This document shows, one piece after another, positions 1-64,000 of a stretch of 64,000 bases of DNA (position 1 is its first letter; each line of letters starts with the position of its first letter). The notes beneath the pieces are model-generated. The model saw only the letters and a program-made list of their open reading frames with translations, was not told where the DNA came from and searched no databases. Position numbers and translations under genes: made by a program. The stretch is from Verrucomicrobiota bacterium (GTDB taxonomy: Bacteria > Verrucomicrobiota > Verrucomicrobiia > JADLBR01). Location: the NCBI GenBank assembly GCA_029560585.1, contig JAKQKQ010000234.1, forward strand, positions 1 to 64,000, written 5' to 3'.

Positions 1-51
1 CTCCCGTGGATCGAAACGACGTCCGGATTCAAGCCCAAGTATGCCTTTTAG
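1..51 (+). CDS. Possible 3' end of a gene cut by the window start
   Basis: Frame 1 is open from the first base to a TAG at 49-51 and would encode a 16-residue tail ending GFKPKYAF. Nothing identifies the protein. The stretch is short enough to be open by chance. The next 127 bases up to the ThyA-like stop codon show no gene. Confidence 0.25.
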   Translation, partial: LPWIETTSGFKPKYAF

Positions 52-178
52 GGTGATAAAACCCGCCCCTCCCAAGCCCCCGCGCTGCAGGCAAATTCTC
101 AACTGCTTGTCATTTTTTCCCAACTACGATGGCACTCTACAAAGCAGGCTCCTACGATTCGGTGTCTGGATTTTCCAG

Positions 179-1075
179 TCAGGCGGCGTGCGTGCGGTCG
201 TATTCGGCGATCTTTGCGCGGACGGTGCCCTCGGCCTCGTCGTAGATCTCCCGGATCATTTCGTCGGAGAGGCGATAGACGCGGTCTTCGAAGGAAGTTG
301 ACTTCATTCGATCGAACAGGCGGGCCTCGGCGTCGGCGATGTCCTTCCCATAGATGTGGAAGGAGTCCGCCTGCCAGTTGAGGCGTCCGAGGCGGATGAT
401 TTTGCCGGTGCGATGCGCCAGTCCGGCGGCGATGACGTCCCGGTTAAACATGACGAAACCGAACATGTTCATGAAATTTGCGCCCCATGCGTCATTGCTT
501 CGGAATCGGATGTTGCAGTTGAGCCACCAAGTGCCGGTGCCCTCCTCCTCGAGCAGGCGGTACCAGAGCGATTGGAGGCACGGGGGATCGTAGCAATCGA
601 GATCGATGTTGGGCATCCAGGTGATCATTTGGGCCTGGCGGGTGAAGGGCTGGCTGGCGAGTTTGGAGATCACGGCATCGATCTGGTTGATGTTGAATGC
701 GCCGGCGGTGGCCGATTTGCCGTCGCGTTTCTCTCGCCACGTGCCGTAGGCCGAAAGGCGGCCGTGATACGTGTACTCCCAGCGCGTGTCGGCCGGGTCG
801 TTCATGTTTTTGACCCAGTGATCCTTGGCCCCGCCGACCTCCATCACATACTCGCGGAGATCCTCGATGCCGCCCGGGAACGCCTTGTGGATCATGGGCT
901 CGGCCAAGGGATCGAGCGCGGTCATGTTCATCGTGCAATCGAGGCTGGGGGGATCGCCGGGGCGGTCGTATTGGGTTTTGAAGGGCACCCCGTGTTCGTG
1001 GAGGGCGGCAAGGGCCTTCTCGTAGGTTTCGGCGAGGCTGGTGGCGGTGACGTGGAGGACGGGGATATTGTTCAT
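179..1075 (-). CDS. Thymidylate synthase-like protein (ThyA superfamily)
   Basis: A 298-residue cytoplasmic protein carrying the ThyA landmarks in order. The nucleophile motif PPC has its cysteine near residue 166. An RSND...N segment at 192-203 matches the phosphate-binding Arg and the Asp/Asn of the family, and a DxxHIY motif at 237-242 contacts the nucleotide. The family methylates or hydroxymethylates dUMP or dCMP using folate. Asn is kept at the position equivalent to Asn177 of E. coli ThyA, which favours a dUMP-type base, but the rest diverges strongly from classical ThyA. The folate partner and exact reaction cannot be read. The gene stands alone, divergent from the TRAP operon, with ATG at 1075. 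Confidence 0.75.
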   Translation of the reverse strand: MNNIPVLHVTATSLAETYEKALAALHEHGVPFKTQYDRPGDPPSLDCTMNMTALDPLAEPMIHKAFPGGIEDLREYVMEVGGAKDHWVKNMNDPADTRWEYTYHGRLSAYGTWREKRDGKSATAGAFNINQIDAVISKLASQPFTRQAQMITWMPNIDLDCYDPPCLQSLWYRLLEEEGTGTWWLNCNIRFRSNDAWGANFMNMFGFVMFNRDVIAAGLAHRTGKIIRLGRLNWQADSFHIYGKDIADAEARLFDRMKSTSFEDRVYRLSDEMIREIYDEAEGTVRAKIAEYDRTHAA

Positions 1076-1196
1076 ATCGGTTGGGGCAGGTATTTGCGCA
1101 GCGGGTGGTCATGGGTGTCAACAGATTTCTGCGGCCACTGGATATGGTAGGAAAAGCCTCGACTGGGAGGGGGGCTTGCGGCAATGAATTCGGACG

Positions 1197-2153
1197 ATGT
1201 CGCATGCCGAAGCAGCGAGGGGCCTGGGTCGTGCCGACGCGCCGCGTGGGGCGGTGGCGGCGGCGCTGTCGTTTGCCCTGATCCTGTTGCCTGGATGCGG
1301 GATCAAGCGGCTTGCGGTGAACCAGCTCGGTGACGCGCTGGCGGGGGGAGGGAGCGGCACGGTGTTTAGCGGCGATGATTCCCCGGATCTGATACGGGCG
1401 GCCACGCCGTTTAGCCTGAAGCTGATGGAGAGCCTGCTGGCCGAGAATCCGGGGCACCGGAAGCTGCTCTTGGCGACGTCGCAGGGATTCACCACGTACG
1501 CCTATGCGTTCGTCAAGCAGGACGCCGACGAGATCGAGGACGAGAACATCGACAAGGCGCTTGCGATCCGCGGCGATGCGAAGAAGCTGCTGCTGCGGGC
1601 GAGGGACTACGGCCTTCGGGCCATCGAGGTCGACCATCGGGGGTTTGGGGATCTCCTGCGCAAGGATCCGGCGAAGGCGGTGGGCACGGTCGGCAAGAAG
1701 GACATTGCGAAGCTCTATTGGACTGGGGCGGCGTGGGGCGCGGCCATTTCCTTGGCGAAGGACGATGCCGCGCTGATAGGCGATCTGCCCATCGTGGAGG
1801 CGCTGATGGAGCGGGTACTGGCGCTGGACGATACATTCGAACTCGGGGCCGTGCACGGTTTTTTCATTGCGTACGAGATGACGAAGACCGGTGATGCGGC
1901 CGAGGCCGCCAAGAGCGCCCGGAAGCATTTCGAGAGGGCGGTGGAGTTGAGCGGGGGACAGGATGCCTCGGTGTATGTCGCACTGGCGGAGGCGGTCTCC
2001 ATCCCCGAGCAGAACAAGAAGGAGTTTGAGGAGTTGCTGGGGAAAGCGCTGGCGATCGATATTGACGCGAAACGGGGGCTCCGGTTATCCAACTCAGTGT
2101 TCCAGCGGCGCGCACGGTGGTTGCTTTCGCGCAAAGATCGCCTTTTCTTGTAG
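1197..2153 (+). CDS. TRAP transporter TatT-type accessory lipoprotein
   Basis: A 318-residue protein with a long N-region, a hydrophobic stretch and a lipobox-like LPGC near residue 34, so a periplasm-facing lipoprotein. The rest is alpha-helical with TPR-like repeats. This matches the TRAP T-component (TatT) described for Treponema pallidum, a helical trimer that docks on the DctP-type binding protein. The context supports the call: a DctP gene starts 43 bp downstream and a DctQ-DctM fusion follows. The role is presumably assisting delivery of ligand, perhaps hydrophobic, to the transporter. The substrate is unknown. The region upstream of the ATG has only a weak Shine-Dalgarno sequence. Confidence 0.82.
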   Translation: MSHAEAARGLGRADAPRGAVAAALSFALILLPGCGIKRLAVNQLGDALAGGGSGTVFSGDDSPDLIRAATPFSLKLMESLLAENPGHRKLLLATSQGFTTYAYAFVKQDADEIEDENIDKALAIRGDAKKLLLRARDYGLRAIEVDHRGFGDLLRKDPAKAVGTVGKKDIAKLYWTGAAWGAAISLAKDDAALIGDLPIVEALMERVLALDDTFELGAVHGFFIAYEMTKTGDAAEAAKSARKHFERAVELSGGQDASVYVALAEAVSIPEQNKKEFEELLGKALAIDIDAKRGLRLSNSVFQRRARWLLSRKDRLFL

Positions 2154-2196
2154 ACACATCCCCGGCGTGGTTCCGGGGCAAAGGAAGCCCGATGCC

Positions 2197-3240
2197 ATGA
2201 GACATTATCTCCGTAGACTGTCACCCGATTTCGTGCGACTGGCCCGGGTGCCGCTATGCCTCGCGCTGTGCGCGGCGTCGGCCGGCCCCCTCCAGGCGAA
2301 GACCCTGATCAAGCTCACGACGCTGGCGCCGAAGGACTCGTCCTATCATCAGGCGCTCCAGAAGATGGGGCAGGCGTGGGCGAAGGCATCAGCGGGCGAG
2401 ATCGATCTGGTGATCTATCCCGGGGGGATACAGGGAGGGGAGTCTGCGATGATCAAGCGCATGCGGATCGGGCAGATCCAGGCCGCCATGATCACGGCGA
2501 TCGGCCTTTCGGACATCGAGCCATCGGTGACGGGGTTACAGAGCATGCCGATGATGTTTCGCGACTTTGCCGAGGTCGACTACATCGGCAGTAAGCTGCA
2601 GCCGTCGCTGGAGGAGATGTTGGCGGAGAAGGGGTTCGTGGTGCTCTTCTGGACGGACGCCGGCTGGGTGCAGTACTTCTCGAAGAACCTGGTGCGGACG
2701 CCGGACGACATGCGCAAGATGAAGATGTTCTCGTGGTCGAAGGGCGACGAGTCCGACATGATCGTCAAGCGTGCGGGGTTCAATCCCGTGGCGCTCGAGA
2801 CGGCGGACATCCTGCCGGGCCTGCAGACGGGCCTGATCGACGTGGTCGCCATGCCGCCGTTCTATGCCCTGGGCACGCAGATCTACACGGCCGCCCCGCA
2901 CATGGTTCAGATCAACTGGGCGCCGCTCGTGGGCGCGACGGTGATCAAGAAGGATGTCTGGGACAAGATCTCGCCCGATAGGCAGAAGGCGATGAAAGAT
3001 GCGGCGATCGAGGCTGGCAAGCAGATCAAGGCGACGTCCCGCAAGGAGAGCGAGGATGCGGTGGAAACCATGAGGCAGAAGTGGGGCCTGAAGGTGTACA
3101 AGCCGACGGCCGGAGAGGTTGAGTCGTGGAGGAAGACCTGCGAGGCGATCTATCCCGAGATCCGGGGCAAAGTCGTGCCGGAGAAGATCTGGGACGATGT
3201 GGTGGGTTGGCTGAAAGAGTACCGGGCGGGGTCGCGCTAG
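2197..3240 (+). CDS. dctP: TRAP transporter substrate-binding protein DctP
   Basis: A 347-residue exported protein: signal peptide to about residue 29 (...PLQAK), then the DctP fold. Seen are a first strand KLTTLAPKDSSYHQ, the segment YPGGIQGGESAMIKRM and the later LQTGLIDVVAMPP. The family captures carboxylates or other organic solutes in the periplasm and passes them to DctQM. The start at 2197 is chosen because it gives a clean signal peptide and has AAAGGAAG 11 bases upstream. A longer in-frame extension runs back into tatT and is rejected. Residue choice at the ligand arginine site cannot be judged by eye, so the substrate stays open. Confidence 0.9.
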   Translation: MRHYLRRLSPDFVRLARVPLCLALCAASAGPLQAKTLIKLTTLAPKDSSYHQALQKMGQAWAKASAGEIDLVIYPGGIQGGESAMIKRMRIGQIQAAMITAIGLSDIEPSVTGLQSMPMMFRDFAEVDYIGSKLQPSLEEMLAEKGFVVLFWTDAGWVQYFSKNLVRTPDDMRKMKMFSWSKGDESDMIVKRAGFNPVALETADILPGLQTGLIDVVAMPPFYALGTQIYTAAPHMVQINWAPLVGATVIKKDVWDKISPDRQKAMKDAAIEAGKQIKATSRKESEDAVETMRQKWGLKVYKPTAGEVESWRKTCEAIYPEIRGKVVPEKIWDDVVGWLKEYRAGSR

Positions 3241-3406
3241 GAATCTTTCGGACTTAGGCGGACAGATTCCTCTGGCAAAACCGCCTGTTTGTTTGAAGGT
3301 GAAAGAGTTAGACAAGATGACAGGTCTCGAGGTCATGGTGGAGATCGGGCGATTCCTCTTGCTCCGCATGCATCGCAACCAATTAAATGCCAGGCGGCTT
3401 TGCTCA

Positions 3407-3448
3407 CTAGCAGCCTGGCGGACTTTTCAAAGTCCGGCAGGCTGCTAG
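3407..3448. repeat. 20-bp-arm hairpin, REP-like
   Basis: Arms 3407-3426 and 3429-3448 pair with one mismatch around a 2-base loop, and both ends read CTAG. The unit resembles the CTAG-flanked hairpins at 41037-41080 and at the ends of the 16130 and 62702 elements. It ends three bases before the ATG taken as the start of the TRAP membrane gene. Confidence 0.75.
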
Positions 3449-3451
3449 CCG

Positions 3452-5326
3452 ATGGACGCCGAATTCGGAATTGCGGGGCGGGCCGGGGCGGGTGTTCCGG
3501 GCTTTGTTCGCGTGCTGCACCGTGCGGAGGACGTGCTCCTTTCCCTCGCGCTTGGGGCGATGGTGATCCTGCCGTTGGCGGAGGCGCTGCTGCGGCGTTT
3601 CTGGCAGACGGGCATTCCGGGGGCGAGCGCGCTGACGCAGCACCTAGTGCTGGCGGTGGCGATGCTGGGTGGAGCGGTTGCCGCTCGGGAGGACCGCCTG
3701 CTATCCCTTTCGACGCTGACGGCGTTCTTGGATGCCCGATGGCGATCGGTGGCCCAGATCCTCAGCGGCGCGTGCGGCGCGGCGGCGTGCGTGTTTTTGG
3801 CGCAGGGGAGCATCGACTATCTGCGCATCGAGACGGGCTCGAAGATCGCGCTGGGCATACCGCTTCCTCTCGTGCTCGGGCTGATGCCATTGGGTTTTGG
3901 GCTGATAGCGATCCGGGTGCTGTACCGGTCGCCGGGCGGGTGGGCCGGGCGGGCGGTGGCGGCATTGCTGGCGGCGGCAATGGTGGGGGGGGCCGTATTT
4001 TGCCCCGTATCGCCGGAGAAGATGGTGTGGCCGTGCTCGGTGATGCTGGTTCTTGCGACACTGCTTGGGATGCCGCTGTTTGCGGTCTTGGGCGGTGCGG
4101 CGCTGATCCTGTTTTGGGGCAAGGGCGAGCCGATTGCAGCGATCTCGGTCAGCCATTATGACATGGTGGTGAACCCGTCGCTCCCGGCGGTGCCCCTGTT
4201 CACGCTGGCGGGATATTTTTTGGCGGAGGGGGGCGCGTCCACGCGACTGGTGCGGGTATTTCGCGCCTTGGTGGGGCAATTCCGTGGGGGTTCGGCGATC
4301 GCGGCGGTGCTGGTGTGCGCGTTCTTCACGTCATTCACGGGTGCCTCGGGCGTGACGATCTTGGCGCTGGGGGGGTTGCTGATGCCTGTGTTGCTGGCCG
4401 ACAAGTTTTCGGAGCGGTCGTCGCTGGGGCTGCTCACGAGCGCCGGTTCCGTGGGATTGCTGTTCCCGCCGTGTTTGCCGCTGATCCTGTACGCGATCGT
4501 GGCGAACACCATCTGCGCGAGGGATGGCGTGACCCTGAGCATCCAGGAGATGTTTCTCGGGGGCGTGGTTCCGGGGTTGCTGCTGGTGGGCATGACCATC
4601 GTGTGGGGTGTTTTGCAGCAGCCGCGGGGGGCGGCGGCCGCTGCCCCGCGATTTGAGCCGCGCGAGGCCATGGCGGCGGTTCGGGGGGCACTATGGGAGC
4701 TGCTGCTTCCGGTGATCGCGCTCGCGGCGATGTTCAGCGGGTTGGCGACGCCGGTGGAAGCGGCCGCCCTGACGGCGCTGTACGCGTTTGTCGCGGAGGC
4801 GTTCATCTATCGGGATCTCAAGGTGGGCCGGGATGCGCCCAGGGTGATGGCCGAATGCGGGCTGCTGGTCGGCGGGGTCCTTCTGATCCTGGGAGTGGCG
4901 ATGGGATTAACCAATTATCTTGTGGACGCGCAAGTGCCCGACCGGATCGTGGACTGGGCGAAGGGGTCGATTCATTCCCCCCTGATATTCTTGCTCGGAC
5001 TGAATCTGTTCTTGATCGTGGTCGGGTGCCTGATGGACATCTACTCGGCCATCATCGTGGTGGTGCCGCTGATCGTCAGGGTGGGGCTGGCATTTGGGAT
5101 AGACCCGGTGCATCTCGGGATCGTTTTCATGGCCAACATGCAGCTCGGATATCTTACGCCGCCGATCGGCATGAACCTGTTCATGGCGTCTTACCGTTTT
5201 GGCAAACCGATGCCGGAGGTCATTCGATCCGTGATCCCGATGATGATCGTGTACGTGATCGGCGTACTGCTGATCACTTATATTCCGGAGTTGACCACCG
5301 CACTTCCGCGGCTGATGGTCAAATAG
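3452..5326 (+). CDS. TRAP transporter fused membrane subunit DctQ-DctM
   Basis: A 624-residue polytopic membrane protein. Residues 20-160 form a four-helix DctQ module. From about 190 a DctM module with some 12 helices follows, with typical stretches PAVPLFTLAGYFL, SFTGASGVTILALGG, GLLFPPCLPLILYA and LTPPIGMNLF. It is the Na+-coupled permease partner of the upstream DctP. The ATG at 3452 lies right behind a 20-bp hairpin and has no visible ribosome binding site. A GTG at 3512, just before the first helix, is an alternative start. Spacing to dctP is about 210 bp, which holds the hairpin and no other gene. Confidence 0.9.
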   Translation: MDAEFGIAGRAGAGVPGFVRVLHRAEDVLLSLALGAMVILPLAEALLRRFWQTGIPGASALTQHLVLAVAMLGGAVAAREDRLLSLSTLTAFLDARWRSVAQILSGACGAAACVFLAQGSIDYLRIETGSKIALGIPLPLVLGLMPLGFGLIAIRVLYRSPGGWAGRAVAALLAAAMVGGAVFCPVSPEKMVWPCSVMLVLATLLGMPLFAVLGGAALILFWGKGEPIAAISVSHYDMVVNPSLPAVPLFTLAGYFLAEGGASTRLVRVFRALVGQFRGGSAIAAVLVCAFFTSFTGASGVTILALGGLLMPVLLADKFSERSSLGLLTSAGSVGLLFPPCLPLILYAIVANTICARDGVTLSIQEMFLGGVVPGLLLVGMTIVWGVLQQPRGAAAAAPRFEPREAMAAVRGALWELLLPVIALAAMFSGLATPVEAAALTALYAFVAEAFIYRDLKVGRDAPRVMAECGLLVGGVLLILGVAMGLTNYLVDAQVPDRIVDWAKGSIHSPLIFLLGLNLFLIVVGCLMDIYSAIIVVVPLIVRVGLAFGIDPVHLGIVFMANMQLGYLTPPIGMNLFMASYRFGKPMPEVIRSVIPMMIVYVIGVLLITYIPELTTALPRLMVK

Positions 5327-5395
5327 CGGCGGGCGTGGGCTGTTGCTCCGGTGGAGCTTGACTCGGGCGGTCGCAGATTTAAGAAGACGGCGGAG

Positions 5396-6592
5396 ATGGA
5401 TGAGCCGTCATGGGATCGTGACTTGCTGCGGATGACCAATAGTTTTCTGCGGGCGGGAGATTCCGGGAAGGGGCTGGAAGAGGCTTTGCGCGAGATTGAA
5501 GGGGCCTGCGGTGTCGTCGCCTGCGTGGTGTTGGGGGGGACCAACGGCACCCTGGAGCCGGAATCGTGTGCTGGCTTCACCTGTGGCCCAGGGGACGAGG
5601 ATCGGGGTGGCGCGGTTTTGGCATTTGAGACCGGCGTTTCGTCCGATGGAGGCGTCGCAGGCGCCCCCACGACCCGTGCGTGGTGGGTGCCCATGGCGGG
5701 GGCATCCGACGTGATCGGCGTCCTCGGCGCGCGAGACCCGAGCGGGGGGGGGGTGGCGCCGGAATCGGTATGGCGACTCAAGGCGTTCGCGGGCCAGCTA
5801 GCCCTGCTCCTCGAGTGGGCGAATGGGTTGCGGGCGCGCGTGGTGGCGGACGCCCAAGCGGTGGCGGAACGATCGCGGCGGACGCTTATCGACTTGGTTT
5901 CGCACGAACTGAAGTCGCCGCTGTCGGCGCTGGAGGCTGCGCTGGAGGGGCTGGGAGGGGACCCGGCCGGTGCGGCATTCTACCTTTCCGAGTCGCTGTG
6001 TGCCCTCAGGCGGCTGTGCCGGACCGTGGACAATCTGCTGGACATGGGGAGGCTGGAGACTGGAGCGGTAACGCCGAGAATGGATTGGTGTGACATTGCG
6101 GATATTTGCGATACCGCGGTCCAGCTCAGTCGCGGGGTGGTGGAGGGGCGGGAGGTGCGCTGCGATATCGGGCCCGGGGCACCCCTGGTGAGGGTCGATG
6201 AGGCCCTGGTTTGTCATGCGCTGATGCAGCTCTTGCATAATGCGGCGACGCACACGCCGGCCGGCTCCGGCATCACCCTTCGGGCTTCGGCGGATGAGGG
6301 GATCCTGTGCCTCGACGTGATGGACCGGGGACCGGGCGTGAGTCACAAGGAGAAAGAGAAGATCTTTGAGAAGTTTTTTAAGGGCAAGAGCGCTCCACCT
6401 GGCAGCGCGGGTCTTGGGTTGGCCGTGGCTCGCGGATTCGTGGGGGCCTTGGGGGGTGATATCAGTGCCGAGCAGCGCGAAGGCGGCGGCGCCGTGTTCC
6501 GAATCCGAATCCCTTGCGAGATAACGGTCATCGATGTTTCCGACGAGAATGAATTGGCGAGTGGGGACGCAGGAACACCGCAGGGAAATTAA
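5396..6592 (+). CDS. Soluble sensor histidine kinase (KdpD C-terminal-like)
   Basis: 398 residues without transmembrane segments. Residues 10-140 look like a GAF-type sensor. The HisKA H-box LVSHELKSPL has His170. The ATPase domain shows the N-box LLHNAATHTP, DRGPG, FEKFFKG and GLGLAVARGF. It phosphorylates a response regulator, almost certainly the OmpR-type protein 150 bp downstream. The layout resembles KdpD without its N-terminal KdpD/Usp and membrane parts, but no kdpFABC genes are here. The ATG at 5396 is preferred over a GTG at 5351; neither has a clear Shine-Dalgarno sequence. Confidence 0.85.
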   Translation: MDEPSWDRDLLRMTNSFLRAGDSGKGLEEALREIEGACGVVACVVLGGTNGTLEPESCAGFTCGPGDEDRGGAVLAFETGVSSDGGVAGAPTTRAWWVPMAGASDVIGVLGARDPSGGGVAPESVWRLKAFAGQLALLLEWANGLRARVVADAQAVAERSRRTLIDLVSHELKSPLSALEAALEGLGGDPAGAAFYLSESLCALRRLCRTVDNLLDMGRLETGAVTPRMDWCDIADICDTAVQLSRGVVEGREVRCDIGPGAPLVRVDEALVCHALMQLLHNAATHTPAGSGITLRASADEGILCLDVMDRGPGVSHKEKEKIFEKFFKGKSAPPGSAGLGLAVARGFVGALGGDISAEQREGGGAVFRIRIPCEITVIDVSDENELASGDAGTPQGN

Positions 6593-6639
6593 TGCTGTCT
6601 TAATGCTGTCTTAATGCGAATACGGGGTGCGTTAACTCG
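6589..6639 (+). promoter_or_regulatory. Direct repeats with 11-bp period upstream of the response regulator
   Basis: TTAATGCTGTC occurs at 6589-6599 and 6600-6610, and TTAATGCG starts at 6611, all with 11-bp spacing; TTAACTCG follows at 6632-6639. Tandem 11-bp half-sites are typical for OmpR/PhoB-family regulators, and the CTGTC words resemble a pho box. The first copy overlaps the TAA of the kinase gene. The likely role is autoregulation of the regulator gene at 6747. Confidence 0.5.
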
Positions 6640-6746
6640 TAATCTGGAGCGGACATGGGACGATTGGGCGGCGGGAGTGGAGGATGTCGCGATGGGCGCC
6701 CGTCGTGTGGGACGGGCGAGTTAAGTTAATAGTGGAGGAATTGGCG

Positions 6747-7433
6747 ATGGGATCGAGTGCGCCAGCGGTTCTTGTGATCGACGACGAGATGCAGATTCGT
6801 CGGCTTTTGAGGGCCGCTTTGCAGGCGCGTGGATGGCGGGTTATGGAGGCCGACGGGGGGCAGCTGGGCATCAGCGAGGTGGCATTGGGGCGACCCGACG
6901 CGGTCATTCTGGACCTGGGTCTTCCCGACATGGACGGCGTTGATGTCGTGCGCCGACTTCGCGAATGGAATCGGGTTCCCATATTGGTGCTTAGCGTTCG
7001 TGACAGCGCCGAGGAGAAGGTGCGGGCATTGGACGCGGGCGCGGACGACTACGTGTCGAAGCCCTTCAACACCGAGGAGCTGTTGGCGCGCCTGCGGGCG
7101 ATTCAGCGGCGAGGGGATCCGGGATCGGATGGCCCGGAATTTGTGAGCGGGGTCCTGCAGATTGATTTTGCGGCGCGGGAGGTGCGAGTGGGTGGGCGGA
7201 GGTTGGGCCTGACGCGAATCGAGTACGCGGTCCTGAAGACATTGGCACGGAATGCGGGGAAAGTGGTGACCCAGCGCCAACTGCTGAGGGAGGTGTGGGG
7301 ACCGCAGGGTGATGACTGCTCAAATCACCTGAGGGTGCACCTAGCGCATCTTCGAACGAAACTGTCGGCGGCGGGGTTCGACCGAAATCGGATTCAGACG
7401 GAGACCGGGGTGGGATACAGGCTGATCGAGTAG
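6747..7433 (+). CDS. OmpR/KdpE-type response regulator
   Basis: 228 residues. The receiver domain has the acidic pair Asp12-Asp13, phospho-acceptor Asp56 in VILDLGLPDMDG, and the Lys of YVSKPF. A winged-helix DNA-binding domain fills residues 125-228 (LTRIEYAVLKTLARNAGKVVT..., ending GVGYRLIE). It is a transcription factor phosphorylated by the upstream kinase. The start at 6747 has GGAGG 8 bases upstream; a longer frame from 6684 lacks support. The sequence is closest to KdpE, but the promoter repeats resemble pho boxes and no potassium genes are nearby, so the regulon is inferred from the repeats only. Confidence 0.9.
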   Translation: MGSSAPAVLVIDDEMQIRRLLRAALQARGWRVMEADGGQLGISEVALGRPDAVILDLGLPDMDGVDVVRRLREWNRVPILVLSVRDSAEEKVRALDAGADDYVSKPFNTEELLARLRAIQRRGDPGSDGPEFVSGVLQIDFAAREVRVGGRRLGLTRIEYAVLKTLARNAGKVVTQRQLLREVWGPQGDDCSNHLRVHLAHLRTKLSAAGFDRNRIQTETGVGYRLIE

Positions 7434-8051
7434 GGAGGCAATCTGGAACTCAGGAAGGCAGGGAGAACAGGCCGGGGCGGCTTTGAGGCCCGCGCCGACT
7501 GGGGCGGGACTTCCGGCCATTCCTGATTCCCTGAGTTCCTGATCAGAGCGCCGACGCCGATCCTTCGAGGTCTTTTCCCTTCCGAGCACCCATAGACCGA
7601 GCGGGCAAAGCAGTGACGCGCACGATGCGAGCATCCTGGGAAGGGTCCGCGGCCTCGCGGGCCGGGTTGGCCCGGGCGTTGCGCGGCTGGTGAATCGCGG
7701 ACGCCGGGGACGGCGTCCCTCCCAACGGGTACTGAGACGCCAGCGTGGAGGTGAAGGTCTGGCGTTTTCAGACAGGCTCGTCCCGGCGTCCGGGTGGGTC
7801 TGCGGGCCGGTGTCTGCGCGCATGAGTGGATTAATCCAATCTTAATCACACAAAACGATCCTTAACTCGAAAAGGGGCGATAACAATGCACCCTATTATA
7901 TTAAGGTGCGTTGGGTCTTTAAGTGGTCGGTGGAAACATTACTCCAATCGGCGTGTGCACGCGAGCGGTGTTCTTTCTGGGGTGGAAATGCGCCCAGATG
8001 TCTTCGAGTGGTCAAAGAGTGATGATCGATAATTAGAAGGGAGAGGCTGGG
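7434..8051. other. 618-bp intergenic region with short inverted repeats and promoter repeats
   Basis: No credible gene was found here. It holds a 10-bp inverted repeat (7445-7454 with 7530-7539), a small GGGAC/GTCCC hairpin at 7707-7719 in a repeat-like GC-rich stretch, and an AT-rich final part with TTAA words that probably contains the promoter of the TadG-like gene. Confidence 0.6.
7831..7927 (+). promoter_or_regulatory. TTAA-repeat promoter region of the TadG-like gene
   Basis: TTAATCCAATC (7831) and TTAATCACACA (7842) sit 11 bp apart. TTAACTCG follows at 7862 and TTAAGTGGT at 7919-7927. The same words occur upstream of the response regulator (TTAACTCG at 6632) and of the TadE operon (TTAAGTGGT at 14454). 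This suggests one shared OmpR-type regulator. Confidence 0.4.
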
Positions 8052-9107
8052 ATGAAGGCGAAGCGATGGGGCTGGGGAACAGGGGAGGGGCGGCGCGGGA
8101 ATGTCCTGGTGACGCTGGCGCTGGGATTGGTTATGCTGCTGGGCGCGGCAGGCCTTGGATTGGATTATGCGATACTGACTGCGGACGCATCGCGCCTGCA
8201 GACGGCCTGCGATTTTGCGGCGCTGGCGGGGGCGCTACTGCTGAAGCGGACGCCACAGGATGGTGATGCGGACGATGTCGCCAGCGCCCGGGCGGACGCG
8301 GTTCGGGTGGCGGAGGGGCAGATGGATACGCTACAGGACCTGCGGGTGACTTTCGCGCAGGACAATACGCTCGTTCGGGTGGAGGCGGACTATGAGCGAC
8401 AGCATTTTTTCATGCGGGTCCTTGGCAGGATGAACTCGAGCATCACGCGGCACGCCACAGCGGAGGCCTCGGTGGTTGCGGGGGTGACGGGAGCAGCGCC
8501 GCTGGCGATCACGACTACCGACTACGACAACTATAAGGGCGGGAATCCACTGACCGTGCGGATGGCGCGAAACCAGGACGAGTCGTTTGATCCGGGCGAT
8601 GTCTTGGGCATGAGCACGGACGACACCCCTAGCAAACCAGTCAGCCACTGGGAGTCCGAGGTAAAGACCGGGGTTGCGACGACCACCAGCGTGGGGCAGA
8701 CACTCGTGAACTCCATAAACGCGGACACCCGGAATCAGGGGCGCCGGTTGGTCGGCGCGCTGAAGGATGATAGCGACAGTCGGATCGCCCGTGCAGCCGC
8801 GGCGCCGTGGTGTGACGATGGGGGCAAGTACACATTCCCGAATTACCCCACGGACGACCCGCGGGTTATGACGATCATGGTGACTGATCCGAAAAGCCAG
8901 ACGAATGGGACGTCAGAGTTTATCACGCGGCGCCTGATCTCGGTTTATCTGGAGGACTCCTATCGGGTGGGGACCGAGGCCTTCATGCGCATCCGAATTC
9001 TGCCGTACAGGGCATTCAACAGCGAGACCCCAGGGCTGGTCGTGGGAGGCCCAGGGACGGTGAATTCGGGACTATATGTGATCCGGCTGATCGATGACCT
9101 CGACTGA
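8052..9107 (+). CDS. TadG-like membrane-anchored protein (Flp pilus assembly type)
   Basis: 351 residues. A short basic N-terminus GRRGNVLVTLALGLVMLLGAAGLGLDYA, with one transmembrane helix at about 16-38, matches the TadE/TadG N-terminal domain. The following DASRLQTACDFAALAGA is typical for TadG-like proteins. The rest is exported and unrecognised. TadG/TadE pseudopilins work with Tad (type IVc) pili, but no TadA/B/C or Flp pilin genes are in view. AGAAGGGAGAGG precedes the ATG. The last 36 bp overlap the 3' end of the convergent hybrid kinase gene. Confidence 0.75.
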   Translation: MKAKRWGWGTGEGRRGNVLVTLALGLVMLLGAAGLGLDYAILTADASRLQTACDFAALAGALLLKRTPQDGDADDVASARADAVRVAEGQMDTLQDLRVTFAQDNTLVRVEADYERQHFFMRVLGRMNSSITRHATAEASVVAGVTGAAPLAITTTDYDNYKGGNPLTVRMARNQDESFDPGDVLGMSTDDTPSKPVSHWESEVKTGVATTTSVGQTLVNSINADTRNQGRRLVGALKDDSDSRIARAAAAPWCDDGGKYTFPNYPTDDPRVMTIMVTDPKSQTNGTSEFITRRLISVYLEDSYRVGTEAFMRIRILPYRAFNSETPGLVVGGPGTVNSGLYVIRLIDDLD

Positions 9108-11603
9108 TTGGGGCCGGGGTGACGCGCTAAGGATCTCGTAGAGGCGCTCGAGCCGCAGGGGCTTGGCGATGTAGTCGTCCATGCCGGCGTCGAGGCAACG
9201 CTTGCGATCCTCGGCTGTTGCGAACGCCGTCATGGCCACGATCCTGGGATAGACGGCGGGGGCCGGGCGGGTGAGGTGAATCCTGCGGGTGGCCTCGAGG
9301 CCATCCATGATGGGCATCTGGACGTCCATGAGGATGAGGTCGTAGGGCTGGCGGTCCAGGGCGCGCAGGACCTCCTCGCCGTTCTCGGCGACATCGGCGG
9401 AGTAGCCCATCTTTCCGAGCGTCAGCAATGCGACCTTCTGGTTGACGCGATTGTCTTCCGCCAGAAGGATCCTGAGCGGGCGTCTTTTGGATAGCGTGGG
9501 GTCGATCAGGCCCTGGGTGTGAACCTGGGGGGAGCGTTTCGTTCGGCCGACGATGGTATTGTGGAGGGCATGCCTCAGATTGGAGACATGCAGCGGTTTG
9601 GCCAACATCGCGCAGGCGGCGGGACCGCGGACGTGCTCGGCCGAGACCGCGCAATGGGGGGGGTGGAGGAGAATCACCGGGATCTTGCTGTTGGGGAGAA
9701 GGGAATCGGCCACGTCCAGACCGGCCAAATCGGGGCTGCTGATGTCCCAAACGACGGCGTCACAACGCGAATCCGCGGCGATAGATTCGATGGCCGCATG
9801 GGGTGTGGGGCATTCTAGGGTCACGATGCCCCAGGCGTGCAACTGTCTGTTGAGGATCTGGATGGCGGTGGGGTTTGAGGAGATGATGAGGACGCGCATT
9901 CCGCGCAGGGTGTCAGGGGGAACCGGTGTCTGGGCGGGTGGGGTGGTGGCGGGCAGCCGGATGGTGAACTGGAAATTGGAACCCTTTCCGGGCAGGCTCT
10001 CGGCCCAGATCTGGCCGCCCATCAGGTGGCAGAGGCGGAGGCAGATTGCGAGACCCAGGCCCGTGCCCCCGTACCGGCGCGTCGTGGAAGAATCGACCTG
10101 GCTGAAGGGTTTGAAGAGCCGGTCCATCTTATCTGGCGGAATACCGATGCCGGTGTCCCTGACCTGGAAGTGAAAATCGAAGTGATCTCCGTCGGGGGGC
10201 AGGCCCTGCGCTGGATTGGCGGGGAGGGCGTCAAGGCGAATAACGATCTCGCCGCTCTCGGTAAACTTAATGGCGTTGGAGAGCAGATTGAACAGGATCT
10301 GGCGGATGCGTGTCTGGTCGCCGATGACGGTCGTGGGGCAATCGGGGTCCAAGTCGCACCACACTTCAAGTCCCTTCTCGACGGCGCGGGCAGCGAGTAG
10401 ATCGAGTGCAGACTCCACGCAGGAGCCGAGGTCAAACGGGATGTTTTCAAGGCTGAGGCTGCCGGCCTCGATTTTGGATAGGTCGAGGATATCGTCGATA
10501 AGGGACAGGAGATCGTCACCGCACTGGCGGATGGTATCGACGTACTCCCTTTGTTCCGGCGTCAGGGGTGTGTTGACCAGCAGGCGGGCCATCCCTATGA
10601 CGCCGTGCATCGGGGTGCGGATCTCGTGGCTCATGGTGGCCAGGAATGAGGACTTCGCCTGCGATCCCTCGATCGCGAGATCGCGGGCCCGCGCGAGTTC
10701 CCGCTCGAATTGGACTCGCCGGGTGATGTCCCGGAATTGCCAGACGTGCCCCAGATAGGCGTCGTCAACCGTGATGGGGATGAAATCCCTTTCGAATATC
10801 CTGCCGTCCGCCATGTGCAGTTGCTCGCCGGCCAACGGCTGTCGGTGATGGAGGATTTCGAGCACCCGGTCGACAAACGCCTCTGGCGCGCCGACCGATG
10901 ATTTCATGTATTCGATGAAGGCGGAGCCATCGATGCCCTCCAGTTTCTCGGGCGTGGCGTGGGGCGCGAACAGGGTGCAGAACCGAGGGTTGGCCAAGAT
11001 GATTTTGCCGTTCTGGTCTTCCATGAGAACGGCGGTATCGATGCTGCTGATGAGGTGCGCGAGGCGGACCGTGGTCGCGCGCAGGCGCTCGTCGGCGCGG
11101 ATGCGCTCGATCTGGGCGGCGGCCCTGGTGGCAAAGATGTGCGTGCTGGCGCCGATTTGTTCGGGGTGCGGCATCGGCTTGTCGTCGATGACGCAGATGT
11201 GCCCGATGGGGTGCCCCGCGGAGTCGTAGAGTGCTTCTCCAAGGAAGCTCTGGGCCTTGAGCAGGCGCAGGAAGGGGTCTGCGGGATAGCGTTCGGCGGC
11301 CTCGCACTCGACGCACTTGCGGCCTTCGCGGTAGATGTCGCCGGCTGCCGTTTGGTCGAGGCGTGGCGGCAGGGGAGGGATGCTCAGTCCCTCCGACCAG
11401 CGTGCGCGAATCTCATAGGAAGCTGCGTCCGGGGCCGGGATCTCGCCGATGATCACGGCGCGCACACCGAGCACGGAGCCGAGGCGTTTGGCCAATTCTG
11501 GGAAAAACTGGTCGCTGGAGATGGCGCCAAGCGCCTCTTCCGCGAGACATCGGAAGGTGTCGCGAATGACGCGGTACTCAGTATTGGTGCGCGGCGAACT
11601 CAC
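9072..11603 (-). CDS. Hybrid sensor histidine kinase, GAF-PAS-HisKA-HATPase-REC-REC
   Basis: 843 residues, no transmembrane helix. GAF covers about 10-170, PAS about 180-300, and the HisKA H-box TMSHEIRTPMHGVIG has His326. The ATPase domain includes DTGIGIP and GGTGLGLAI. The first receiver (about 575-690) keeps an Asp in VVWDISSPD but has lost the N-terminal acidic pair (VLIISSNP) and is probably pseudo-receiver. The second receiver (about 715-830) is canonical (LAEDNRVNQ, LILMDVQMPIMDG, IAKPL). It is a BarA-like phosphorelay protein. The start is GTG at 11603. It sits between two sets of tad-like genes, which may be its targets. Confidence 0.9.
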   Translation of the reverse strand: MSSPRTNTEYRVIRDTFRCLAEEALGAISSDQFFPELAKRLGSVLGVRAVIIGEIPAPDAASYEIRARWSEGLSIPPLPPRLDQTAAGDIYREGRKCVECEAAERYPADPFLRLLKAQSFLGEALYDSAGHPIGHICVIDDKPMPHPEQIGASTHIFATRAAAQIERIRADERLRATTVRLAHLISSIDTAVLMEDQNGKIILANPRFCTLFAPHATPEKLEGIDGSAFIEYMKSSVGAPEAFVDRVLEILHHRQPLAGEQLHMADGRIFERDFIPITVDDAYLGHVWQFRDITRRVQFERELARARDLAIEGSQAKSSFLATMSHEIRTPMHGVIGMARLLVNTPLTPEQREYVDTIRQCGDDLLSLIDDILDLSKIEAGSLSLENIPFDLGSCVESALDLLAARAVEKGLEVWCDLDPDCPTTVIGDQTRIRQILFNLLSNAIKFTESGEIVIRLDALPANPAQGLPPDGDHFDFHFQVRDTGIGIPPDKMDRLFKPFSQVDSSTTRRYGGTGLGLAICLRLCHLMGGQIWAESLPGKGSNFQFTIRLPATTPPAQTPVPPDTLRGMRVLIISSNPTAIQILNRQLHAWGIVTLECPTPHAAIESIAADSRCDAVVWDISSPDLAGLDVADSLLPNSKIPVILLHPPHCAVSAEHVRGPAACAMLAKPLHVSNLRHALHNTIVGRTKRSPQVHTQGLIDPTLSKRRPLRILLAEDNRVNQKVALLTLGKMGYSADVAENGEEVLRALDRQPYDLILMDVQMPIMDGLEATRRIHLTRPAPAVYPRIVAMTAFATAEDRKRCLDAGMDDYIAKPLRLERLYEILSASPRPQSVEVIDQPDHI

Positions 11604-11655
11604 CTTGTCTCAAAATACCAGCGCGACCGCCGGCCGCAACACCGGAGCTGGGCGC

Positions 11656-13335
11656 TCACTTTGTGAGGCGGGTCGCGAGATAGATGCCGAGCGCAATGTA
11701 GGTCCGGTTCAGTTCGTCGGGGTTTCTCGCCAGGGTGAAGCCGAAGGTCTCGTCGTAGGGCTGGTTGGGATCGATCGCGGAGTACGGCGGGCTGCTGTCA
11801 CCGGGATTGAGGTTGGCCATCTTCTTAAGGACGTCGGTATCCAGCTGGGTGTCCGAGCCGAAACCTATGGTGAAGATGGTCACCCGTCGCGGGTCTGAGC
11901 GGGTCTTTCTGGCGGCGGCGCAATAACGGAGCGCGTGGGTCCGGGCCTCCGCGCGAATATTGTCCCCATCGCTGATGGCCTTCCACTTTCCGTTATCGGC
12001 GGAGAGGAACCGGAAGTCCGTGACGAATCGCTCGTAGGATTTCCTCCTGTCGCCTGGGATCGAAACGTTGGCGAACCTGTATCTCGTGTGGATCTCTCCG
12101 ATGGAGCTGTCATTCAGGACCTTGCTGTAGTCGGAGCCGTAGCCGCTGGCGGAATCGAGCTTGCCGGGAACGTTCAGGCAGTTCGTGTAGGAACCGCCCC
12201 CCGCCTGATTGAATTTGAAGTATTGGCTCGTGCCGACCGTGGCGAACGCCCAGTTGAGGGAGTCGCCGGATGCGCTGCCGAGGACCGCGTCCAGATTGCG
12301 AAAGTAGACGCCGCTGCCGATGGAATTTGTGCGGACGAAGGTGAAGCCCCCGGCCTCGCCGGAGAAGTTGTAGGACGGGCCAGACTGGCTGCGCTTTGGG
12401 GCCATCCCGCTGCCATCGGTTCCCCCCTGTGCGGTGCTTGAGTAGAGGCCATCCTCGCTAAGGTAATTCTCCTCCCACCAGGACTGGGCGGTTCCCGGCG
12501 GGGCATTCGAGAACGCGCCCATGATGTTCGGCGGGCGGGTGCGGAAAGTGTTGAACTTGCCATCGGTCATGAATACGACGATCTTCTTCACGCCCTTCTC
12601 GTTGTAGGCGCGCAGCTGCTCCATGTCTTGGAGGGCCATTCGGAGGCAGTCGCCGGGGCCGGTGTTGCCGGCGAACTTGATCCTATTGTCGCTCGTGTTG
12701 AAAAGGTCTCTCATGGCCTGACTTTGAAAGTTGGTGGTGAAGCCGAGTTCCCGGACGGCGGTCCACGAATAGGAATAGATGCCGACGGTGTCGAAGCCGG
12801 GGACAAAGTTGGAGAGGAACGTGGGGATCGTGGCGGGGATGGTGGTGGATCCATCATTGCCTGTCATGGATCCGGAGCGGTCGATGATGAGGGCCATGGC
12901 GATCGGGAAGCGGACGGCCTCGGCGCTGGCGGCGACCGGGACCTCGTTGAAACCGAGGACCCGCATGAAGGTCATAGGCTGGACCCCGCGAGCCTTGACG
13001 CCCACGTTGACCTTGATCGGAAGGCCGGTGACATCCCGCTCGAAGACGATCGAAATATCATTGGTCACATTGACGACAGCCTTGAGGTCGTTGGCGTGCA
13101 CGGCGTCGTAGGCGTATTGGCGCATCTGGTCCTCGGGCTTTCCGATGTGGCGGGTGGTCACGATGGCGGCGGCATCGACGGCCTTGTTGAGCCGGGCACG
13201 CCGGACGTAGGCCAGGCCGCCATCGATCCCGAGGCCCGTGAGGGCGAGCAGCACGACAAGGCTGAGGGCAAACAGAACGAGGGTCTGGCCGCGCCGGGGG
13301 CACCGGCGACCCGCGCTAGAAATAGGCGGTGTCAT
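11656..13335 (-). CDS. TadG-like protein with von Willebrand factor A domain
   Basis: 559 residues. A TadG-type N-terminal helix lies at about 18-38 (GQTLVLFALSLVVLLALTGLG), followed by ARLNKAVDAAAI. A VWA domain starts at about 147 with the MIDAS motif DRSGS (Asp152, Ser154, Ser156) and has FMTDGKFN near 265. VWA-containing TadG proteins are exported, membrane-tethered and may act as adhesins or assembly factors of Tad pili. It is the third gene of a reverse operon. Its ATG at 13335 lies 20 bp inside the end of the upstream TadE gene, so translation is probably coupled. Confidence 0.82.
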   Translation of the reverse strand: MTPPISSAGRRCPRRGQTLVLFALSLVVLLALTGLGIDGGLAYVRRARLNKAVDAAAIVTTRHIGKPEDQMRQYAYDAVHANDLKAVVNVTNDISIVFERDVTGLPIKVNVGVKARGVQPMTFMRVLGFNEVPVAASAEAVRFPIAMALIIDRSGSMTGNDGSTTIPATIPTFLSNFVPGFDTVGIYSYSWTAVRELGFTTNFQSQAMRDLFNTSDNRIKFAGNTGPGDCLRMALQDMEQLRAYNEKGVKKIVVFMTDGKFNTFRTRPPNIMGAFSNAPPGTAQSWWEENYLSEDGLYSSTAQGGTDGSGMAPKRSQSGPSYNFSGEAGGFTFVRTNSIGSGVYFRNLDAVLGSASGDSLNWAFATVGTSQYFKFNQAGGGSYTNCLNVPGKLDSASGYGSDYSKVLNDSSIGEIHTRYRFANVSIPGDRRKSYERFVTDFRFLSADNGKWKAISDGDNIRAEARTHALRYCAAARKTRSDPRRVTIFTIGFGSDTQLDTDVLKKMANLNPGDSSPPYSAIDPNQPYDETFGFTLARNPDELNRTYIALGIYLATRLTK

Positions 13336-13867
13336 AGACGCGGTTTGTCTCCCCGACAGTCGAGTTGAGGTTTCCGAATCCGAATCGCATGACGGGGACG
13401 AAGCGGAGGTACGTTTCCACGACGTACAGGATCTGATTGGACTGGAGATTCACGGTGGAGGGCAGGGTGGCCACCCCGCCCAGGCCGGCGCCCAAGACCT
13501 TGGCGTTTGCCGAGAGGTTGCCGAATGCCCCGTATTGGACGATGGCGGGCTGATTGTCGGACGCGCGCCTCATGACCTGCGCGACGTAGATGCGGCCGTC
13601 GTTCGTCAGATTGACGGGCTGGGCGATGGAGGCGGCGGCGGCCATGACATTTGGGAAGTTCGTGGCGGCGGGGCTGTCGAGTCGCCGTACGGCGAGCATG
13701 CCGGTCTCGCGCGTGAGGTTCACCGCCGTCTGCTTGATGATCACATAGCGGCCAAATTCGAACAGCATCGCCAGTAGCATGACGATGACGGGGAAGGTGA
13801 GCGCGAACTCGACCATGGCTTGCGCGCGGCTGGCGCGAAGACTGCTGTGGCTAGAGGAAGTCATCAT
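13316..13867 (-). CDS. TadE-like pseudopilin
   Basis: 183 residues. The N-terminal region SRAQAMVEFALTFPVIVMLLAMLFEFGRY is the TadE domain: a Glu-containing processing-like region plus one membrane helix, followed by an exported part of unknown structure. The start at 13867 is chosen because GGAG lies 7 bases upstream within the end of the preceding gene; the longer in-frame extension is unlikely. It overlaps the preceding TadE-like gene by 17 bp and the following TadG/VWA gene by 20 bp. The family's role is minor pseudopilin in Tad pilus assembly. Confidence 0.8.
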   Translation of the reverse strand: MMTSSSHSSLRASRAQAMVEFALTFPVIVMLLAMLFEFGRYVIIKQTAVNLTRETGMLAVRRLDSPAATNFPNVMAAAASIAQPVNLTNDGRIYVAQVMRRASDNQPAIVQYGAFGNLSANAKVLGAGLGGVATLPSTVNLQSNQILYVVETYLRFVPVMRFGFGNLNSTVGETNRVYDTAYF

Positions 13868-14375
13868 TGTATTTCTCCGACACGAATGTCGAGGATACGA
13901 TGAGGTTGGACCCGTTATTGAAGTTGTTGTTGCCCCCGAAGATGGCGTTGTAGAATCCAACCAGGGGGGTGTGATAGCCGTATCGGTATTCGACCCTGAT
14001 GGTGAAGGTGGCGTTTGCGCCGCCGAAGTCCGCGTTGGTGGTGTTGCGGTTGGCGAAAAGGACTCGAGCGTTTGGGCTGGGGAGCAGGCCCAGTGAAGAA
14101 TTGTAGAGGATCTGGCGGGCGGCGGCTTCCACGGTCGCGTGGGCGACGTCCCCCACGTTGGTTTGCCCGACCAGGGCCTGGCGACCGGCCTCGCGGACGG
14201 CGTGCTGCAGGGTCTGGTGGACGAAGAACATGTGGCTCCACTGCATCAAGGCCAGGAAGAAGAGCATGAAGATAGGGAAGACCAGTGAGAATTCCGTCAG
14301 GGATTGGCCCTGCGCCTGGGCTTGTGCCGCGAAATGATTTCGACATCCAAACGGCCGTCGGAGAATCGCCCTCAC
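13851..14375 (-). CDS. TadE-like pseudopilin, first gene of the operon
   Basis: 174 residues. The stretch GQSLTEFSLVFPIFMLFFLALMQW carries the TadE signature Glu and the single helix (about 24-46). The rest, including a glycine/asparagine-rich segment (GGNNNFNNGSN), is exported. It begins with GTG at 14375; no better start is available. It is followed at once by a second TadE-like gene and by TadG/VWA in an overlapping operon. Upstream, TTAA repeats at 14423-14464 probably mark its promoter. Confidence 0.78.
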   Translation of the reverse strand: MRAILRRPFGCRNHFAAQAQAQGQSLTEFSLVFPIFMLFFLALMQWSHMFFVHQTLQHAVREAGRQALVGQTNVGDVAHATVEAAARQILYNSSLGLLPSPNARVLFANRNTTNADFGGANATFTIRVEYRYGYHTPLVGFYNAIFGGNNNFNNGSNLIVSSTFVSEKYNDDFL

Positions 14376-14713
14376 AATTCGAGGATACTCTTGGAGGAGA
14401 GACAGTGCAATGGGCGGCAGACTTAAGAAAGGGCATCGGCGATTAATGCTGGGTTAAGTGGTAATACACTTAGAGATAAATGTGGTCGTCGGGTGATCGG
14501 TGGTGTGCGCGGCGCAGAGTATGTCCGCCGATGGACATCGTTCCGGTGCGGACAGGATGAGGCAGGTGCGAAGTCAACGCGGGCGGGCAGGGGCGTGCGC
14601 GGGGTATCGGCTTACGGCGTGACGTGCGGCGTTGGCGTGGATCGGGTGGGCACTTGCGGGGGTGTGGGCGAGCGCTACTTGCTTGCGGGAACGCGGGCCT
14701 GCGCCACGCCGCG
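14376..14713. other. Divergent intergenic region with TTAA repeats
   Basis: 338 bp between the TadE operon and the DUF1854 gene. It contains TTAAGAAAGGG (14423), TTAATGCTGGG (14443) and TTAAGTGGTAA (14454). The last two are 11 bp apart and match words in the two other promoter regions of this locus. The remainder up to 14713 is GC-rich and shows no supported gene. Confidence 0.45.
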
Positions 14714-14998
14714 ATGAACGAATTCGATGGCCCCGTCGATCTGATCGATGAGGCGCAGCGCGAGTTTATGCCGGTGATCGAGCGGATCCTGGGCGTCGGG
14801 GCCGTCGGGGAGCCCGCCGAGTGGCATGTTCGGACCGACCGCGGAGACGCCCGCATCTGCCTGCCAAGCGAGGAGAACATCCGGGTGCTGGGCGGCCATG
14901 GCGTCTTGGTCACCGACGCGCACGGCGTCCGGTTTCTCATTCCTGACAGGCGGACTTTGGATGCAAGGAGCAGGCGGGTGATAGCGTGCTACCTCTGA
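14714..14998 (+). CDS. Short DUF1854 family protein
   Basis: 94 residues with a clear match to the C-terminal half of DUF1854: REFMPVIERI, WHVRTDRG, LPSEENIRVL, VTDAHGVRFLIPD and LDARSR. DUF1854 proteins are usually about 130-150 residues and often sit with cyanophycin genes. Here the N-terminal strand region is missing; an upstream in-frame extension to 14624 does not resemble it. No cyanophycin gene is nearby. It may be a truncated remnant or a short variant. It ends 5 bp before the convergent DUF1624 gene. Confidence 0.7.
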   Translation: MNEFDGPVDLIDEAQREFMPVIERILGVGAVGEPAEWHVRTDRGDARICLPSEENIRVLGGHGVLVTDAHGVRFLIPDRRTLDARSRRVIACYL

Positions 14999-15003
14999 GG
15001 CAC

Positions 15004-16080
15004 TCATGGCGCGGGGGAGGCCGGCGCGCGCCGCCATCGGCTGGAGATGGCCGAGATGGCATAGGGAGTGGCAAAGAGCACGGCGCACATTGCGGCGTAG
15101 AGAAGGCAAAACCCCCACAGGCGCACCACACCGAGCAAAGGGCGCAAGATGAGCGCGGCGATGACCAGGTGCAACACGTAGAGGAGGAGGGAGCGCTGGC
15201 CGAGGAGGCGCACGGGCCGCCATGGACCGCGCGCGCCGACGAGATCGCCGAGATACAAGAGCACGATGACGGCGCCGCCTGCGGCGACGAAGTACGCGAC
15301 CGTCGGGGGATAGAACAGTTCGCTGAATCCCGAGCGGACGTACTGGGACCCGGATTCTGGGAGCCAGCACGCGGCCCCGATTGCGAGCATTGCCATGGCG
15401 AGGAGAGGCGGTCGGGTCACCGGGGGCACGTTGGGGGTGGCCGAGGGTGCAGGTGGGGCCGCCGCCGGCACCGGCCAACGTCGCACGGCAAGATGGACAC
15501 CGAGGAAAGTGAAGCCGAGCCATGGGCACAGCGGAAACCATCCGTCGACGAGCATTTGCCGGACGCAGACGGGGATGTTGCCGGGAAATGCGGCGATCTG
15601 ACTTAGCCGCAGGGCGACCGGCTGCGCCGAATACCCCACCACGTGCTGCAGGATGGGGGCCGATCCAACGAGGGTGACGAGGCAGGCCCAGCGGGCGGCC
15701 GTTGGCATTCGAAGTGCGACGAGCGCCAGCGGCATCGAGAGTCCAAGTGGGTATAGGACATCAAATGTCTGAAACGGCAACTGCCCCCAGAGGATCATGT
15801 CGAGGGTGGCGCCCACCGCTATGATGGCCGCGCCCCGCAGGACAAAGTGGCGGAGCGTCCGACCCTTTTGGCGGTGGGACAGTACAACCATCATTGCGGC
15901 CAGAGAGAAGAACAGGGGTGCGGCGATGGACCCGAGCGCCCTGAGCAAGAGGGGATGCGGGTTGGCGAGCAGGAGGCCGGCCGTGTTGGCCTCGACCATC
16001 GTGAGGATGGCGATTCCCCTGAGCCAATCGATCGCGTCGTCGCGCGCTGTGTGGCGAATTCTCACTTTGGCTGAATCCAT
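15004..16080 (-). CDS. DUF1624 / heparan-alpha-glucosaminide N-acetyltransferase-like membrane protein
   Basis: 358 residues with about nine or ten transmembrane helices. It opens with DDAIDWLRGIAILTMVEANTAG, the DUF1624 start that carries the DxLRG motif. Family members transfer acyl groups across the membrane, as human HGSNAT does to glucosamine, or belong to the wider YeiB group. The C-terminal half contains the motifs SLLLYVLHLVIAALIL typical of these acyltransferases. The substrate is unknown. The gene is single, and its promoter region overlaps the REPIN-like element at 16130. Confidence 0.75.
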   Translation of the reverse strand: MDSAKVRIRHTARDDAIDWLRGIAILTMVEANTAGLLLANPHPLLLRALGSIAAPLFFSLAAMMVVLSHRQKGRTLRHFVLRGAAIIAVGATLDMILWGQLPFQTFDVLYPLGLSMPLALVALRMPTAARWACLVTLVGSAPILQHVVGYSAQPVALRLSQIAAFPGNIPVCVRQMLVDGWFPLCPWLGFTFLGVHLAVRRWPVPAAAPPAPSATPNVPPVTRPPLLAMAMLAIGAACWLPESGSQYVRSGFSELFYPPTVAYFVAAGGAVIVLLYLGDLVGARGPWRPVRLLGQRSLLLYVLHLVIAALILRPLLGVVRLWGFCLLYAAMCAVLFATPYAISAISSRWRRAPASPAP

Positions 16081-16129
16081 CCGGGGTCGCGACCAGCGGG
16101 GACCTGTGGGCCCGATTCCGGGGGGCCTT

Positions 16130-16357
16130 TAGCCTGCATATTTCACGCTTCCGCGTGAAATATGCAGGCTCAGAGGAAAACCGCGCTCCGAAAAACGTGA
16201 TTTTTTAGGGTCTGGGGCCATCGATCCGCGATACACGCTCTGCAACCGCGAAAGGACCCAGTCTTTGCCTGACCTTTCGCAATGAATGGCTTTCATGGCG
16301 CGGTTTTCCCAGAGCCCGGAAGTTCACAGCCGGCAGGCTGTGAAATATCCGGGTTAG
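16130..16357. repeat. REPIN-like element, copy 1
   Basis: About 228 bp. The left hairpin has arms AGCCTGCATATTTCACGC (16131-16148) and its exact complement (16153-16170). The right hairpin has arms TTCACAGCC (16323-16331) and its complement (16336-16344). Inside them a near-perfect inverted repeat GAGGAAAACCGCGC / GCGCGGTTTTCCC flanks a less conserved core. A second copy lies at 62702-62907 and a solo unit at 41037-41080. The right end supplies the stop codon of the HtrA-like gene (16354-16356). Confidence 0.85.
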
Positions 16358-17343
16358 GGCGGCACTTCTCCAAGGGTGAGATTAACGGTCCGTGGCGCAG
16401 GGGCGCCTGGCTCGATGACGTCGAGGGAGAGGGTGTCTCCGGGCGCATGGGACTGCAGTATTTCTATCATTTCATGCTGGTAGCGAACGGGGCGACCGCC
16501 GATCGCGCGGATCACGGTCTCGCGGGTGATGCCGGCCTTTTCTGCCGGTCCGCCGGGCTCAAGTGGGATGGTGACGATGCCCTCGGTGGCCGGCGGAAGT
16601 CGCCGGATAAAGCCGGGCTGTTGCGACCAGAGTTCCTCAAATCCGCAGCCCATGGTCGCCCGTTTAACGGATGCCTTGCAGCGGAGCAGATTGCGGATTG
16701 CGTCGGGGGGCGCGACGATCGCCAGGCCCGAGGATGCGCTGCCCTGGTTGATGAAGCCGGACTGGGTTCCGACGACGCTGCCGCCGTCATCGAGCCATGG
16801 TCCGCCGGAGACGCCGGGTGGAGCCGGGGCGGCCACGAGGTAGCAGCGGGTGGGCCATCGCAGGTGCGCGTAGTAGTTGAACGTGGTGGTGGCCCGGGCC
16901 ACCTGACCGCCGATAGAGACGCCATGGCGGTATTGCGCCATTCCGTATAAGTGAACGCGGGTGCCGGCTGGGGGTATCGATGACGCCAGGCGAAGGAAAG
17001 GGGGGGGATGTCCGTCGGGGGCCGCGACTTTCAGAAGTCCGATATCGTGGCCCGGGTCGATGCCCACGACGCTCGCGGGATACCGGCCGTGGCCAGGCCA
17101 AAGGACTTCGTAGGCGCCGGCCGCGTTGCGCAGGGCGTGGCCGGCTGTGATGACGTGGCCCTCGGAATCGGCAAACCAGCCCGAGGACTCGAGGTGTCCG
17201 TCGAACAGGATCTCCACGCAGGCGCGCGGCGCGAGCTCGTGAGGGTCGGGGCTGCGCCGGGGCGCGCAGCGAAGCGCCACAAGGATCGCGGAAGAGATCC
17301 CGAGAGCGAGGATCAGGAGTTGTGGCGAGCGGAGACTCCTCAT
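16354..17343 (-). CDS. Membrane-anchored HtrA/DegP-like serine protease with one PDZ domain
   Basis: 329 residues. An N-terminal anchor helix lies at about 8-25. The trypsin-like domain has an intact triad: His69 in ITAGHALR, Asp100 in PGHDIGLLKV and Ser179 in GVSGGPW. The PDZ domain covers about 240-315 (EPGGPAEKAGITRETVIRAI). The role is degradation or quality control of envelope proteins. The ATG at 17343 overlaps the TGA of the heparinase-like gene by 4 bp, so the two are co-translated. A longer frame upstream lies inside that gene and is rejected. The TAA is formed by the adjoining repeat element. Confidence 0.85.
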   Translation of the reverse strand: MRSLRSPQLLILALGISSAILVALRCAPRRSPDPHELAPRACVEILFDGHLESSGWFADSEGHVITAGHALRNAAGAYEVLWPGHGRYPASVVGIDPGHDIGLLKVAAPDGHPPPFLRLASSIPPAGTRVHLYGMAQYRHGVSIGGQVARATTTFNYYAHLRWPTRCYLVAAPAPPGVSGGPWLDDGGSVVGTQSGFINQGSASSGLAIVAPPDAIRNLLRCKASVKRATMGCGFEELWSQQPGFIRRLPPATEGIVTIPLEPGGPAEKAGITRETVIRAIGGRPVRYQHEMIEILQSHAPGDTLSLDVIEPGAPAPRTVNLTLGEVPP

Positions 17344-20249
17344 GGGAACGACTGGCAACCGGATGTTTTCCGCCGGATGAGGTCGCGTCCGGCATGCTTC
17401 AGGTAGGTGGCGTTGGACGCGAAGGCGGTGCCCGGTTTGCCACTGGCGTCGAATTCGACGGCGGCGCATGTGCCGTCGGATTCGAAGGGCCCACAGCGCA
17501 TGGGGCCCCGGGCGTCGCGCGTTCGGCAGAGTATCAGGTACGCGCGGTCGCCGATCTTCACGCGTGCCGCGCGCGCGTTTTCGGCGGGCCCGGGCTCGGT
17601 CGCCGCGACGGGCTCCGTGCGATCGCCGCGCCGCTGGACCTGCATGACGGCGACAAACTCCTGCTCTTTTGAGGGGGCGGGGGGCCTGGCATGGAGGATC
17701 CACTCGGGAAAATACTTATCTTTGGGAACGGGGTCGCGGCTGTAGCGGTTGACGGGCTCGGCGGGGAAGCCGGTGGTGACCTCTGGGCTGAGCCAGACGG
17801 GTTCCAGGAATCGTCCCCGGAGGGCGGCCTCGGGGCATTCGATCGCGAAAGTCCCGCTGGCGTCCGCACGGATGGGGACGATCGCGTGCAGGAGCCAATC
17901 GAAATTGGCCGGCTCTTTGGGCGTGGCGACGAGATCGTGGACGACGACGATGTCCGGTTTGATGAAAAGGATGCGGCGCTCGAATTGGCGCAGGGCGCCG
18001 TGATAGACATCGGGATCGGATGCGTCGCCGACCACATAGCCGTAGGCGGGTGAATCGAACCATGAGGTGATTTTGCCATTGGCGCCCTCGGTGCACGCGG
18101 CCTGCCCCTCGCCGTTTACGAGCAGGGTGTTGTGGGCGAGGGTGTTCATCGAGTAGGCCTTGAAATGGGGACTGCCGTACCAGTCATAATAGCCGCCGTC
18201 GATGGCGAGCTTCCCGCCGTAGGCGTGGATGACGAAGCTATTCTGGTCGGGATGCTGGTGGCCCGCCTGATAGGGGCCGCTGTGCATGGCCACGGTGACG
18301 CCCTCCCGGCCATCGACGATCGAGGTGTTGAAGATGGCAACGCCGATGTGGCGATAGTGGATGGACGGGGGCAGGTCGGTCGGGGCGCGCGGGACGATGC
18401 CGTCCACGGGTTCCCGCTGGCCCGAATACCAGAGCGCATAGGGATCGCGCGTCCGAAGTGCGAGGTCGCGCACGCGCGATTGGCAGGCGGGGCCACGGGT
18501 GCCGTGGTTGGGCATGCCGGTGTCGGCGAAACTCACGGCCCACGCGTTTGGCGGGGCGCAGTACATCGGGAAATGCGCCGTCTGGTTTAGCCAGGGGTGG
18601 GCATAGAGATCGATCCCGCAGGCGGCGCGCATCATGTCGGCGTACTCGATGACGAACGATAGGCCGTAGTCCCAATAGCCGATGCCCTCGTTGTTATCGC
18701 CCTGATAGCCGAGGCACGGGAGAAATCTCCCCAGATAGAGTTGGCGGACGTATTCGGCCCAGTCGCCGGCACCGGGATGATCGCCGAGCAGCGAGAGGCC
18801 CGACTCCGCCAAAGCAAAGGCCTGCAGCCAGGCGTGGTTGTTCGCCTCCCCATGGCGAAAGGGATTCAGGCGGGAATGAAATTGCTCGGCCCGCTGCGCG
18901 ATGATCGAGGCGAGTCTCTCGCGCTCGGATTGGGTCATCGTGTCGCGGCAGGCGTCATAGCACCAGTTCAAGCCGCGGAGGAGATGGTGCGCCCCGATAT
19001 CGCCGCGGCTCATGGCACTGCCACCCTCTGGATCCCACTCGCAGGCCTTGAGTGCCAGTTCCTTGGCCCATCCTATGACCTGCGGGTCGGCGGTGAGCAT
19101 CGCCGCGCGCCCGAGATCTTCGAGGCGTCGGCCGGTGCCGCCCGTGATGCTTCCCGCGACCTTGCCGTACCACTCGATCCACGTCGGCCATCGCGGGTCT
19201 CCGGGGACGTGGGGGCCAGGATGCTCCGGCACTCTCCGCTCGTAGAGTTTTCTCGCGGACTTGATCAAGTCGGCTTGGCGCTTTTCGGTCAAGTCGGGTT
19301 CCCGCAGGCGCGCGAATTCGATCAGGCGCGGGCGCGGTTTGGTTGCGATTTTGGATAACGGGGTGGGCGCGGTCACAAATCGGTGGGCCTCCGGCAGGAC
19401 CGTGACGCGCTCGATGTCGGACCAGCCCTCGGAGAGATCGTCCGAGGACCAGACGCGCCAGTAATAGGTCCCGGGTTCCAGCGGCGCCGGGGGCGTGTGG
19501 AAGTTCGCGGATGTTTCGACCGTCGTCGTGCCTGTGGCCGGAAACGCGGGGTCGGTCGAGTACTGCAGTTTCTCGCGGGCGGATGAACGGGGTCGCGCCC
19601 AATTGAACATCGGGGGATTGGCGAATGAAGTGCGAATCTTGTCGGTGAGGCGGCCTTCGCGCGGCGCGACGTGGATGCGGATGTTGTCCAACCAGACGGT
19701 CATCTGGGCCCTTGTCTGACCCTTGGTCGCCGTTCTTTCCTTGACCCGCCCATAGAGCTGGATTCTGGAGATCAAGAGTCCCGGCGTGACTTTCTTGCCG
19801 GACGAGCTGGTGAGATTCCCGATCGGCAATTCGACATGGCGCCATTTTTCCGTGAACTCATCGCTGGCCCAGAACCACTGTTCGTCACCGACGAAGAAAG
19901 ACATTCCCAGGTACGCACCCTCGTGGCCGGCCTCGATCTCCTCACGGTGGTCGAACGCGAGAACGAGATTTTTCTCGACGGTGATGGGGAGGCGGATATC
20001 GCAGGGGCAAGAGGTGGATGGCTCTTTGGTGCGGAGCTGGAGACAGTGGCCGTCGGCGCCAGTGGGGCCCCCGGCGATGATCGAAGCCTCGACCCTGGAT
20101 GTGTAGAGGCCGTCGTGCGCCTTGATGCCGTCGGCCGCCTCGAAGTCGGCCATGAAACGGTCGGCGGCGAGACCATTCACCGACAGACAGAACGGCAGCA
20201 TGCCGATCAGTCTCAGAAAATGAGATTGGCCGGGCATGCCCCGCAGCAT
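17340..20249 (-). CDS. Secreted heparinase II/III-like polysaccharide lyase with N-terminal beta domains
   Basis: 969 residues with a signal peptide to about residue 29. The first ~200 residues form a carbohydrate-binding-like beta domain (DFEAADG..., WLDNIRIHV). A fibronectin-like or DUF4962 segment follows (LEPGTYYWRVWSSDD). An alpha-toroid contains GEANNHAWLQAFAL, and the C-terminal heparinase II/III beta-sandwich has GHQHPDQNSFVIHAYGGKLA with the usual His/Asp pattern. Such enzymes cleave uronic-acid polymers (heparin, alginate-like). The exact polymer is not readable. The gene is coupled to the HtrA-like protease. Confidence 0.82.
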   Translation of the reverse strand: MLRGMPGQSHFLRLIGMLPFCLSVNGLAADRFMADFEAADGIKAHDGLYTSRVEASIIAGGPTGADGHCLQLRTKEPSTSCPCDIRLPITVEKNLVLAFDHREEIEAGHEGAYLGMSFFVGDEQWFWASDEFTEKWRHVELPIGNLTSSSGKKVTPGLLISRIQLYGRVKERTATKGQTRAQMTVWLDNIRIHVAPREGRLTDKIRTSFANPPMFNWARPRSSAREKLQYSTDPAFPATGTTTVETSANFHTPPAPLEPGTYYWRVWSSDDLSEGWSDIERVTVLPEAHRFVTAPTPLSKIATKPRPRLIEFARLREPDLTEKRQADLIKSARKLYERRVPEHPGPHVPGDPRWPTWIEWYGKVAGSITGGTGRRLEDLGRAAMLTADPQVIGWAKELALKACEWDPEGGSAMSRGDIGAHHLLRGLNWCYDACRDTMTQSERERLASIIAQRAEQFHSRLNPFRHGEANNHAWLQAFALAESGLSLLGDHPGAGDWAEYVRQLYLGRFLPCLGYQGDNNEGIGYWDYGLSFVIEYADMMRAACGIDLYAHPWLNQTAHFPMYCAPPNAWAVSFADTGMPNHGTRGPACQSRVRDLALRTRDPYALWYSGQREPVDGIVPRAPTDLPPSIHYRHIGVAIFNTSIVDGREGVTVAMHSGPYQAGHQHPDQNSFVIHAYGGKLAIDGGYYDWYGSPHFKAYSMNTLAHNTLLVNGEGQAACTEGANGKITSWFDSPAYGYVVGDASDPDVYHGALRQFERRILFIKPDIVVVHDLVATPKEPANFDWLLHAIVPIRADASGTFAIECPEAALRGRFLEPVWLSPEVTTGFPAEPVNRYSRDPVPKDKYFPEWILHARPPAPSKEQEFVAVMQVQRRGDRTEPVAATEPGPAENARAARVKIGDRAYLILCRTRDARGPMRCGPFESDGTCAAVEFDASGKPGTAFASNATYLKHAGRDLIRRKTSGCQSFP

Positions 20250-20275
20250 AAGGGCCGACAGCGGGAGGGGAGAAT

Positions 20276-20893
20276 CTATTTCTTGGTCTTGCGCTTGGCC
20301 TTGGCGGCCGGCGAATCGGGCCCGGGCACGTCCGGCATCTGGTACTGGAGGCCGAGGCCCTTCGGGGGCGGGTCGTGAAGCGGGTGGCCGAGGTGGCCGT
20401 AGTTGAAGCCGACCTTTCGGGGGTCGTTCGGATCGGGGGTGATGGGCAGATAGGTGAGTTTGAATTCGCCCTTGGTCTTGTCCTTGGCCTCGATTTTCAC
20501 GTGGCGCTCCTTCTCGACCTTGGCAAAAAGGGCATCGAGTTTTTCGACGTTTTGCGAGTACTGGGGCACGGTGAATGTGATGTGGATGTCTTGGCCGCCG
20601 TTATCGAGGATGGTCTGGGCGATCAGGTGGCTTGCGATGGCGTGAGTGTCGAAGGCGACGCGGATGTAGCCGCTGGTGGGGGTGAGCTCCTTGACGTCGG
20701 TGACGCTGGGCAGTTTCTTGACGGCATCGACGATCTTATTGGCGCCAATCTCGGTCTTGACGCCCGAGACGTAGAACGTCTTGACCACGGGGTGGGGCGC
20801 AAGAGTCTTCTTGGCTGGCGCAGTGGCCCCGGCGGCGAAGGCGGGCGTCGCCAGTGAAGCGAGGAGGAGGGGGCACAAGTGGCGGGCTTTCAT
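20276..20893 (-). CDS. Exported protein with HMA-like fold lacking the metal cysteines
   Basis: 205 residues, signal peptide ending ...TPAFAAG. Residues 38-100 (KTFYVSGVKTEIGANKIVDAVKKL..VTDVKE...YIRVAFDTHAI) follow the beta-alpha-beta pattern of heavy-metal-associated domains, but the CxxC is replaced by KTEI/GAN, so metal binding as in CopZ is not expected. A second half ending in a Lys-rich tail (AKAKRKTKK) is unrecognised. The gene stands 26 bp upstream of the heparinase gene start on the same strand side. Function unknown. Confidence 0.6.
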   Translation of the reverse strand: MKARHLCPLLLASLATPAFAAGATAPAKKTLAPHPVVKTFYVSGVKTEIGANKIVDAVKKLPSVTDVKELTPTSGYIRVAFDTHAIASHLIAQTILDNGGQDIHITFTVPQYSQNVEKLDALFAKVEKERHVKIEAKDKTKGEFKLTYLPITPDPNDPRKVGFNYGHLGHPLHDPPPKGLGLQYQMPDVPGPDSPAAKAKRKTKK

Positions 20894-20991
20894 TTGGGAA
20901 TGGTGGGGCGGCTGGCGATTGGGGTCAATCCAGCAGGTTCGAGGGTTGTGCGCGGTCTGGAACCGGCCGCCGCTGCGGTGGGCGCGGGGGT

Positions 20992-22176
20992 CTAATCGTA
21001 GCGGCCATGGCGCTCGGCTAACTCGACCATGCGGATCAAACGCTCTGGCGCAACATGGGGTGCGACGGAACAGGCGGAGGACAGGATGTATCCGCCCCCC
21101 GGCATGCCGATCTCGAGGCGCTGTCGCACGGCCCGCTCGAACGTCGCGTCATCCGCGTTCAGCATCTCGTTGACCGCGTCGAGATTTCCTTTGAAGAAGA
21201 AGCGGTCTCCGAATTCGGCCTTGGCCTTGGCGAGATCGACGGTGCCGAGCGGGGGCGGGTCGAGGGTGTCGATGCCATCGACGCAGGTTTCGGCCATGAG
21301 ATCCAATCTGTCGCCGATGGCCCCGCAGGTGTGGGTGTAAGATGGGAGATTGGCACCCCGGATCGCCTCCGCGACGCGGCGCTCGAATGGGAGCACGAAG
21401 CGCTGGTACATCTCGCGGCCAATGAAGCCGGCCCCGGCGAATGCCGAGCTGATGAGTATGGCGTCGGGTCCGACTTGGGCATGGCATCGCACCTGGGCGC
21501 ACACGATTCCGGTGAAGACATCGAGCAGGCGGAGGCACGTCTCGGGAACATCGACAAGGGCCATCAGTGCCTGCTCGTATCCGAAGAGTTCGATCAGGTG
21601 GGTGAAGGGCGAGAAGACTTCTGCGTGGACCGACGCATTCGGGCGGGCAGATCGCACGGCCGCAACTGTTGATGTGAACCATTCGGGATACGCGCCCGGA
21701 TCGGACAGATCAGCGCGGTCGGGAATGTCCCATAATGTCGGGGCATGCCAGGTGTTCCAGACGTATCCGGGGACGCGGTACGTGGCGGGGTCGTCGGGAT
21801 CGACCGTGTCGCAGTTCGCCCGGGGCAGGGCGGCGCCAGACGTCGCGAGAGTATGGGGGTTGTCATCGGGGGGAATCCGTGTCTCCAGCCCGTTCTTCCA
21901 TCGGATGATCTCGCCCGGGTCCACCGCGCGCCGATCCGCGATGCACTCCCTCCAGTCTGGTGGGCGACCCGGGAGGTTGACGAGGATTCCGTCGAAGCCA
22001 TATCGCGCCTGGAAACCAACCAGCGTGTCGGCGAGGCACGCGCCATCGAACCAGATGTCGGCGGGGCTGTGGCGCCCATTCAAGAAATAGTGGCCCAGGG
22101 CGAGCTGGCACATCACCGGGACGCGGTCGGGTTGCCCGTGCCGCATGGCCATGGCGACGCGTTGCCGACCCGTCAT
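20992..22176 (-). CDS. Uroporphyrinogen decarboxylase-family protein, MtaA-like methyltransferase type
   Basis: 394 residues with the UroD TIM-barrel pattern (TGRQRVAMAMRHGQPDRVPV... start, GNLDAVNEML near 330). A His-x-Cys pair, His282/Cys284 in SYTHTCG, and Cys369 in SSACSV correspond to the zinc site of MtaA/CmuA corrinoid methyltransferases; true HemE lacks them. It probably transfers a methyl group with a corrinoid partner, but no corrinoid protein gene is nearby. The start at 22176 has GAGGA upstream; the longer frame overlaps the previous gene. It lies 37 bp downstream of the NagB-like gene. Confidence 0.78.
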   Translation of the reverse strand: MTGRQRVAMAMRHGQPDRVPVMCQLALGHYFLNGRHSPADIWFDGACLADTLVGFQARYGFDGILVNLPGRPPDWRECIADRRAVDPGEIIRWKNGLETRIPPDDNPHTLATSGAALPRANCDTVDPDDPATYRVPGYVWNTWHAPTLWDIPDRADLSDPGAYPEWFTSTVAAVRSARPNASVHAEVFSPFTHLIELFGYEQALMALVDVPETCLRLLDVFTGIVCAQVRCHAQVGPDAILISSAFAGAGFIGREMYQRFVLPFERRVAEAIRGANLPSYTHTCGAIGDRLDLMAETCVDGIDTLDPPPLGTVDLAKAKAEFGDRFFFKGNLDAVNEMLNADDATFERAVRQRLEIGMPGGGYILSSACSVAPHVAPERLIRMVELAERHGRYD

Positions 22177-22213
22177 GCTGCGGTCCTCGTCGGGTGGCGG
22201 GAGGTGTTCATGT

Positions 22214-23176
22214 TCAATGTGCCTCGGGTTGCAGGGGCCCCGCCAGCGTTCGCGTGAAGAACAGTCGTCCGGGGAGAGTCGGCATCCAAGTGGAGGGAAC
22301 CCATGGGTCTGGGCCATATTGCAGCGTGACGCAGAGGCTCATGCCCTGCCACATGGCGCCGCGGTCGGGATAGACCCCGTCCGCGCCGCCGATGCAGAAG
22401 TCGCTTTGGAGGAATAGGCCGGGGCCGATGGTATTGGCCCAGCAGGGGATGAGGGTGAATCGGCTGTTGAAGCTGTGGAGGGCGTTCTGCTCAATCGTCA
22501 GGGGATGGAGGGCCTGACCGATCCTGAACGTTTGGGCCTTCCACTCCTTCGCCGAGGCGAACTCCGCGGCGATCTGTGGTTCCCAGAATGCGATATGGCA
22601 GGTGCGTCCGATGCCGTAAACCGTGACTAGGCGGGCACCTTTGTCTTTCAGGCGCCTGATCTTCTCCGGGTAGGTGGGCAGGTCGGATTTCGTCGCGAAG
22701 TTCCGTTGGCGGGGTGGGACGGTGTACTTTTCGAGCGGGCCGAAGAGGGCGGCCGTCATCGCGTGCCTGAAGCCGCCAGGGCGATTTCCCGGGAAGGTGT
22801 TGCCATCCCGGTCGGACCATTCGTCCATGTTGAAAGTCGTGACGTGGTCGCAGGGCGTACGGGAGGAGTGGATCCGCCTGATCACTTGGCGGTACATGCC
22901 CATGGGGCCCACGGGAAGGATCAGCGCGAGCGGTCGGCCCTGGCTGCGGGCATGCTCGATCTGGTCGGCGATGGCGTCACCCATGCGCCTGTCCATCGCG
23001 GACACATCCTTGACGGGGACCGCGCGGAATTCCGGGTTCCAGGATCTGCCGCGCGCGATAACGCGGCGCAGGCCCAATGCGCAGCAGCGGTCGATCTTGG
23101 CCAGGTCCCAGCCACTGGGATAGAAGCCCTCGAGCAGGGATCCCCTCACGGTGGTGAGAAAATTCATTTTTCGCAT
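22214..23176 (-). CDS. NagB-like sugar-phosphate isomerase/deaminase family protein
   Basis: 320 residues. Family motifs are the phosphate loop LILPVGPMGMYRQVI (about 86-99), TTFNMDEW with Asp118, and GIGRTCHIAFWEP with His194 and Glu199. These match glucosamine-6-phosphate deaminase, in which Asp141-His143-Glu148 act together. Here the Asp141 position is Thr192 and the following Gly is Cys, so classical deaminase activity is doubtful. It is followed closely by a UroD-like gene, which suggests a catabolic pair. ATG at 23176 is chosen over an upstream TTG; ATG at 23167 is also possible. Confidence 0.75.
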   Translation of the reverse strand: MRKMNFLTTVRGSLLEGFYPSGWDLAKIDRCCALGLRRVIARGRSWNPEFRAVPVKDVSAMDRRMGDAIADQIEHARSQGRPLALILPVGPMGMYRQVIRRIHSSRTPCDHVTTFNMDEWSDRDGNTFPGNRPGGFRHAMTAALFGPLEKYTVPPRQRNFATKSDLPTYPEKIRRLKDKGARLVTVYGIGRTCHIAFWEPQIAAEFASAKEWKAQTFRIGQALHPLTIEQNALHSFNSRFTLIPCWANTIGPGLFLQSDFCIGGADGVYPDRGAMWQGMSLCVTLQYGPDPWVPSTWMPTLPGRLFFTRTLAGPLQPEAH

Positions 23177-23254
23177 ATCGGTGAAACCTGCCAAGAGGTT
23201 TGCACATAGTTCGACAGGCGTCAAAGCCGGCGGGCTGGGGCGCGAGAACGCGCG

Positions 23255-25537
23255 TCACTCAAGGATGGGGAACAGGCTGGCCCAGTCGTCGGTCCAAAGG
23301 GGGATGCGCGGGGGCTTGTCGTCGGGTTTGGAGGCGGCCGCGCGGATTGTGGGGAGGTTCATGAACTTGTCATCGCGCGTGAGCAAGACCCAGGTGGATT
23401 CGTAGTCCCACCATTCCACATCCTCGTCCTCCCACGTCGAAATGGTGGCGCTGTTCAGCTTGAAATGGGACGCGACGTTGGCCACGACGGGCCGGAGATC
23501 GAGGAACCGGTTGGATATGTGCACGGCGATGACGCCGCCCTGGCGCATATGGCGGAGGTATATCTCGAAGGCCTCCTTGGTGAGGAGGTGGATGGGGACC
23601 GCGTCGCTGCTGAAGGCGTCCATGACCAGAATGTCGAAGTTCTGTGGGGCCTCGCGCTCCAGGGAGAGCCGGGCATCGCCAAGCACGATCTCGGTTTTTG
23701 CCCGGCTTTTGCTTAGGCACGAGAACATCGTGCTGGCGATGCGGGAGATCTCGGGGTTGATCTCGTAGAATCGAAACCTGTCACCGGGCAGTCCGAGGGA
23801 CGCGATCGAGCCGGTGCCTAATCCGAGCACGCCTATGTGGCGACTGCCGTCGTGCGCGGGCATGAGGCGGAAGGCGATGTTGATCCCGCTGCGCTCCATG
23901 TAATATGTGGTCGGCTGGTTGGCCAGCATGGGGCTGGTGAACTGGAGGCCGTGGGTGATGCGGCCGTGTTCCAGCAGGAAGTAGTGCGTGTCGGGATTGC
24001 CGCGGTTGTATTCCCTGACCTTCAGGACGCCATAGAAGTTGCGCGCTGCGGCCACGATGGTCCCGCCGCTGGATGCCGACTTTGCGAAAGTGATCGCGGC
24101 GGCGACGAGCGCCGCGGCCAAGAAGCCGCACGTCAGGCGATGGCAGGCGCGCGGGGTATCGAAGAAGCCCCTGAAATGTCCCACGCAAGCCAGTGCGGCG
24201 ATCAGGGCGCCCGGCGCCCAGTGCAGGCTCGCGAAGCCCTTCCAGGTCGGCGCGAGCCAGGCGAGCGAGGGGAACTGCTGGTGGTGACTCTTCCACCATC
24301 CGATTGCCATGGCGGCCCCTCGGTCGAGGCCGACCATACCCATCGCCAGGCACAGCAGCGCGAAGGCGAACCAGCGCCACGCATCAAGGCCGTCCCTGTC
24401 CGAGATGCAGACCACCAGGAGCAGGAGCAGGCCGAGGACGAGCGCCCAGTTCAGTTCTTCGTACGTGGTAAAGACGAGGGGGGCGACGGCGGCCACGAGC
24501 ACTCCACCGATCGCGCCCCCGAGGGCGATCGCCAGGTAGTACGCCGTCAGATGGCGCGGGTGGGGCCGCAGGCCATACAGTTCGCCGTGGCAGACCATGC
24601 AGCAGACGAAGAGGGCCGCGCAGTGGATGGCGACCTGTTTTGCTATCGATAGATCCACGCCCTCGAACATCGCCCACGCGACCGCCGCGATGGCCGGCGG
24701 GAGCGCGGCGCCGAAACAAACGCGCGAATACCAGCGGGGGTTGTCGAAGCAAAGCACGAAGGTGAGGAGGTAGATGGCCAGTGGCACCACCCATAAGAAC
24801 GGTGTGACGGCCATGTCCTGGCAGAGTTTATTGGTGGTGGCCATCAGCGTGGCCGAGGCGCACGCGGGCAGCAGCAGCCACAGGAGGATTTTGCCGGGCG
24901 CGGGTCTGGCGGTATCCTGCTGCCCGGGCGGGGGATCGTCAGCGTCGGGGGCATGGCGAACGGCCCACACGCGGGCGGCGACCCAGGCGCTCATCAGGGC
25001 GAAGATGACCATCCCCCATGACCAGAGCAGGGTCTGTGTCCCGCGCGACAGATAGACCTCGATGCAGAAGGGATAGGCCAGCAGCGCCAAGAGGGAACCG
25101 ATGTTTGAAAGCGCGTAGAATCGGTAGGGCGATCGGCCGGGATGGGTCCGCCTAAACCATGCCTGGAGAAGAGGCCCGGTTGAGGAAAGCACCAGGTAGG
25201 GCAGGCCGATCGATGCGGCGAGGAGCGCCATGATATGGGCCACGGGGAGGCTGGACCCGGTTGGTTTCCATGCCTCCGATGGCGTGATGGGCAGCAGGGC
25301 CAGCGCGCCCAGGAGCAGCGCGACGTGGAGGGCCACCTGGTGGCGGGGTTTCAGGAAACGGATGCTGAAGTGTGCGTAGGCATAACCGCCCAGCAGCAAG
25401 AGCTGAAAAAAGAGGAGGCATGTTGTCCAGACGGCTGGCGCGCCCCCGAACCACGGCAGGATGTACTTGCCGATTATTGGCTGCACCTCGAAGAGCAGGA
25501 GGGCCCCGGTGAAGATCGTCAACGCGTAGGGGAGCAT
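23255..25537 (-). CDS. Membrane-fused spermidine synthase-like protein
   Basis: 760 residues. The N-terminal ~500 residues contain about 12-14 transmembrane helices, starting LTIFTGALLLFEVQPIIGKYILP, typical of the widespread fused MFS/spermidine-synthase group. The C-terminal domain (about 540-740) has the SAM-type loop GVLGLGTGSIAS, FYEINPE, LGDARLSL and VMDAFSSDAVPIHLLTKEAF, as in aminopropyltransferases. Whether it makes a polyamine or another product is unknown. It ends 79 bp upstream of the NagB-like start, on the same strand. Confidence 0.82.
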   Translation of the reverse strand: MLPYALTIFTGALLLFEVQPIIGKYILPWFGGAPAVWTTCLLFFQLLLLGGYAYAHFSIRFLKPRHQVALHVALLLGALALLPITPSEAWKPTGSSLPVAHIMALLAASIGLPYLVLSSTGPLLQAWFRRTHPGRSPYRFYALSNIGSLLALLAYPFCIEVYLSRGTQTLLWSWGMVIFALMSAWVAARVWAVRHAPDADDPPPGQQDTARPAPGKILLWLLLPACASATLMATTNKLCQDMAVTPFLWVVPLAIYLLTFVLCFDNPRWYSRVCFGAALPPAIAAVAWAMFEGVDLSIAKQVAIHCAALFVCCMVCHGELYGLRPHPRHLTAYYLAIALGGAIGGVLVAAVAPLVFTTYEELNWALVLGLLLLLVVCISDRDGLDAWRWFAFALLCLAMGMVGLDRGAAMAIGWWKSHHQQFPSLAWLAPTWKGFASLHWAPGALIAALACVGHFRGFFDTPRACHRLTCGFLAAALVAAAITFAKSASSGGTIVAAARNFYGVLKVREYNRGNPDTHYFLLEHGRITHGLQFTSPMLANQPTTYYMERSGINIAFRLMPAHDGSRHIGVLGLGTGSIASLGLPGDRFRFYEINPEISRIASTMFSCLSKSRAKTEIVLGDARLSLEREAPQNFDILVMDAFSSDAVPIHLLTKEAFEIYLRHMRQGGVIAVHISNRFLDLRPVVANVASHFKLNSATISTWEDEDVEWWDYESTWVLLTRDDKFMNLPTIRAAASKPDDKPPRIPLWTDDWASLFPILE

Positions 25538-25708
25538 AGGAGGGGGATTGATATCTGGACCCGGATCATCGGGAGACAGTATTGGCTTTGGTGTCCGGAC
25601 TCAAGAACGACGGGTGCCCAAGGGGATGGGAGGAGGGGCCGCCGCGGGCTTGCGGCGGGGGTGAAGTGAGCAGCGCAACCATTGGTGTCGGCCGGTGTTG
25701 ACGCCTGG

Positions 25709-26068
25709 ATGGACCGCAGGCGACCGGTGTGGGCCTTTGCCTTGATCTATACGGCGATCTCGATGGCGACGGAGATCGTTCTGATCGTCGTTTTTCGCCT
25801 GAAGATCCCGGCGGACAACGCGATCATCGCGCCGATCATACTGACCATCCCGCCCGTGATAGCGGCGAGGATCGCGGGCTATCGGGCCGGGCGCGGGCTT
25901 TTCGTATTGGCGGGATTGACGGCGGTCCTGACGCTGGGCGTCACGTTGTTGGTCACCCATTTCACTGGGGTGTCGACGGGCCTGATCGAGCCATTGATCA
26001 ACCGGCCGACGGCCGCCTTCCTCGCGGCCGTTTTTGCCAACCGGATTTTCGGCAGGCGCCGGCCCTGA
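25709..26068 (+). CDS. Small integral membrane protein
   Basis: 119 residues with three or four hydrophobic segments (AFALIYTAISMATEIVLIVV, APIILTIPPVIAARI, LTAVLTLGVTLLVTHF). No family is recognised. The reading frame extends to a TTG at 25682, but ATG at 25709 is the first conventional start; neither has a strong ribosome binding site. It stands alone between divergent and convergent neighbours. Confidence 0.5.
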   Translation: MDRRRPVWAFALIYTAISMATEIVLIVVFRLKIPADNAIIAPIILTIPPVIAARIAGYRAGRGLFVLAGLTAVLTLGVTLLVTHFTGVSTGLIEPLINRPTAAFLAAVFANRIFGRRRP

Positions 26069-26223
26069 GCGCACGGATCGTCGCCCGCAAGCTGGTCTCT
26101 ATAGTCCAGGCGCTTGGATTCTCGAATAGGCAGGGCGCGGGTCGCATGATGTTTACCGTCGGGCGGCCGAGGAGGGGTCGGACCTTTCTGCCGGCGCGTG
26201 TCGCGCGTCTTCGCGCCCTCGAT

Positions 26224-27096
26224 TTACAGCATGAGCGCGGCGAGGTTGGTGGCGATCCTGGCGGAGACCTCGGGGGTGAACGCGGCCGGCGAGACGCTTT
26301 CGGCGGCGGGTTGAAGGATCGCGATGGCGACCGTCCCAGGCCGCGCACCACCGGCGCGGGCCCATTCGCCGGCGGACTCGCATGAGACGGTGCCGGGCTG
26401 GAGTTTTCGGTCGGTCAATTGGAGGATGAGCAACCTTTCGCAGTGGGGGATCTCATCAATGGCCGCGCGGAACTGGTCGCCCCGATTACCGAGCGAGACC
26501 TCGACCGGATAGCCGGCCGACAGCAGGCCCTCGACGAGTTTGCGACCGGCACCCGAGTCTCTGCGCAGGATGCCCGAGGTGATGAGCGTGACCCGTTCGC
26601 CGCGCCGATTGGTCAGCCGGATTCGCTCAATGGCGCTGAGGTCGTCGGCACGCGCGAGTGTCCCGGGTTGCACGCGGGCCCAGGCCGTGCGGCGGGAGCT
26701 GCTGACTGCGTGCCCGACCGCGGTGCGGATCTCGTCCGGGCGAAAGGGCTTCGCGAGATAATCGGCGATCCCCAGCCGCCGTGCGGCGGCTTCGGCACGC
26801 TTATCGGAGTGGCCGCTGATAGCGATCACGGGCGGGGCGCCGAGGGGGAGGCGACGGCTGGCGCGGTTCAGGCGATCGAGGAAGGCGACGCCATCGAGCG
26901 CGGGCATTTTGATGTCGAGCACGATCGCGTCATACTTTGTGCTGAGCGCGCGCGAGAGGCCGTCGTGCGAGTCGGTCGTCGTCTCGACGACATAGCCGTG
27001 CGGGGCGAAGATGCGCTCGCAGCTCTCGCAGATGATGGGCTCGTCATCCACGACGAGCAGGCGGGGTTTGGATTCTGTTGATGTCACGGTGTCCAT
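26224..27096 (-). CDS. Response regulator with degenerate hydrogenase-maturation-protease-like output domain
   Basis: 290 residues. The receiver has Asp17/Asp18, phospho-acceptor Asp61 in VLDIKMPALDG, and the Lys of LAKPF near 117. The C-terminal domain (about 168-290) follows the HycI/HybD pattern: ILRRDSGAG at 177-185 for GNxLxxDDGxG, RLLILQLTD..QPGTV at 223-238 for the VDA...PG segment, and AILQPAAE near 265 for the IQP segment with the final helix. The three metal ligands of HycI appear replaced or missing, so a sensing or binding role is inferred, not proteolysis. A sigma-54 promoter lies 55 bp upstream. Confidence 0.6.
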   Translation of the reverse strand: MDTVTSTESKPRLLVVDDEPIICESCERIFAPHGYVVETTTDSHDGLSRALSTKYDAIVLDIKMPALDGVAFLDRLNRASRRLPLGAPPVIAISGHSDKRAEAAARRLGIADYLAKPFRPDEIRTAVGHAVSSSRRTAWARVQPGTLARADDLSAIERIRLTNRRGERVTLITSGILRRDSGAGRKLVEGLLSAGYPVEVSLGNRGDQFRAAIDEIPHCERLLILQLTDRKLQPGTVSCESAGEWARAGGARPGTVAIAILQPAAESVSPAAFTPEVSARIATNLAALML

Positions 27097-27150
27097 GTGT
27101 TTTGTCTCCTGTTGTGCCAGACCCGCATATCGGGGCCGACGTATCCCCTA

Positions 27151-27167
27151 AGCAGATGGCGTGCCAA
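27151..27167 (-). promoter_or_regulatory. Sigma-54 (-24/-12) promoter
   Basis: On the minus strand the bases read TTGGCACGCCATCTGCT, with GG and GC separated by exactly 10 bases, matching the sigma-54 consensus TTGGCACG-N4-TTGC except for one base at -12. It points at the response regulator gene starting at 27096, giving a leader of about 45 bases. The neighbouring NtrC-family activator is the natural candidate regulator. Confidence 0.7.
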
Positions 27168-27336
27168 ATGCGGCGCTGCGGCGCGGTTTGTTTAACCCGC
27201 TGCGACTGCGGCAGTAGCGGACGGGCATTCCGGTGTTCCACATCCGAAGAGCCCGGATGGATGTCGTGATGCGGGTGACAGTGTATGGCGGATTATGCCG
27301 ATTGAGTCGAACTGGAGGCCCCGGCCTAGGGGGGGC

Positions 27337-28775
27337 TCAGGGCTCGGCGTGTCCGCGGAGGCCGTGTTTCTGGAGGAGGGCGTGGAGCTGGGTGCGCTGG
27401 ATTCCGACCATCTCTGCGGCGCGGCTGACGTTGTCGCCCGAGCGCTCGAGGGTCTCGACGAGGAATCGGCGCTCGAGGTCCTGGACTGCCTCATTGCGGA
27501 GGCGCCGCTTGAGGTCGCGGAACGCCTGCCAGCTCTGTGGCAGCGAGCCGACGACCGGCGCGATGCGCACGCCGAGGAGTTCCTGTGGCACGTCGCCGAC
27601 ATCGAGGAGATCGCCCGTGCCGAGCACGGCCATGCGCTCGACGATGTTCTTGAGTTCCCGGACATTGCCCGGCCAGGGGTGGCTGTCGAGAAGGCGCATG
27701 GCTTCGGGGCTGAACCCGCGAGCGCGGATTTCGGGGTGATCCTTTCGGAGACGTTCGAGAAAGGCGAGGGCGAGCAGTGGGACGTCGCCATGGCGATCAC
27801 GCAGTGGTGGGAGGCGCACGGGGAGGACGTTGAGGCGATAGAAGAGGTCCTCCCGGAATTGGTTCTTGGCGACGAGTTCGGCGAGGTCGCGGTTGGTGGC
27901 CGCGACCAGGCGGATGTCTATGTCCTCCTCGTCCGTGGCTCCGACCTTGCGGACGCGCCGGGTCTCGAGGACGCGGAGGAGTTTCGCCTGGGTTTCGAGG
28001 GAGACATTGGCGATCTCGTCAAGGAAGAGCGTGCCGCCGGAGGCCGCCTCGAGCAGGCCGATGCGCGTGGCCGTGGCCCCCGTGAAGGCGCCCTTGACGT
28101 GGCCGAAGAGTTCGCTTTCGAGGAGGGATGGGCTGAGCGTGCCGCAGTCGCAGGCGAGGTATGGGTGCTCGCGTCGGGGGCTGAGGCGGTGCACGGCGCG
28201 AGCGACGAGTTCTTTTCCGGTGACGCTCTCACCGGTGATGAGGACGGTGCCCGGAGTGGGGGCAACGCGGCGAAGGATCGTGAACACCCGCTGCATCGCG
28301 CGGCTTTCGCCGATGATCCCCTCCAGGCCGCGGTGCGCTTCGAGCTCGCGGCGGAGGGCGGCATTTTCGCTGATGAGCGCCGAGTGTTCGGCGACCTTGC
28401 GGACGACCAGTCGCAGTTCGTCGGGCGAAAACGGCTTGCAGAGATAGTCGGTTGCGCCGGCCTTCATGGCATCGACGGCCATCTCGACGGTGGCGTGTCC
28501 CGTGATTATGATCACCTCGGAGCGGACGTTGGCCGCGCGGATCTGGCGGAGCATCTCGATGCCGTTGGCCTGTGGCATGACGACATCGAGCAGGATGATG
28601 TCGTATTGGTCTCCCAGGGCGGCCCGATGCCGAGGCGGGGATCCTGAAATATATCGACATGGCAATCGCCGGAGGCGAGCGCCCGCCGGCAGCTCATGCC
28701 GACGACCGCCTCGTCGTCGATGACGAGGACGCGCCCGATGCCCGGTGGCGTTGGGGGTGTTTTGTTTTCGTTCAT
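27337..28775 (-). CDS. NtrC-family sigma-54 response regulator, frameshifted in the receiver domain
   Basis: The N-terminal receiver starts with ATG at 28775 (RVLVIDDEAVVG), overlapping the kinase TGA by 4 bp. Near 28623-28625 the frame changes: the phosphorylation segment DIILLDVVMP and everything after are in another frame. The span of 1439 bases plus one missing base gives 480 codons, so a single G lost from a GGG run explains it. Downstream are an AAA+ domain with Walker A GESVTGKE, GAFTGA (sigma-54 contact) and R-finger regions, then a Fis-type HTH (NVSRAAEMVGIQRTQL). It is a sequencing error or a recent mutation. Confidence 0.85.
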
Positions 28776-30691
28776 GGGACGGGGGTTGCGGCGGACTCGG
28801 GCCGGTCGGGGAAGGTGATGGCAAACGTGCTGCCCTTGCCTGGCTCGGAATCGACGTCGAAGGTGCCGCCGTGTTTCTGGACAATGCCGTAGCTGATGCT
28901 GAGGCCGAGGCCGGTGCCTTTGCCGACGGCTTTGGTCGTAAAGAAGGGTTCAAAAATGCGCTCGATGTCAGAGCGGTGGATGCCGTGGCCCGTGTCCTGG
29001 ACCTCGAGGCGGACGCCGCCGTCGTGAATGGCCGTGCGGATGGTCAGGCGGCCGGCGCCAGACATCGCCTCGCAGGCGTTGAAGCAGAGGTTGAGCAGGA
29101 CCTGTTGTATCTGTGACCGGTCGCCGTTGAGCGTGAGGGGATCCTCGGCGGAATCATGTTGGATATCGATGGCGTCAAACTCCCGCTGGCTGCGCACGAG
29201 CTTGAGCGTATGGCGCACCATGTCGTTGACATCGAACGGTGCCTTGTGCATGGGGCGACGCCGGGCGAAGTCCAGGAGGCCCCGGACGATTTCGCGGACT
29301 CGCTCGGTCTCGTGGATGATGATGTCGATGTCGTGGCGCTCTTTTTCGCCCAGTGCGCCCTCCTCGCGAAGGAGGTGGGCGAAGGAGAGAACACCGGTGA
29401 GGGGATTGTTGATCTCGTGGGCGACGCCGGCGGCGAGGCGGCCGACGGAGGCGAGTTTCTCGCTCTCTGAGATGGTCTTGTGCGCGTATTCCTTGAGCTG
29501 GCGCTCTCGGTCGGCGACGGCATCGACCATTGCGTCGATAGCCTGGCAGACGAGGCCCATTTCGCCCGGCGGGCGAGAGTCGGTGCGCGCGGTGAGGTCG
29601 CCACTGATGATGCGGCGGCACATGCTCATGATGCGATCGACGGGTCCGAGGAGGCGGCGGATCACAAACAGGATAAGCATGAGGCTGGCCGCGGTGGTGA
29701 GGCCGAGGGTTATGAGGATGACCTGCGTGCTGATGTCCAGCGATCTGCGGAAGGCCCTTTCGAGCAATCCGACGTAGAGGGCGCCGATGACACGGTTGTC
29801 GGGATCGCGAATGGGCTCATAGGCGGTGATGTACCAGTCGTTGACGACGTAGGCGCGGTCTGCCCATGGCTGGCCATTCTCGATGACGCGCTGGCGGACC
29901 TCGGCGCTCAAACGGGTGCCGGTGGCGCGGCGGCCGTCGGCGGTGCGGACGTTGGTGGCGATGCGGATGTCACCGAGGAACAGGGTGGTCGTGCCGATCT
30001 CGCGATGTTCGAAGGATTCACCCTGGAAGACATCGTCCTTGATGAGATCGACCAGCTCGTCGTGGTCATTGAGCAGGGTGGCGCCGAAGAGGACGCCCAC
30101 GACCCTGTTGTCGAGGCGGATTGGAATCGCGGTGGCGATGAACATGCCATCGCGCAGGAGCTGGGTCGGGTGGGTGGAGCCATCCGGCTGGAGGGTCGTG
30201 ATGGTGGCGGCCTGGGCGAGCCGGGCGCTTTCCAGGGAGAGGTCGGCGGCCCCGATGACAATGGTGCCGGAGGTTGGGCGGCCTGACTCGAGGGCGCTGC
30301 GGACCAGGGGGCGATCGCGGAGGCTATCGCCGCGGACCGCTGGATTGTGTGCGCGATGGAGCACGACGCCCCTGGCATCCAAGAGTGCCAGGATGTCGAA
30401 TTCGCCATCGAGGGGCATGGAGCGAAATATCTGCGCCGCGAGCTGGGGCTGGTCGTCGCGGAGGGCCTGCGCCAAGGGGGCGTCGAGGGCCGCTCCGCTG
30501 AGGAACTCCTGGCGATTGCGGATGGCGTCGGTGTAGACGCGACGGGCGGAGTTGAGATCCAGGCGGACGCGGGTCTGGACTTCGGCGGTGAAATCGCGCC
30601 GGAGCTGAAAGAGGGTGGCCAGGGCGATGATCGAGTTTGCGGCCAACAGAAGGCCGACGAACCAGAAGGTCAGTTTGGAGCGGGTCGTCAT
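28772..30691 (-). CDS. Membrane sensor histidine kinase with extracytoplasmic Cache domain and HAMP
   Basis: 639 residues: membrane helix at about 8-30, a Cache-type sensor at about 35-320 (FIATAIPIRLDNRVVGVLFGA, NDWYITAYEPIRD, VIGALYVGL), a second helix at 324-346 and HAMP to about 400. The H-box AAGVAHEINNPLTGV has His425, and the ATPase domain has LLNLCFNACEAM, DTGHGIH, FEPFFTTK and GTGLGLSI. It senses a small external ligand and phosphorylates the NtrC-type regulator whose start overlaps its stop. ATG at 30691 is preferred over an upstream start at 30742. Confidence 0.88.
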   Translation of the reverse strand: MTTRSKLTFWFVGLLLAANSIIALATLFQLRRDFTAEVQTRVRLDLNSARRVYTDAIRNRQEFLSGAALDAPLAQALRDDQPQLAAQIFRSMPLDGEFDILALLDARGVVLHRAHNPAVRGDSLRDRPLVRSALESGRPTSGTIVIGAADLSLESARLAQAATITTLQPDGSTHPTQLLRDGMFIATAIPIRLDNRVVGVLFGATLLNDHDELVDLIKDDVFQGESFEHREIGTTTLFLGDIRIATNVRTADGRRATGTRLSAEVRQRVIENGQPWADRAYVVNDWYITAYEPIRDPDNRVIGALYVGLLERAFRRSLDISTQVILITLGLTTAASLMLILFVIRRLLGPVDRIMSMCRRIISGDLTARTDSRPPGEMGLVCQAIDAMVDAVADRERQLKEYAHKTISESEKLASVGRLAAGVAHEINNPLTGVLSFAHLLREEGALGEKERHDIDIIIHETERVREIVRGLLDFARRRPMHKAPFDVNDMVRHTLKLVRSQREFDAIDIQHDSAEDPLTLNGDRSQIQQVLLNLCFNACEAMSGAGRLTIRTAIHDGGVRLEVQDTGHGIHRSDIERIFEPFFTTKAVGKGTGLGLSISYGIVQKHGGTFDVDSEPGKGSTFAITFPDRPESAATPVP

Positions 30692-30853
30692 TTCGTTGCA
30701 GGAGCTGCCACGGATCGTATATGTCGGTTGGGGCGGAAGCAATCGCGGTCGATCCGAGGCCCGACGCGAGGCATTCCCGATGCTGGAGACAGGCGGCGGG
30801 GAGGCCGACGGGGGCGGGCCACCGACCGCCCAGGGTCTTCGAGTGCTGTCGGA

Positions 30854-32107
30854 TCACCGGGCCCGGATGTCGAAGGCGCGGAGTTCCTGATTGCAGCGGA
30901 TGTATAGGCGGCCGCCGCAGACCACGGGGTGGGCGAGGTAGGAGTTGGCGGGACGTTTCCCGAGATCGAACTGACTAGCGATCTCAAACCCTGCCGGGGT
31001 GATGGCAACCAGAGACATGGTGCCCTGATGGTTCAGGCAGTAGAGCATCCCATCCGCGCAGGTTATCCCGACTTTTCCGAGGGTGTCATCGAGCTGGATC
31101 GTGCGCCCGGACAGGAAGTCGACGCAGTAGAATTTCTTTCCGCCCTGGCGGCAGCCGCTGCCGAAGAGCCTGCCCTGGATCAGGACTGCGCCGCCGTGGC
31201 AGTTATCGAGGTCTTCACGGGACCAAATCGGCGTCGCGGTGCATGCGGCATCGTCGATCTGGAACACCGTGCCGCCAGAGGAATGGCCGCAGGCGACGAA
31301 GACGCGCCCGTCGTGATACACGGGCGTGAGAGCGTTTTGAGGGGAGCGCGGAACGAAGGGCGCGGACCAGACGAGGCGGCCGTCGTCCAGGGCGATGCCG
31401 AGGACAGATTTTTGGGTCATGGTGACGAGTTGGCGGACGCCGTTATGCGTGACGATCGCCGGCGAGCAATAGGCGGCGGAATCCCCGATCTCGGTATTGC
31501 ACCAGATGGTTTCGCCGGTGCGTTTGTCCAGGGCGACTATGCGGCCCCCTGGCCCTCCCGGCATGCAGAAGACGCGATCACCATCGGCCACGACGTTTTC
31601 GGCGAGGCCCCATATGCCGAAGCTCGCCCCGAATCGCTCGACGAGGTCCACGGTCCAGATCTCGCGTCCCGTGAGGGCGTCGAAGGCCGCAAGCCGACCG
31701 TTGGGGTTCATGTGGTACAGGACGTTGTCGCTCCACGTGGGCGTGGCGCGAGAACCCGGGCAGGCCCCGCGCCAGGGTCGGCCGTTGGGCGCCTCCCACA
31801 CACGTCGTCCTCCCATGTCGAGGGCGATGAGTCTTTCGGCGTCGTCGAAGTCCCCGGCGGTGAAGATCATTCCGCCTGCGATCGTGACGCCGGAGTAGCC
31901 CCGGCCGCAGTGCGGGAAAGTCCATATGAGCGGTGGCCCGCCCTCGGGCCATCTCTTCAGGAGGTGCTGTTCGCCGGAGATGTTCGCGCGTCCGGGGCCA
32001 TGGAACTCGGGCCACGTCGGTTCGGCCGCGGGCATCACCGGAACCGTGAGGGTGATCGCAAGGCAGAAAGGTGCCAGTGTCGTGCGCATGTTGGAGTGGG
32101 GGTTCAT
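30854..32107 (-). CDS. Exported PQQ-like beta-propeller protein
   Basis: 417 residues with a signal peptide (cleavage near ...PVMPAAE). It begins WPEFHGPGRANISGE, the common opening of this group, followed by repeated blades such as GRLAAFDALTGREIWTVD and GRIVALDKRTGETIWCN. There is no sign of the catalytic residues of PQQ dehydrogenases, so a scaffold or binding role is more likely. Its ATG overlaps the TGA of the upstream VWA gene by 4 bp, indicating a two-gene unit. Confidence 0.78.
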   Translation of the reverse strand: MNPHSNMRTTLAPFCLAITLTVPVMPAAEPTWPEFHGPGRANISGEQHLLKRWPEGGPPLIWTFPHCGRGYSGVTIAGGMIFTAGDFDDAERLIALDMGGRRVWEAPNGRPWRGACPGSRATPTWSDNVLYHMNPNGRLAAFDALTGREIWTVDLVERFGASFGIWGLAENVVADGDRVFCMPGGPGGRIVALDKRTGETIWCNTEIGDSAAYCSPAIVTHNGVRQLVTMTQKSVLGIALDDGRLVWSAPFVPRSPQNALTPVYHDGRVFVACGHSSGGTVFQIDDAACTATPIWSREDLDNCHGGAVLIQGRLFGSGCRQGGKKFYCVDFLSGRTIQLDDTLGKVGITCADGMLYCLNHQGTMSLVAITPAGFEIASQFDLGKRPANSYLAHPVVCGGRLYIRCNQELRAFDIRAR

Positions 32108-33561
32108 TCGACGATCGGTTTGACCCGGGCCTTGGCCCGCTTGAAGTTGCCGTGAAATTTCCGCGCGAGCCTCTTCATGAACTCTTCCTCGTCGCGCTGG
32201 CAGACGAACGCGACGCAGTTGATGCGGGGCATGGGGCGGCCCTTGTCCTTGTAGAGCGCCTTGCCGATGCTTTCGATGTGGTCGAGGATATCTTCGTCGT
32301 CCCAGGGGGGTGGGCCGGGCGGCCCGGGCGGCCCGGGCGGGCCATTCGAGGGTTTGGCGGGCGGGCGCGGGCGGTTTTCGGCGATCTTCGGGGGCAGGCC
32401 GCGCTTCTGGCGCCGGGCATTCATCTCGGCCTGTTCCTTCTGGAACTCCGCGAGACGCTTGGCGTCGTCCTCGTTCGCCTCGCGGGCCTCGGCCGCGCGC
32501 TTCTCAGATCTCTCCAGCGCCTTGCCCTCGAGGCGCCTGATGATGCGGGGTCGGCCGTCGGATATAAGCATGACGACGTCCGCGTTTTGCTCGAAGGCGG
32601 CGGTGATGCCGAGGTCCATGCGGGTGGAGCCGCCGATGGCGGGAATGCCCTCCACGGTGGGCTCGTAGTTTCTGAGGACATTGGCGCTGCGGGCCTGGCT
32701 TTCTGCGATGCCGCGGAGGTAGGGCCCCAGGAAATCCCGTGCGCGGCGTTTGTTGACATCGGTTGCGAGGATCATCCTTTGCTCGAACAGATCGACCTGG
32801 TCGCCGAAGAGCACGAGGTTAAAGAACGTGCCGGGGCTGAGCAAGTCGACCATGTCTTCGATCTCTGCCTTGAGCTTCTCGAAACCGGCCTCGCCGCCCT
32901 TGTCGTCCTCTGCCATGCTGAGGGAGATATCGATCAGGAAGGCGATCCGCTCGCCTCGGTCGGTGATGCCGAAGAAGCGGACGGTGGATTCGCCAAGGCC
33001 GAGTCCCCCGGAGCCAACGCCCCCGCCGAAGCCGCGACCGGTTCCAGACTGGCCGAACGATCCAAGGCTGCCGAGGACCGGATCGGTCACGGGGGCGATT
33101 TCAGAGCGGACGTCGGGCAGCGAGAAACCGGAGACGCGCTGCGAGGTGAGGCGCGACTGAAGGTTGGGCCGCCCACTTCGCCGCTGCTGTTCCTGCACGT
33201 GGACGGTGTATTTGAGCTCTCGGGGATCGATGGTTTTTTGGATGGGGGGCGCGGCCTCGAGGAGGACCTCTCTGTGGAAGAAGTGGCGATAGACCACCCA
33301 CGAACCGAAGAACGTCACCGCGACGACATGGATGGCCGCGCTGACGAGAATCAGCGCCCAGAGGGTGCGATTGAGCCGCTTGACGAAGCGGGGAAACTGA
33401 TCCTCGTACGCGCGCAGGAGTTCCCGGATCGAGCGTTTCTTGCGCGGCGCGGACTTCCGCTTTCGGCGGAGGGATTTCACCCATTTTTTAGTGGGGGAGG
33501 GGGCGCCTTTCCGGGGGCCGGATTTCGGGTTGGCGTCTGTGGGCACCCTCCTCATGGGCAT
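32104..33561 (-). CDS. Membrane-anchored VWA-domain protein with collagen-like segment
   Basis: 485 residues. A very basic N-terminus of about 60 residues precedes a membrane helix at 67-90. A glycine-rich linker (about 160-190) and a VWA domain follow, with the MIDAS DISLS (Asp211, Ser213, Ser215), GSTRMD and LISDGRP. A charged coiled-coil-like part precedes a GPPGPPGPPGPP run near residue 410. Many planctomycete/verrucomicrobial proteins of this kind are uncharacterised. It is translationally coupled to the downstream propeller gene. Confidence 0.78.
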   Translation of the reverse strand: MPMRRVPTDANPKSGPRKGAPSPTKKWVKSLRRKRKSAPRKKRSIRELLRAYEDQFPRFVKRLNRTLWALILVSAAIHVVAVTFFGSWVVYRHFFHREVLLEAAPPIQKTIDPRELKYTVHVQEQQRRSGRPNLQSRLTSQRVSGFSLPDVRSEIAPVTDPVLGSLGSFGQSGTGRGFGGGVGSGGLGLGESTVRFFGITDRGERIAFLIDISLSMAEDDKGGEAGFEKLKAEIEDMVDLLSPGTFFNLVLFGDQVDLFEQRMILATDVNKRRARDFLGPYLRGIAESQARSANVLRNYEPTVEGIPAIGGSTRMDLGITAAFEQNADVVMLISDGRPRIIRRLEGKALERSEKRAAEAREANEDDAKRLAEFQKEQAEMNARRQKRGLPPKIAENRPRPPAKPSNGPPGPPGPPGPPPWDDEDILDHIESIGKALYKDKGRPMPRINCVAFVCQRDEEEFMKRLARKFHGNFKRAKARVKPIVE

Positions 33562-33678
33562 ATTAGGTCCACTGGTATTGGGTAGGGACAGGGCCCTGAC
33601 GTGTCGATGATGTTCGAGGGTCCCGCGAATATTGTTCCCAGGCAGCGGGCGGTCTGCTAATGGGGGTGACCCTCAGAC

Positions 33679-35403
33679 ATGGGCGCGGCAAAAATGATGC
33701 AGATACATCTCCAGTGGGTCGATTACACGGTGCTCGCTGTGTATTTCGCGTTCGTTCTTGGGATCGGATACGTGCTGCGGCGCGACGTGCGGGGGAGCAA
33801 GGACTTTTTCGAGTCGGGCCGCTCGTTGCCGGCGTGGGTGTGTGCGCTCGGGTTCATTGGCGCAAATCTCGGCGCGCAGGAGGTCATGGGGATGGCGGCC
33901 TCCGGGGCGAAGTACGGGATCATGACGAGCCACTTCTATTGGGTGGGGGCAATCCCGGCGATGGTCTTCGTGGCCGTGTTCATGATGCCATTCTACTATG
34001 GATCGAAGGCGCGGTCGGTGCCGGAATACCTGAAGCTCCGATTCGACGAGAAGACGCGCGGTTTCAACGCGCTGACGTTCGCGGCGATGACCGTGATGTC
34101 TTCGGGCATCTCGATGTATGCGCTGGCGAAGCTGCTGAGCGCGATCCTGGGGTGGAACTTTCACGTGTGCATCACGGCATCGGGCCTCATCGTGCTCTGC
34201 TACATTTTCATGGGGGGGCTGACCTCGGCGATCTACAATGAGGTGCTGCAGTTTTTCCTGATCGTGTTTGGGTTCCTGCCGCTCGTGCTGTTGGGCCTGC
34301 AGCAGGCGGGGGGCTGGGACGGGCTGGTGGCAAAGCTGGGGCCGGTCGCGACGAACGCGGGCTTCGCCAGCGGGGCGTGGACTCAGTCGTGGACACACAC
34401 CGGTTCGCCGGCCGCGAATCCGATGGGCGTCGAGTGGTTCGGCCTGGCGATGGGGCTGGGTTTTGTCCTTTCCTTTGGCTACTGGTGCACCGATTTCCTG
34501 GTCGTGCAGCGGGCGATGGCCGCGCGCGACATGAACGCGGCGCGCAGGACCCCGGTTATTGCGGCGATCCCGAAGATGCTGTTTCCGGGCCTTGTGATCG
34601 TGCCGGGGATGATCGCCATTGCCCTGCACCAGAGCGGCGGTGGTTTCCAGCTGCCCGCCAAGGGCAACAGCCTTGACTATGACATGGTGATGCCCTCGAT
34701 GCTGGCACACTACTTTCCGACCGGGATGCTCGGGCTTGGCCTGACGGCGCTGATGGCTTCCTTCATGTCGGGCATGGCGGGCAACGTGACGGCCTTCAAC
34801 ACGGTGTGGACCTACGATATCTACCAGGGTTACATCAAGCGCGATGGCACCGACGCCCACTATCTTGCGGTGGGGCGATGGACGACGGTGGTGGGTATCC
34901 TGGCGAGCATGGCGGCGGCGTACGCGGCGGCGCAGTTCAACAACATCATGGACATCCTCCAGCTCGTGTTCGCGTTCGTGAACGCGCCGTTGTTCGCGAC
35001 CTTCCTGCTGGGGATGTTCTGGCGGCGGGCCACCGGCCACGGTGCGTTCTTTGGACTCATCTGCGGCACGCTGGCGGCGGCGCTGCATCACGGCCTCACG
35101 TTGCCAGTGGGCGCTGCCGCCGGGATCAAGGGCGGCTGGCTGGGCGCGACGCTGGACTTTTACCCGAGCGAGATGGCGCAGAATTTTTGGACGGCCATCT
35201 ACGCGTGGACCGTGTGTTTCGTGGCCACGATCCTGATATCGCTCGTGACGCGGAGGAACAAGACCGACGAAGAGCTGCGTGGGCTCGTGTACGCGCTGAC
35301 GCCGCGGATCAAGGGCGATGCGGTGGCGTGGTACAAGCGCCCGGCGGTCCTTGGGGCGGTTGTGCTCGTCGCGAGCGCCGTGTTGAACTGGCTATTCTGG
35401 TGA
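33679..35403 (+). CDS. Sodium/solute symporter (SSS family)
   Basis: 574 residues with about 13-14 transmembrane helices. SSS features include YVLRRDVRGSKDFFESGRSLPAW after helix 1, GANLGAQEVMGMAASGAKYG in helix 2, TAMASFMSG-like LTALMASFMSGMAGNVTAFNTVW, and WRRATGHGAFFGL. Members use the Na+ gradient to import sugars, amino acids or acids; the SGLT-like pattern and the surroundings favour a sugar or sugar acid. A small membrane gene follows after 11 bp. A nearby second ATG at 33694 is possible. Confidence 0.9.
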   Translation: MGAAKMMQIHLQWVDYTVLAVYFAFVLGIGYVLRRDVRGSKDFFESGRSLPAWVCALGFIGANLGAQEVMGMAASGAKYGIMTSHFYWVGAIPAMVFVAVFMMPFYYGSKARSVPEYLKLRFDEKTRGFNALTFAAMTVMSSGISMYALAKLLSAILGWNFHVCITASGLIVLCYIFMGGLTSAIYNEVLQFFLIVFGFLPLVLLGLQQAGGWDGLVAKLGPVATNAGFASGAWTQSWTHTGSPAANPMGVEWFGLAMGLGFVLSFGYWCTDFLVVQRAMAARDMNAARRTPVIAAIPKMLFPGLVIVPGMIAIALHQSGGGFQLPAKGNSLDYDMVMPSMLAHYFPTGMLGLGLTALMASFMSGMAGNVTAFNTVWTYDIYQGYIKRDGTDAHYLAVGRWTTVVGILASMAAAYAAAQFNNIMDILQLVFAFVNAPLFATFLLGMFWRRATGHGAFFGLICGTLAAALHHGLTLPVGAAAGIKGGWLGATLDFYPSEMAQNFWTAIYAWTVCFVATILISLVTRRNKTDEELRGLVYALTPRIKGDAVAWYKRPAVLGAVVLVASAVLNWLFW

Positions 35404-35414
35404 ATGGAGGCGGC

Positions 35415-35633
35415 ATGCATCTCGATGTGCGAATCCCGATCGGCGCGATGTTCACCGCATTTGGCGCACTGCTGACACTGTTTGGCCTGTTCTCCAAGAA
35501 GAATATCTACGCCGAGCACTGCATGGGCATCAACATCAACTTCCTCTGGGGCCTGGTGCTGCTTTTGTTTGGCGTCGGCATGCTGCTGCTGGCGTGGCGG
35601 GGCAAAGGGGGTCGGACGCGACGTGACCCATGA
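35415..35633 (+). CDS. Small two-helix membrane protein paired with the SSS carrier
   Basis: 72 residues with two hydrophobic segments (GAMFTAFGALLTLFGLF and NFLWGLVLLLFGVGMLLLAW) and a basic tail. GGAGG lies right before the ATG. It starts 11 bp after the SSS stop codon, so it belongs to the same transcript. Small membrane partners next to SSS genes occur in several phyla; the role, stabilising or modulating the carrier, is inference. Confidence 0.7.
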   Translation: MHLDVRIPIGAMFTAFGALLTLFGLFSKKNIYAEHCMGININFLWGLVLLLFGVGMLLLAWRGKGGRTRRDP

Positions 35634-35717
35634 CGGCGGGAAGGCTCACTTCGCGGCGAATGTCTCAGGCGCGAAGGGCGTCCGTTTTGGCGGCAGGCTG
35701 GCACAAAGGTGATCGCG

Positions 35718-37103
35718 ATGGTTGGCGGATCTGATGCGGCACTCTGGCGGGCGCGATGGATAACGCTGGCCGCCGCTTTCTTGGGTTGGATGTTCGACGG
35801 GGTGGAGATTGGCCTTTTCCCGCTGGTGGCGCGGCCGGCGTTGCAGGAGCTGCTGGCGGACATGGGCGATGCGGATGTCGGCCGGTGGATCGGGGTGATC
35901 ACGGCCTGTTTTCTGCTGGGAGCGGCGCTGGGCGGGCTGGTGTTTGGGTGGCTGGGCGACCGGATCGGCCGGGTGCGGGCGATGGTGATAAGCATCCTGA
36001 TGTACTCCCTGTTCACGGGCGCGGGATTCTTTGCGACCACGGCGTGGCATCTCGGCCTGTTCCGCTTCATCGCATCGCTGGGGATGGGCGGGGAATGGGC
36101 GGTGGCGGTCGCGCTGGTGGTCGAATGCTGGCCGGAGCAATATAGGCCGAGGCTGGCGGGGGCGATCGGGGCGGCGGCGAACGTCGGAACCCTGTTCATC
36201 GGGGTCGTGGCAAGCATCTTTCCGGTCACGGCGGATTCCTGGCGGTGGATGATGCTGGTGGGCGCGGCGCCGGCCGCCCTGGCGCTGCTGGTGGTTTTCT
36301 TCGTGCCGGAGTCGGAGCGATGGAAGGCATCGAGGCAGACTGCGAAGAAACAACCGATCGTGGAGATCTTTGGAAAGGGCATGAGGAAGAGGACGGTCCT
36401 GGCGATCGTATTCTCGGCGATCCCGTTGGTTGGCACGTGGGCCGCGGTCTCGGGATGGATTCCGTCGTGGGTCGAGCAGATGACGCAGGCGCGGCTCGTC
36501 GCGAAGGAATTGCCGGGCGGGAAGATCGAAACACAGGCTGGCCTGCTCAGCGGCCATGAGCTGAACGCCCGACTCAAGGAGGCCAAGGCGCAGTTGCCGC
36601 AGGAGACTTGGGGCCAGATAGCCACCGCGTCTGCGCGGGCCAAGGCCAACGTTCAGATCCTTTTGGCGACTGGCGCCGTCGTGGGGTGTTTTCTGGCGCC
36701 TCTGATCGGGGGCTGGTGGGGTCGGCGGCCGGTATACTTTGGCCTGTGCGTGCTGTCGCTGTTGTCGTGCGGTTGGCTGTTCGGTCATCTGGACATGAGC
36801 GACGGGTTGACCTTCTGGGTGGTGGCGTGGGTCGTGGGTGGCCTGACTGCGGCGTTCTATGGCTGGCTGCCGCTCTATCTGCCGGAACTTTTTCCGACGC
36901 GGGTGCGCGCCACCGGGCAGGGGCTCAGCTTCAATTTCGGGCGCATCTTGGCCGCCGTCGGCACGCTCTACATGGGGGAATTGGTCCGGTTGCTCGGCGG
37001 CGACTACGGCGGCGCCATGGCAAAGATCACGCTGGTCTATTTGCTCGGGATGGCGCTCATTTGGCTGGCGCCGGAGACAAAGGGCAAGCCCCTGCCGGAG
37101 TGA
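35718..37103 (+). CDS. MFS transporter, sugar-acid/aromatic-acid symporter type
   Basis: 461 residues with 12 predicted helices. MFS markers are FGWLGDRIGRVRA between helices 2 and 3, MGGEWAVAVALV in helix 4, PESERWK before the central loop, and LPELFPTRVRATGQGL. The central loop is long (about 215-310). These traits match the sialate/aromatic acid:H+ symporter group. ATG at 35718 has AAGG 8 bases upstream; a GTG at 35709 is also in frame. The next gene is a second MFS carrier. Confidence 0.88.
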   Translation: MVGGSDAALWRARWITLAAAFLGWMFDGVEIGLFPLVARPALQELLADMGDADVGRWIGVITACFLLGAALGGLVFGWLGDRIGRVRAMVISILMYSLFTGAGFFATTAWHLGLFRFIASLGMGGEWAVAVALVVECWPEQYRPRLAGAIGAAANVGTLFIGVVASIFPVTADSWRWMMLVGAAPAALALLVVFFVPESERWKASRQTAKKQPIVEIFGKGMRKRTVLAIVFSAIPLVGTWAAVSGWIPSWVEQMTQARLVAKELPGGKIETQAGLLSGHELNARLKEAKAQLPQETWGQIATASARAKANVQILLATGAVVGCFLAPLIGGWWGRRPVYFGLCVLSLLSCGWLFGHLDMSDGLTFWVVAWVVGGLTAAFYGWLPLYLPELFPTRVRATGQGLSFNFGRILAAVGTLYMGELVRLLGGDYGGAMAKITLVYLLGMALIWLAPETKGKPLPE

Positions 37104-37245
37104 GCGTGGCGGCATGCTTGAATGGTGCCGGCCTGATTCCGGGATCGCGCGAACAGTTGCCTTGCGGCGCGGCGTCTGTCTAGCATCGCGGCCATGATTC
37201 GCGGATGGCGTGGCGCGCGCTCTGGGCACGTGGAGGGAAACTGAC

Positions 37246-38493
37246 GTGGGCCGATCGGATTCCAGCACCTCTTCGGCGGGGCACGCGACGGCCTACGCGT
37301 GGTTCGTCGTGGCGCTGCTCGTGCCTGTGGTGATGCTCAACTATCTCGATCGGCAGATGCTGGCCGCGATGAAATCCTCGATGATGGGCGACATCCCGGA
37401 CATTGCCACGAGGGCCAATTGGGGGATCGTGCTCGGGTCGTTCAAGTGGGTGTACGCGCTCCTTAGCCCGGTGGGCGGCTACATAGCGGACCGGATCAGC
37501 CGCCGGCACGTCATTGCGCTGAGCCTGTGCATATGGTCGGCTGTGACATGGGCGACGGGTCACGCCACGTCGTTTCAGCAACTCATCGCGGCGCGGGCCA
37601 TCATGGGCATAAGCGAGGCGTTCTACATACCCGCGGCGCTGGCACTCATCACCGATTATCACACCGGGCCAACGCGGTCTCGCGCCGTGGGCGTCCATCA
37701 GATGGGCCTGTACGTGGGCATCATCATCGGCGGATTCGCCGGTTACGTCGCGGACGAACCGTCGCTGGGCTGGCGCTTTGCGTTCAGCATCTGCGGCATC
37801 GTCGGGGTGCTGTACGCAGTGCCACTGTTTGCGCTGGTGCGCAATCCGGCGAGGGGCCCGGACGCTGGCCCGAAGCCATCGCCACTCGGGGCCGCGCGCG
37901 AGCTTCTCGGCAATCCGGGGTTCATCCTGCTGGTCCTATATTTCACGCTCCCGGCGATCGCGGGCTGGGTGGTGAAAGACTGGATGCCCGATATCCTGAA
38001 GGAGAGATTTGCGCTCGGCCAGGGCAAGGCCGGGGTCTCGGCGGTGCTGTACGTGCAGATTGCCTCGCTCGTCGGGGCGGTCTTGGGAGGCTGGCTGGCG
38101 GATCGCCTGATGCGAAAGACCGTGCGCGGGCGGATCTTCGTGAGCGCGCTGGGCATGACTTTTTTTCTTCCCGCGCTCTATGGCATTGGCGGCGCGGGCA
38201 CGCTCGGGGTCGCCATCGGGCTCCTGATTCTGTTTGGGCTCGGCTGGGGCTTTTTTGATTGCAACAACATGCCCATCCTCTGCCAGGTTGCGCGGCACGA
38301 CCTGCGGGCAACCGGCTATGGCTTCATGAACATGGTGAGCATCAGCTGCGGCGGATTTGCCGATTGGGGGTTTGGCGCGCTGCGTGACCATCATGTGCCG
38401 CTCCATGTGATCTTCGGGGCGTTCGCGGGACTGGCGCTCATCTCGGTCTTCATCATCCTGCTCGTCAAGCCGCGCGCGGACATCCCGACATGA
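37246..38493 (+). CDS. MFS transporter, hexuronate/phthalate (ACS) type
   Basis: 415 residues, 12 helices. Typical features are LNYLDRQMLAAMKSSM in helix 1, GGYIADRISRRHVIAL, RAIMGISEAFYIPAAL and GFAGYVADEPSLGWRFAFSI. These recall ExuT-like anion:cation symporters for hexuronates. The GTG at 37246 is chosen because GGAGGG lies 8 bases upstream; an in-frame GTG at 37210 lacks this. With the lyase and the oxidoreductase nearby it may import uronic acid products. Confidence 0.85.
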   Translation: MGRSDSSTSSAGHATAYAWFVVALLVPVVMLNYLDRQMLAAMKSSMMGDIPDIATRANWGIVLGSFKWVYALLSPVGGYIADRISRRHVIALSLCIWSAVTWATGHATSFQQLIAARAIMGISEAFYIPAALALITDYHTGPTRSRAVGVHQMGLYVGIIIGGFAGYVADEPSLGWRFAFSICGIVGVLYAVPLFALVRNPARGPDAGPKPSPLGAARELLGNPGFILLVLYFTLPAIAGWVVKDWMPDILKERFALGQGKAGVSAVLYVQIASLVGAVLGGWLADRLMRKTVRGRIFVSALGMTFFLPALYGIGGAGTLGVAIGLLILFGLGWGFFDCNNMPILCQVARHDLRATGYGFMNMVSISCGGFADWGFGALRDHHVPLHVIFGAFAGLALISVFIILLVKPRADIPT

Positions 38494-38619
38494 CAGGCGA
38501 CGCCGGAGGGCCGACACGATCATGGGTATGATGTTTGTGATCTTGGCGCGGGGCGGCGGCGCCCGGCCGGTGGGCGACGGTCAATTCAGGGGGGGTACGA
38601 CGGCCCCCGTCATGCGGCC

Positions 38620-39708
38620 ATGACTTCCCGAGAGCGAGTCTTGGCGGCGCTGGCGAGACGGCCGACCGATCGGGTGCCCCGCCTGCTTTATGAGGAGGCG
38701 ATTGGCTACACGCCGGGGGTGGAGCGCATGTTGCGAGAGCACTGTGGGGGGCGGGATCCGCTGGACTATTTCGCGATGGACATCACCCGCGTCACGTTTG
38801 CGCCCACGGCATTGCGGCGAGATCGATTCGCCGGTTGGCTCGGGCCCGAGGCTTCCGAGGCGATCGCCAGCGGCGAGGTGGACGAATGGGGGGTGCGCTG
38901 GCGTGCCGGGGGCTTCCATCATTTTGCGCACATCGAATCCCCCCTTCGCGGGATCGGCGACTTGAGCCGGATCCAGGACTATCCATGGCCGGACCTCGAT
39001 CAGCCTTACCGCTACGATGGTCTGGAGCGGCAGGTCGCCGCATTGCACGCGAAGGGATTGGCGGTCGTGGCTTACGCCGGATCGGCATTTGAGCAGGCCT
39101 GGTACCTCCGCGGATTGGAGGAACTCTTGATGGACATGCTCGAGGAGCCGGAAATCGCGCATTTTCTATTTGATCGCGCGGCCAGCTTCCAGCGTTTCGC
39201 GGCCTCGCGTTTTGCGGCTGCGGGGGTCGACATCCTAATAACCGGGGACGACGTGGCCGGGCAAGAAGGGCCGCTCATGCGCATGGACACGTGGCGCACG
39301 TTCTTGAAGGCGCGGCTGGCCGAGACTGTCCGGGCGACAAAGGCCGCCAACCCCAACTGCGCGGTATTCTATCACTCCGATGGGAACGTGGAATCCTTCA
39401 TCCCGGAACTCATCGAGGTCGGCGTCGATATCCTCAACCCTTTGCAGCCGGAGTGCGTCGATCCCGCCGCCATCAAGCGGCGCTACGGGGATCGCCTCGC
39501 GTTCTGGGGAACAGTCAGCGTCCAGAGAACGATGCCATTTGGCACGCCCGATGATGTGCGTGCCGAGGTCCGCGCCCGGATCCGCGACGTTGGGAGGGGC
39601 GGGGGACTCATACTTGCCCCGGCCCACGTGCTGGGGCCGGAGGTGCCCTGGGAGAACGTCGCCGCATTCTTTGAGGCTGCGGATTCTATGCCGGTACCGG
39701 CGGATTGA
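38620..39708 (+). CDS. Uroporphyrinogen decarboxylase-family protein, cysteine-less type
   Basis: 362 residues opening with TSRERVLAALARRPTDRVPRLLY, the standard UroD-family start, and keeping the barrel elements DILITGDDVAGQEGPLM and FWGTVSVQRTMPFGT. The zinc motif of MtaA is absent: the equivalent loop is YHSDGNVE and the later cysteine position reads APAHVLG. The activity is therefore different from the UroD-like gene at 20992. It sits 42 bp upstream of an oxidoreductase gene, a common pairing in carbohydrate-catabolic loci of this kind. Confidence 0.8.
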   Translation: MTSRERVLAALARRPTDRVPRLLYEEAIGYTPGVERMLREHCGGRDPLDYFAMDITRVTFAPTALRRDRFAGWLGPEASEAIASGEVDEWGVRWRAGGFHHFAHIESPLRGIGDLSRIQDYPWPDLDQPYRYDGLERQVAALHAKGLAVVAYAGSAFEQAWYLRGLEELLMDMLEEPEIAHFLFDRAASFQRFAASRFAAAGVDILITGDDVAGQEGPLMRMDTWRTFLKARLAETVRATKAANPNCAVFYHSDGNVESFIPELIEVGVDILNPLQPECVDPAAIKRRYGDRLAFWGTVSVQRTMPFGTPDDVRAEVRARIRDVGRGGGLILAPAHVLGPEVPWENVAAFFEAADSMPVPAD

Positions 39709-39749
39709 GAGGCAGAGGCGGGTGGAACCGCACGATTTCGGAGGTCATC

Positions 39750-41066
<1,317 letters not shown>

Positions 41067-41076
41067 GATATGCAGG

Positions 41077-41928
41077 CTAGGGGGCTAAGGGCTGCGCGGA
41101 CGTGGGGCGGAGAAGACGGATGACCTCTTTCAGGGTCTCGGTGCCCCTCGCGGCGCCCGCCGTGTAGATGCGCACCGCATCCACGATATCCTCGATCGCC
41201 CGCGCCAGGCTCACGATCTCTGCGGGGGAGAAGTCGTTGCCGGGGCGCGCTCCAGGGCAGACGATTATTTGCACCCAAATCTTGGTTTTGGGATTGCCCC
41301 GGTGGATCAGGTCCACGACCCGCCCGACGCTCTTCCGGTATTCATCCGGCGACGCATGGCGCGAGGTGTCGCGATCGATCTGGAAGCGCTGTGATTGTAT
41401 TAGCCAGGCATCGGCATACTGCGCGGCCTTCGCATAGTCCTGTTCGCGGGTGGTCATGAATCTCATGCCCGGGCCGACGACCAGCGGCGCGCCATACGCC
41501 TTGGCGAGTTCCTTGGCCGTTCTAACCGAGCCGACGAAGTCGTCCAGTTCCCCGCTCGGGGTGCGCTGGTTCTGTTCCGGATTGTAGGCCAGATACGCGC
41601 AACGGATGTCGGCCCCTTTGAGCGATGAGATAGTCTCCCGCATTTGTGCAAGGGACAGAAAGACGCTTGCAACTTTGACGCCATGGGCCGTGAGCCGCTT
41701 CATCTCCTTCAGCCCGGCCCCCCTCGCCATCGTGTCCACGAAATCATTCTCGCCCCTCATGGTGGTAGCCAGGTCGCCCGTATCGCGACCCAGGCCGAAT
41801 CCGATTCCCAGCGTTCTTCTCGTGTCCAGGGCGGCGGCATGGTCGGCGGCGGGGATCGATTTGGCAGATGCGGCGAGCGTCAGGAGACCCGCGACCAGCC
41901 AGGGAGCGAAACGTTGACGCGCCCTCAT
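41077..41928 (-). CDS. Exported TIM-barrel-like protein of unknown function, paralogue A
   Basis: 283 residues with a signal peptide (...AASAKSIPAAD). Alternating strands and helices (LGIGFGLG, VASVFLSL, CAYLAYNPEQ, APLVVGPGMRFM, DAWLIQSQRFQID, KIWVQIIVCPG, VDAVRIYTAG) suggest a (beta/alpha)8 barrel. It shares YNPE, TPS.E, AK.YGAPL.VGPG.R, TRE, IQSQR.Q and A.SIEDIVDAVRIY-type motifs with the gene at 43672. No known family is recognised. Fourth gene of a reverse operon; its ATG overlaps the preceding TGA by 4 bp and its stop lies in a repeat. Confidence 0.65.
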   Translation of the reverse strand: MRARQRFAPWLVAGLLTLAASAKSIPAADHAAALDTRRTLGIGFGLGRDTGDLATTMRGENDFVDTMARGAGLKEMKRLTAHGVKVASVFLSLAQMRETISSLKGADIRCAYLAYNPEQNQRTPSGELDDFVGSVRTAKELAKAYGAPLVVGPGMRFMTTREQDYAKAAQYADAWLIQSQRFQIDRDTSRHASPDEYRKSVGRVVDLIHRGNPKTKIWVQIIVCPGARPGNDFSPAEIVSLARAIEDIVDAVRIYTAGAARGTETLKEVIRLLRPTSAQPLAP

Positions 41929-43652
41929 CTTGTCGATCTACCCCCGGAAGTGATGGGCAGGATCACCTGGGTCGGATGGTTTCGATCCAGGTAGACGGCG
42001 ATTTTGGCGGGCAGCGCCGCGGTGTATTGCGGTTCCCCCCGGCGCTCGTACCCGCGAAAACGTTTTGCCATCAGTTCGCGCGTGAGCGCGTGGTCGCCGT
42101 ATGGTTCTCCGGTGTTCGGGTTGATGTCGAAGCGGTCGAAGTTGCTGCTCGATATGGCGAGCCGCAGCCGGTGCCCGGGTGCCAGCACGATGGCGATGTA
42201 GCCCAGATCGATCTCGAATTCATATACCTCGCCGGGTGTCAGGAATTCCTCCTTGAGGTAGGTATTGCGATACCGGCCCTTGACGATGCCATCCAGGAAG
42301 TTCATGGAGCGGCCGTCCGGATAAACGTCCGTGAGTTTTGCGGTGAAGTCGGTGTCTTTCTGATCGCAGGACGCCCAAAGCCTCACTCGGATCTGGCCAA
42401 CGATCTCGAGGGGCGAGGCCAGGTTCGGCGTGGTGAAAAAGAGCACGTCCGGGCGGTTTTCGACCTCGCGCTGATCGTGTGGTGCCTTGACGGGCATGCG
42501 CGCGTGGACGCGCCCGACCGTGGGCACGGGATCGCGTGGATCATAGACGTATTGGAGCGAGTCCTTGTCCTTGGTGGGTGGCGCTGTATTGAGCGAGTGG
42601 TCGGAGTGCGGGTAATAGGGAACCGCGGTGGATTTGGGCGGGAAGTCCTCGGCCGCGATCCACTTGTTCCCGGGTGCCCTCGGGTCATCCGTGGCGCCCA
42701 TGAGATAATAGAGGACCGGCGGTTGGTCCATGACGCCGGTCTGCTTTCCTTTGAGCCAGTGGTCGAACCACGGCAGCCAGACTTCCTTTTCCCAGTCGAG
42801 CTTGCTGTTGGGAGGAAACGTCAGGCCCCCTTCCAGCTTCAGTGGTGTGCCGGGATCCTCTTCCTGGAGGACGCCATGGCCCCAGGGCCCGATGAGAAGC
42901 TTCTGGTTGCCGCGCGCGCCGGGGCCGCCGTCACGCTGGCAGGCGCGGAACATTTCGATCGCTCCCTCTTTGTAGAAGTCGAACCAACCCGCGCTGTGCA
43001 GCATGGGAATGTTGAACTGCTTGATTTCCGACGTTTCCCGACTGCGGATGCGCCGGTTGAGCAGTTGCTGTGTGCGGGAGGTGAACTCTCCCCGCAGGAG
43101 AGTCTCCATGTCGGCCTTGCGGAACCGCTCCGGGTAATATGAGTCGGTGTAGTAATTCCCCGGTGCCTGTGCGGGGATGGCGCAGGCCAGGTGTGGGGGG
43201 GTGGTGATGGCGGTTTCGTACTGGACGGCGCCGAGGTGGGAATAGCCGAGCATGCCCACCTTGCCATTGCACCATGGCTGCTTGGCGATCCACTCGACGG
43301 TGTCGTAGCCGTCGCCGTGGCGCGAGGTGCCGCGTCCGCCCGAAGCGGACCCATACATGCCCCGCATGTCTTGCGCGACAAACGCGTAGCCGTTCTGGAG
43401 GAGGCACTCCCGCCAGTATCTGGCCGCATTCTCCCGGGTCCTGTCGTACGGTGTGGTGATCAGGATGACCGGAAGGCCGTGGGGATAGTTTTGCTTGGAG
43501 TAATCCGACGGCAGAAACAGGTCCGCCGCGAGTTCGGCACCGTCGCGCATCGGGATGGCGATGGTCTGTTTCGATGGTGCCGACGCCTGAGCCGACAGGA
43601 GCATGGGCGAGAAAAACAGGGGCGCGATAAGCCTTCTGACGGATATGGCCAT
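41925..43652 (-). CDS. CocE/NonD family (X-Pro dipeptidyl-peptidase-like) secreted hydrolase
   Basis: 575 residues with a signal peptide (...LLSAQASA). The alpha/beta-hydrolase domain has MRDGAELAADLFLP, RGMYGSASG, the nucleophile motif GYSHLG with Ser138, GWFDFYKEG with the likely acid Asp, and IGPWGHG with the likely His. A C-terminal jelly-roll (about 380-575) is typical of the family. It hydrolyses esters or amide bonds. ATG at 43652 is chosen over an upstream in-frame start at 43718 that lies in the previous gene. It is flanked by the two TIM-barrel-like paralogues. Confidence 0.82.
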   Translation of the reverse strand: MAISVRRLIAPLFFSPMLLSAQASAPSKQTIAIPMRDGAELAADLFLPSDYSKQNYPHGLPVILITTPYDRTRENAARYWRECLLQNGYAFVAQDMRGMYGSASGGRGTSRHGDGYDTVEWIAKQPWCNGKVGMLGYSHLGAVQYETAITTPPHLACAIPAQAPGNYYTDSYYPERFRKADMETLLRGEFTSRTQQLLNRRIRSRETSEIKQFNIPMLHSAGWFDFYKEGAIEMFRACQRDGGPGARGNQKLLIGPWGHGVLQEEDPGTPLKLEGGLTFPPNSKLDWEKEVWLPWFDHWLKGKQTGVMDQPPVLYYLMGATDDPRAPGNKWIAAEDFPPKSTAVPYYPHSDHSLNTAPPTKDKDSLQYVYDPRDPVPTVGRVHARMPVKAPHDQREVENRPDVLFFTTPNLASPLEIVGQIRVRLWASCDQKDTDFTAKLTDVYPDGRSMNFLDGIVKGRYRNTYLKEEFLTPGEVYEFEIDLGYIAIVLAPGHRLRLAISSSNFDRFDINPNTGEPYGDHALTRELMAKRFRGYERRGEPQYTAALPAKIAVYLDRNHPTQVILPITSGGRSTR

Positions 43653-43671
43653 GGGGCAGTGGTTCCTTTCT

Positions 43672-44598
43672 CTATCTGGGCTCCTGGTTCTCGCTTTTCG
43701 GGGCGCGAAGGCGGTCAATGATCTCGTTCAACAGTTCTGCTGGGGCGCCATAGATGCGCACGGCGTCCACAAGGTCCTCGATTGACCGCGCAAACTCTGC
43801 GATCTTTTCCGCGCTGAGGGTGACAGAGCCCCGCTCGGCCGTCGTGACCAGTTGCACGAAGATTCCGATTTTCGGGTTGCCCTCCCGCAGCTTGTCCACG
43901 ATCCGCTTGACCTTCTCGCGATAGACGGCCACGTCCACTGGTTTCCGGGTGGCCTCATCCAGCTGCAGTCGCTGTGACTGGATCATCCACATGTCGCAGG
44001 TCTTTGCCAATTCGGGATACAGGTGCTCGCGGGTCTGCATGTCCCTAAGGCCAGGCCCGACCATCAGGGGGGCGCCGTAGGTTTTCGCCATCGCCTTCGC
44101 CTTGCGCGAGCTGGCGACGAGTTCGCGGAACTCCTCCGAGGGTGTTCCCGGCTGCCCCTCGGGATTGTAGCAGACGATCACGCGCTCGGGCGCGACCCCG
44201 GCCTTTCGGAGGATTTCAATCGTCTCCTTGATGCCGGGGAACGGCCGGGCGTCATTCTTCTCGAGCGACCGGGCGATGCAGAGCACCCGCACCGGCGGTT
44301 TCACTCTCTGGAAGACGTCCAGTTTCCCAGGTCCAAGGATGAGGTCCACGAAATCCTTTTCAGATTTGAGCCTGTGGACGACCTGATCGCTTTGCGCGGT
44401 CCAGAGGAAGCCGATACCGAGTGGGGGCTTCGTCTTTCCCGCATCGGTCGGAGGCGGTGATGGACTGGCGGTGACGGATGCCGGCGGCGCGCAGGCTAGG
44501 AATGGCAGCGCCACGGCGAGGGCGTGGGCGGCACCGCGCCGTGCGTGCCGGTGGTTCTGATCCGTTGTTTGGCGTGTCCTGTCCCGTAGTGCCCTCAT
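43672..44598 (-). CDS. TIM-barrel-like lipoprotein of unknown function, paralogue B
   Basis: 308 residues. A hydrophobic segment ends in LPFLAC near residue 36, a lipobox, so it is probably a lipoprotein. The mature part parallels the gene at 41077: LGIGFLW, VLCIARSL, VIVCYNPEGQPGTPSEEF, APLMVGPGLRDMQTRE, MWMIQSQRLQLDE, GNPKIGIFVQLV and ARSIEDLVDAVRIY. Function is unknown; strands and helices alternate as in glycosidase barrels. The ATG overlaps the TGA of the GH-A gene by 4 bp. Confidence 0.65.
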   Translation of the reverse strand: MRALRDRTRQTTDQNHRHARRGAAHALAVALPFLACAPPASVTASPSPPPTDAGKTKPPLGIGFLWTAQSDQVVHRLKSEKDFVDLILGPGKLDVFQRVKPPVRVLCIARSLEKNDARPFPGIKETIEILRKAGVAPERVIVCYNPEGQPGTPSEEFRELVASSRKAKAMAKTYGAPLMVGPGLRDMQTREHLYPELAKTCDMWMIQSQRLQLDEATRKPVDVAVYREKVKRIVDKLREGNPKIGIFVQLVTTAERGSVTLSAEKIAEFARSIEDLVDAVRIYGAPAELLNEIIDRLRAPKSENQEPR

Positions 44599-46970
44599 CT
44601 GCGTTTTCCTCCCTTGGCCCTTCTCGGGCCGACCGGTTCCCCCCCCAAGGGTTTGTCGTGTGCGAAAGCGACGTGGCTGGCGGCATCCCTGATGGTCGTG
44701 GCCAGGGCGTCGGCCGGAGTCTCTTTGGCCGCGACCAGATAGACAGGCGTCTCTGAAATGAGCACCTCGAGCGCATCGCCGTCAGGCGCGGGTGGCAGAG
44801 GGCGGGCGAACATGTCCTGCGCCTCAAGTCGGCCCTTGAGGGACAAGGTGTAAGATTGGATGTCGGCCTCGTCCCGGTTCTCTCGCCAGACGAGGGCGAA
44901 TGGTCCTTGCGGTCTATCGAATACCGCGCATCGGACCTGGGCAGAGAGACCGAAATGCTCCGCGGGGTGGGCTCCCTGAAGTTTTTCCGCCAGCGCGTTC
45001 AGGGCGACGAATTTGGCGTGGGGCGTGCCATCGAACCCGAACCAGTCCTGGAGTGCGAGCGCGCCGGCGAAAGCGATGTTCGCGTTGTGGAGCGTGTTGC
45101 GGAATTCCCAGAGGAACAGGACGTGCGCGCCCGCGCAGAATTCGACGACGCAGTCACGCACGGCATATGCGGCAGCGAGTTTCTGCGGCAGCGCGAGGTT
45201 CTTGTTCATGCGGGAGGCAGCGGCCTCTGCCGTCGTGTGGGGGATGTTTGGCCGACCGGTCCAAGAACCGTATTTTACCCCCTCGGTGTTCCAGAACCCA
45301 AGCGCTTTCTGTGGCGCGCATCGGCGAAATAGGGCCGACAGTTCGGCCATGTACTCCCAGCTGGGCATTTCGGCGCGGGACTGCCAGGGGCGAGGTTTGC
45401 AGAAGGTGTGCCCGGAGACGGCATCGAGAAAAGACAGGCCCCCCGCCTCAGCGACGGCCCGCGCATAACCGAAGGGATCAAAGAAGTCGCCGAAGAAACC
45501 GCTTGTCGCACAGATTCCAATGATGGTGCAGCCGGGGTCGGCGGCCTTGGCCTCCGCATGGGCGACTTTGAGGAGGGGAAGATAGTCGTCTGCGGCGAGT
45601 GCGGTGTTGGGCTCGTTGATGATCTCCCAGAAACGGATGTCGGCCTTGTAGTGGCCAACCACGGTGCGGACATAACGGCGCCATGCCTCCTCCGTCGGAA
45701 TGGGCGCGAGCCGGCTCTTCTTTTCGGACCGCGCCCACGAGGGGCAGAAATCCTCTCGCGCGTTGGCGTTGCCCAACGTGCCCATCAATGCGAGCCCGTA
45801 TCCCTTTGCCGCCCTGATCGCCGCGTCGTAAAAGATGAACTCACCTGGCGAGACCTCGCAGGATCGGCGGTTGTCCCAGAAGAATATCTCCGCGGCCCGG
45901 AGCCAGCGGACGCCAGACTGGGTGGCCAGGCGAAAGACTCGGTCCATGCTCAGGTGCAAGTTGCCCGCGTGCCAACTTACCCCAGCGCCCAGGTCGTCGG
46001 GGGATGCCAGGGAATTGAAATCGAAGCCGAACTCGCAGGGCTGGGCCTGTGGCGGCGGGAGTTTCTCCAGGATCGCGGCGCACAGCCATTCCTTTTCCTC
46101 GTGGCCCCCGCATGACACGGTGACCCCGATCGTCAGCCATGCGCGGTGGGGCAGGCTGAAGCCAGGCAACTCCACCGTCGCGTGCCCATCGGCGGAGAGA
46201 TCGACTCGCTTCTGGGATGTGGCGACCTCGCGCCCGAGGGCATCGATCGCGCGGCAGGAGACCGTGGCCTGCTCGCCGGCCTTTGGGGCAAAGATGATGG
46301 CCACGGGAACGATTTCCTCGCCGATGAAGAAGGTGTTGTCCGGGCGGTTTGATGCGAGGGAGACCTCCACTGCTTTGCCGGTGGTAAAGGGGGTTGCTTT
46401 GCCCGCCTCAAGCTGAACGCCGTCGATCCAGAACGTGGTGCCTGATTCGCCGGGGACGATGGCGACGTAGTACAGGCCAGAGCCGGGCGCCCCCTCGGCC
46501 GGAATGGACGGGGGGAGCTCGGGTATCGGCATCTCGTAACGTGCCCACTCCGTTGTGAGGGTCCAAGTCGTCATCGATGGCCGGGTGGCGAGCCCGGGGC
46601 CGCGCGTCGGGGGGAATCCGCCCAGGAGCAAACCCATCCTTGCGCTGGGCTCCGGGCTCTTGAGATATGCGGTCAGTGTGTGTGACTTGCCGGGCTGGAG
46701 GGCGATCGGTTTGTAAAACAGGCCGTAGCGGCCGCGGCAAACGGATGGGCGGGTGAATCTCAGGCTGCGCGCACCATGGGCGGCGGTTGTGCGATCCTCG
46801 TCAAGGAGCACGGACGCGCACTCGCGGTGGAGCCTGCCCGCCTGGAGCGCGAGCGCGCATCCGTCCATCCCAACCTCGAAGCTGGCGCCATCGGTGATCA
46901 GATTCGTTGCCCATGACGCGGGGGAGCCGAGCGCCATCGCGAAAACCAGGGCCTGGGCATGATTCGCCAT
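44595..46970 (-). CDS. Secreted GH-A clan glycoside hydrolase with N-terminal beta domains
   Basis: 791 residues. A weak signal peptide precedes a carbohydrate-binding-like jelly roll (about 25-195, with YGLFYKPIALQPGKSHTLTAYLKS and FWIDGVQLEAGKATPF) and an Ig-like domain (about 200-310). The barrel follows with acid/base Glu453 in WEIINEPN and probable nucleophile Glu563 in GFWNTEG. This is the layout of GH5/GH39-like enzymes. The C-terminus is basic. It is the first gene of the four-gene reverse operon that runs to 41077. Confidence 0.8.
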   Translation of the reverse strand: MANHAQALVFAMALGSPASWATNLITDGASFEVGMDGCALALQAGRLHRECASVLLDEDRTTAAHGARSLRFTRPSVCRGRYGLFYKPIALQPGKSHTLTAYLKSPEPSARMGLLLGGFPPTRGPGLATRPSMTTWTLTTEWARYEMPIPELPPSIPAEGAPGSGLYYVAIVPGESGTTFWIDGVQLEAGKATPFTTGKAVEVSLASNRPDNTFFIGEEIVPVAIIFAPKAGEQATVSCRAIDALGREVATSQKRVDLSADGHATVELPGFSLPHRAWLTIGVTVSCGGHEEKEWLCAAILEKLPPPQAQPCEFGFDFNSLASPDDLGAGVSWHAGNLHLSMDRVFRLATQSGVRWLRAAEIFFWDNRRSCEVSPGEFIFYDAAIRAAKGYGLALMGTLGNANAREDFCPSWARSEKKSRLAPIPTEEAWRRYVRTVVGHYKADIRFWEIINEPNTALAADDYLPLLKVAHAEAKAADPGCTIIGICATSGFFGDFFDPFGYARAVAEAGGLSFLDAVSGHTFCKPRPWQSRAEMPSWEYMAELSALFRRCAPQKALGFWNTEGVKYGSWTGRPNIPHTTAEAAASRMNKNLALPQKLAAAYAVRDCVVEFCAGAHVLFLWEFRNTLHNANIAFAGALALQDWFGFDGTPHAKFVALNALAEKLQGAHPAEHFGLSAQVRCAVFDRPQGPFALVWRENRDEADIQSYTLSLKGRLEAQDMFARPLPPAPDGDALEVLISETPVYLVAAKETPADALATTIRDAASHVAFAHDKPLGGEPVGPRRAKGGKRR

Positions 46971-47108
46971 CCGCTTCGCCTAAAGGGGATTTAACACCGT
47001 TGGCGCGCCGCGGTTTCGATCGGATGGCGACAGCAGGGGCCTTGCGCCCGGGCGGTCGTCCTCGGGGGCATGGGTGGAGTGGGCCGAGGGGCCAGACGCC
47101 AGAAGCGC

Positions 47109-49496
47109 CTACGGGCGATCTTCCCCGAGGGCCACGAGGGCTTCGAGGATCTCGATCCTGACCGCATCGGCCACGGATCGGTCTTTGGGGTCGGCCCACA
47201 GAAGGGCGCTGGCGCCGGGGGCGTCGAGCACGCGGGCAGCGGCGGTGGCGAGGAGGGTCTTGGCCCGATCCAGGGCGGGGCCATGCTTGCCGGTCTTCTC
47301 GGCGGCGGCGACGCTTTGGCGCAGCATGACGAGGTACTCGTAATCCTCCGCGCTCTCGCGGATGGCCTCCATATGTTTGCCTGCGGTGATGCCCTTCGGT
47401 TCCAGAAAAACCGGCGTGTAGCAGGTGGGATGTGCCATTGCGTACTCATTCCAAGACGATCCGCCGCCGGAGTCGCTGAACGACCAGAAGTGGGAGGCCG
47501 TGGCCCCGTGACGCCAAGCGGTCCAGGCCTGCAATCGGAAGTATGAGTATGGGTCGGCCAACCGCGCGCCGATGTTGCAGGAATAGAACGCCAGTTCGGT
47601 GCCCTTGGCGCGTCGGGCGTCGAAGTAGTCGCGGTAGGAGGGGGAGGATGTCAAGAAGCGCGGTCGGTTTGGGCACAAGATGTGGCAGAGACCGATCATG
47701 TCCTGATTGGCATTCTTTGGATTGGGGTGGCACACGTCCTCGAAAAGCCTGACGCCCGTGTTTGCGGCGCGGATGGCTTTCGCCCAAGGCAGGATTATGT
47801 TGTCGCGGCGTTCCTCGGCGGGTTCGTCCACCAGGAGGATCACGAGTTGCTCTGGGCGCAGGCCGCGCCCCTTGGCGTGATTTGACCAGGAGGCGGCCCA
47901 CTCCCGGACCTTCTGTTCGAACTCCGGCGTGCCCATCCTCGCGTTCCCGAAGCGCTCGCCGACCGAGGCGAACACGCAGTACTGCCGGGCGTCCGGCCAC
48001 AGCTGGAGCCATTGGTCGAAGCGTTCGGTATCAAGATTCTGGGGCAGGACGCCGGCCGTGGCCCAGGGCGAATCCACGAAGTGTTCGCGCAAGTGCCGGA
48101 CGAAGGCGTCGCGGTTCTCGGATGTGACGTCGCGGCCCTTGGTGGCATCCGAGTAATCCCAGCCGCCGACGTGGAGCGTGGGCCGATCTGGGAAGCGCAG
48201 CGGGAAGAGCCTGAGGGTGAGGGGCACCGCCAGGGTCGTTGTGCCGGAGCTCAGCCGGATGGCGCCGCGATGGGTGCCCGGTGGTGTTTCGGTGGGATGG
48301 AAGGTGAACCAAACCTGGCGCACCATGCCCGCCGGCACGCCGATGGCATACGCATCGCCATCGCGACGCGCCTCGGGCAAGGCGGCGGCGACGGCCTGGC
48401 CATTGCGCGTATCGGTCCAGGCGACTTCGTGGACAGAGATGAATGGGGGGTTTGTCCCGCCCGGCAGATCGCGGATCTGCAGGCGTAGATCCAAGGGCTC
48501 GTCTCCCGCGTTGCCGATGTTCAATGCACCGGCGCGATACTCGTTTTGCATCATGCCAAGCTGGATGCCGGTTGGTGTGCTGTCGGGGGGTGCCCGGTGG
48601 AGATCGATCGGATCCCAGGGATTGGCTGGCCAGGCGGTGATCGGGAGGGCGCCGCGCGCCCGCCACAGCATCGCCTGCGCGCGAAAGGCCCTTGCGTGAA
48701 CGGGATTCAGCGGCAGCGTGGCGCGGGCAGTGGGGTCGTGCTGTTGTGGCATGTCTGAGATCTCGCGCTCGACGGCGGATAGTTCCGCCAAGATTTTCCG
48801 TCGTGCGTCATCGGGCGCCTGATCGAGTTTCTCGCGAACGGCCAAGACATCCTTGCGAATGCGCTGCTCGAACGCGGCATGGAGCAAGTAAGCCTTCGGG
48901 TCGGTCACGCCCCCTCGATCGAAGGGCAAAGTCACCCAATCGGATTCACCGCGGTACACCTCGATTTCATCCACGAAGGCATAGGGGCCTCCGGGGGTCA
49001 CGAGAAAAGTGACATAGCGCGCATGCGTGCGCAGCGCGTCGGTCCAGAAGCGGTGGGTGGCGTAATCGGACGGCGCGGCGCCGTGCCGCATGCTGAGGTT
49101 CACGAGTTCTCCGACGGGATAGGAGGTCTTGCCGTCGTCGCTGACGAGGACGATGATTCCCGCTGGCCACGCGACTCCCGCGCGGCCTGCCGCGGTGTTG
49201 AAGGAAACGCCGCGGATGGGTTGCACGGTGCCGAGATCGATCGTGATCGTAGCCGAGCCGACGTGGTTCCAGCCGACGGTGGTGGCCTGGGTCCAGAAAT
49301 AGCCGTGCGAGTACTGGCCATCGGTCAGCTGCGACTGGTCGCCAGAGTCGGTGCAGTGCGCATAGTTCGGACGCGGATCGAGCCGGTAGGATTTACCCAG
49401 CGCGATGTTCTCAGAGGGAGGTTTGAAGCCGTCGCCCGCCGCGACGGCGCAGCCGAGCATCAGGGTGGGACCGAGCACGATCAATCGACGTATCAT
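47109..49496 (-). CDS. GH123/DUF4091-like lipoprotein with discoidin-type domain
   Basis: 795 residues. The signal ends at a lipobox LMLGC, so the protein is probably lipid-anchored. An F5/8-type C domain covers about 25-180 (GSATITIDLG, FVDEIEVYRG). A helical spacer and beta sandwich follow, and a GH123-like catalytic barrel (about 430-760) has VILLVDEPAEE, whose Asp-Glu pair fits the substrate-assisted mechanism of GH123. GH123 acts on N-acetylgalactosaminides. ATG at 49496 is preferred over the TTG two codons earlier. It lies 26 bp downstream of the M28 peptidase gene. Confidence 0.8.
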   Translation of the reverse strand: MIRRLIVLGPTLMLGCAVAAGDGFKPPSENIALGKSYRLDPRPNYAHCTDSGDQSQLTDGQYSHGYFWTQATTVGWNHVGSATITIDLGTVQPIRGVSFNTAAGRAGVAWPAGIIVLVSDDGKTSYPVGELVNLSMRHGAAPSDYATHRFWTDALRTHARYVTFLVTPGGPYAFVDEIEVYRGESDWVTLPFDRGGVTDPKAYLLHAAFEQRIRKDVLAVREKLDQAPDDARRKILAELSAVEREISDMPQQHDPTARATLPLNPVHARAFRAQAMLWRARGALPITAWPANPWDPIDLHRAPPDSTPTGIQLGMMQNEYRAGALNIGNAGDEPLDLRLQIRDLPGGTNPPFISVHEVAWTDTRNGQAVAAALPEARRDGDAYAIGVPAGMVRQVWFTFHPTETPPGTHRGAIRLSSGTTTLAVPLTLRLFPLRFPDRPTLHVGGWDYSDATKGRDVTSENRDAFVRHLREHFVDSPWATAGVLPQNLDTERFDQWLQLWPDARQYCVFASVGERFGNARMGTPEFEQKVREWAASWSNHAKGRGLRPEQLVILLVDEPAEERRDNIILPWAKAIRAANTGVRLFEDVCHPNPKNANQDMIGLCHILCPNRPRFLTSSPSYRDYFDARRAKGTELAFYSCNIGARLADPYSYFRLQAWTAWRHGATASHFWSFSDSGGGSSWNEYAMAHPTCYTPVFLEPKGITAGKHMEAIRESAEDYEYLVMLRQSVAAAEKTGKHGPALDRAKTLLATAAARVLDAPGASALLWADPKDRSVADAVRIEILEALVALGEDRP

Positions 49497-49528
49497 AACC
49501 AATTTCCAGCGATGGCCGCGCCGACTTT

Positions 49529-50527
49529 CTATGGCGCACGATCGAGCCTCAGCACGGCGGCGAGCGTAGCTTGGGTGGCCATCCGGACGTTGACGATATC
49601 CACGCGGTCGGCGGTGTCGCCCGCTAGATGGTATTCCGCGTCCAGGTAGGGGTATGAGCCGATATTGGCGATTGCGCGGGTGTAGCCGGCTTTCACGAAC
49701 GAGCCGTCGTCGTCACCGGGGCTCTTCCTTTGCGCCGATGACTGGATCAGGCCGATGCGATACGCGTCATTCACCTCGGCCATGAGGTCGGCCAAGGTGC
49801 GGCCTTCGGGCGTGGTGAAGAGCGTCACGTTGGTCTTGCGGCGGGCGGCTATATCGTCGTCCGATTTACCGCCGATGCTATCGACATTCAAGATAGCAAT
49901 CAGGTTGTCGCCGCGCCTGCGGCATTCTGCGGCGGCCGCGACACTTGTCCATGGGGTGTGCTCCTCGTTGCACCAAAGGAACCAGATCGAGCGCTCGCTC
50001 GCGTAGCCAGCCAATACCCGGGCGATCTCCAGGATTGCGACGGTTCCCACCGAGTTGTCGTAGGCGCCGGGGGAATCGGTCCAGCTCTGCGAATCCTTGT
50101 GGGCGAGGAGCAGGATGATCTCAGCGGGCAACCGCCGCCCGGTCATTTTCGCATAGAGATTATACGCCGGGTATTTCGGGGCGTCGGGTGGTGGTGGCGC
50201 GTAGGTGTGGTGGATCGGCTTTTGGGGGTTGCACGCGAATGCCTGGACCTCGCAGGCCTCGCGCTCGACGCCATAGCCCCATCCGGCCAACTGGTCTTGG
50301 ATCCACGCGTCGGTCTCCTCGAGCGAGTTGTGGGCATGGCCCGGCACCGTAAAATTTACCTTTCTGAAGGGCAGGGGATCTTTCGCGAGATGAAATATGC
50401 CATTTCGAAGATGGCCTTCGTCGATCTGACCGAGAAACTCGGGAATGATGTCTGCGGACGGTGCGGCGCCGCGCAGAAGGGCGGGAGTGAGGACCGCGCA
50501 AAGCAGACAAATGATGCTGCAGGTCAT
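49529..50527 (-). CDS. M28 family zinc aminopeptidase, secreted
   Basis: 332 residues with a signal peptide (CLLCAVLTPALLRGAA). The two-zinc ligands are visible: His143 in LLAHKDS, Asp157 in GAYDNSVG, Glu188/Glu189 in WCNEEH, Asp216 in LNVDSIGG and a late His in AEYHLAGD near 313. It removes N-terminal residues from peptides outside the cytoplasm. ATG at 50527 is chosen since it starts the signal peptide; the frame continues to 50680 without one. The GH123-like gene follows. Confidence 0.85.
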   Translation of the reverse strand: MTCSIICLLCAVLTPALLRGAAPSADIIPEFLGQIDEGHLRNGIFHLAKDPLPFRKVNFTVPGHAHNSLEETDAWIQDQLAGWGYGVEREACEVQAFACNPQKPIHHTYAPPPPDAPKYPAYNLYAKMTGRRLPAEIILLLAHKDSQSWTDSPGAYDNSVGTVAILEIARVLAGYASERSIWFLWCNEEHTPWTSVAAAAECRRRGDNLIAILNVDSIGGKSDDDIAARRKTNVTLFTTPEGRTLADLMAEVNDAYRIGLIQSSAQRKSPGDDDGSFVKAGYTRAIANIGSYPYLDAEYHLAGDTADRVDIVNVRMATQATLAAVLRLDRAP

Positions 50528-50811
50528 GAGAGCATGTTGGCATGTTCTGGCGGCGAAATCCAGACGGGGAGTGTCACGCACCCGAAGGTGTTTCCGTCGC
50601 TTGTCGCCGCCTGTGACGCGGGCGATCGGGCGTGCGTCGGCGAGTCGAACTGCCCGTGGTGGGCGGGATTGTCCGCCCACGTGGTCGAGAGGTCTGTGCG
50701 AGGATGGCGCCGTCGTCGCGCTCCGGCGTGAGAGCTGGCATCATTCTGCGCTCGCGCTTGAAATGGGATTCGCGTAGCGTCTCCTGACTTCAGCCCAGCC
50801 CCTGTCCGAGC
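50528..50811. other. Divergent intergenic region with one short inverted repeat
   Basis: 284 bp between two divergent genes. It holds GTGGGCGG at 50659-50666 and its complement at 50673-50680, which could be an operator. No gene is seen; promoters in both directions are expected. Confidence 0.35.
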
Positions 50812-51972
50812 ATGAACGAGTTTTGCCGCATCGCAGTCGTGGTTTTCTTCACCACGTTTTTCTTTTCCTCCGCTGGGCGGGCGACGGTCGCCGAGTCGAT
50901 TGCCGCTATTCGGGCCGTTGGGCCCGAGGGCAAGGGCAACGCCGAGGCCGCGCGCGGTTGGCAGGAATTGGCCCGGGCCGACGCGGCCGTTTTGCCGGAG
51001 TTGTTTCGGGCGATGGACGGGGCGAACGAGCTCGCGGCCAATTGGCTGCGCTCGGCGGTGGAGACGATTGTGGACCGCTCGTTGGCGAGCGGTGGTCAAC
51101 TGCCACTCGATGCGCTGCACGACATCCTCCGCGACACGGGCCGGAATCCGCGGGCCAGGCGTTTCGCCTACGAACTCATCGCGCGTGTTCAGCCGGGGAT
51201 CGCCAACGGGATAATCCCGCGCATGACTGACGATCCGAGCTTGGAGTTGCGCTACGATGCCGTGCAGCGGTTGATCGAGGAGGGCGGACGACTGGCGGCG
51301 GAGGCGAAGGCCGACGAGGCCACACGGGTGTATCGGCGCGCCCTGGATTCCGCGCGCGAGATAAAGCAGATTCAGCAGATCAAGGGGGCCATGGACAAAC
51401 TCGGCGTCACGGTCGATCTCCCGAGGCATTTCGGTTTTCTCATGCAGTGGCGCTTGATCGGGCCATTCGACAACACGGGGCGGAAGGGGTTTGACATGGT
51501 GCTTCCACCCGAACAGGCGATCGATCTCGCCGCCGAATACCCGGGAAAGACTGGGCCGGTGCGGTGGGCGCCATTCACCAGCGAGCATGAGTACGGCCTG
51601 ATCAATTTCAATTTGCCGTACGGTCCGCTCAAAGAGGTCACCGGGTACGCCTACGCCGAGTTCCAGTCCGATGCCGCCCGGCCCGCCGAACTCCGCCTGG
51701 GGTGCAAGAATGCATGGAAGCTCTGGGCCAACGGCCGGTTGCTCTTCAGCCGTGACGAATACCACCGCGGCATGGAGATCGACCAATATCGGTTCCCCGT
51801 GGAACTCAAGGCGGGGAAGAACTCAATCCTGATCAAGGTGTGCCAGAGTGAGCAGACCGAGACATGGACAAAAGAGTGGGAGTTTCAGCTCCGGGTGTGC
51901 GACGCCCGCGGCACCGCCATCCTTTCTGCCGATCGCCCGCCCAGCACAATTGCGAAAGGCACGCCAAAGTGA
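50812..51972 (+). CDS. Exported HEAT-like/jelly-roll protein
   Basis: 386 residues with a signal peptide (VVVFFTTFFFSSAGRA). The N-terminal ~190 residues are helical, HEAT-like. The C-terminal part (about 200-370) resembles the jelly roll seen in GH2-like and PA14-type domains: GFLMQWRLIGPFDN, ELRLGCKNAWKLWANGRLLFS and VELKAGKNSILIKVCQ. No catalytic residues are recognised. It is followed by a PQQ-like propeller gene in the same unit. A role in binding a polymer at the cell surface is possible. Confidence 0.68.
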   Translation: MNEFCRIAVVVFFTTFFFSSAGRATVAESIAAIRAVGPEGKGNAEAARGWQELARADAAVLPELFRAMDGANELAANWLRSAVETIVDRSLASGGQLPLDALHDILRDTGRNPRARRFAYELIARVQPGIANGIIPRMTDDPSLELRYDAVQRLIEEGGRLAAEAKADEATRVYRRALDSAREIKQIQQIKGAMDKLGVTVDLPRHFGFLMQWRLIGPFDNTGRKGFDMVLPPEQAIDLAAEYPGKTGPVRWAPFTSEHEYGLINFNLPYGPLKEVTGYAYAEFQSDAARPAELRLGCKNAWKLWANGRLLFSRDEYHRGMEIDQYRFPVELKAGKNSILIKVCQSEQTETWTKEWEFQLRVCDARGTAILSADRPPSTIAKGTPK

Positions 51973-52007
51973 CTGTTACCCGCCCAGCCCCCTCGCGCTC
52001 CTTGCGA

Positions 52008-53231
52008 ATGAAGATGCGCCTGTCCGCCGGAGCCGCGCTCCTCTTGGCCTTTCCGTTGACGTCGTTGGGCGCAGGCGATTGGACACAGTTTCGCGGACCT
52101 TCGGGAAACGGCATTTCGCCCGAGATCGGGACGCCGACGAGGCTCGATCCTGCGCGGAGCATCGCGTGGAAGGTCGCTCTGCCGGGGCGAGGGCTCTCGA
52201 GTCCGATTGTCGTTGCCGAGCGCCTTTTCCTGACGTGTGCCAGCGGCCCGCGGCAGGACCGGTTGCACCTTTTCTGTTTCAGCACTCGCGACGGAAAGAG
52301 GCTATGGGAGCGCCAGTTCTGGGCCACCGGGCGCACGATGACGCAGTCCAAGACCTGCGTTGCGGCGCCCAGTCCCGCGACGGATGGGAGGCGCATCTTC
52401 GCGCTCTTTTCATCCAATGATCTGTTCTGCGTTGATCTCGATGGAAACCTGCTCTGGCTGCGGGGACTGACCCGCGACTATCCAAACGCCAGCAACAGCC
52501 TGGGGATGGCATCCTCGTTGCTCGTCGTCGGCGACACGGTGATCGCCCAGATTGAGAACGACAGCGATTCGTTTGCCGCCGGACTCGACGCTGCGACGGG
52601 GGTCAACCGGTGGAGGATCGAGCGCCCGAAGAGCGCGAACTGGGTCACGCCCGTGCTGGTCGGTGAGCTGGGCGCCGGTCGTCCCATCGTCGCACTGCAG
52701 TCGAGCAAGGGTGTTCAATTGGTCGAGGCGTCGAATGGCCGTGTGGCAGGATCCTATGATGCGACCGCTGCCACCATTCCCTCGTCGTGCGCGGGTGGGG
52801 GAGTCGTCTATGTTCCCTGCAATGGCATCACCGCCCTCAGGGCGGCGGGCGAGGGGCAAGCGGTCCAGAAGCTGTGGGAGGCCAAGACGCTGCGACCACA
52901 GACGGCCAGCCCGATGCTGATCGGGAACCGGCTTTTCGTGGCGACCGGCGCGGGCATGCTGATTTGCGCCGATGCGCGGACCGGGGAAAAAGTCTGGCAG
53001 CTGAGGCTCAAGGGGCCGTTCAGCGCATCACCCGTTGCCGCGACCAATCACGCATACCTGATAAACGAGAAAGGTTTTCTCCAGGTCGTCGACATCAATC
53101 CCGAAGCCAAGGAGGGAAGGCTCGTCGGTGAGTTGACGCTCGAGCCGACCATCCTCAGTACCCCAGCTATCGCGGGAGGCGCCCTCTATATCCGAAACGA
53201 TAGCACGCTGTGGAAGATCGCGGGGGGGTGA
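52008..53231 (+). CDS. Exported PQQ-like beta-propeller protein
   Basis: 407 residues with a signal peptide (AALLLAFPLTSLGAGD). It opens DWTQFRGPSGNGIS and carries propeller repeats such as RLHLFCFSTRDGKRLWERQ, LFCVDLDGNLLWLRG, AAGLDAATGVNRWRIE and LICADARTGEKVWQLRL. ATG at 52008 gives a normal signal peptide. A GTG at 51969 overlaps the previous TGA as GTGA and would add 13 residues. It forms a pair with the HEAT/jelly-roll gene, parallel to the propeller/VWA pair at 30854-33561. Confidence 0.78.
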   Translation: MKMRLSAGAALLLAFPLTSLGAGDWTQFRGPSGNGISPEIGTPTRLDPARSIAWKVALPGRGLSSPIVVAERLFLTCASGPRQDRLHLFCFSTRDGKRLWERQFWATGRTMTQSKTCVAAPSPATDGRRIFALFSSNDLFCVDLDGNLLWLRGLTRDYPNASNSLGMASSLLVVGDTVIAQIENDSDSFAAGLDAATGVNRWRIERPKSANWVTPVLVGELGAGRPIVALQSSKGVQLVEASNGRVAGSYDATAATIPSSCAGGGVVYVPCNGITALRAAGEGQAVQKLWEAKTLRPQTASPMLIGNRLFVATGAGMLICADARTGEKVWQLRLKGPFSASPVAATNHAYLINEKGFLQVVDINPEAKEGRLVGELTLEPTILSTPAIAGGALYIRNDSTLWKIAGG

Positions 53232-53272
53232 GGCATCACGTTCGTGGGGCAATTGCCCTCTTGCTGTTCGGA

Positions 53273-54010
53273 TCAGGGGGTTTTGGGCCGCGCGCGGAAT
53301 CCTGCGCATGACCGCACCGGTGTGGGGGGTTGCTCCGGGAAGCGGGGGTCGGTTGCGGACAGCGCACAACGGACCAGATGGCCCTTGCGTTGTGGGATGG
53401 CGGGCTGGACATGCGTGCAATCGGTGCAGATGCCAATCTCTTCGAGCGCGACCGGGCGGGCCCACGCCTGGCACCTGCGGACCAATCCCTGAGGAATCCG
53501 ATCGAACTGGCTTCGCAGGACGGTGTCGGCGAGGGCGAGCGTGGCAAAGTAGGCAGTGCCCCAGATCGCCCACATTGCGGGATGATCGCCAACGCGCAGC
53601 ATGAGCAGGAGCGGCGCGGTTGCGAGGTACAGCAGTAGCATCCGGTCATATCGACGGTGCGGATGTGCGGGATTCTCGCGGGCCGAGCCGTAGTGACCAT
53701 GGCGCGCGAGAACGCAGTTGGCGAAGGACGAGCCCAGATACCAGACAAAACCCAGGAGCAGCCAGGTCCAGCCAAGCGAGCCTCCGCACAGTAGGTAGAC
53801 AAGCAGGCTGACCATGATGAGGGGCAGAAACACAAGCGCGACTTCGAGGTAGATGCCCAAGAGCGCCGCGCCGAGAATCGAAAGGCCCTCCAGCAGCATG
53901 ATCCTCTTACAGTCGATCAAGGTCGCGGCACCGGGTGTGTCCGGGCACGACCACGCGACGGCAAATGCTGCCGCCATGGCGGCATCCGGGAGCAGGAGCA
54001 GTCCTGCCAT
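53273..54010 (-). CDS. Membrane protein fused to a four-cysteine mini-domain
   Basis: 245 residues. Residues 1-185 contain five or six membrane helices (MAGLLLLPDAAMAAAFAVAW, LEVALVFLPLIMVSLLVYLL, LGWTWLLLGFVWYLGSS, MLLLYLATAPLLLML). The last ~55 residues read CTDC, RKGHLVRC, TDPRFP, PTPV and SCAGF. That is the pattern of small free-standing CxxC...C...DPRFP..PV..C.G proteins found in many bacteria, probably zinc-binding. The frame extends to 54163 without a membrane or signal feature, so ATG at 54010 is preferred. Confidence 0.6.
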   Translation of the reverse strand: MAGLLLLPDAAMAAAFAVAWSCPDTPGAATLIDCKRIMLLEGLSILGAALLGIYLEVALVFLPLIMVSLLVYLLCGGSLGWTWLLLGFVWYLGSSFANCVLARHGHYGSARENPAHPHRRYDRMLLLYLATAPLLLMLRVGDHPAMWAIWGTAYFATLALADTVLRSQFDRIPQGLVRRCQAWARPVALEEIGICTDCTHVQPAIPQRKGHLVRCALSATDPRFPEQPPTPVRSCAGFRARPKTP

Positions 54011-54263
54011 TCGGAGGAATCTTGGAATCACGGGAGCGGGTCGGTTTTCGGCATTTGGTATCCGGGGCGGCGATGTCCGGCTGGTGGATCCGAGAGCCAA
54101 GTTGATGCGGTCGCCCACGGGCCCGATCCAGTTTGCCGCAAGGCTGTTGCGGTGCAAGCGCAAGAGGGCCCAACATGATGGAATGGCGCTCAGGTCCGTT
54201 TTCGTGAGCAGTCATGGCCCATTGACACAGAGACGATTTGAGAAAGCTGCGGAGGGAGGTACG

Positions 54264-56465
54264 ATGCGCAACATGGATGTGCGGGAATTGGGCCGTTGCC
54301 TTGTATCGCTGTTGTTCGTCTGTTTTCTGAACGGCGTTCCGGCGGGGGCGGCGGAGCCATCGCCGGAATTGCGCATCCGAAGATTCCTGCCGGAGCCGCC
54401 GGTCTGTCGTGCGGGTCGGCCGGTGAGTTTGAATGCCACCGTCGAAAACGCAGGCAAGCGGAGCGCGACGGTGCAAGTCGACCTTCTGGTTCCGCAGGGA
54501 ATTCGCATCGTGGGCGCGGATTTCACGTCCCCGGTATTGCTCCCGGCGGGTGCGGTGCGTGATCTGCGTTGGACGGTCGAGGCCGAGGCCGCCGGCGCCG
54601 CGGAGCTGCAGTTGAGATTGGCCGCGACGGGATTCGCGCCCGGGACCGCCTCGCTGCGCATTGTTTTTCTCCCGCCGGTCGAGATGCGGAAACTGCCGTA
54701 CATCCCGGAGCCGGAGCCGGCGAAAACTCAGGTGCTCATCGGCGCGCACCACTGTCCACTGTGGGAGGCCGACAAGCCCGATATGTGGGCCAATGTCTTG
54801 AAGCATCCCGAACGGACACCCGCCCTGGGCTTCTATTGTCAGGAGAATCCCGAGGTCTCCGACTGGGAAACGAAATGGGCGGTCGAGCACGGGGTCTCGT
54901 TCTTCATCTACTGCTGGTACCGATCGAGTCAGGGTGGCCCCGTGACCACCCGGTTCAGCAGCGCGATACATGATGCGCTTTTCAAATCGCGTTTTTTCGA
55001 CCGCATGAAATTCACGATCATGTGGGAAAACCAGAGCCGGGGCCGGGCCGGTGTTGCGGATGAGGCCGACCTGATGAAGAACCTCTTGCCGTTCTGGATC
55101 GAGAACTACTTCCGGCATCCGTCGTACCTCAGGGTGGATGGGCGGCCCGTCCTGTTCATCTACCGGCCGGAATTCCTCGTGCAGGATCTTGGCGGGGAAG
55201 CGAACGTCAGGGCGGCATTCGACAAGATGCGCGTGGCATGCAGGGATGCGGGTCTCGGCGGGCTCCACTTGCTTGGCGAATATCGTGGGACTGACGCGAG
55301 GCACCTCAATCTCCTGAAGCGGCTGGGGTTGGATTGCAGCTTCGCGTATTGCTGGCACGTACCGAACAACCCGACGCCCGAACAGGCCATCCGCGCCCAG
55401 ATGGAGTACATTGAAAAGACCCAGCAGCTGAATATCCTACCGCAGGTCGTCACGGTGTCACAGGCCTGGAGTGGCTGGCGCGATGAGGGCACCATCTGGA
55501 AGATCCCGCCGGCCGATTATGAGACGCTACTTCGCAAGGCGAAGGAATTCATCGCGGGGCTCCCCGCCGAACAGCTGGGCAGCCGCATGCTGCTGTTGGA
55601 CAACTGGAATGAGTGGGGCGAGGGGCACTACATAGCGCCGTATCGCGAGTACGGATTCGGGTATCTCGACGCGGTGCGCAAGGTTTTTGCGCCATCGTCT
55701 GGACCGCATCTGGATCTCATTCCAGAGGACATCGGGCTGGGCCCCTACGACGGACCCATGCGTGCGCAGCTTGACGCGCGGGAGGAGCGGCGGCGACTGT
55801 GCGAGGCGTACGCGACCAAGGGGGCGGCGCCGCAACCCGGGTTGTTCGGCTGGTGGGCATTCGACGAGGACAAGGATGCGCCCGTTGCCCTCGACTACTC
55901 GGGCAACCGCATGGGGGCCGATGTCTGTGCCGCCACGCGCGCCCCTGGCATCGATGCCAGCGCCCTCGTCTGTACGGGCGGGTGCGCCTCTGTGCCACCC
56001 AATCCCGCGCTGTGCGTCACCTCGGCCCTCACCGTGGCCTGCTGGATAAAGACTGATATCGTCGGCCAGAAGAACCAATGGTTCGTCAACCGCGTCCTCC
56101 CGGGAGGAACGGACAGCGGGTTTCGCCTGGGCGTCCTGGATGACCATCCTTGCTTTGAGATTCCGGTCACGAGTTTTAGCCACCACCTCAGGGCCGATGT
56201 CCCGCTCACCACAAACCGGTGGACGCATGTCGCCGGCACTTTCGACGGCCAGACCATGCGGATCTATGTGGATGGCGCCGAGAGAGGTGCCATGGCGCGG
56301 CCCGGCCCCATCAAAGCAAGCAGGTTTCCTCTGTGCCTTGGAAATTACGAAAGGGGTCATGCCGCCCATTTCACGGGACTCCTCGACGAAGTAAAAATCT
56401 ATGACCGGGCGCTCCCGCCTGCAGAAATCAGGCGAGAAGCCGAGGCGTACGCCAACCGCCCTTAG
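54264..56465 (+). CDS. GH99/WbsX-like secreted enzyme with C-terminal LamG domain
   Basis: 733 residues with a signal peptide (LFVCFLNGVPAGAAE). An NPCBM/Ig-like beta domain (about 35-150) precedes a GH99-like catalytic barrel (about 155-490) with ALGFYCQENPEVSDWETKWA, FFIYCWYR, MWENQ and DNWNEWGEGHYI. A concanavalin-like LamG domain follows (about 530-730, ending AHFTGLLDEVKIYDRALPP). Related proteins act on alpha-mannosidic or other glycans. ATG at 54264 has a strong GGAGGT upstream; longer in-frame extension is unlikely. Confidence 0.82.
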   Translation: MRNMDVRELGRCLVSLLFVCFLNGVPAGAAEPSPELRIRRFLPEPPVCRAGRPVSLNATVENAGKRSATVQVDLLVPQGIRIVGADFTSPVLLPAGAVRDLRWTVEAEAAGAAELQLRLAATGFAPGTASLRIVFLPPVEMRKLPYIPEPEPAKTQVLIGAHHCPLWEADKPDMWANVLKHPERTPALGFYCQENPEVSDWETKWAVEHGVSFFIYCWYRSSQGGPVTTRFSSAIHDALFKSRFFDRMKFTIMWENQSRGRAGVADEADLMKNLLPFWIENYFRHPSYLRVDGRPVLFIYRPEFLVQDLGGEANVRAAFDKMRVACRDAGLGGLHLLGEYRGTDARHLNLLKRLGLDCSFAYCWHVPNNPTPEQAIRAQMEYIEKTQQLNILPQVVTVSQAWSGWRDEGTIWKIPPADYETLLRKAKEFIAGLPAEQLGSRMLLLDNWNEWGEGHYIAPYREYGFGYLDAVRKVFAPSSGPHLDLIPEDIGLGPYDGPMRAQLDAREERRRLCEAYATKGAAPQPGLFGWWAFDEDKDAPVALDYSGNRMGADVCAATRAPGIDASALVCTGGCASVPPNPALCVTSALTVACWIKTDIVGQKNQWFVNRVLPGGTDSGFRLGVLDDHPCFEIPVTSFSHHLRADVPLTTNRWTHVAGTFDGQTMRIYVDGAERGAMARPGPIKASRFPLCLGNYERGHAAHFTGLLDEVKIYDRALPPAEIRREAEAYANRP

Positions 56466-56685
56466 GTTCGAGAACAAGAAACCTGTCGGCGTGGCCGACT
56501 GCCCTGCCGCAGTCACTCCAATCGTCGTCGTTTGCCGTTCTGCGTTTGAGCGATCCAAACCCCCATCCACAGCGCCGTCCCCTGCATTCGGGGCAACCGT
56601 GGAGCCACCGGAGGTTTCCCCACGCGCACTTGCCGGTGGGGCGGCAAGCCGATAGGCTGCTGGAGCGGATGGATCGGACCAAGCC

Positions 56686-57198
56686 ATGACGAACGCCCCT
56701 TCGGCGCTGCCCTACCTCGACTCCAAACCGCGCGGTGCCGCGGATTTCTATTTTGCGATCAACGCCACATTCCGCTTCATTCGCCGCCGCTTTGGTTTAG
56801 CTGGCCTTCAGGGGTACTGGGCGGACATCGGCCATGGCTATTTCGCTCCGGTCACGGAACGCTGGAAGAGGGGCGGGCTCGCGGCAGTTGCGGAATACTG
56901 GCGGGCGTTTTTCGCCTCGGAGCCGGGGGGCGATGTCCAGGTGGATTGCGGCGACGAGGGCGCTGTCATAGACGTCCGCACGTGTCCGGCCATCGCGCAC
57001 CTGCGTGCCGGTTCGCGTGAGATCGATCCCGATTTCTGCCAGCACTGCTACTTCATTGGCGAGGCGATGGCGGCACCCGCCGGGTTCACCGTGCGCATCG
57101 AGGGGGGGGACGGCAAGTGTCGGCAAAGGTATCTGAAGCGAGGGGCGACGAAGGGCGACCAAGATCTCGGTGCGATTCGGCGCATTTCACCATGCTAG
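56686..57198 (+). CDS. Cysteine-containing protein of unknown function, tandem paralogue 1
   Basis: 170 residues, no signal or membrane segment. It has GYWADIGHGYF, a helix-rich middle, IDVRTCPAI, then FCQHC (about 117-121) and a late Cys in GDGKCRQRY. The next gene repeats the order: YW, CP, YCDHC, GQC. The pattern recalls the L-2-amino-thiazoline-4-carboxylate hydrolase-like group, but this is a weak resemblance. The end overlaps the next gene by 7 bp. Both probably work together, perhaps as a heteromer. Confidence 0.6.
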   Translation: MTNAPSALPYLDSKPRGAADFYFAINATFRFIRRRFGLAGLQGYWADIGHGYFAPVTERWKRGGLAAVAEYWRAFFASEPGGDVQVDCGDEGAVIDVRTCPAIAHLRAGSREIDPDFCQHCYFIGEAMAAPAGFTVRIEGGDGKCRQRYLKRGATKGDQDLGAIRRISPC

Positions 57199-57758
57199 GG
57201 TGCTACGACTTTTGCGGCCACTACGAATGGACCTTTGCGTGGTTGCACCGGGAGGGTGGCCACGATCTGGTGCGCGCCTATTGGGACGAGGCGATCCATG
57301 GCGATTCCCAGCGGCATGCGGCGGAACTCATATCGGAAGGGGGCATCGAAGGGATGGCGCGCTATTGGGGCCACACGCTGGCTGATGAGGCGGCCGGGCA
57401 TCACACGACGGTCACCGACCGCGTGTTCCGCGTTGACATGCACCAGTGTCCATCGAAAGGATTCCTCCTGCGCAACGGGCTGGAGCAATACCCTGATTAC
57501 TGCGATCACTGCATGGGCTGGATCGGCCCCATGCTCAGGGCATCGGGTTGGACCGTCGATCACGAGCACAACCACCATGGCCAATGCTGGTGGGAGATCC
57601 GCAGGATGGACGATCGGACGGCGCCTGGTCCGGCCGGCGGATTGAGCGGTGAACACGATGTGCGGTTGCTGCCAACGTGGAACCCGAAGGGGGCGACCAT
57701 CGACGCCTACGAACGCGCGAACGACCCGGACGACAAATCCCGGCGGCAGGTCACTTAG
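57192..57758 (+). CDS. Cysteine-containing protein of unknown function, tandem paralogue 2
   Basis: 188 residues. It shares with the previous gene an aromatic N-terminus, AYWDEAIHGD, GMARYWGH, RVDMHQCPSKGFL, YPDYCDHCMGWIG, SGWTVDHE and GQCWWE. The CxHC motif and the late Cys could bind a metal. ATG at 57192 overlaps the preceding stop; a GTG at 57117 with a G-rich upstream run is an alternative that overlaps by 82 bp. It has a 37-residue tail not seen in paralogue 1 and overlaps the convergent SDR gene by 8 bp. Confidence 0.58.
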   Translation: MLGCYDFCGHYEWTFAWLHREGGHDLVRAYWDEAIHGDSQRHAAELISEGGIEGMARYWGHTLADEAAGHHTTVTDRVFRVDMHQCPSKGFLLRNGLEQYPDYCDHCMGWIGPMLRASGWTVDHEHNHHGQCWWEIRRMDDRTAPGPAGGLSGEHDVRLLPTWNPKGATIDAYERANDPDDKSRRQVT

Positions 57759-58524
57759 CGGTGTAGCCGCCGTCCACCGGCAGATTGGCACCCGTGACAT
57801 AGGCGGCCGCGGCACTGAGCAGGAAGAGGACGGGTCCACCGAGATCCGTCATGTTCGCCATGCGGCCCAGGAATGTCCGCTCGCAGTATCTTCCGAGGAA
57901 TGGCGCGGGTTGATCGTTGAAGAATCCACCGGGGGACACGCAATTCACACGGACGCCGTGGGGGCCGTAAAACGCCGCATAGTAGCGCGTCAGGTTCAGC
58001 ATGCCACCCTTATGAAAGAAATAGTCGGGCGGCGGGGTGCCGAGATCGGTGCCCGTGTACAGTTCCAGGCTGGGGCCCACCATCCCCTGGATCGATCCGA
58101 TGTTCACTATGCTGCCGCCGCGCTGGCGGCACATGACTTCGCCAAAGGCCCGGGTGACGAGAAACAGGCCGGTGGCGTTGACCCGCATCGAGGCCTCCCA
58201 GGCGGAGGCGGGGGCGTCAGGTGATTGCATCGATCGCAGAACGGAATTATTGACCAGCCCATCGACGCGTCCGAATCTTGAGACCACGCGGTCCCGCAGG
58301 GCGAGGATCGAGCCTTCGTCACCCTGATCAAAACTCTCGGGCACGACCGTGCGGCCGAGCGCCTGTTCCTCGGCGGCAACCCGCTGGAGTTTTTTGAGGT
58401 CGCGCGAGGCCACGATCAGCCGCGCCCCCGCCTCGGCGATGGCCGTGACGAGACCGCGGCCGAAGAGACCCGCGCCACCGGTGAGGACGACCACCTTTCC
58501 ATCCAGGCTAAACGACTCGAGCAT
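57751..58524 (-). CDS. Short-chain dehydrogenase/reductase
   Basis: 257 residues. The cofactor motif TGGAGLFGRG (about 15-24), NN in GLVNNSV, catalytic Ser144 in NIGSIQG, and Tyr168 with Lys172 in YFFHK define a classical SDR. An insertion of about ten residues lies between Ser and Tyr (TGTDLGTPPP). The C-terminus GANLPVDGGYTAK is typical. It probably oxidises or reduces a sugar-derived alcohol/ketone. It follows the HpcH/HpaI aldolase gene by 15 bp on the same strand, so the two likely act in one pathway. Confidence 0.88.
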   Translation of the reverse strand: MLESFSLDGKVVVLTGGAGLFGRGLVTAIAEAGARLIVASRDLKKLQRVAAEEQALGRTVVPESFDQGDEGSILALRDRVVSRFGRVDGLVNNSVLRSMQSPDAPASAWEASMRVNATGLFLVTRAFGEVMCRQRGGSIVNIGSIQGMVGPSLELYTGTDLGTPPPDYFFHKGGMLNLTRYYAAFYGPHGVRVNCVSPGGFFNDQPAPFLGRYCERTFLGRMANMTDLGGPVLFLLSAAAAYVTGANLPVDGGYTAK

Positions 58525-58539
58525 TCGATTTTTCTCCGG

Positions 58540-59343
58540 TTATCGGTACTGCGAAGCCGCGCCCGGCGCGGGAGCCTCTCGCTGGAAGGTGCCGACGCGT
58601 TCGCGAAAGTAGTCGCCCAGCCCGATGACATCGGCCCCGAGGTTGAAGATGGAAGTGCCCTCGGCCTCCAGCTTCTCACGGGATTCAAAGAGCCCCGGTG
58701 TCCAGACCCACTTGCCGTTGCGGCGCGCGGCCGCGGCGACGCGCTTTCGGGCCGCCACAACCTCCGGCTCGGAGACGCGCCCGATCTTTCCGATGAGATG
58801 GCTGAAGTCGCCCGCGCCGAAAAGAAGGATGTCGAAGCCGGGCACGGCGGCGATCTCGTCGACGCGCTCGAGTGCCTCCGGGGATTCGATCTGCAGGACG
58901 ATAAGCCGTTCACGGTTCGAGTGGTCTATGTAGTCCGCGGCGGAAATCTGGCAGAAGAGGCCATCCATGTTGCCGCCGTCGATCGGCCTGCGGCCGAGGG
59001 GGTGAAAGCGGACCATCTCCACGATGTGGCGCGCCTCATCGGCGGAGGCCACGTGGGGCACCATGATGCCGGTCGCGTCGCATTCGAAGGGTTTGAGGTA
59101 CTCGCTATAGGAGCCTTTGGCGACACGCACGACCGTGTCCATGTCATAGAGTTTGGCCGCCCGGATCATGTGCTCCAAGTTGAGCCAGTCGTTGGGCACA
59201 TGTTCGTTGCACATCCAGACCGCGGAGGCACCCGCGAGGCCCGCAAGTTCGACGACGCGCGGATCCATCAGGTTGAGTTTGAGTGATGTCGGGCACTGCC
59301 CGGCCCGGAGTTCTCGCAGGATGCGGCTGGGTCGTTGTTGCAT
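58540..59343 (-). CDS. HpcH/HpaI family aldolase
   Basis: 267 residues. Family signs are KLNLMDPRVVELAGLAGASAVWM, the metal ligand Glu in LQIESPEALE, the Asp in FGAGDFSHLIG, and the Arg of VVRVAKG; MVPHVASADEARHIVEMVRF is characteristic. These class II aldolases cleave 2-keto-3-deoxy sugar acids and similar compounds to pyruvate and an aldehyde. With the SDR and the uronate-type carriers a sugar-acid route is plausible. ATG at 59343. Confidence 0.87.
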   Translation of the reverse strand: MQQRPSRILRELRAGQCPTSLKLNLMDPRVVELAGLAGASAVWMCNEHVPNDWLNLEHMIRAAKLYDMDTVVRVAKGSYSEYLKPFECDATGIMVPHVASADEARHIVEMVRFHPLGRRPIDGGNMDGLFCQISAADYIDHSNRERLIVLQIESPEALERVDEIAAVPGFDILLFGAGDFSHLIGKIGRVSEPEVVAARKRVAAAARRNGKWVWTPGLFESREKLEAEGTSIFNLGADVIGLGDYFRERVGTFQREAPAPGAASQYR

Positions 59344-59632
59344 GGGATCAATTTATTTCGGTTATTGTGTGCAGGGTCAATAGCGATTCGATATGGGTGG
59401 TGGGCGTGGAAGGGTGGGAATTAGCACCGCACTGGCCCGGTGGTCAAGTATTCGAGGCGGAAATAGGGCGCACGAGATGGGATGACCACGATGGCCAGCG
59501 CGCCCGTGCGCGGAGATGGTCCACTCGCGGGGCGCGAGCGGAGACGGCCTTTGGAAAGAGGTGGGGTGATGGCCCCGGTTGCAATCAGGGTTTCCGGGGC
59601 GATTTTTCAAAAGAAGAGAAGGAGGCACTGAT

Positions 59633-59875
59633 ATGAGCAAGTTGATGATTCCGTTCTTTGCCGTTCTGGCTTTGGGTGTCGCCGGTTGCTCGAACACGGA
59701 GAAGGGAGCAGTTGGCGGTGCACTGGGTGGTGCGGCGATCGGCGGTGCCGTGGGCGGCGGTGAGGGTGCGCTCATTGGTGGGGCCTTGGGCGCTGGTGCA
59801 GGTGCCCTGATCGGTTCGCAGATCCCGGATGATCATCGCCACCATCACAGTTACGGTCATTACCATGGGTGGTGA
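59633..59875 (+). CDS. Glycine-zipper lipoprotein with histidine-rich tail
   Basis: 80 residues. A lipobox LGVAGC follows a short hydrophobic signal. The middle is a GG/GAxxG glycine-zipper (GGALGGAAIGGAVGG...) of the YMGG/OmpA-like type that inserts in or spans membranes. The tail HRHHHSYGHYHGW is histidine-rich and could bind metal. AAGGAGG lies 7 bases before the ATG. The gene is single. The 289 bp before it hold no other gene. Confidence 0.75.
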   Translation: MSKLMIPFFAVLALGVAGCSNTEKGAVGGALGGAAIGGAVGGGEGALIGGALGAGAGALIGSQIPDDHRHHHSYGHYHGW

Positions 59876-60142
59876 GATCGCCGGACCGCTGGGGCGAATG
59901 GCTCCATGAGCGGGCGAAGGTGGGCATTGCGCGCGAGGGCGTGATCGGCCTCATAGGGCGGCGCTCTGTTCGAATCACATACTCGAAGCGAGCCGTCATC
60001 GGCGCGAGAGGCGAGCGGCTTTGGGCGGCGGGCGCTTTGAAGGCTGCTTGCGTTCAAAGCAGCGCGCAGTCATCATTCCCAAGGGCATGATACGGTCGAA
60101 TTGAGCGATGCGGGCGAAACGATCGCCGCCCCGAGAGGACAC

Positions 60143-62704
60143 ATGGGTGAAGCGGTGAAGTCGGCGGGCTCCTCGTCCGATCCTCTGGTGGGGACCGAAC
60201 TTGGCGGTTATCGGATAGAGGCCCTGCTTGGGGCGGGGGCTGTGGGGAAAGTGTATCGCGCGCGTCACATCGTTTTGGATCGGCCGGTGGCCCTGAAGGT
60301 GCTCAGGCCCGCCATGGCCGCAAGCAATGAGGCGCTGACGCGATTTCGTCGCGAAGCGAAGGCCGCGGCGACCATCAAGCATCCGCACCTGATTGAGGTT
60401 TTCGACTTTGGGGAAGTTGGCGGCACGTATTACTACGCGATGGAGTTGATCGAGGGTCGCAGCCTTGGGCGCTATCTCGAGCGAGGCGAGAAGTTTTCGG
60501 AGCGGGAGTGCGTGGAGGTGGGTCGCCAGGCGCTTTCGGCGCTGGACGCGGCGCACAAGGCCGGCATCGTGCACCGGGATGTCGAGCCGGGCAACCTGCT
60601 CCTCGGCCCCAAGGGCCGGATCAAACTCGGCGATCTGGGGCTGGCGCATTTCGATGCCGCGGGCGCCGACGCGGCCCTTACGCAGCCTGGAATCAGCATG
60701 GGCACGCCGGGCTACATGTCCCCCGAACAGGCCCAGGGGCGTCCCGACGTCGACTACAGGTCTGATTTCTATGGGTTGGGGGCGACGCTGTTTCATTTGG
60801 CAGCCGGTCGTCCGCCTTTCGAGGGCCGCAGTCTGTTCGAGATCATCGCCAGCCATCTCAATGCGCCGGTGCCATCCGCCCATGATGTCAATCCCGCCAT
60901 CAGCCAGCGTTTTTCCGATCTGATCCAGCGGCTCATGGCCAAGAAGCCAGACGAGCGGCCACAGACCCACACGGAGATCTACGACGAGCTCGATCGCTGC
61001 AGGAAGCCAGAGCCGGAATCGGGCGCGGCGGAGACCCGCATACCCTTCAGCGAGGCCGCCACGATCGAGAAGCAGCGCCAGGTGGACAGTTGGGTGGTCG
61101 TGGCCGGGGCCGCGGCCGTGGTGGTGGCGCTCGCCTTTGGCATCCTGGCATTGCGAAACGTCATGCGGGATAGCTCTCCAAGCCGAGTGCTCGGCGAACC
61201 GGAGCGCCAGGAGATGCGTGAGCCGGAACCTCCCGGTGCGGCTGAGCCCGGAGGAGGGCGCAGATCCGAGGAATCGAGTATCGCGCCGAAGCGGACGCCT
61301 CGATCCAAGATTCCGGCTGAGCCGCCATCGCCCGCGGCGCCGTCCAAGGTGCTGGCGCCCCCGGCCGAGGCGCCGCCCGCACCGTCTGAAAAGCCCATGC
61401 CCGTGGAGCCGCTCCCGCCGGTGTCCACGCCAGCCCAGGCGATCGCGCCGCCGACCATCGTGGATCCGGACAAGAGGGATACCGAGGCGATCCTCGCTTC
61501 GCTCCGCGAGGTCTTGGACGGGGAGCGGAGCCAGAGGGCAGAGCGCGTCGCGCGCTATTTGCAGGATCTTGCAGGCCTCGAGAAACGGGTGAGTGGGCGC
61601 GGGGATCTTGATGGTGCCGTGACCGTCAAGCAGGAGGAGCGGGACTGGGCCGATGGGAGTGGTGGTGAGACCGGGGGCGCCAATGACTCGAGGGCGCCGT
61701 CGGAACTGCGGAGCGTGCGACAGTTTGTCGACCGCGACCTCCAGATCATCTCCGGTCGACGGGAGGTCCGGTGGATGGCCGAGAAGCCCAGGGCCCTGGC
61801 GGCCTTGCGCGTGATCGAGCTGCGCTTGACCCGGGCCGGGCGACTTGATGCCGCGCTCGCGGTCCGGGGTGCTGTGGCTGCGATCGAGAGAGGGGAAGTG
61901 CCGGAGACACCGTTGTCAGGGTTCGGTGGAGCATCCTCGCCCGCATCCTCGCCAGTCGCATCTGCGCCGCCGACCGAAATCGCCAATCCGATGGCTCCCG
62001 TTGGGAATCCGAAGGGGGTCACGAAGGACCACCCATTTGTGAATTCGCTTGGCATGCGATTCGTTCCGGTGAAAGGCACTCGGGTGTTATTCAGCGTCTG
62101 GGAGACGCGGGTGAGCGATTTCTCGCAATTCGTGAGAGAGAAACTGTACACGGGGGGCGGCGACGCGCCTTTTGATCAGGGGCCAGACCATCCGGTGGTG
62201 ATGGTTAGCTGGAATGACGCGGAGGCGTTCTGCAAGTGGCTCTCGGAAAAAGAGGGGCTCGAATACCGTCTTCCCACCGGCCAGGAATGGAGCATGGCCG
62301 TTGGCAAGGACAGGTATCCGTGGGGCGACGAATATCCGCCCCCGAGAGACTCCGAAAATCTGGCGGGTGAAGAGGCGAAGACTGGCCGGGGCGATCCCAG
62401 CGGGGTGATTCCAGGCTGGCGGGACAAGCATCCGCGCACGGCGCCGGTGGGCAGTTACCGGAGGAACCGATTTGGCCTGTACGATCTGGGAGGCAACGCG
62501 TGGGAGTGGTGCGAGGATGTGTACACGGAGGGGGCCAACGGGCGAGATTTTGCCGGCGAGAACGCGCGGCGGCTTGGGCGCGGGGGGCACTGGGCGGCGG
62601 GGAGCGTTTCCGCCAGCGTCACTTCGGCCCGCCAAGACGGGAAGGAACCCGACCAGCGAGATGGCTCCAGCGGTTTCCGTTGCGTGATCGTCCTGTCCCC
62701 CTAG
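60143..62704 (+). CDS. Ser/Thr protein kinase fused to FGE-sulfatase-type domain
   Basis: 853 residues. The kinase domain (about 23-285) has the glycine loop GAGAVGKV, Lys52 in VALK, the catalytic loop HRDVEPGN with Asp146, and DLG at 164-166. The usual Lys after HRD is Glu148. A membrane helix lies at about 317-338, then a Pro/Ala-rich linker, a helical segment, and a C-terminal SUMF1-like domain (about 640-853: NSLGMRFVPV, VSWNDAEAFCKWLS, GNAWEWCEDVY, SGFRC). The paired catalytic cysteines of formylglycine enzymes are not seen, so this part probably binds a ligand outside the cell. ATG at 60143; the TAG is part of the repeat at 62702. Confidence 0.85.
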   Translation: MGEAVKSAGSSSDPLVGTELGGYRIEALLGAGAVGKVYRARHIVLDRPVALKVLRPAMAASNEALTRFRREAKAAATIKHPHLIEVFDFGEVGGTYYYAMELIEGRSLGRYLERGEKFSERECVEVGRQALSALDAAHKAGIVHRDVEPGNLLLGPKGRIKLGDLGLAHFDAAGADAALTQPGISMGTPGYMSPEQAQGRPDVDYRSDFYGLGATLFHLAAGRPPFEGRSLFEIIASHLNAPVPSAHDVNPAISQRFSDLIQRLMAKKPDERPQTHTEIYDELDRCRKPEPESGAAETRIPFSEAATIEKQRQVDSWVVVAGAAAVVVALAFGILALRNVMRDSSPSRVLGEPERQEMREPEPPGAAEPGGGRRSEESSIAPKRTPRSKIPAEPPSPAAPSKVLAPPAEAPPAPSEKPMPVEPLPPVSTPAQAIAPPTIVDPDKRDTEAILASLREVLDGERSQRAERVARYLQDLAGLEKRVSGRGDLDGAVTVKQEERDWADGSGGETGGANDSRAPSELRSVRQFVDRDLQIISGRREVRWMAEKPRALAALRVIELRLTRAGRLDAALAVRGAVAAIERGEVPETPLSGFGGASSPASSPVASAPPTEIANPMAPVGNPKGVTKDHPFVNSLGMRFVPVKGTRVLFSVWETRVSDFSQFVREKLYTGGGDAPFDQGPDHPVVMVSWNDAEAFCKWLSEKEGLEYRLPTGQEWSMAVGKDRYPWGDEYPPPRDSENLAGEEAKTGRGDPSGVIPGWRDKHPRTAPVGSYRRNRFGLYDLGGNAWEWCEDVYTEGANGRDFAGENARRLGRGGHWAAGSVSASVTSARQDGKEPDQRDGSSGFRCVIVLSP

Positions 62705-62907
62705 CCTGCATGTTTCACGCTTCCGCGTGAAACATGCAGGCTCAAAGGAAAACCGCGCTCCGAAAAATGCGATTTTTGGGGGTCTGGAGATACCGATCCG
62801 CAAAAAATCCAGTCGGTGGCTGAGCTTTCCCAATAAACAGATTTCATGGCGCGGTTTTCCCAGAGCCTGGAATCTCACAGCCGGAGGGCTGTGAAATATC
62901 CGGGCTA
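62702..62907. repeat. REPIN-like element, copy 2
   Basis: About 206 bp, matching copy 1 at 16130 at both ends and in the GGAAAACCGCGCTCCGAAAAA segment. The left hairpin differs by a paired change (A-T to G-C) in both arms, so pairing is preserved. The right hairpin TCACAGCC/GGCTGTGA lies near 62875-62895. The first three bases are the TAG stop of the kinase-FGE gene. Confidence 0.85.
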
Positions 62908-63131
62908 AGCCAGAAACTTCGGGCGCTGTTCGGGGGCGCGGCTCGTGCGCCGACCCAGGATCCGGGCCGGGAGGCTTTTTGGTGGCGCGCGAAGCGCGAG
63001 CCGGGGCCATCGGCTTCGGCTCCGTCGGGGGCAAAAGCGGTGTCGCCGCTTCGCTTTGCCACCGCAGTCCAAAACGGCCCCGCCCCCAGAAGTTTCATCA
63101 TGAATAATCCGGCGGGTGGACGACTCTGGCT

Positions 63132-63161
63132 AGCGGCGCCCCGGCGCGCCGGGGCGCCGCT
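63132..63161. repeat. Perfect 30-bp palindrome
   Basis: Two 15-base arms, AGCGGCGCCCCGGCG and its exact complement, meet without a spacer. It could be a strong hairpin, a terminator-like structure for the surrounding genes, or a recombination scar. No T-tract follows. Confidence 0.7.
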
Positions 63162-63186
63162 GACCAGCAAATTCAGACACCGAATC

Positions 63187-63243
63187 GCAGGAGCCTGCTT
63201 GCGGGCGATTCCATGCGCGAATCGCGCGCAAGCGCGATCCTAC
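63187..63243. repeat. Second REPIN-like pair (Pseudomonas REP-like motif)
   Basis: Two 25-base units, 63187-63211 and 63219-63243, lie in inverted orientation 7 bases apart and match at 20 of 25 positions. Each contains a GxAGGA...GCTTGCG core, like REP units of Pseudomonas. The right unit also folds on itself (ATCGCGC with GCGCGAT). Confidence 0.6.
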
Positions 63244-63334
63244 GTCTTATTTTCACCCCCGGTGGTGCCCCGATGCGCGCCGCGGCGAAGGGGTTGCGCC
63301 CTTCGGCCGCCGTTGGCACTCGGCCACGGGCCGC

Positions 63335-64000
63335 TCACTTCAACTCACGGATCTTGATATTCCGGAACGAGCATTCGTCGTTGTGGTACGTGAGCATGAT
63401 GTGGCCCGAGAGCTTCGTGCCGAAATCGGGATATCCCTTGAACTTGCTCTTGGCGAGGGCGGCCTTGACATCATCGCTGCCCAGTTCATAGGCGAGGACC
63501 TGGCGGCCATTCAGCCAATGTTCGACGTGGTTGCCGCGGACGACGATGCGGGACGCGTTCCATTCGCCCGCGGGCTTGACGGGTTTGTCTTTGGCGGGGG
63601 GAAGAACATCGTAGAAGGCGGCGGTCTTGTGAGTATCGCCGCGCATGGCATCGGGATGTCGCTCGTCGTCCAGCATCTGGTATTCGTGGCCGGGTGCCTT
63701 CGGCCGATCCTCGGTCACGAAGTACTTGATGCCATTGTTCCCACCGGGCGCGACGCGCCATTCCCAAGTCAGTTCGAAGTCATCGAACTTCTTCCCCGTG
63801 ATGAGTTCGGCGCCCTTGACCTTGGCCACGGTCGTCAGGAGACCGTCGTTGATGATCCACCCGGCGCTTGGGAGGCCCTGGAGGCGGTAGCCGCGCCAGC
63901 CATCTAAAGTCTTGCCGTCAAACAGGAGGGTCCATCCGGCGGCTTTTTCTTCAGGCGTGAGGGTATTGGGTTCCGCGGCGAACCCGAGGGACAATATTGA
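63335..64000 (-). CDS. DUF1080 (3-keto-disaccharide hydrolase) domain protein, 5' end beyond the window
   Basis: At least 222 residues; the frame is open to the last base, where ...SILSLGFAAEP looks like the end of a signal peptide, so only the start is missing. DUF1080 features are GWTLLFDGKTLDGWRGY, WIINDGLLTTV, FDDFELTWEWRVAPGGNNGIKYFV and GHIMLTYHNDECSFRNIKIREL. Such secreted concanavalin-like proteins are frequent in Planctomycetes/Verrucomicrobia, and some hydrolyse 3-keto-glycosides. Confidence 0.85.
   Translation of the reverse strand, partial: SILSLGFAAEPNTLTPEEKAAGWTLLFDGKTLDGWRGYRLQGLPSAGWIINDGLLTTVAKVKGAELITGKKFDDFELTWEWRVAPGGNNGIKYFVTEDRPKAPGHEYQMLDDERHPDAMRGDTHKTAAFYDVLPPAKDKPVKPAGEWNASRIVVRGNHVEHWLNGRQVLAYELGSDDVKAALAKSKFKGYPDFGTKLSGHIMLTYHNDECSFRNIKIRELK

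Follow-up and report, generated by a model that had tools for sequence, protein, structure and literature searches.

A response regulator family with a degenerate hydrogenase maturation protease domain, encoded in kinase-NtrC units and probably linked to Hdr-Mvh hydrogenases

Kinase/NtrC control of hydrogenases is of an already known kind: the HoxJ/HupT kinase and the HoxA/HupR NtrC-type regulator form the two-component control of [NiFe]-hydrogenase genes. It is also well established that proteases of the HycI type recognise their substrate through the nickel in the precursor. To our knowledge, little is known about the regulation and assembly of Hdr-Mvh-type hydrogenases in bacteria. Here we have analysed a 64,000 nucleotide stretch of DNA from a Verrucomicrobiota bacterium (contig JAKQKQ010000234.1, positions 1 to 64,000; the window in what follows) that encodes a response regulator ending in a degenerate relative of the HycI/HybD proteases, which we call pseudo-HycI. 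The unit in which this gene lies resembles HoxJ/HupT-HoxA/HupR in that it pairs a histidine kinase with an NtrC-type regulator apparently linked to [NiFe]-hydrogenase genes; it differs in having a membrane kinase with a Cache sensor and an extra, non-DNA-binding regulator that contains pseudo-enzyme domains. With the HycI/HybD proteases (PF01750, TIGR00072; PDB 5ttx, 5zby, 2i8l) the pseudo-HycI domain shares its predicted fold and its order of motifs, namely LxxDxGxG, a hydrophobic strand, a PG turn, a QP strand and a C-terminal helix; unlike them it is fused behind a receiver and has lost ligand residues, as detailed below. HdrABC-MvhADG complexes (group 3c [NiFe] hydrogenase), whose operons lie beside several relatives of the regulator and of which one set is found in the window's genome, are the probable regulated enzymes and not homologues of the regulator.

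Table 1. Features of the regulator locus in the window (positions are those of the window)
Feature	Coordinates	Strand	Evidence
Response regulator gene, 290 aa: receiver, short linker and pseudo-HycI domain	26224..27096	minus	
Receiver domain, residues 14-127, phospho-acceptor Asp61	26716..27057	minus	PF00072, E 2.4e-24
Linker, residues 128-155; in relatives, GCV_H-like domain and second, degenerate receiver at this place	26632..26715	minus	family alignment; PF01597 and PF00072 matches in relatives
Degenerate HycI/HybD-type hydrogenase maturation protease domain, residues 156-290	26227..26631	minus	
Sigma-54 (-24/-12) promoter TGGCACGCCATCTGCT, 70 nt upstream of the start codon	27151..27166	minus	pattern score; conservation before relatives
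NtrC-type sigma-54 activator, REC-AAA-HTH_8	27337..28775	minus	Pfam
Membrane sensor histidine kinase: Cache-type sensor, HAMP, HisKA, HATPase	28772..30691	minus	Pfam

The regulator gene lies on the minus strand, which the original prediction did not give, and reads through 290 codons from an ATG start (Table 1). That prediction described a canonical receiver with Asp61 as phospho-acceptor, and both the Pfam match and the family alignment bear this out: D17, D61 and K116 are invariant across the regulator family, so that the acidic pair, the Asp and the Lys that characterise receivers are all present.

Establishing the ancestry of the C-terminal half requires more than the window protein itself. 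No Pfam family, PF01750 included, matches this half; its top NCBIfam match is the hydrogenase maturation protease family TIGR00072 (E 0.0014), at 18.7 bits against a curated cut-off of 47.45, and in a search of 39 related genomes the domain matched best, itself excepted, a true HycI protease 161 aa long (L012, E 0.0019). Taken singly, the window sequence would thus be weak evidence for kinship with HycI (E about 1e-3). A phmmer search of PDB with the single sequence gave no match, and AlphaFold2 run on the single domain sequence returned a model of low confidence for which a fold search found no match either. Direct searches for the domain in a collection of genome contigs, in plasmids and in 384 genomes of the class uncovered no close relative, producing weak matches only, the meaningful ones among them being HycI proteases of one genus. 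In a TIGR00072 scan of 388 genomes of the phylum for fused frames, the one odd match (G084) proved to be an antisense frame and was set aside.

The picture is very different once the family described below is considered as a whole. A profile of the pseudo-HycI domains from the window and 18 relatives aligns with one built from 22 real HycI proteases with an hhalign probability of 97.7% (E 2.2e-12), and still at 97.5% when the window sequence is left out; 30 column-shuffled HycI profiles reach at most 0.7%, and the controls do not exceed 1.0% when a reversed profile and four unrelated profiles are included, placing the similarity well above chance. TIGR00072 is matched by 10 of the 19 family members, and the five NCBIfam families that members match are all hydrogenase proteases or maturation factors. 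The best match of the family profile in PDB is hydrogenase 2 maturation peptidase, a weak one (E 0.12). AlphaFold2, given the window domain and the 18 relatives in an alignment free of HycI sequences, produced a model with a pLDDT of 89.4 and a pTM of 0.84, for which Foldseek places hydrogenase maturation protease chains (5ttx, 5zby) at ranks 1-4 with probabilities of 0.75-0.92 and moderate scores (TM about 0.5, E 0.02-0.03). We are therefore highly confident that the domain is of the HycI/HybD type in ancestry, not in chemistry, and the core of the original prediction, a receiver joined to a degenerate hydrogenase maturation protease, stands on concurring profile comparisons, family scans and structure predictions. 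It is hardly credible that the resemblance is convergent and the fold an unrelated Rossmann-like α/β one: the weak similarity of the single sequence and its unmatched model speak for convergence, but the profile match spans the domain, with GxG and PG in order, no control profile matches, and several tests name one and the same family.

What has been lost is the nickel site. In the joint alignment the first ligand position (D/E16), acidic in only 9 of the 19 members, is occupied by Ser181 in the window copy; the Asp62 position, here Gln226, is Asp in none of the 19; and the segment carrying the ligand His (H90/93) is deleted in every one of them. For D/E16, D62 and H90/93, the positions by which nickel recognition is judged, the window copy thus offers Ser, Gln and a gap. 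The GxG and PG motifs are retained across the family. The original prediction had the two substitutions right and their numbering slightly off (Ser182 for Ser181, Gln228 for Gln226), and its missing THxxP His corresponds to the absence of the His-bearing segment from the window copy. From this computed loss of the nickel site the domain is predicted to be catalytically dead and to cut nothing. Its suggested role in sensing the nickel state finds no support in the same alignment, nor is it probable that the domain senses nickel or the maturation state of a hydrogenase through a remodelled metal site. The nickel dependence of substrate recognition by HycI proteases and the acidic residue that persists at the first position in some members speak for such a sensor, which we nonetheless judge very improbable because an intact ligand set is found nowhere in the family, with a second ligand that is never Asp and a His segment gone from all, the window copy being devoid of all three ligands.

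Relatives of the regulator were located through the neighbouring kinase, whose sensor, searched against 84,980 species genomes, yielded 80 loci. At 18 of these, next to the kinase and an NtrC gene, there is a gene for a regulator of about 525-570 aa with a C-terminal match to the window domain (phmmer E 5e-15 to 2e-3; identity up to 41% over the aligned protein). The hosts are labelled Planctomycetota, Deltaproteobacteria, Candidatus Omnitrophota and Bacteroidota, with one unclassified proteobacterium, and the family spans at least five bacterial phyla. The regulators with a pseudo-HycI domain almost certainly form one family. All 18 relatives have four domains, in the order REC, GCV_H-like, pseudo-receiver and pseudo-HycI. 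PF01597, the family of glycine cleavage H and lipoate-binding proteins, scores above the Pfam cut-off in 7 of 8 relatives scanned (E 2e-9 to 4e-15), and this part shows no conservation of the lipoyl lysine found in true H proteins; the second, degenerate receiver aligns with the first at an hhalign probability of 96.9%. The window copy keeps REC and pseudo-HycI only and is a shortened member of this larger family. In a search of the window's own phylum (A4) the matches listed, besides the window protein, had essentially the GCV_H-like part only and were ordinary GcvH.

Two variants of the architecture were observed. One frame (L114:5344-6606, minus strand) comprises REC, GCV_H-like domain and pseudo-receiver without pseudo-HycI, with a sigma-54 site upstream, and the parts of the regulator are therefore separable. 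Another (L104:10663-13317, plus strand) encodes 884 aa, the four domains being preceded by one more receiver, at the N-terminus, and by a hydrophobic stretch that possibly spans the membrane; a search of the phylum of its genome (A3) was positive in 1 of 343 genomes, the one already known.

All 18 relatives sit beside a homologous kinase and NtrC gene, and the window copy shares this synteny with its Cache kinase and NtrC. In a genome of the same genus we find an orthologous kinase (71-73% identical) and the NtrC gene, together with a regulator that the contig end cuts off after its first 50 residues (78% identical). Comparison with the NtrC orthologue of that genome reveals that the NtrC receiver in the window is split by a single frameshift near 28623-28629 (minus strand), which is either real or an assembly error. 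The frameshift, together with the missing middle domains and the fact that the short form is known from the window only, its same-genus orthologue being cut by the contig end, raises the question of whether the window copy is what decay or mis-assembly has left of a full-length regulator, with no function of its own. We consider this unlikely, given that the frame is open, that the receiver residues and the core motifs of pseudo-HycI are intact and that the sigma-54 promoter is conserved.

The promoter is conserved before other members of the family. The same-genus orthologue has a sigma-54 site, TGGCACGCGCCTTGCT, at 72 nt. Among 22 upstream regions, 16 reach a score of at least 14 of 16, with sites 49-135 nt from the start; the remaining regions score 12-13. 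As a background, the 2.26 million strand positions of all loci contain about 122 such sites, or about 0.02 expected per 350-nt region. Because the sigma-54 promoter before the regulator exceeds this background, the adjacent NtrC protein is the likely activator of the regulator gene. The Hdr genes found directly behind the regulator at some loci showed no separate sigma-54 site, the regulator itself usually having one, which fits co-transcription. In the window's own genome the pattern gives five matches against 14 in a reversed control, a chance level from which no regulon can be read; sigma-54-like sites of this chance-level kind lie before OsmC-like and pilin-like frames (L187:1501-1516, L186:1501-1516). 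Upstream of most Hdr-Mvh operons unlinked to the regulator, that of the window's genome among them, no sigma-54 site was seen, so that direct transcriptional control of the hydrogenase is not the general rule. Two Hdr-Mvh operons of family genomes that lie apart from the regulator (L223, L224) have near-perfect sigma-54 sites upstream, and the second of these adjoins a second NtrC-like gene.

Gene neighbourhoods provide independent support for the hydrogenase connection that had been guessed for the window protein. Hdr genes adjoin 5 of the 18 relatives; in 3 of these 5 Mvh-type [NiFe]-hydrogenase genes are visible as well, one of them also with a genuine HycI. One locus (L235) reads, on one strand, NtrC, regulator, HdrD/HdrC-like, EtfB, EtfA, HdrD, HdrA, MvhD, MvhG and MvhA, with the kinase upstream in L133; another (L236) reads HdrC, HdrB, HdrA, MvhD, MvhG, MvhA and HycI followed by NtrC, regulator and kinase. 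At L233 and L234 the kinase-NtrC-regulator unit is immediately ahead of HdrC, HdrB and HdrA, and at L237 it is close to an Etf-Hdr-MvhD operon. The key gene names are supported by Pfam (NiFeSe_Hases, FlpD/Mvh delta, CCG, HycI, ETF). HdrA is present in 18 of 20 family genomes, the window's and the same-genus one included, versus 2 of 20 other Verrucomicrobiota, a control drawn from this phylum only, with three Verrucomicrobiota already known to bear HdrA excluded from it, while most family members come from other phyla. A real HycI protease occurs in 16 of 19 family genomes; the two genomes in which HdrA was not found and the three in which the protease was not found are incomplete MAGs. Within the window the unit is not adjacent to hydrogenase genes. 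Elsewhere in the same genome, where the original prediction proposed to look for them, contig C142 carries an HdrCBA-MvhDGA set (L221), and the genome encodes three genuine HycI proteases. From these comparisons some link of the family to Hdr-Mvh hydrogenases is probable, and since several members lie beside hydrogenase-type clusters, the regulator probably helps to control hydrogen metabolism.

Operon, sigma-54 promoter and Hdr-Mvh association are shown at the level of genome comparison. With moderate confidence we interpret the protein as an accessory response regulator of a kinase-NtrC unit that would control Hdr-Mvh-type [NiFe]-hydrogenase complexes, its dead HycI/HybD domain docking on the hydrogenase. 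In such a scheme the membrane Cache-domain kinase would phosphorylate the NtrC protein, which in turn would switch on the regulator through the sigma-54 promoter and, in some species, also the Hdr operon behind it. The conserved residues suggest that phosphotransfer from the kinase would extend to the regulator too, making it a non-DNA-binding partner of the kinase-NtrC pair that is controlled by phosphorylation. Once phosphorylated, it could dock by its pseudo-HycI domain, with no cutting, on the hydrogenase large subunit or the unprocessed precursor and could then adjust assembly or activity, or report assembly status to the circuit. The docking step is tentative, being suggested by homology and genomic context. 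More tentative still is the proposal that a phosphorylation-controlled adaptor built of degenerate parts (H-protein, receiver, hydrogenase protease) docks through pseudo-HycI on electron-bifurcating Hdr-Mvh complexes and links a membrane sensor to the assembly or activity of these complexes, which would make it a new class of signalling output. Alternatively, pseudo-HycI may be a structural or partner-binding module of the circuit, binding the kinase or NtrC or serving as a phosphate sink, and make no contact with a hydrogenase. The unit is conserved even away from hydrogenase genes, a domain stripped of its protease site need not retain the original substrate, and the NtrC protein probably has the regulator among its targets; we nevertheless hold this to be rather unlikely, for it leaves unexplained why a hydrogenase-protease fold should have been recruited by a signalling unit found time and again beside Hdr-Mvh operons.

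Neither pseudo-HycI as the output of a response regulator nor the four-domain family appears to have been described, in line with what the original prediction said of the fusion: we found no description in the open-access literature searched. A regulator that includes an inactivated hydrogenase protease and is sometimes the first gene of a sigma-54 Hdr-hydrogenase operon offers a handle on hydrogenase control. Pseudo-HycI would be a new example of a maturation enzyme reused as a signalling part, and the regulator provides a simple marker by which to recognise such control units in genomes of Planctomycetota and other phyla.

The kinase family overall adjoins HdrABC and NuoFG-like genes in many phyla. 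Homologous Cache kinases occur with a receiver-kinase hybrid, a small receiver and HdrCBA at L090, L091, L092, L144, L146, L150 and other loci, which suggests a wider Hdr-linked signalling family; some Verrucomicrobiota among these loci also carry formate dehydrogenase. GCV_H-like domains without the lipoyl lysine were also seen near Hdr/NuoF genes, fused to NuoG-like ferredoxin or other proteins (L121:2871-4160, L138:2217-3929, L126:4460-6277, L152:10884-11729).
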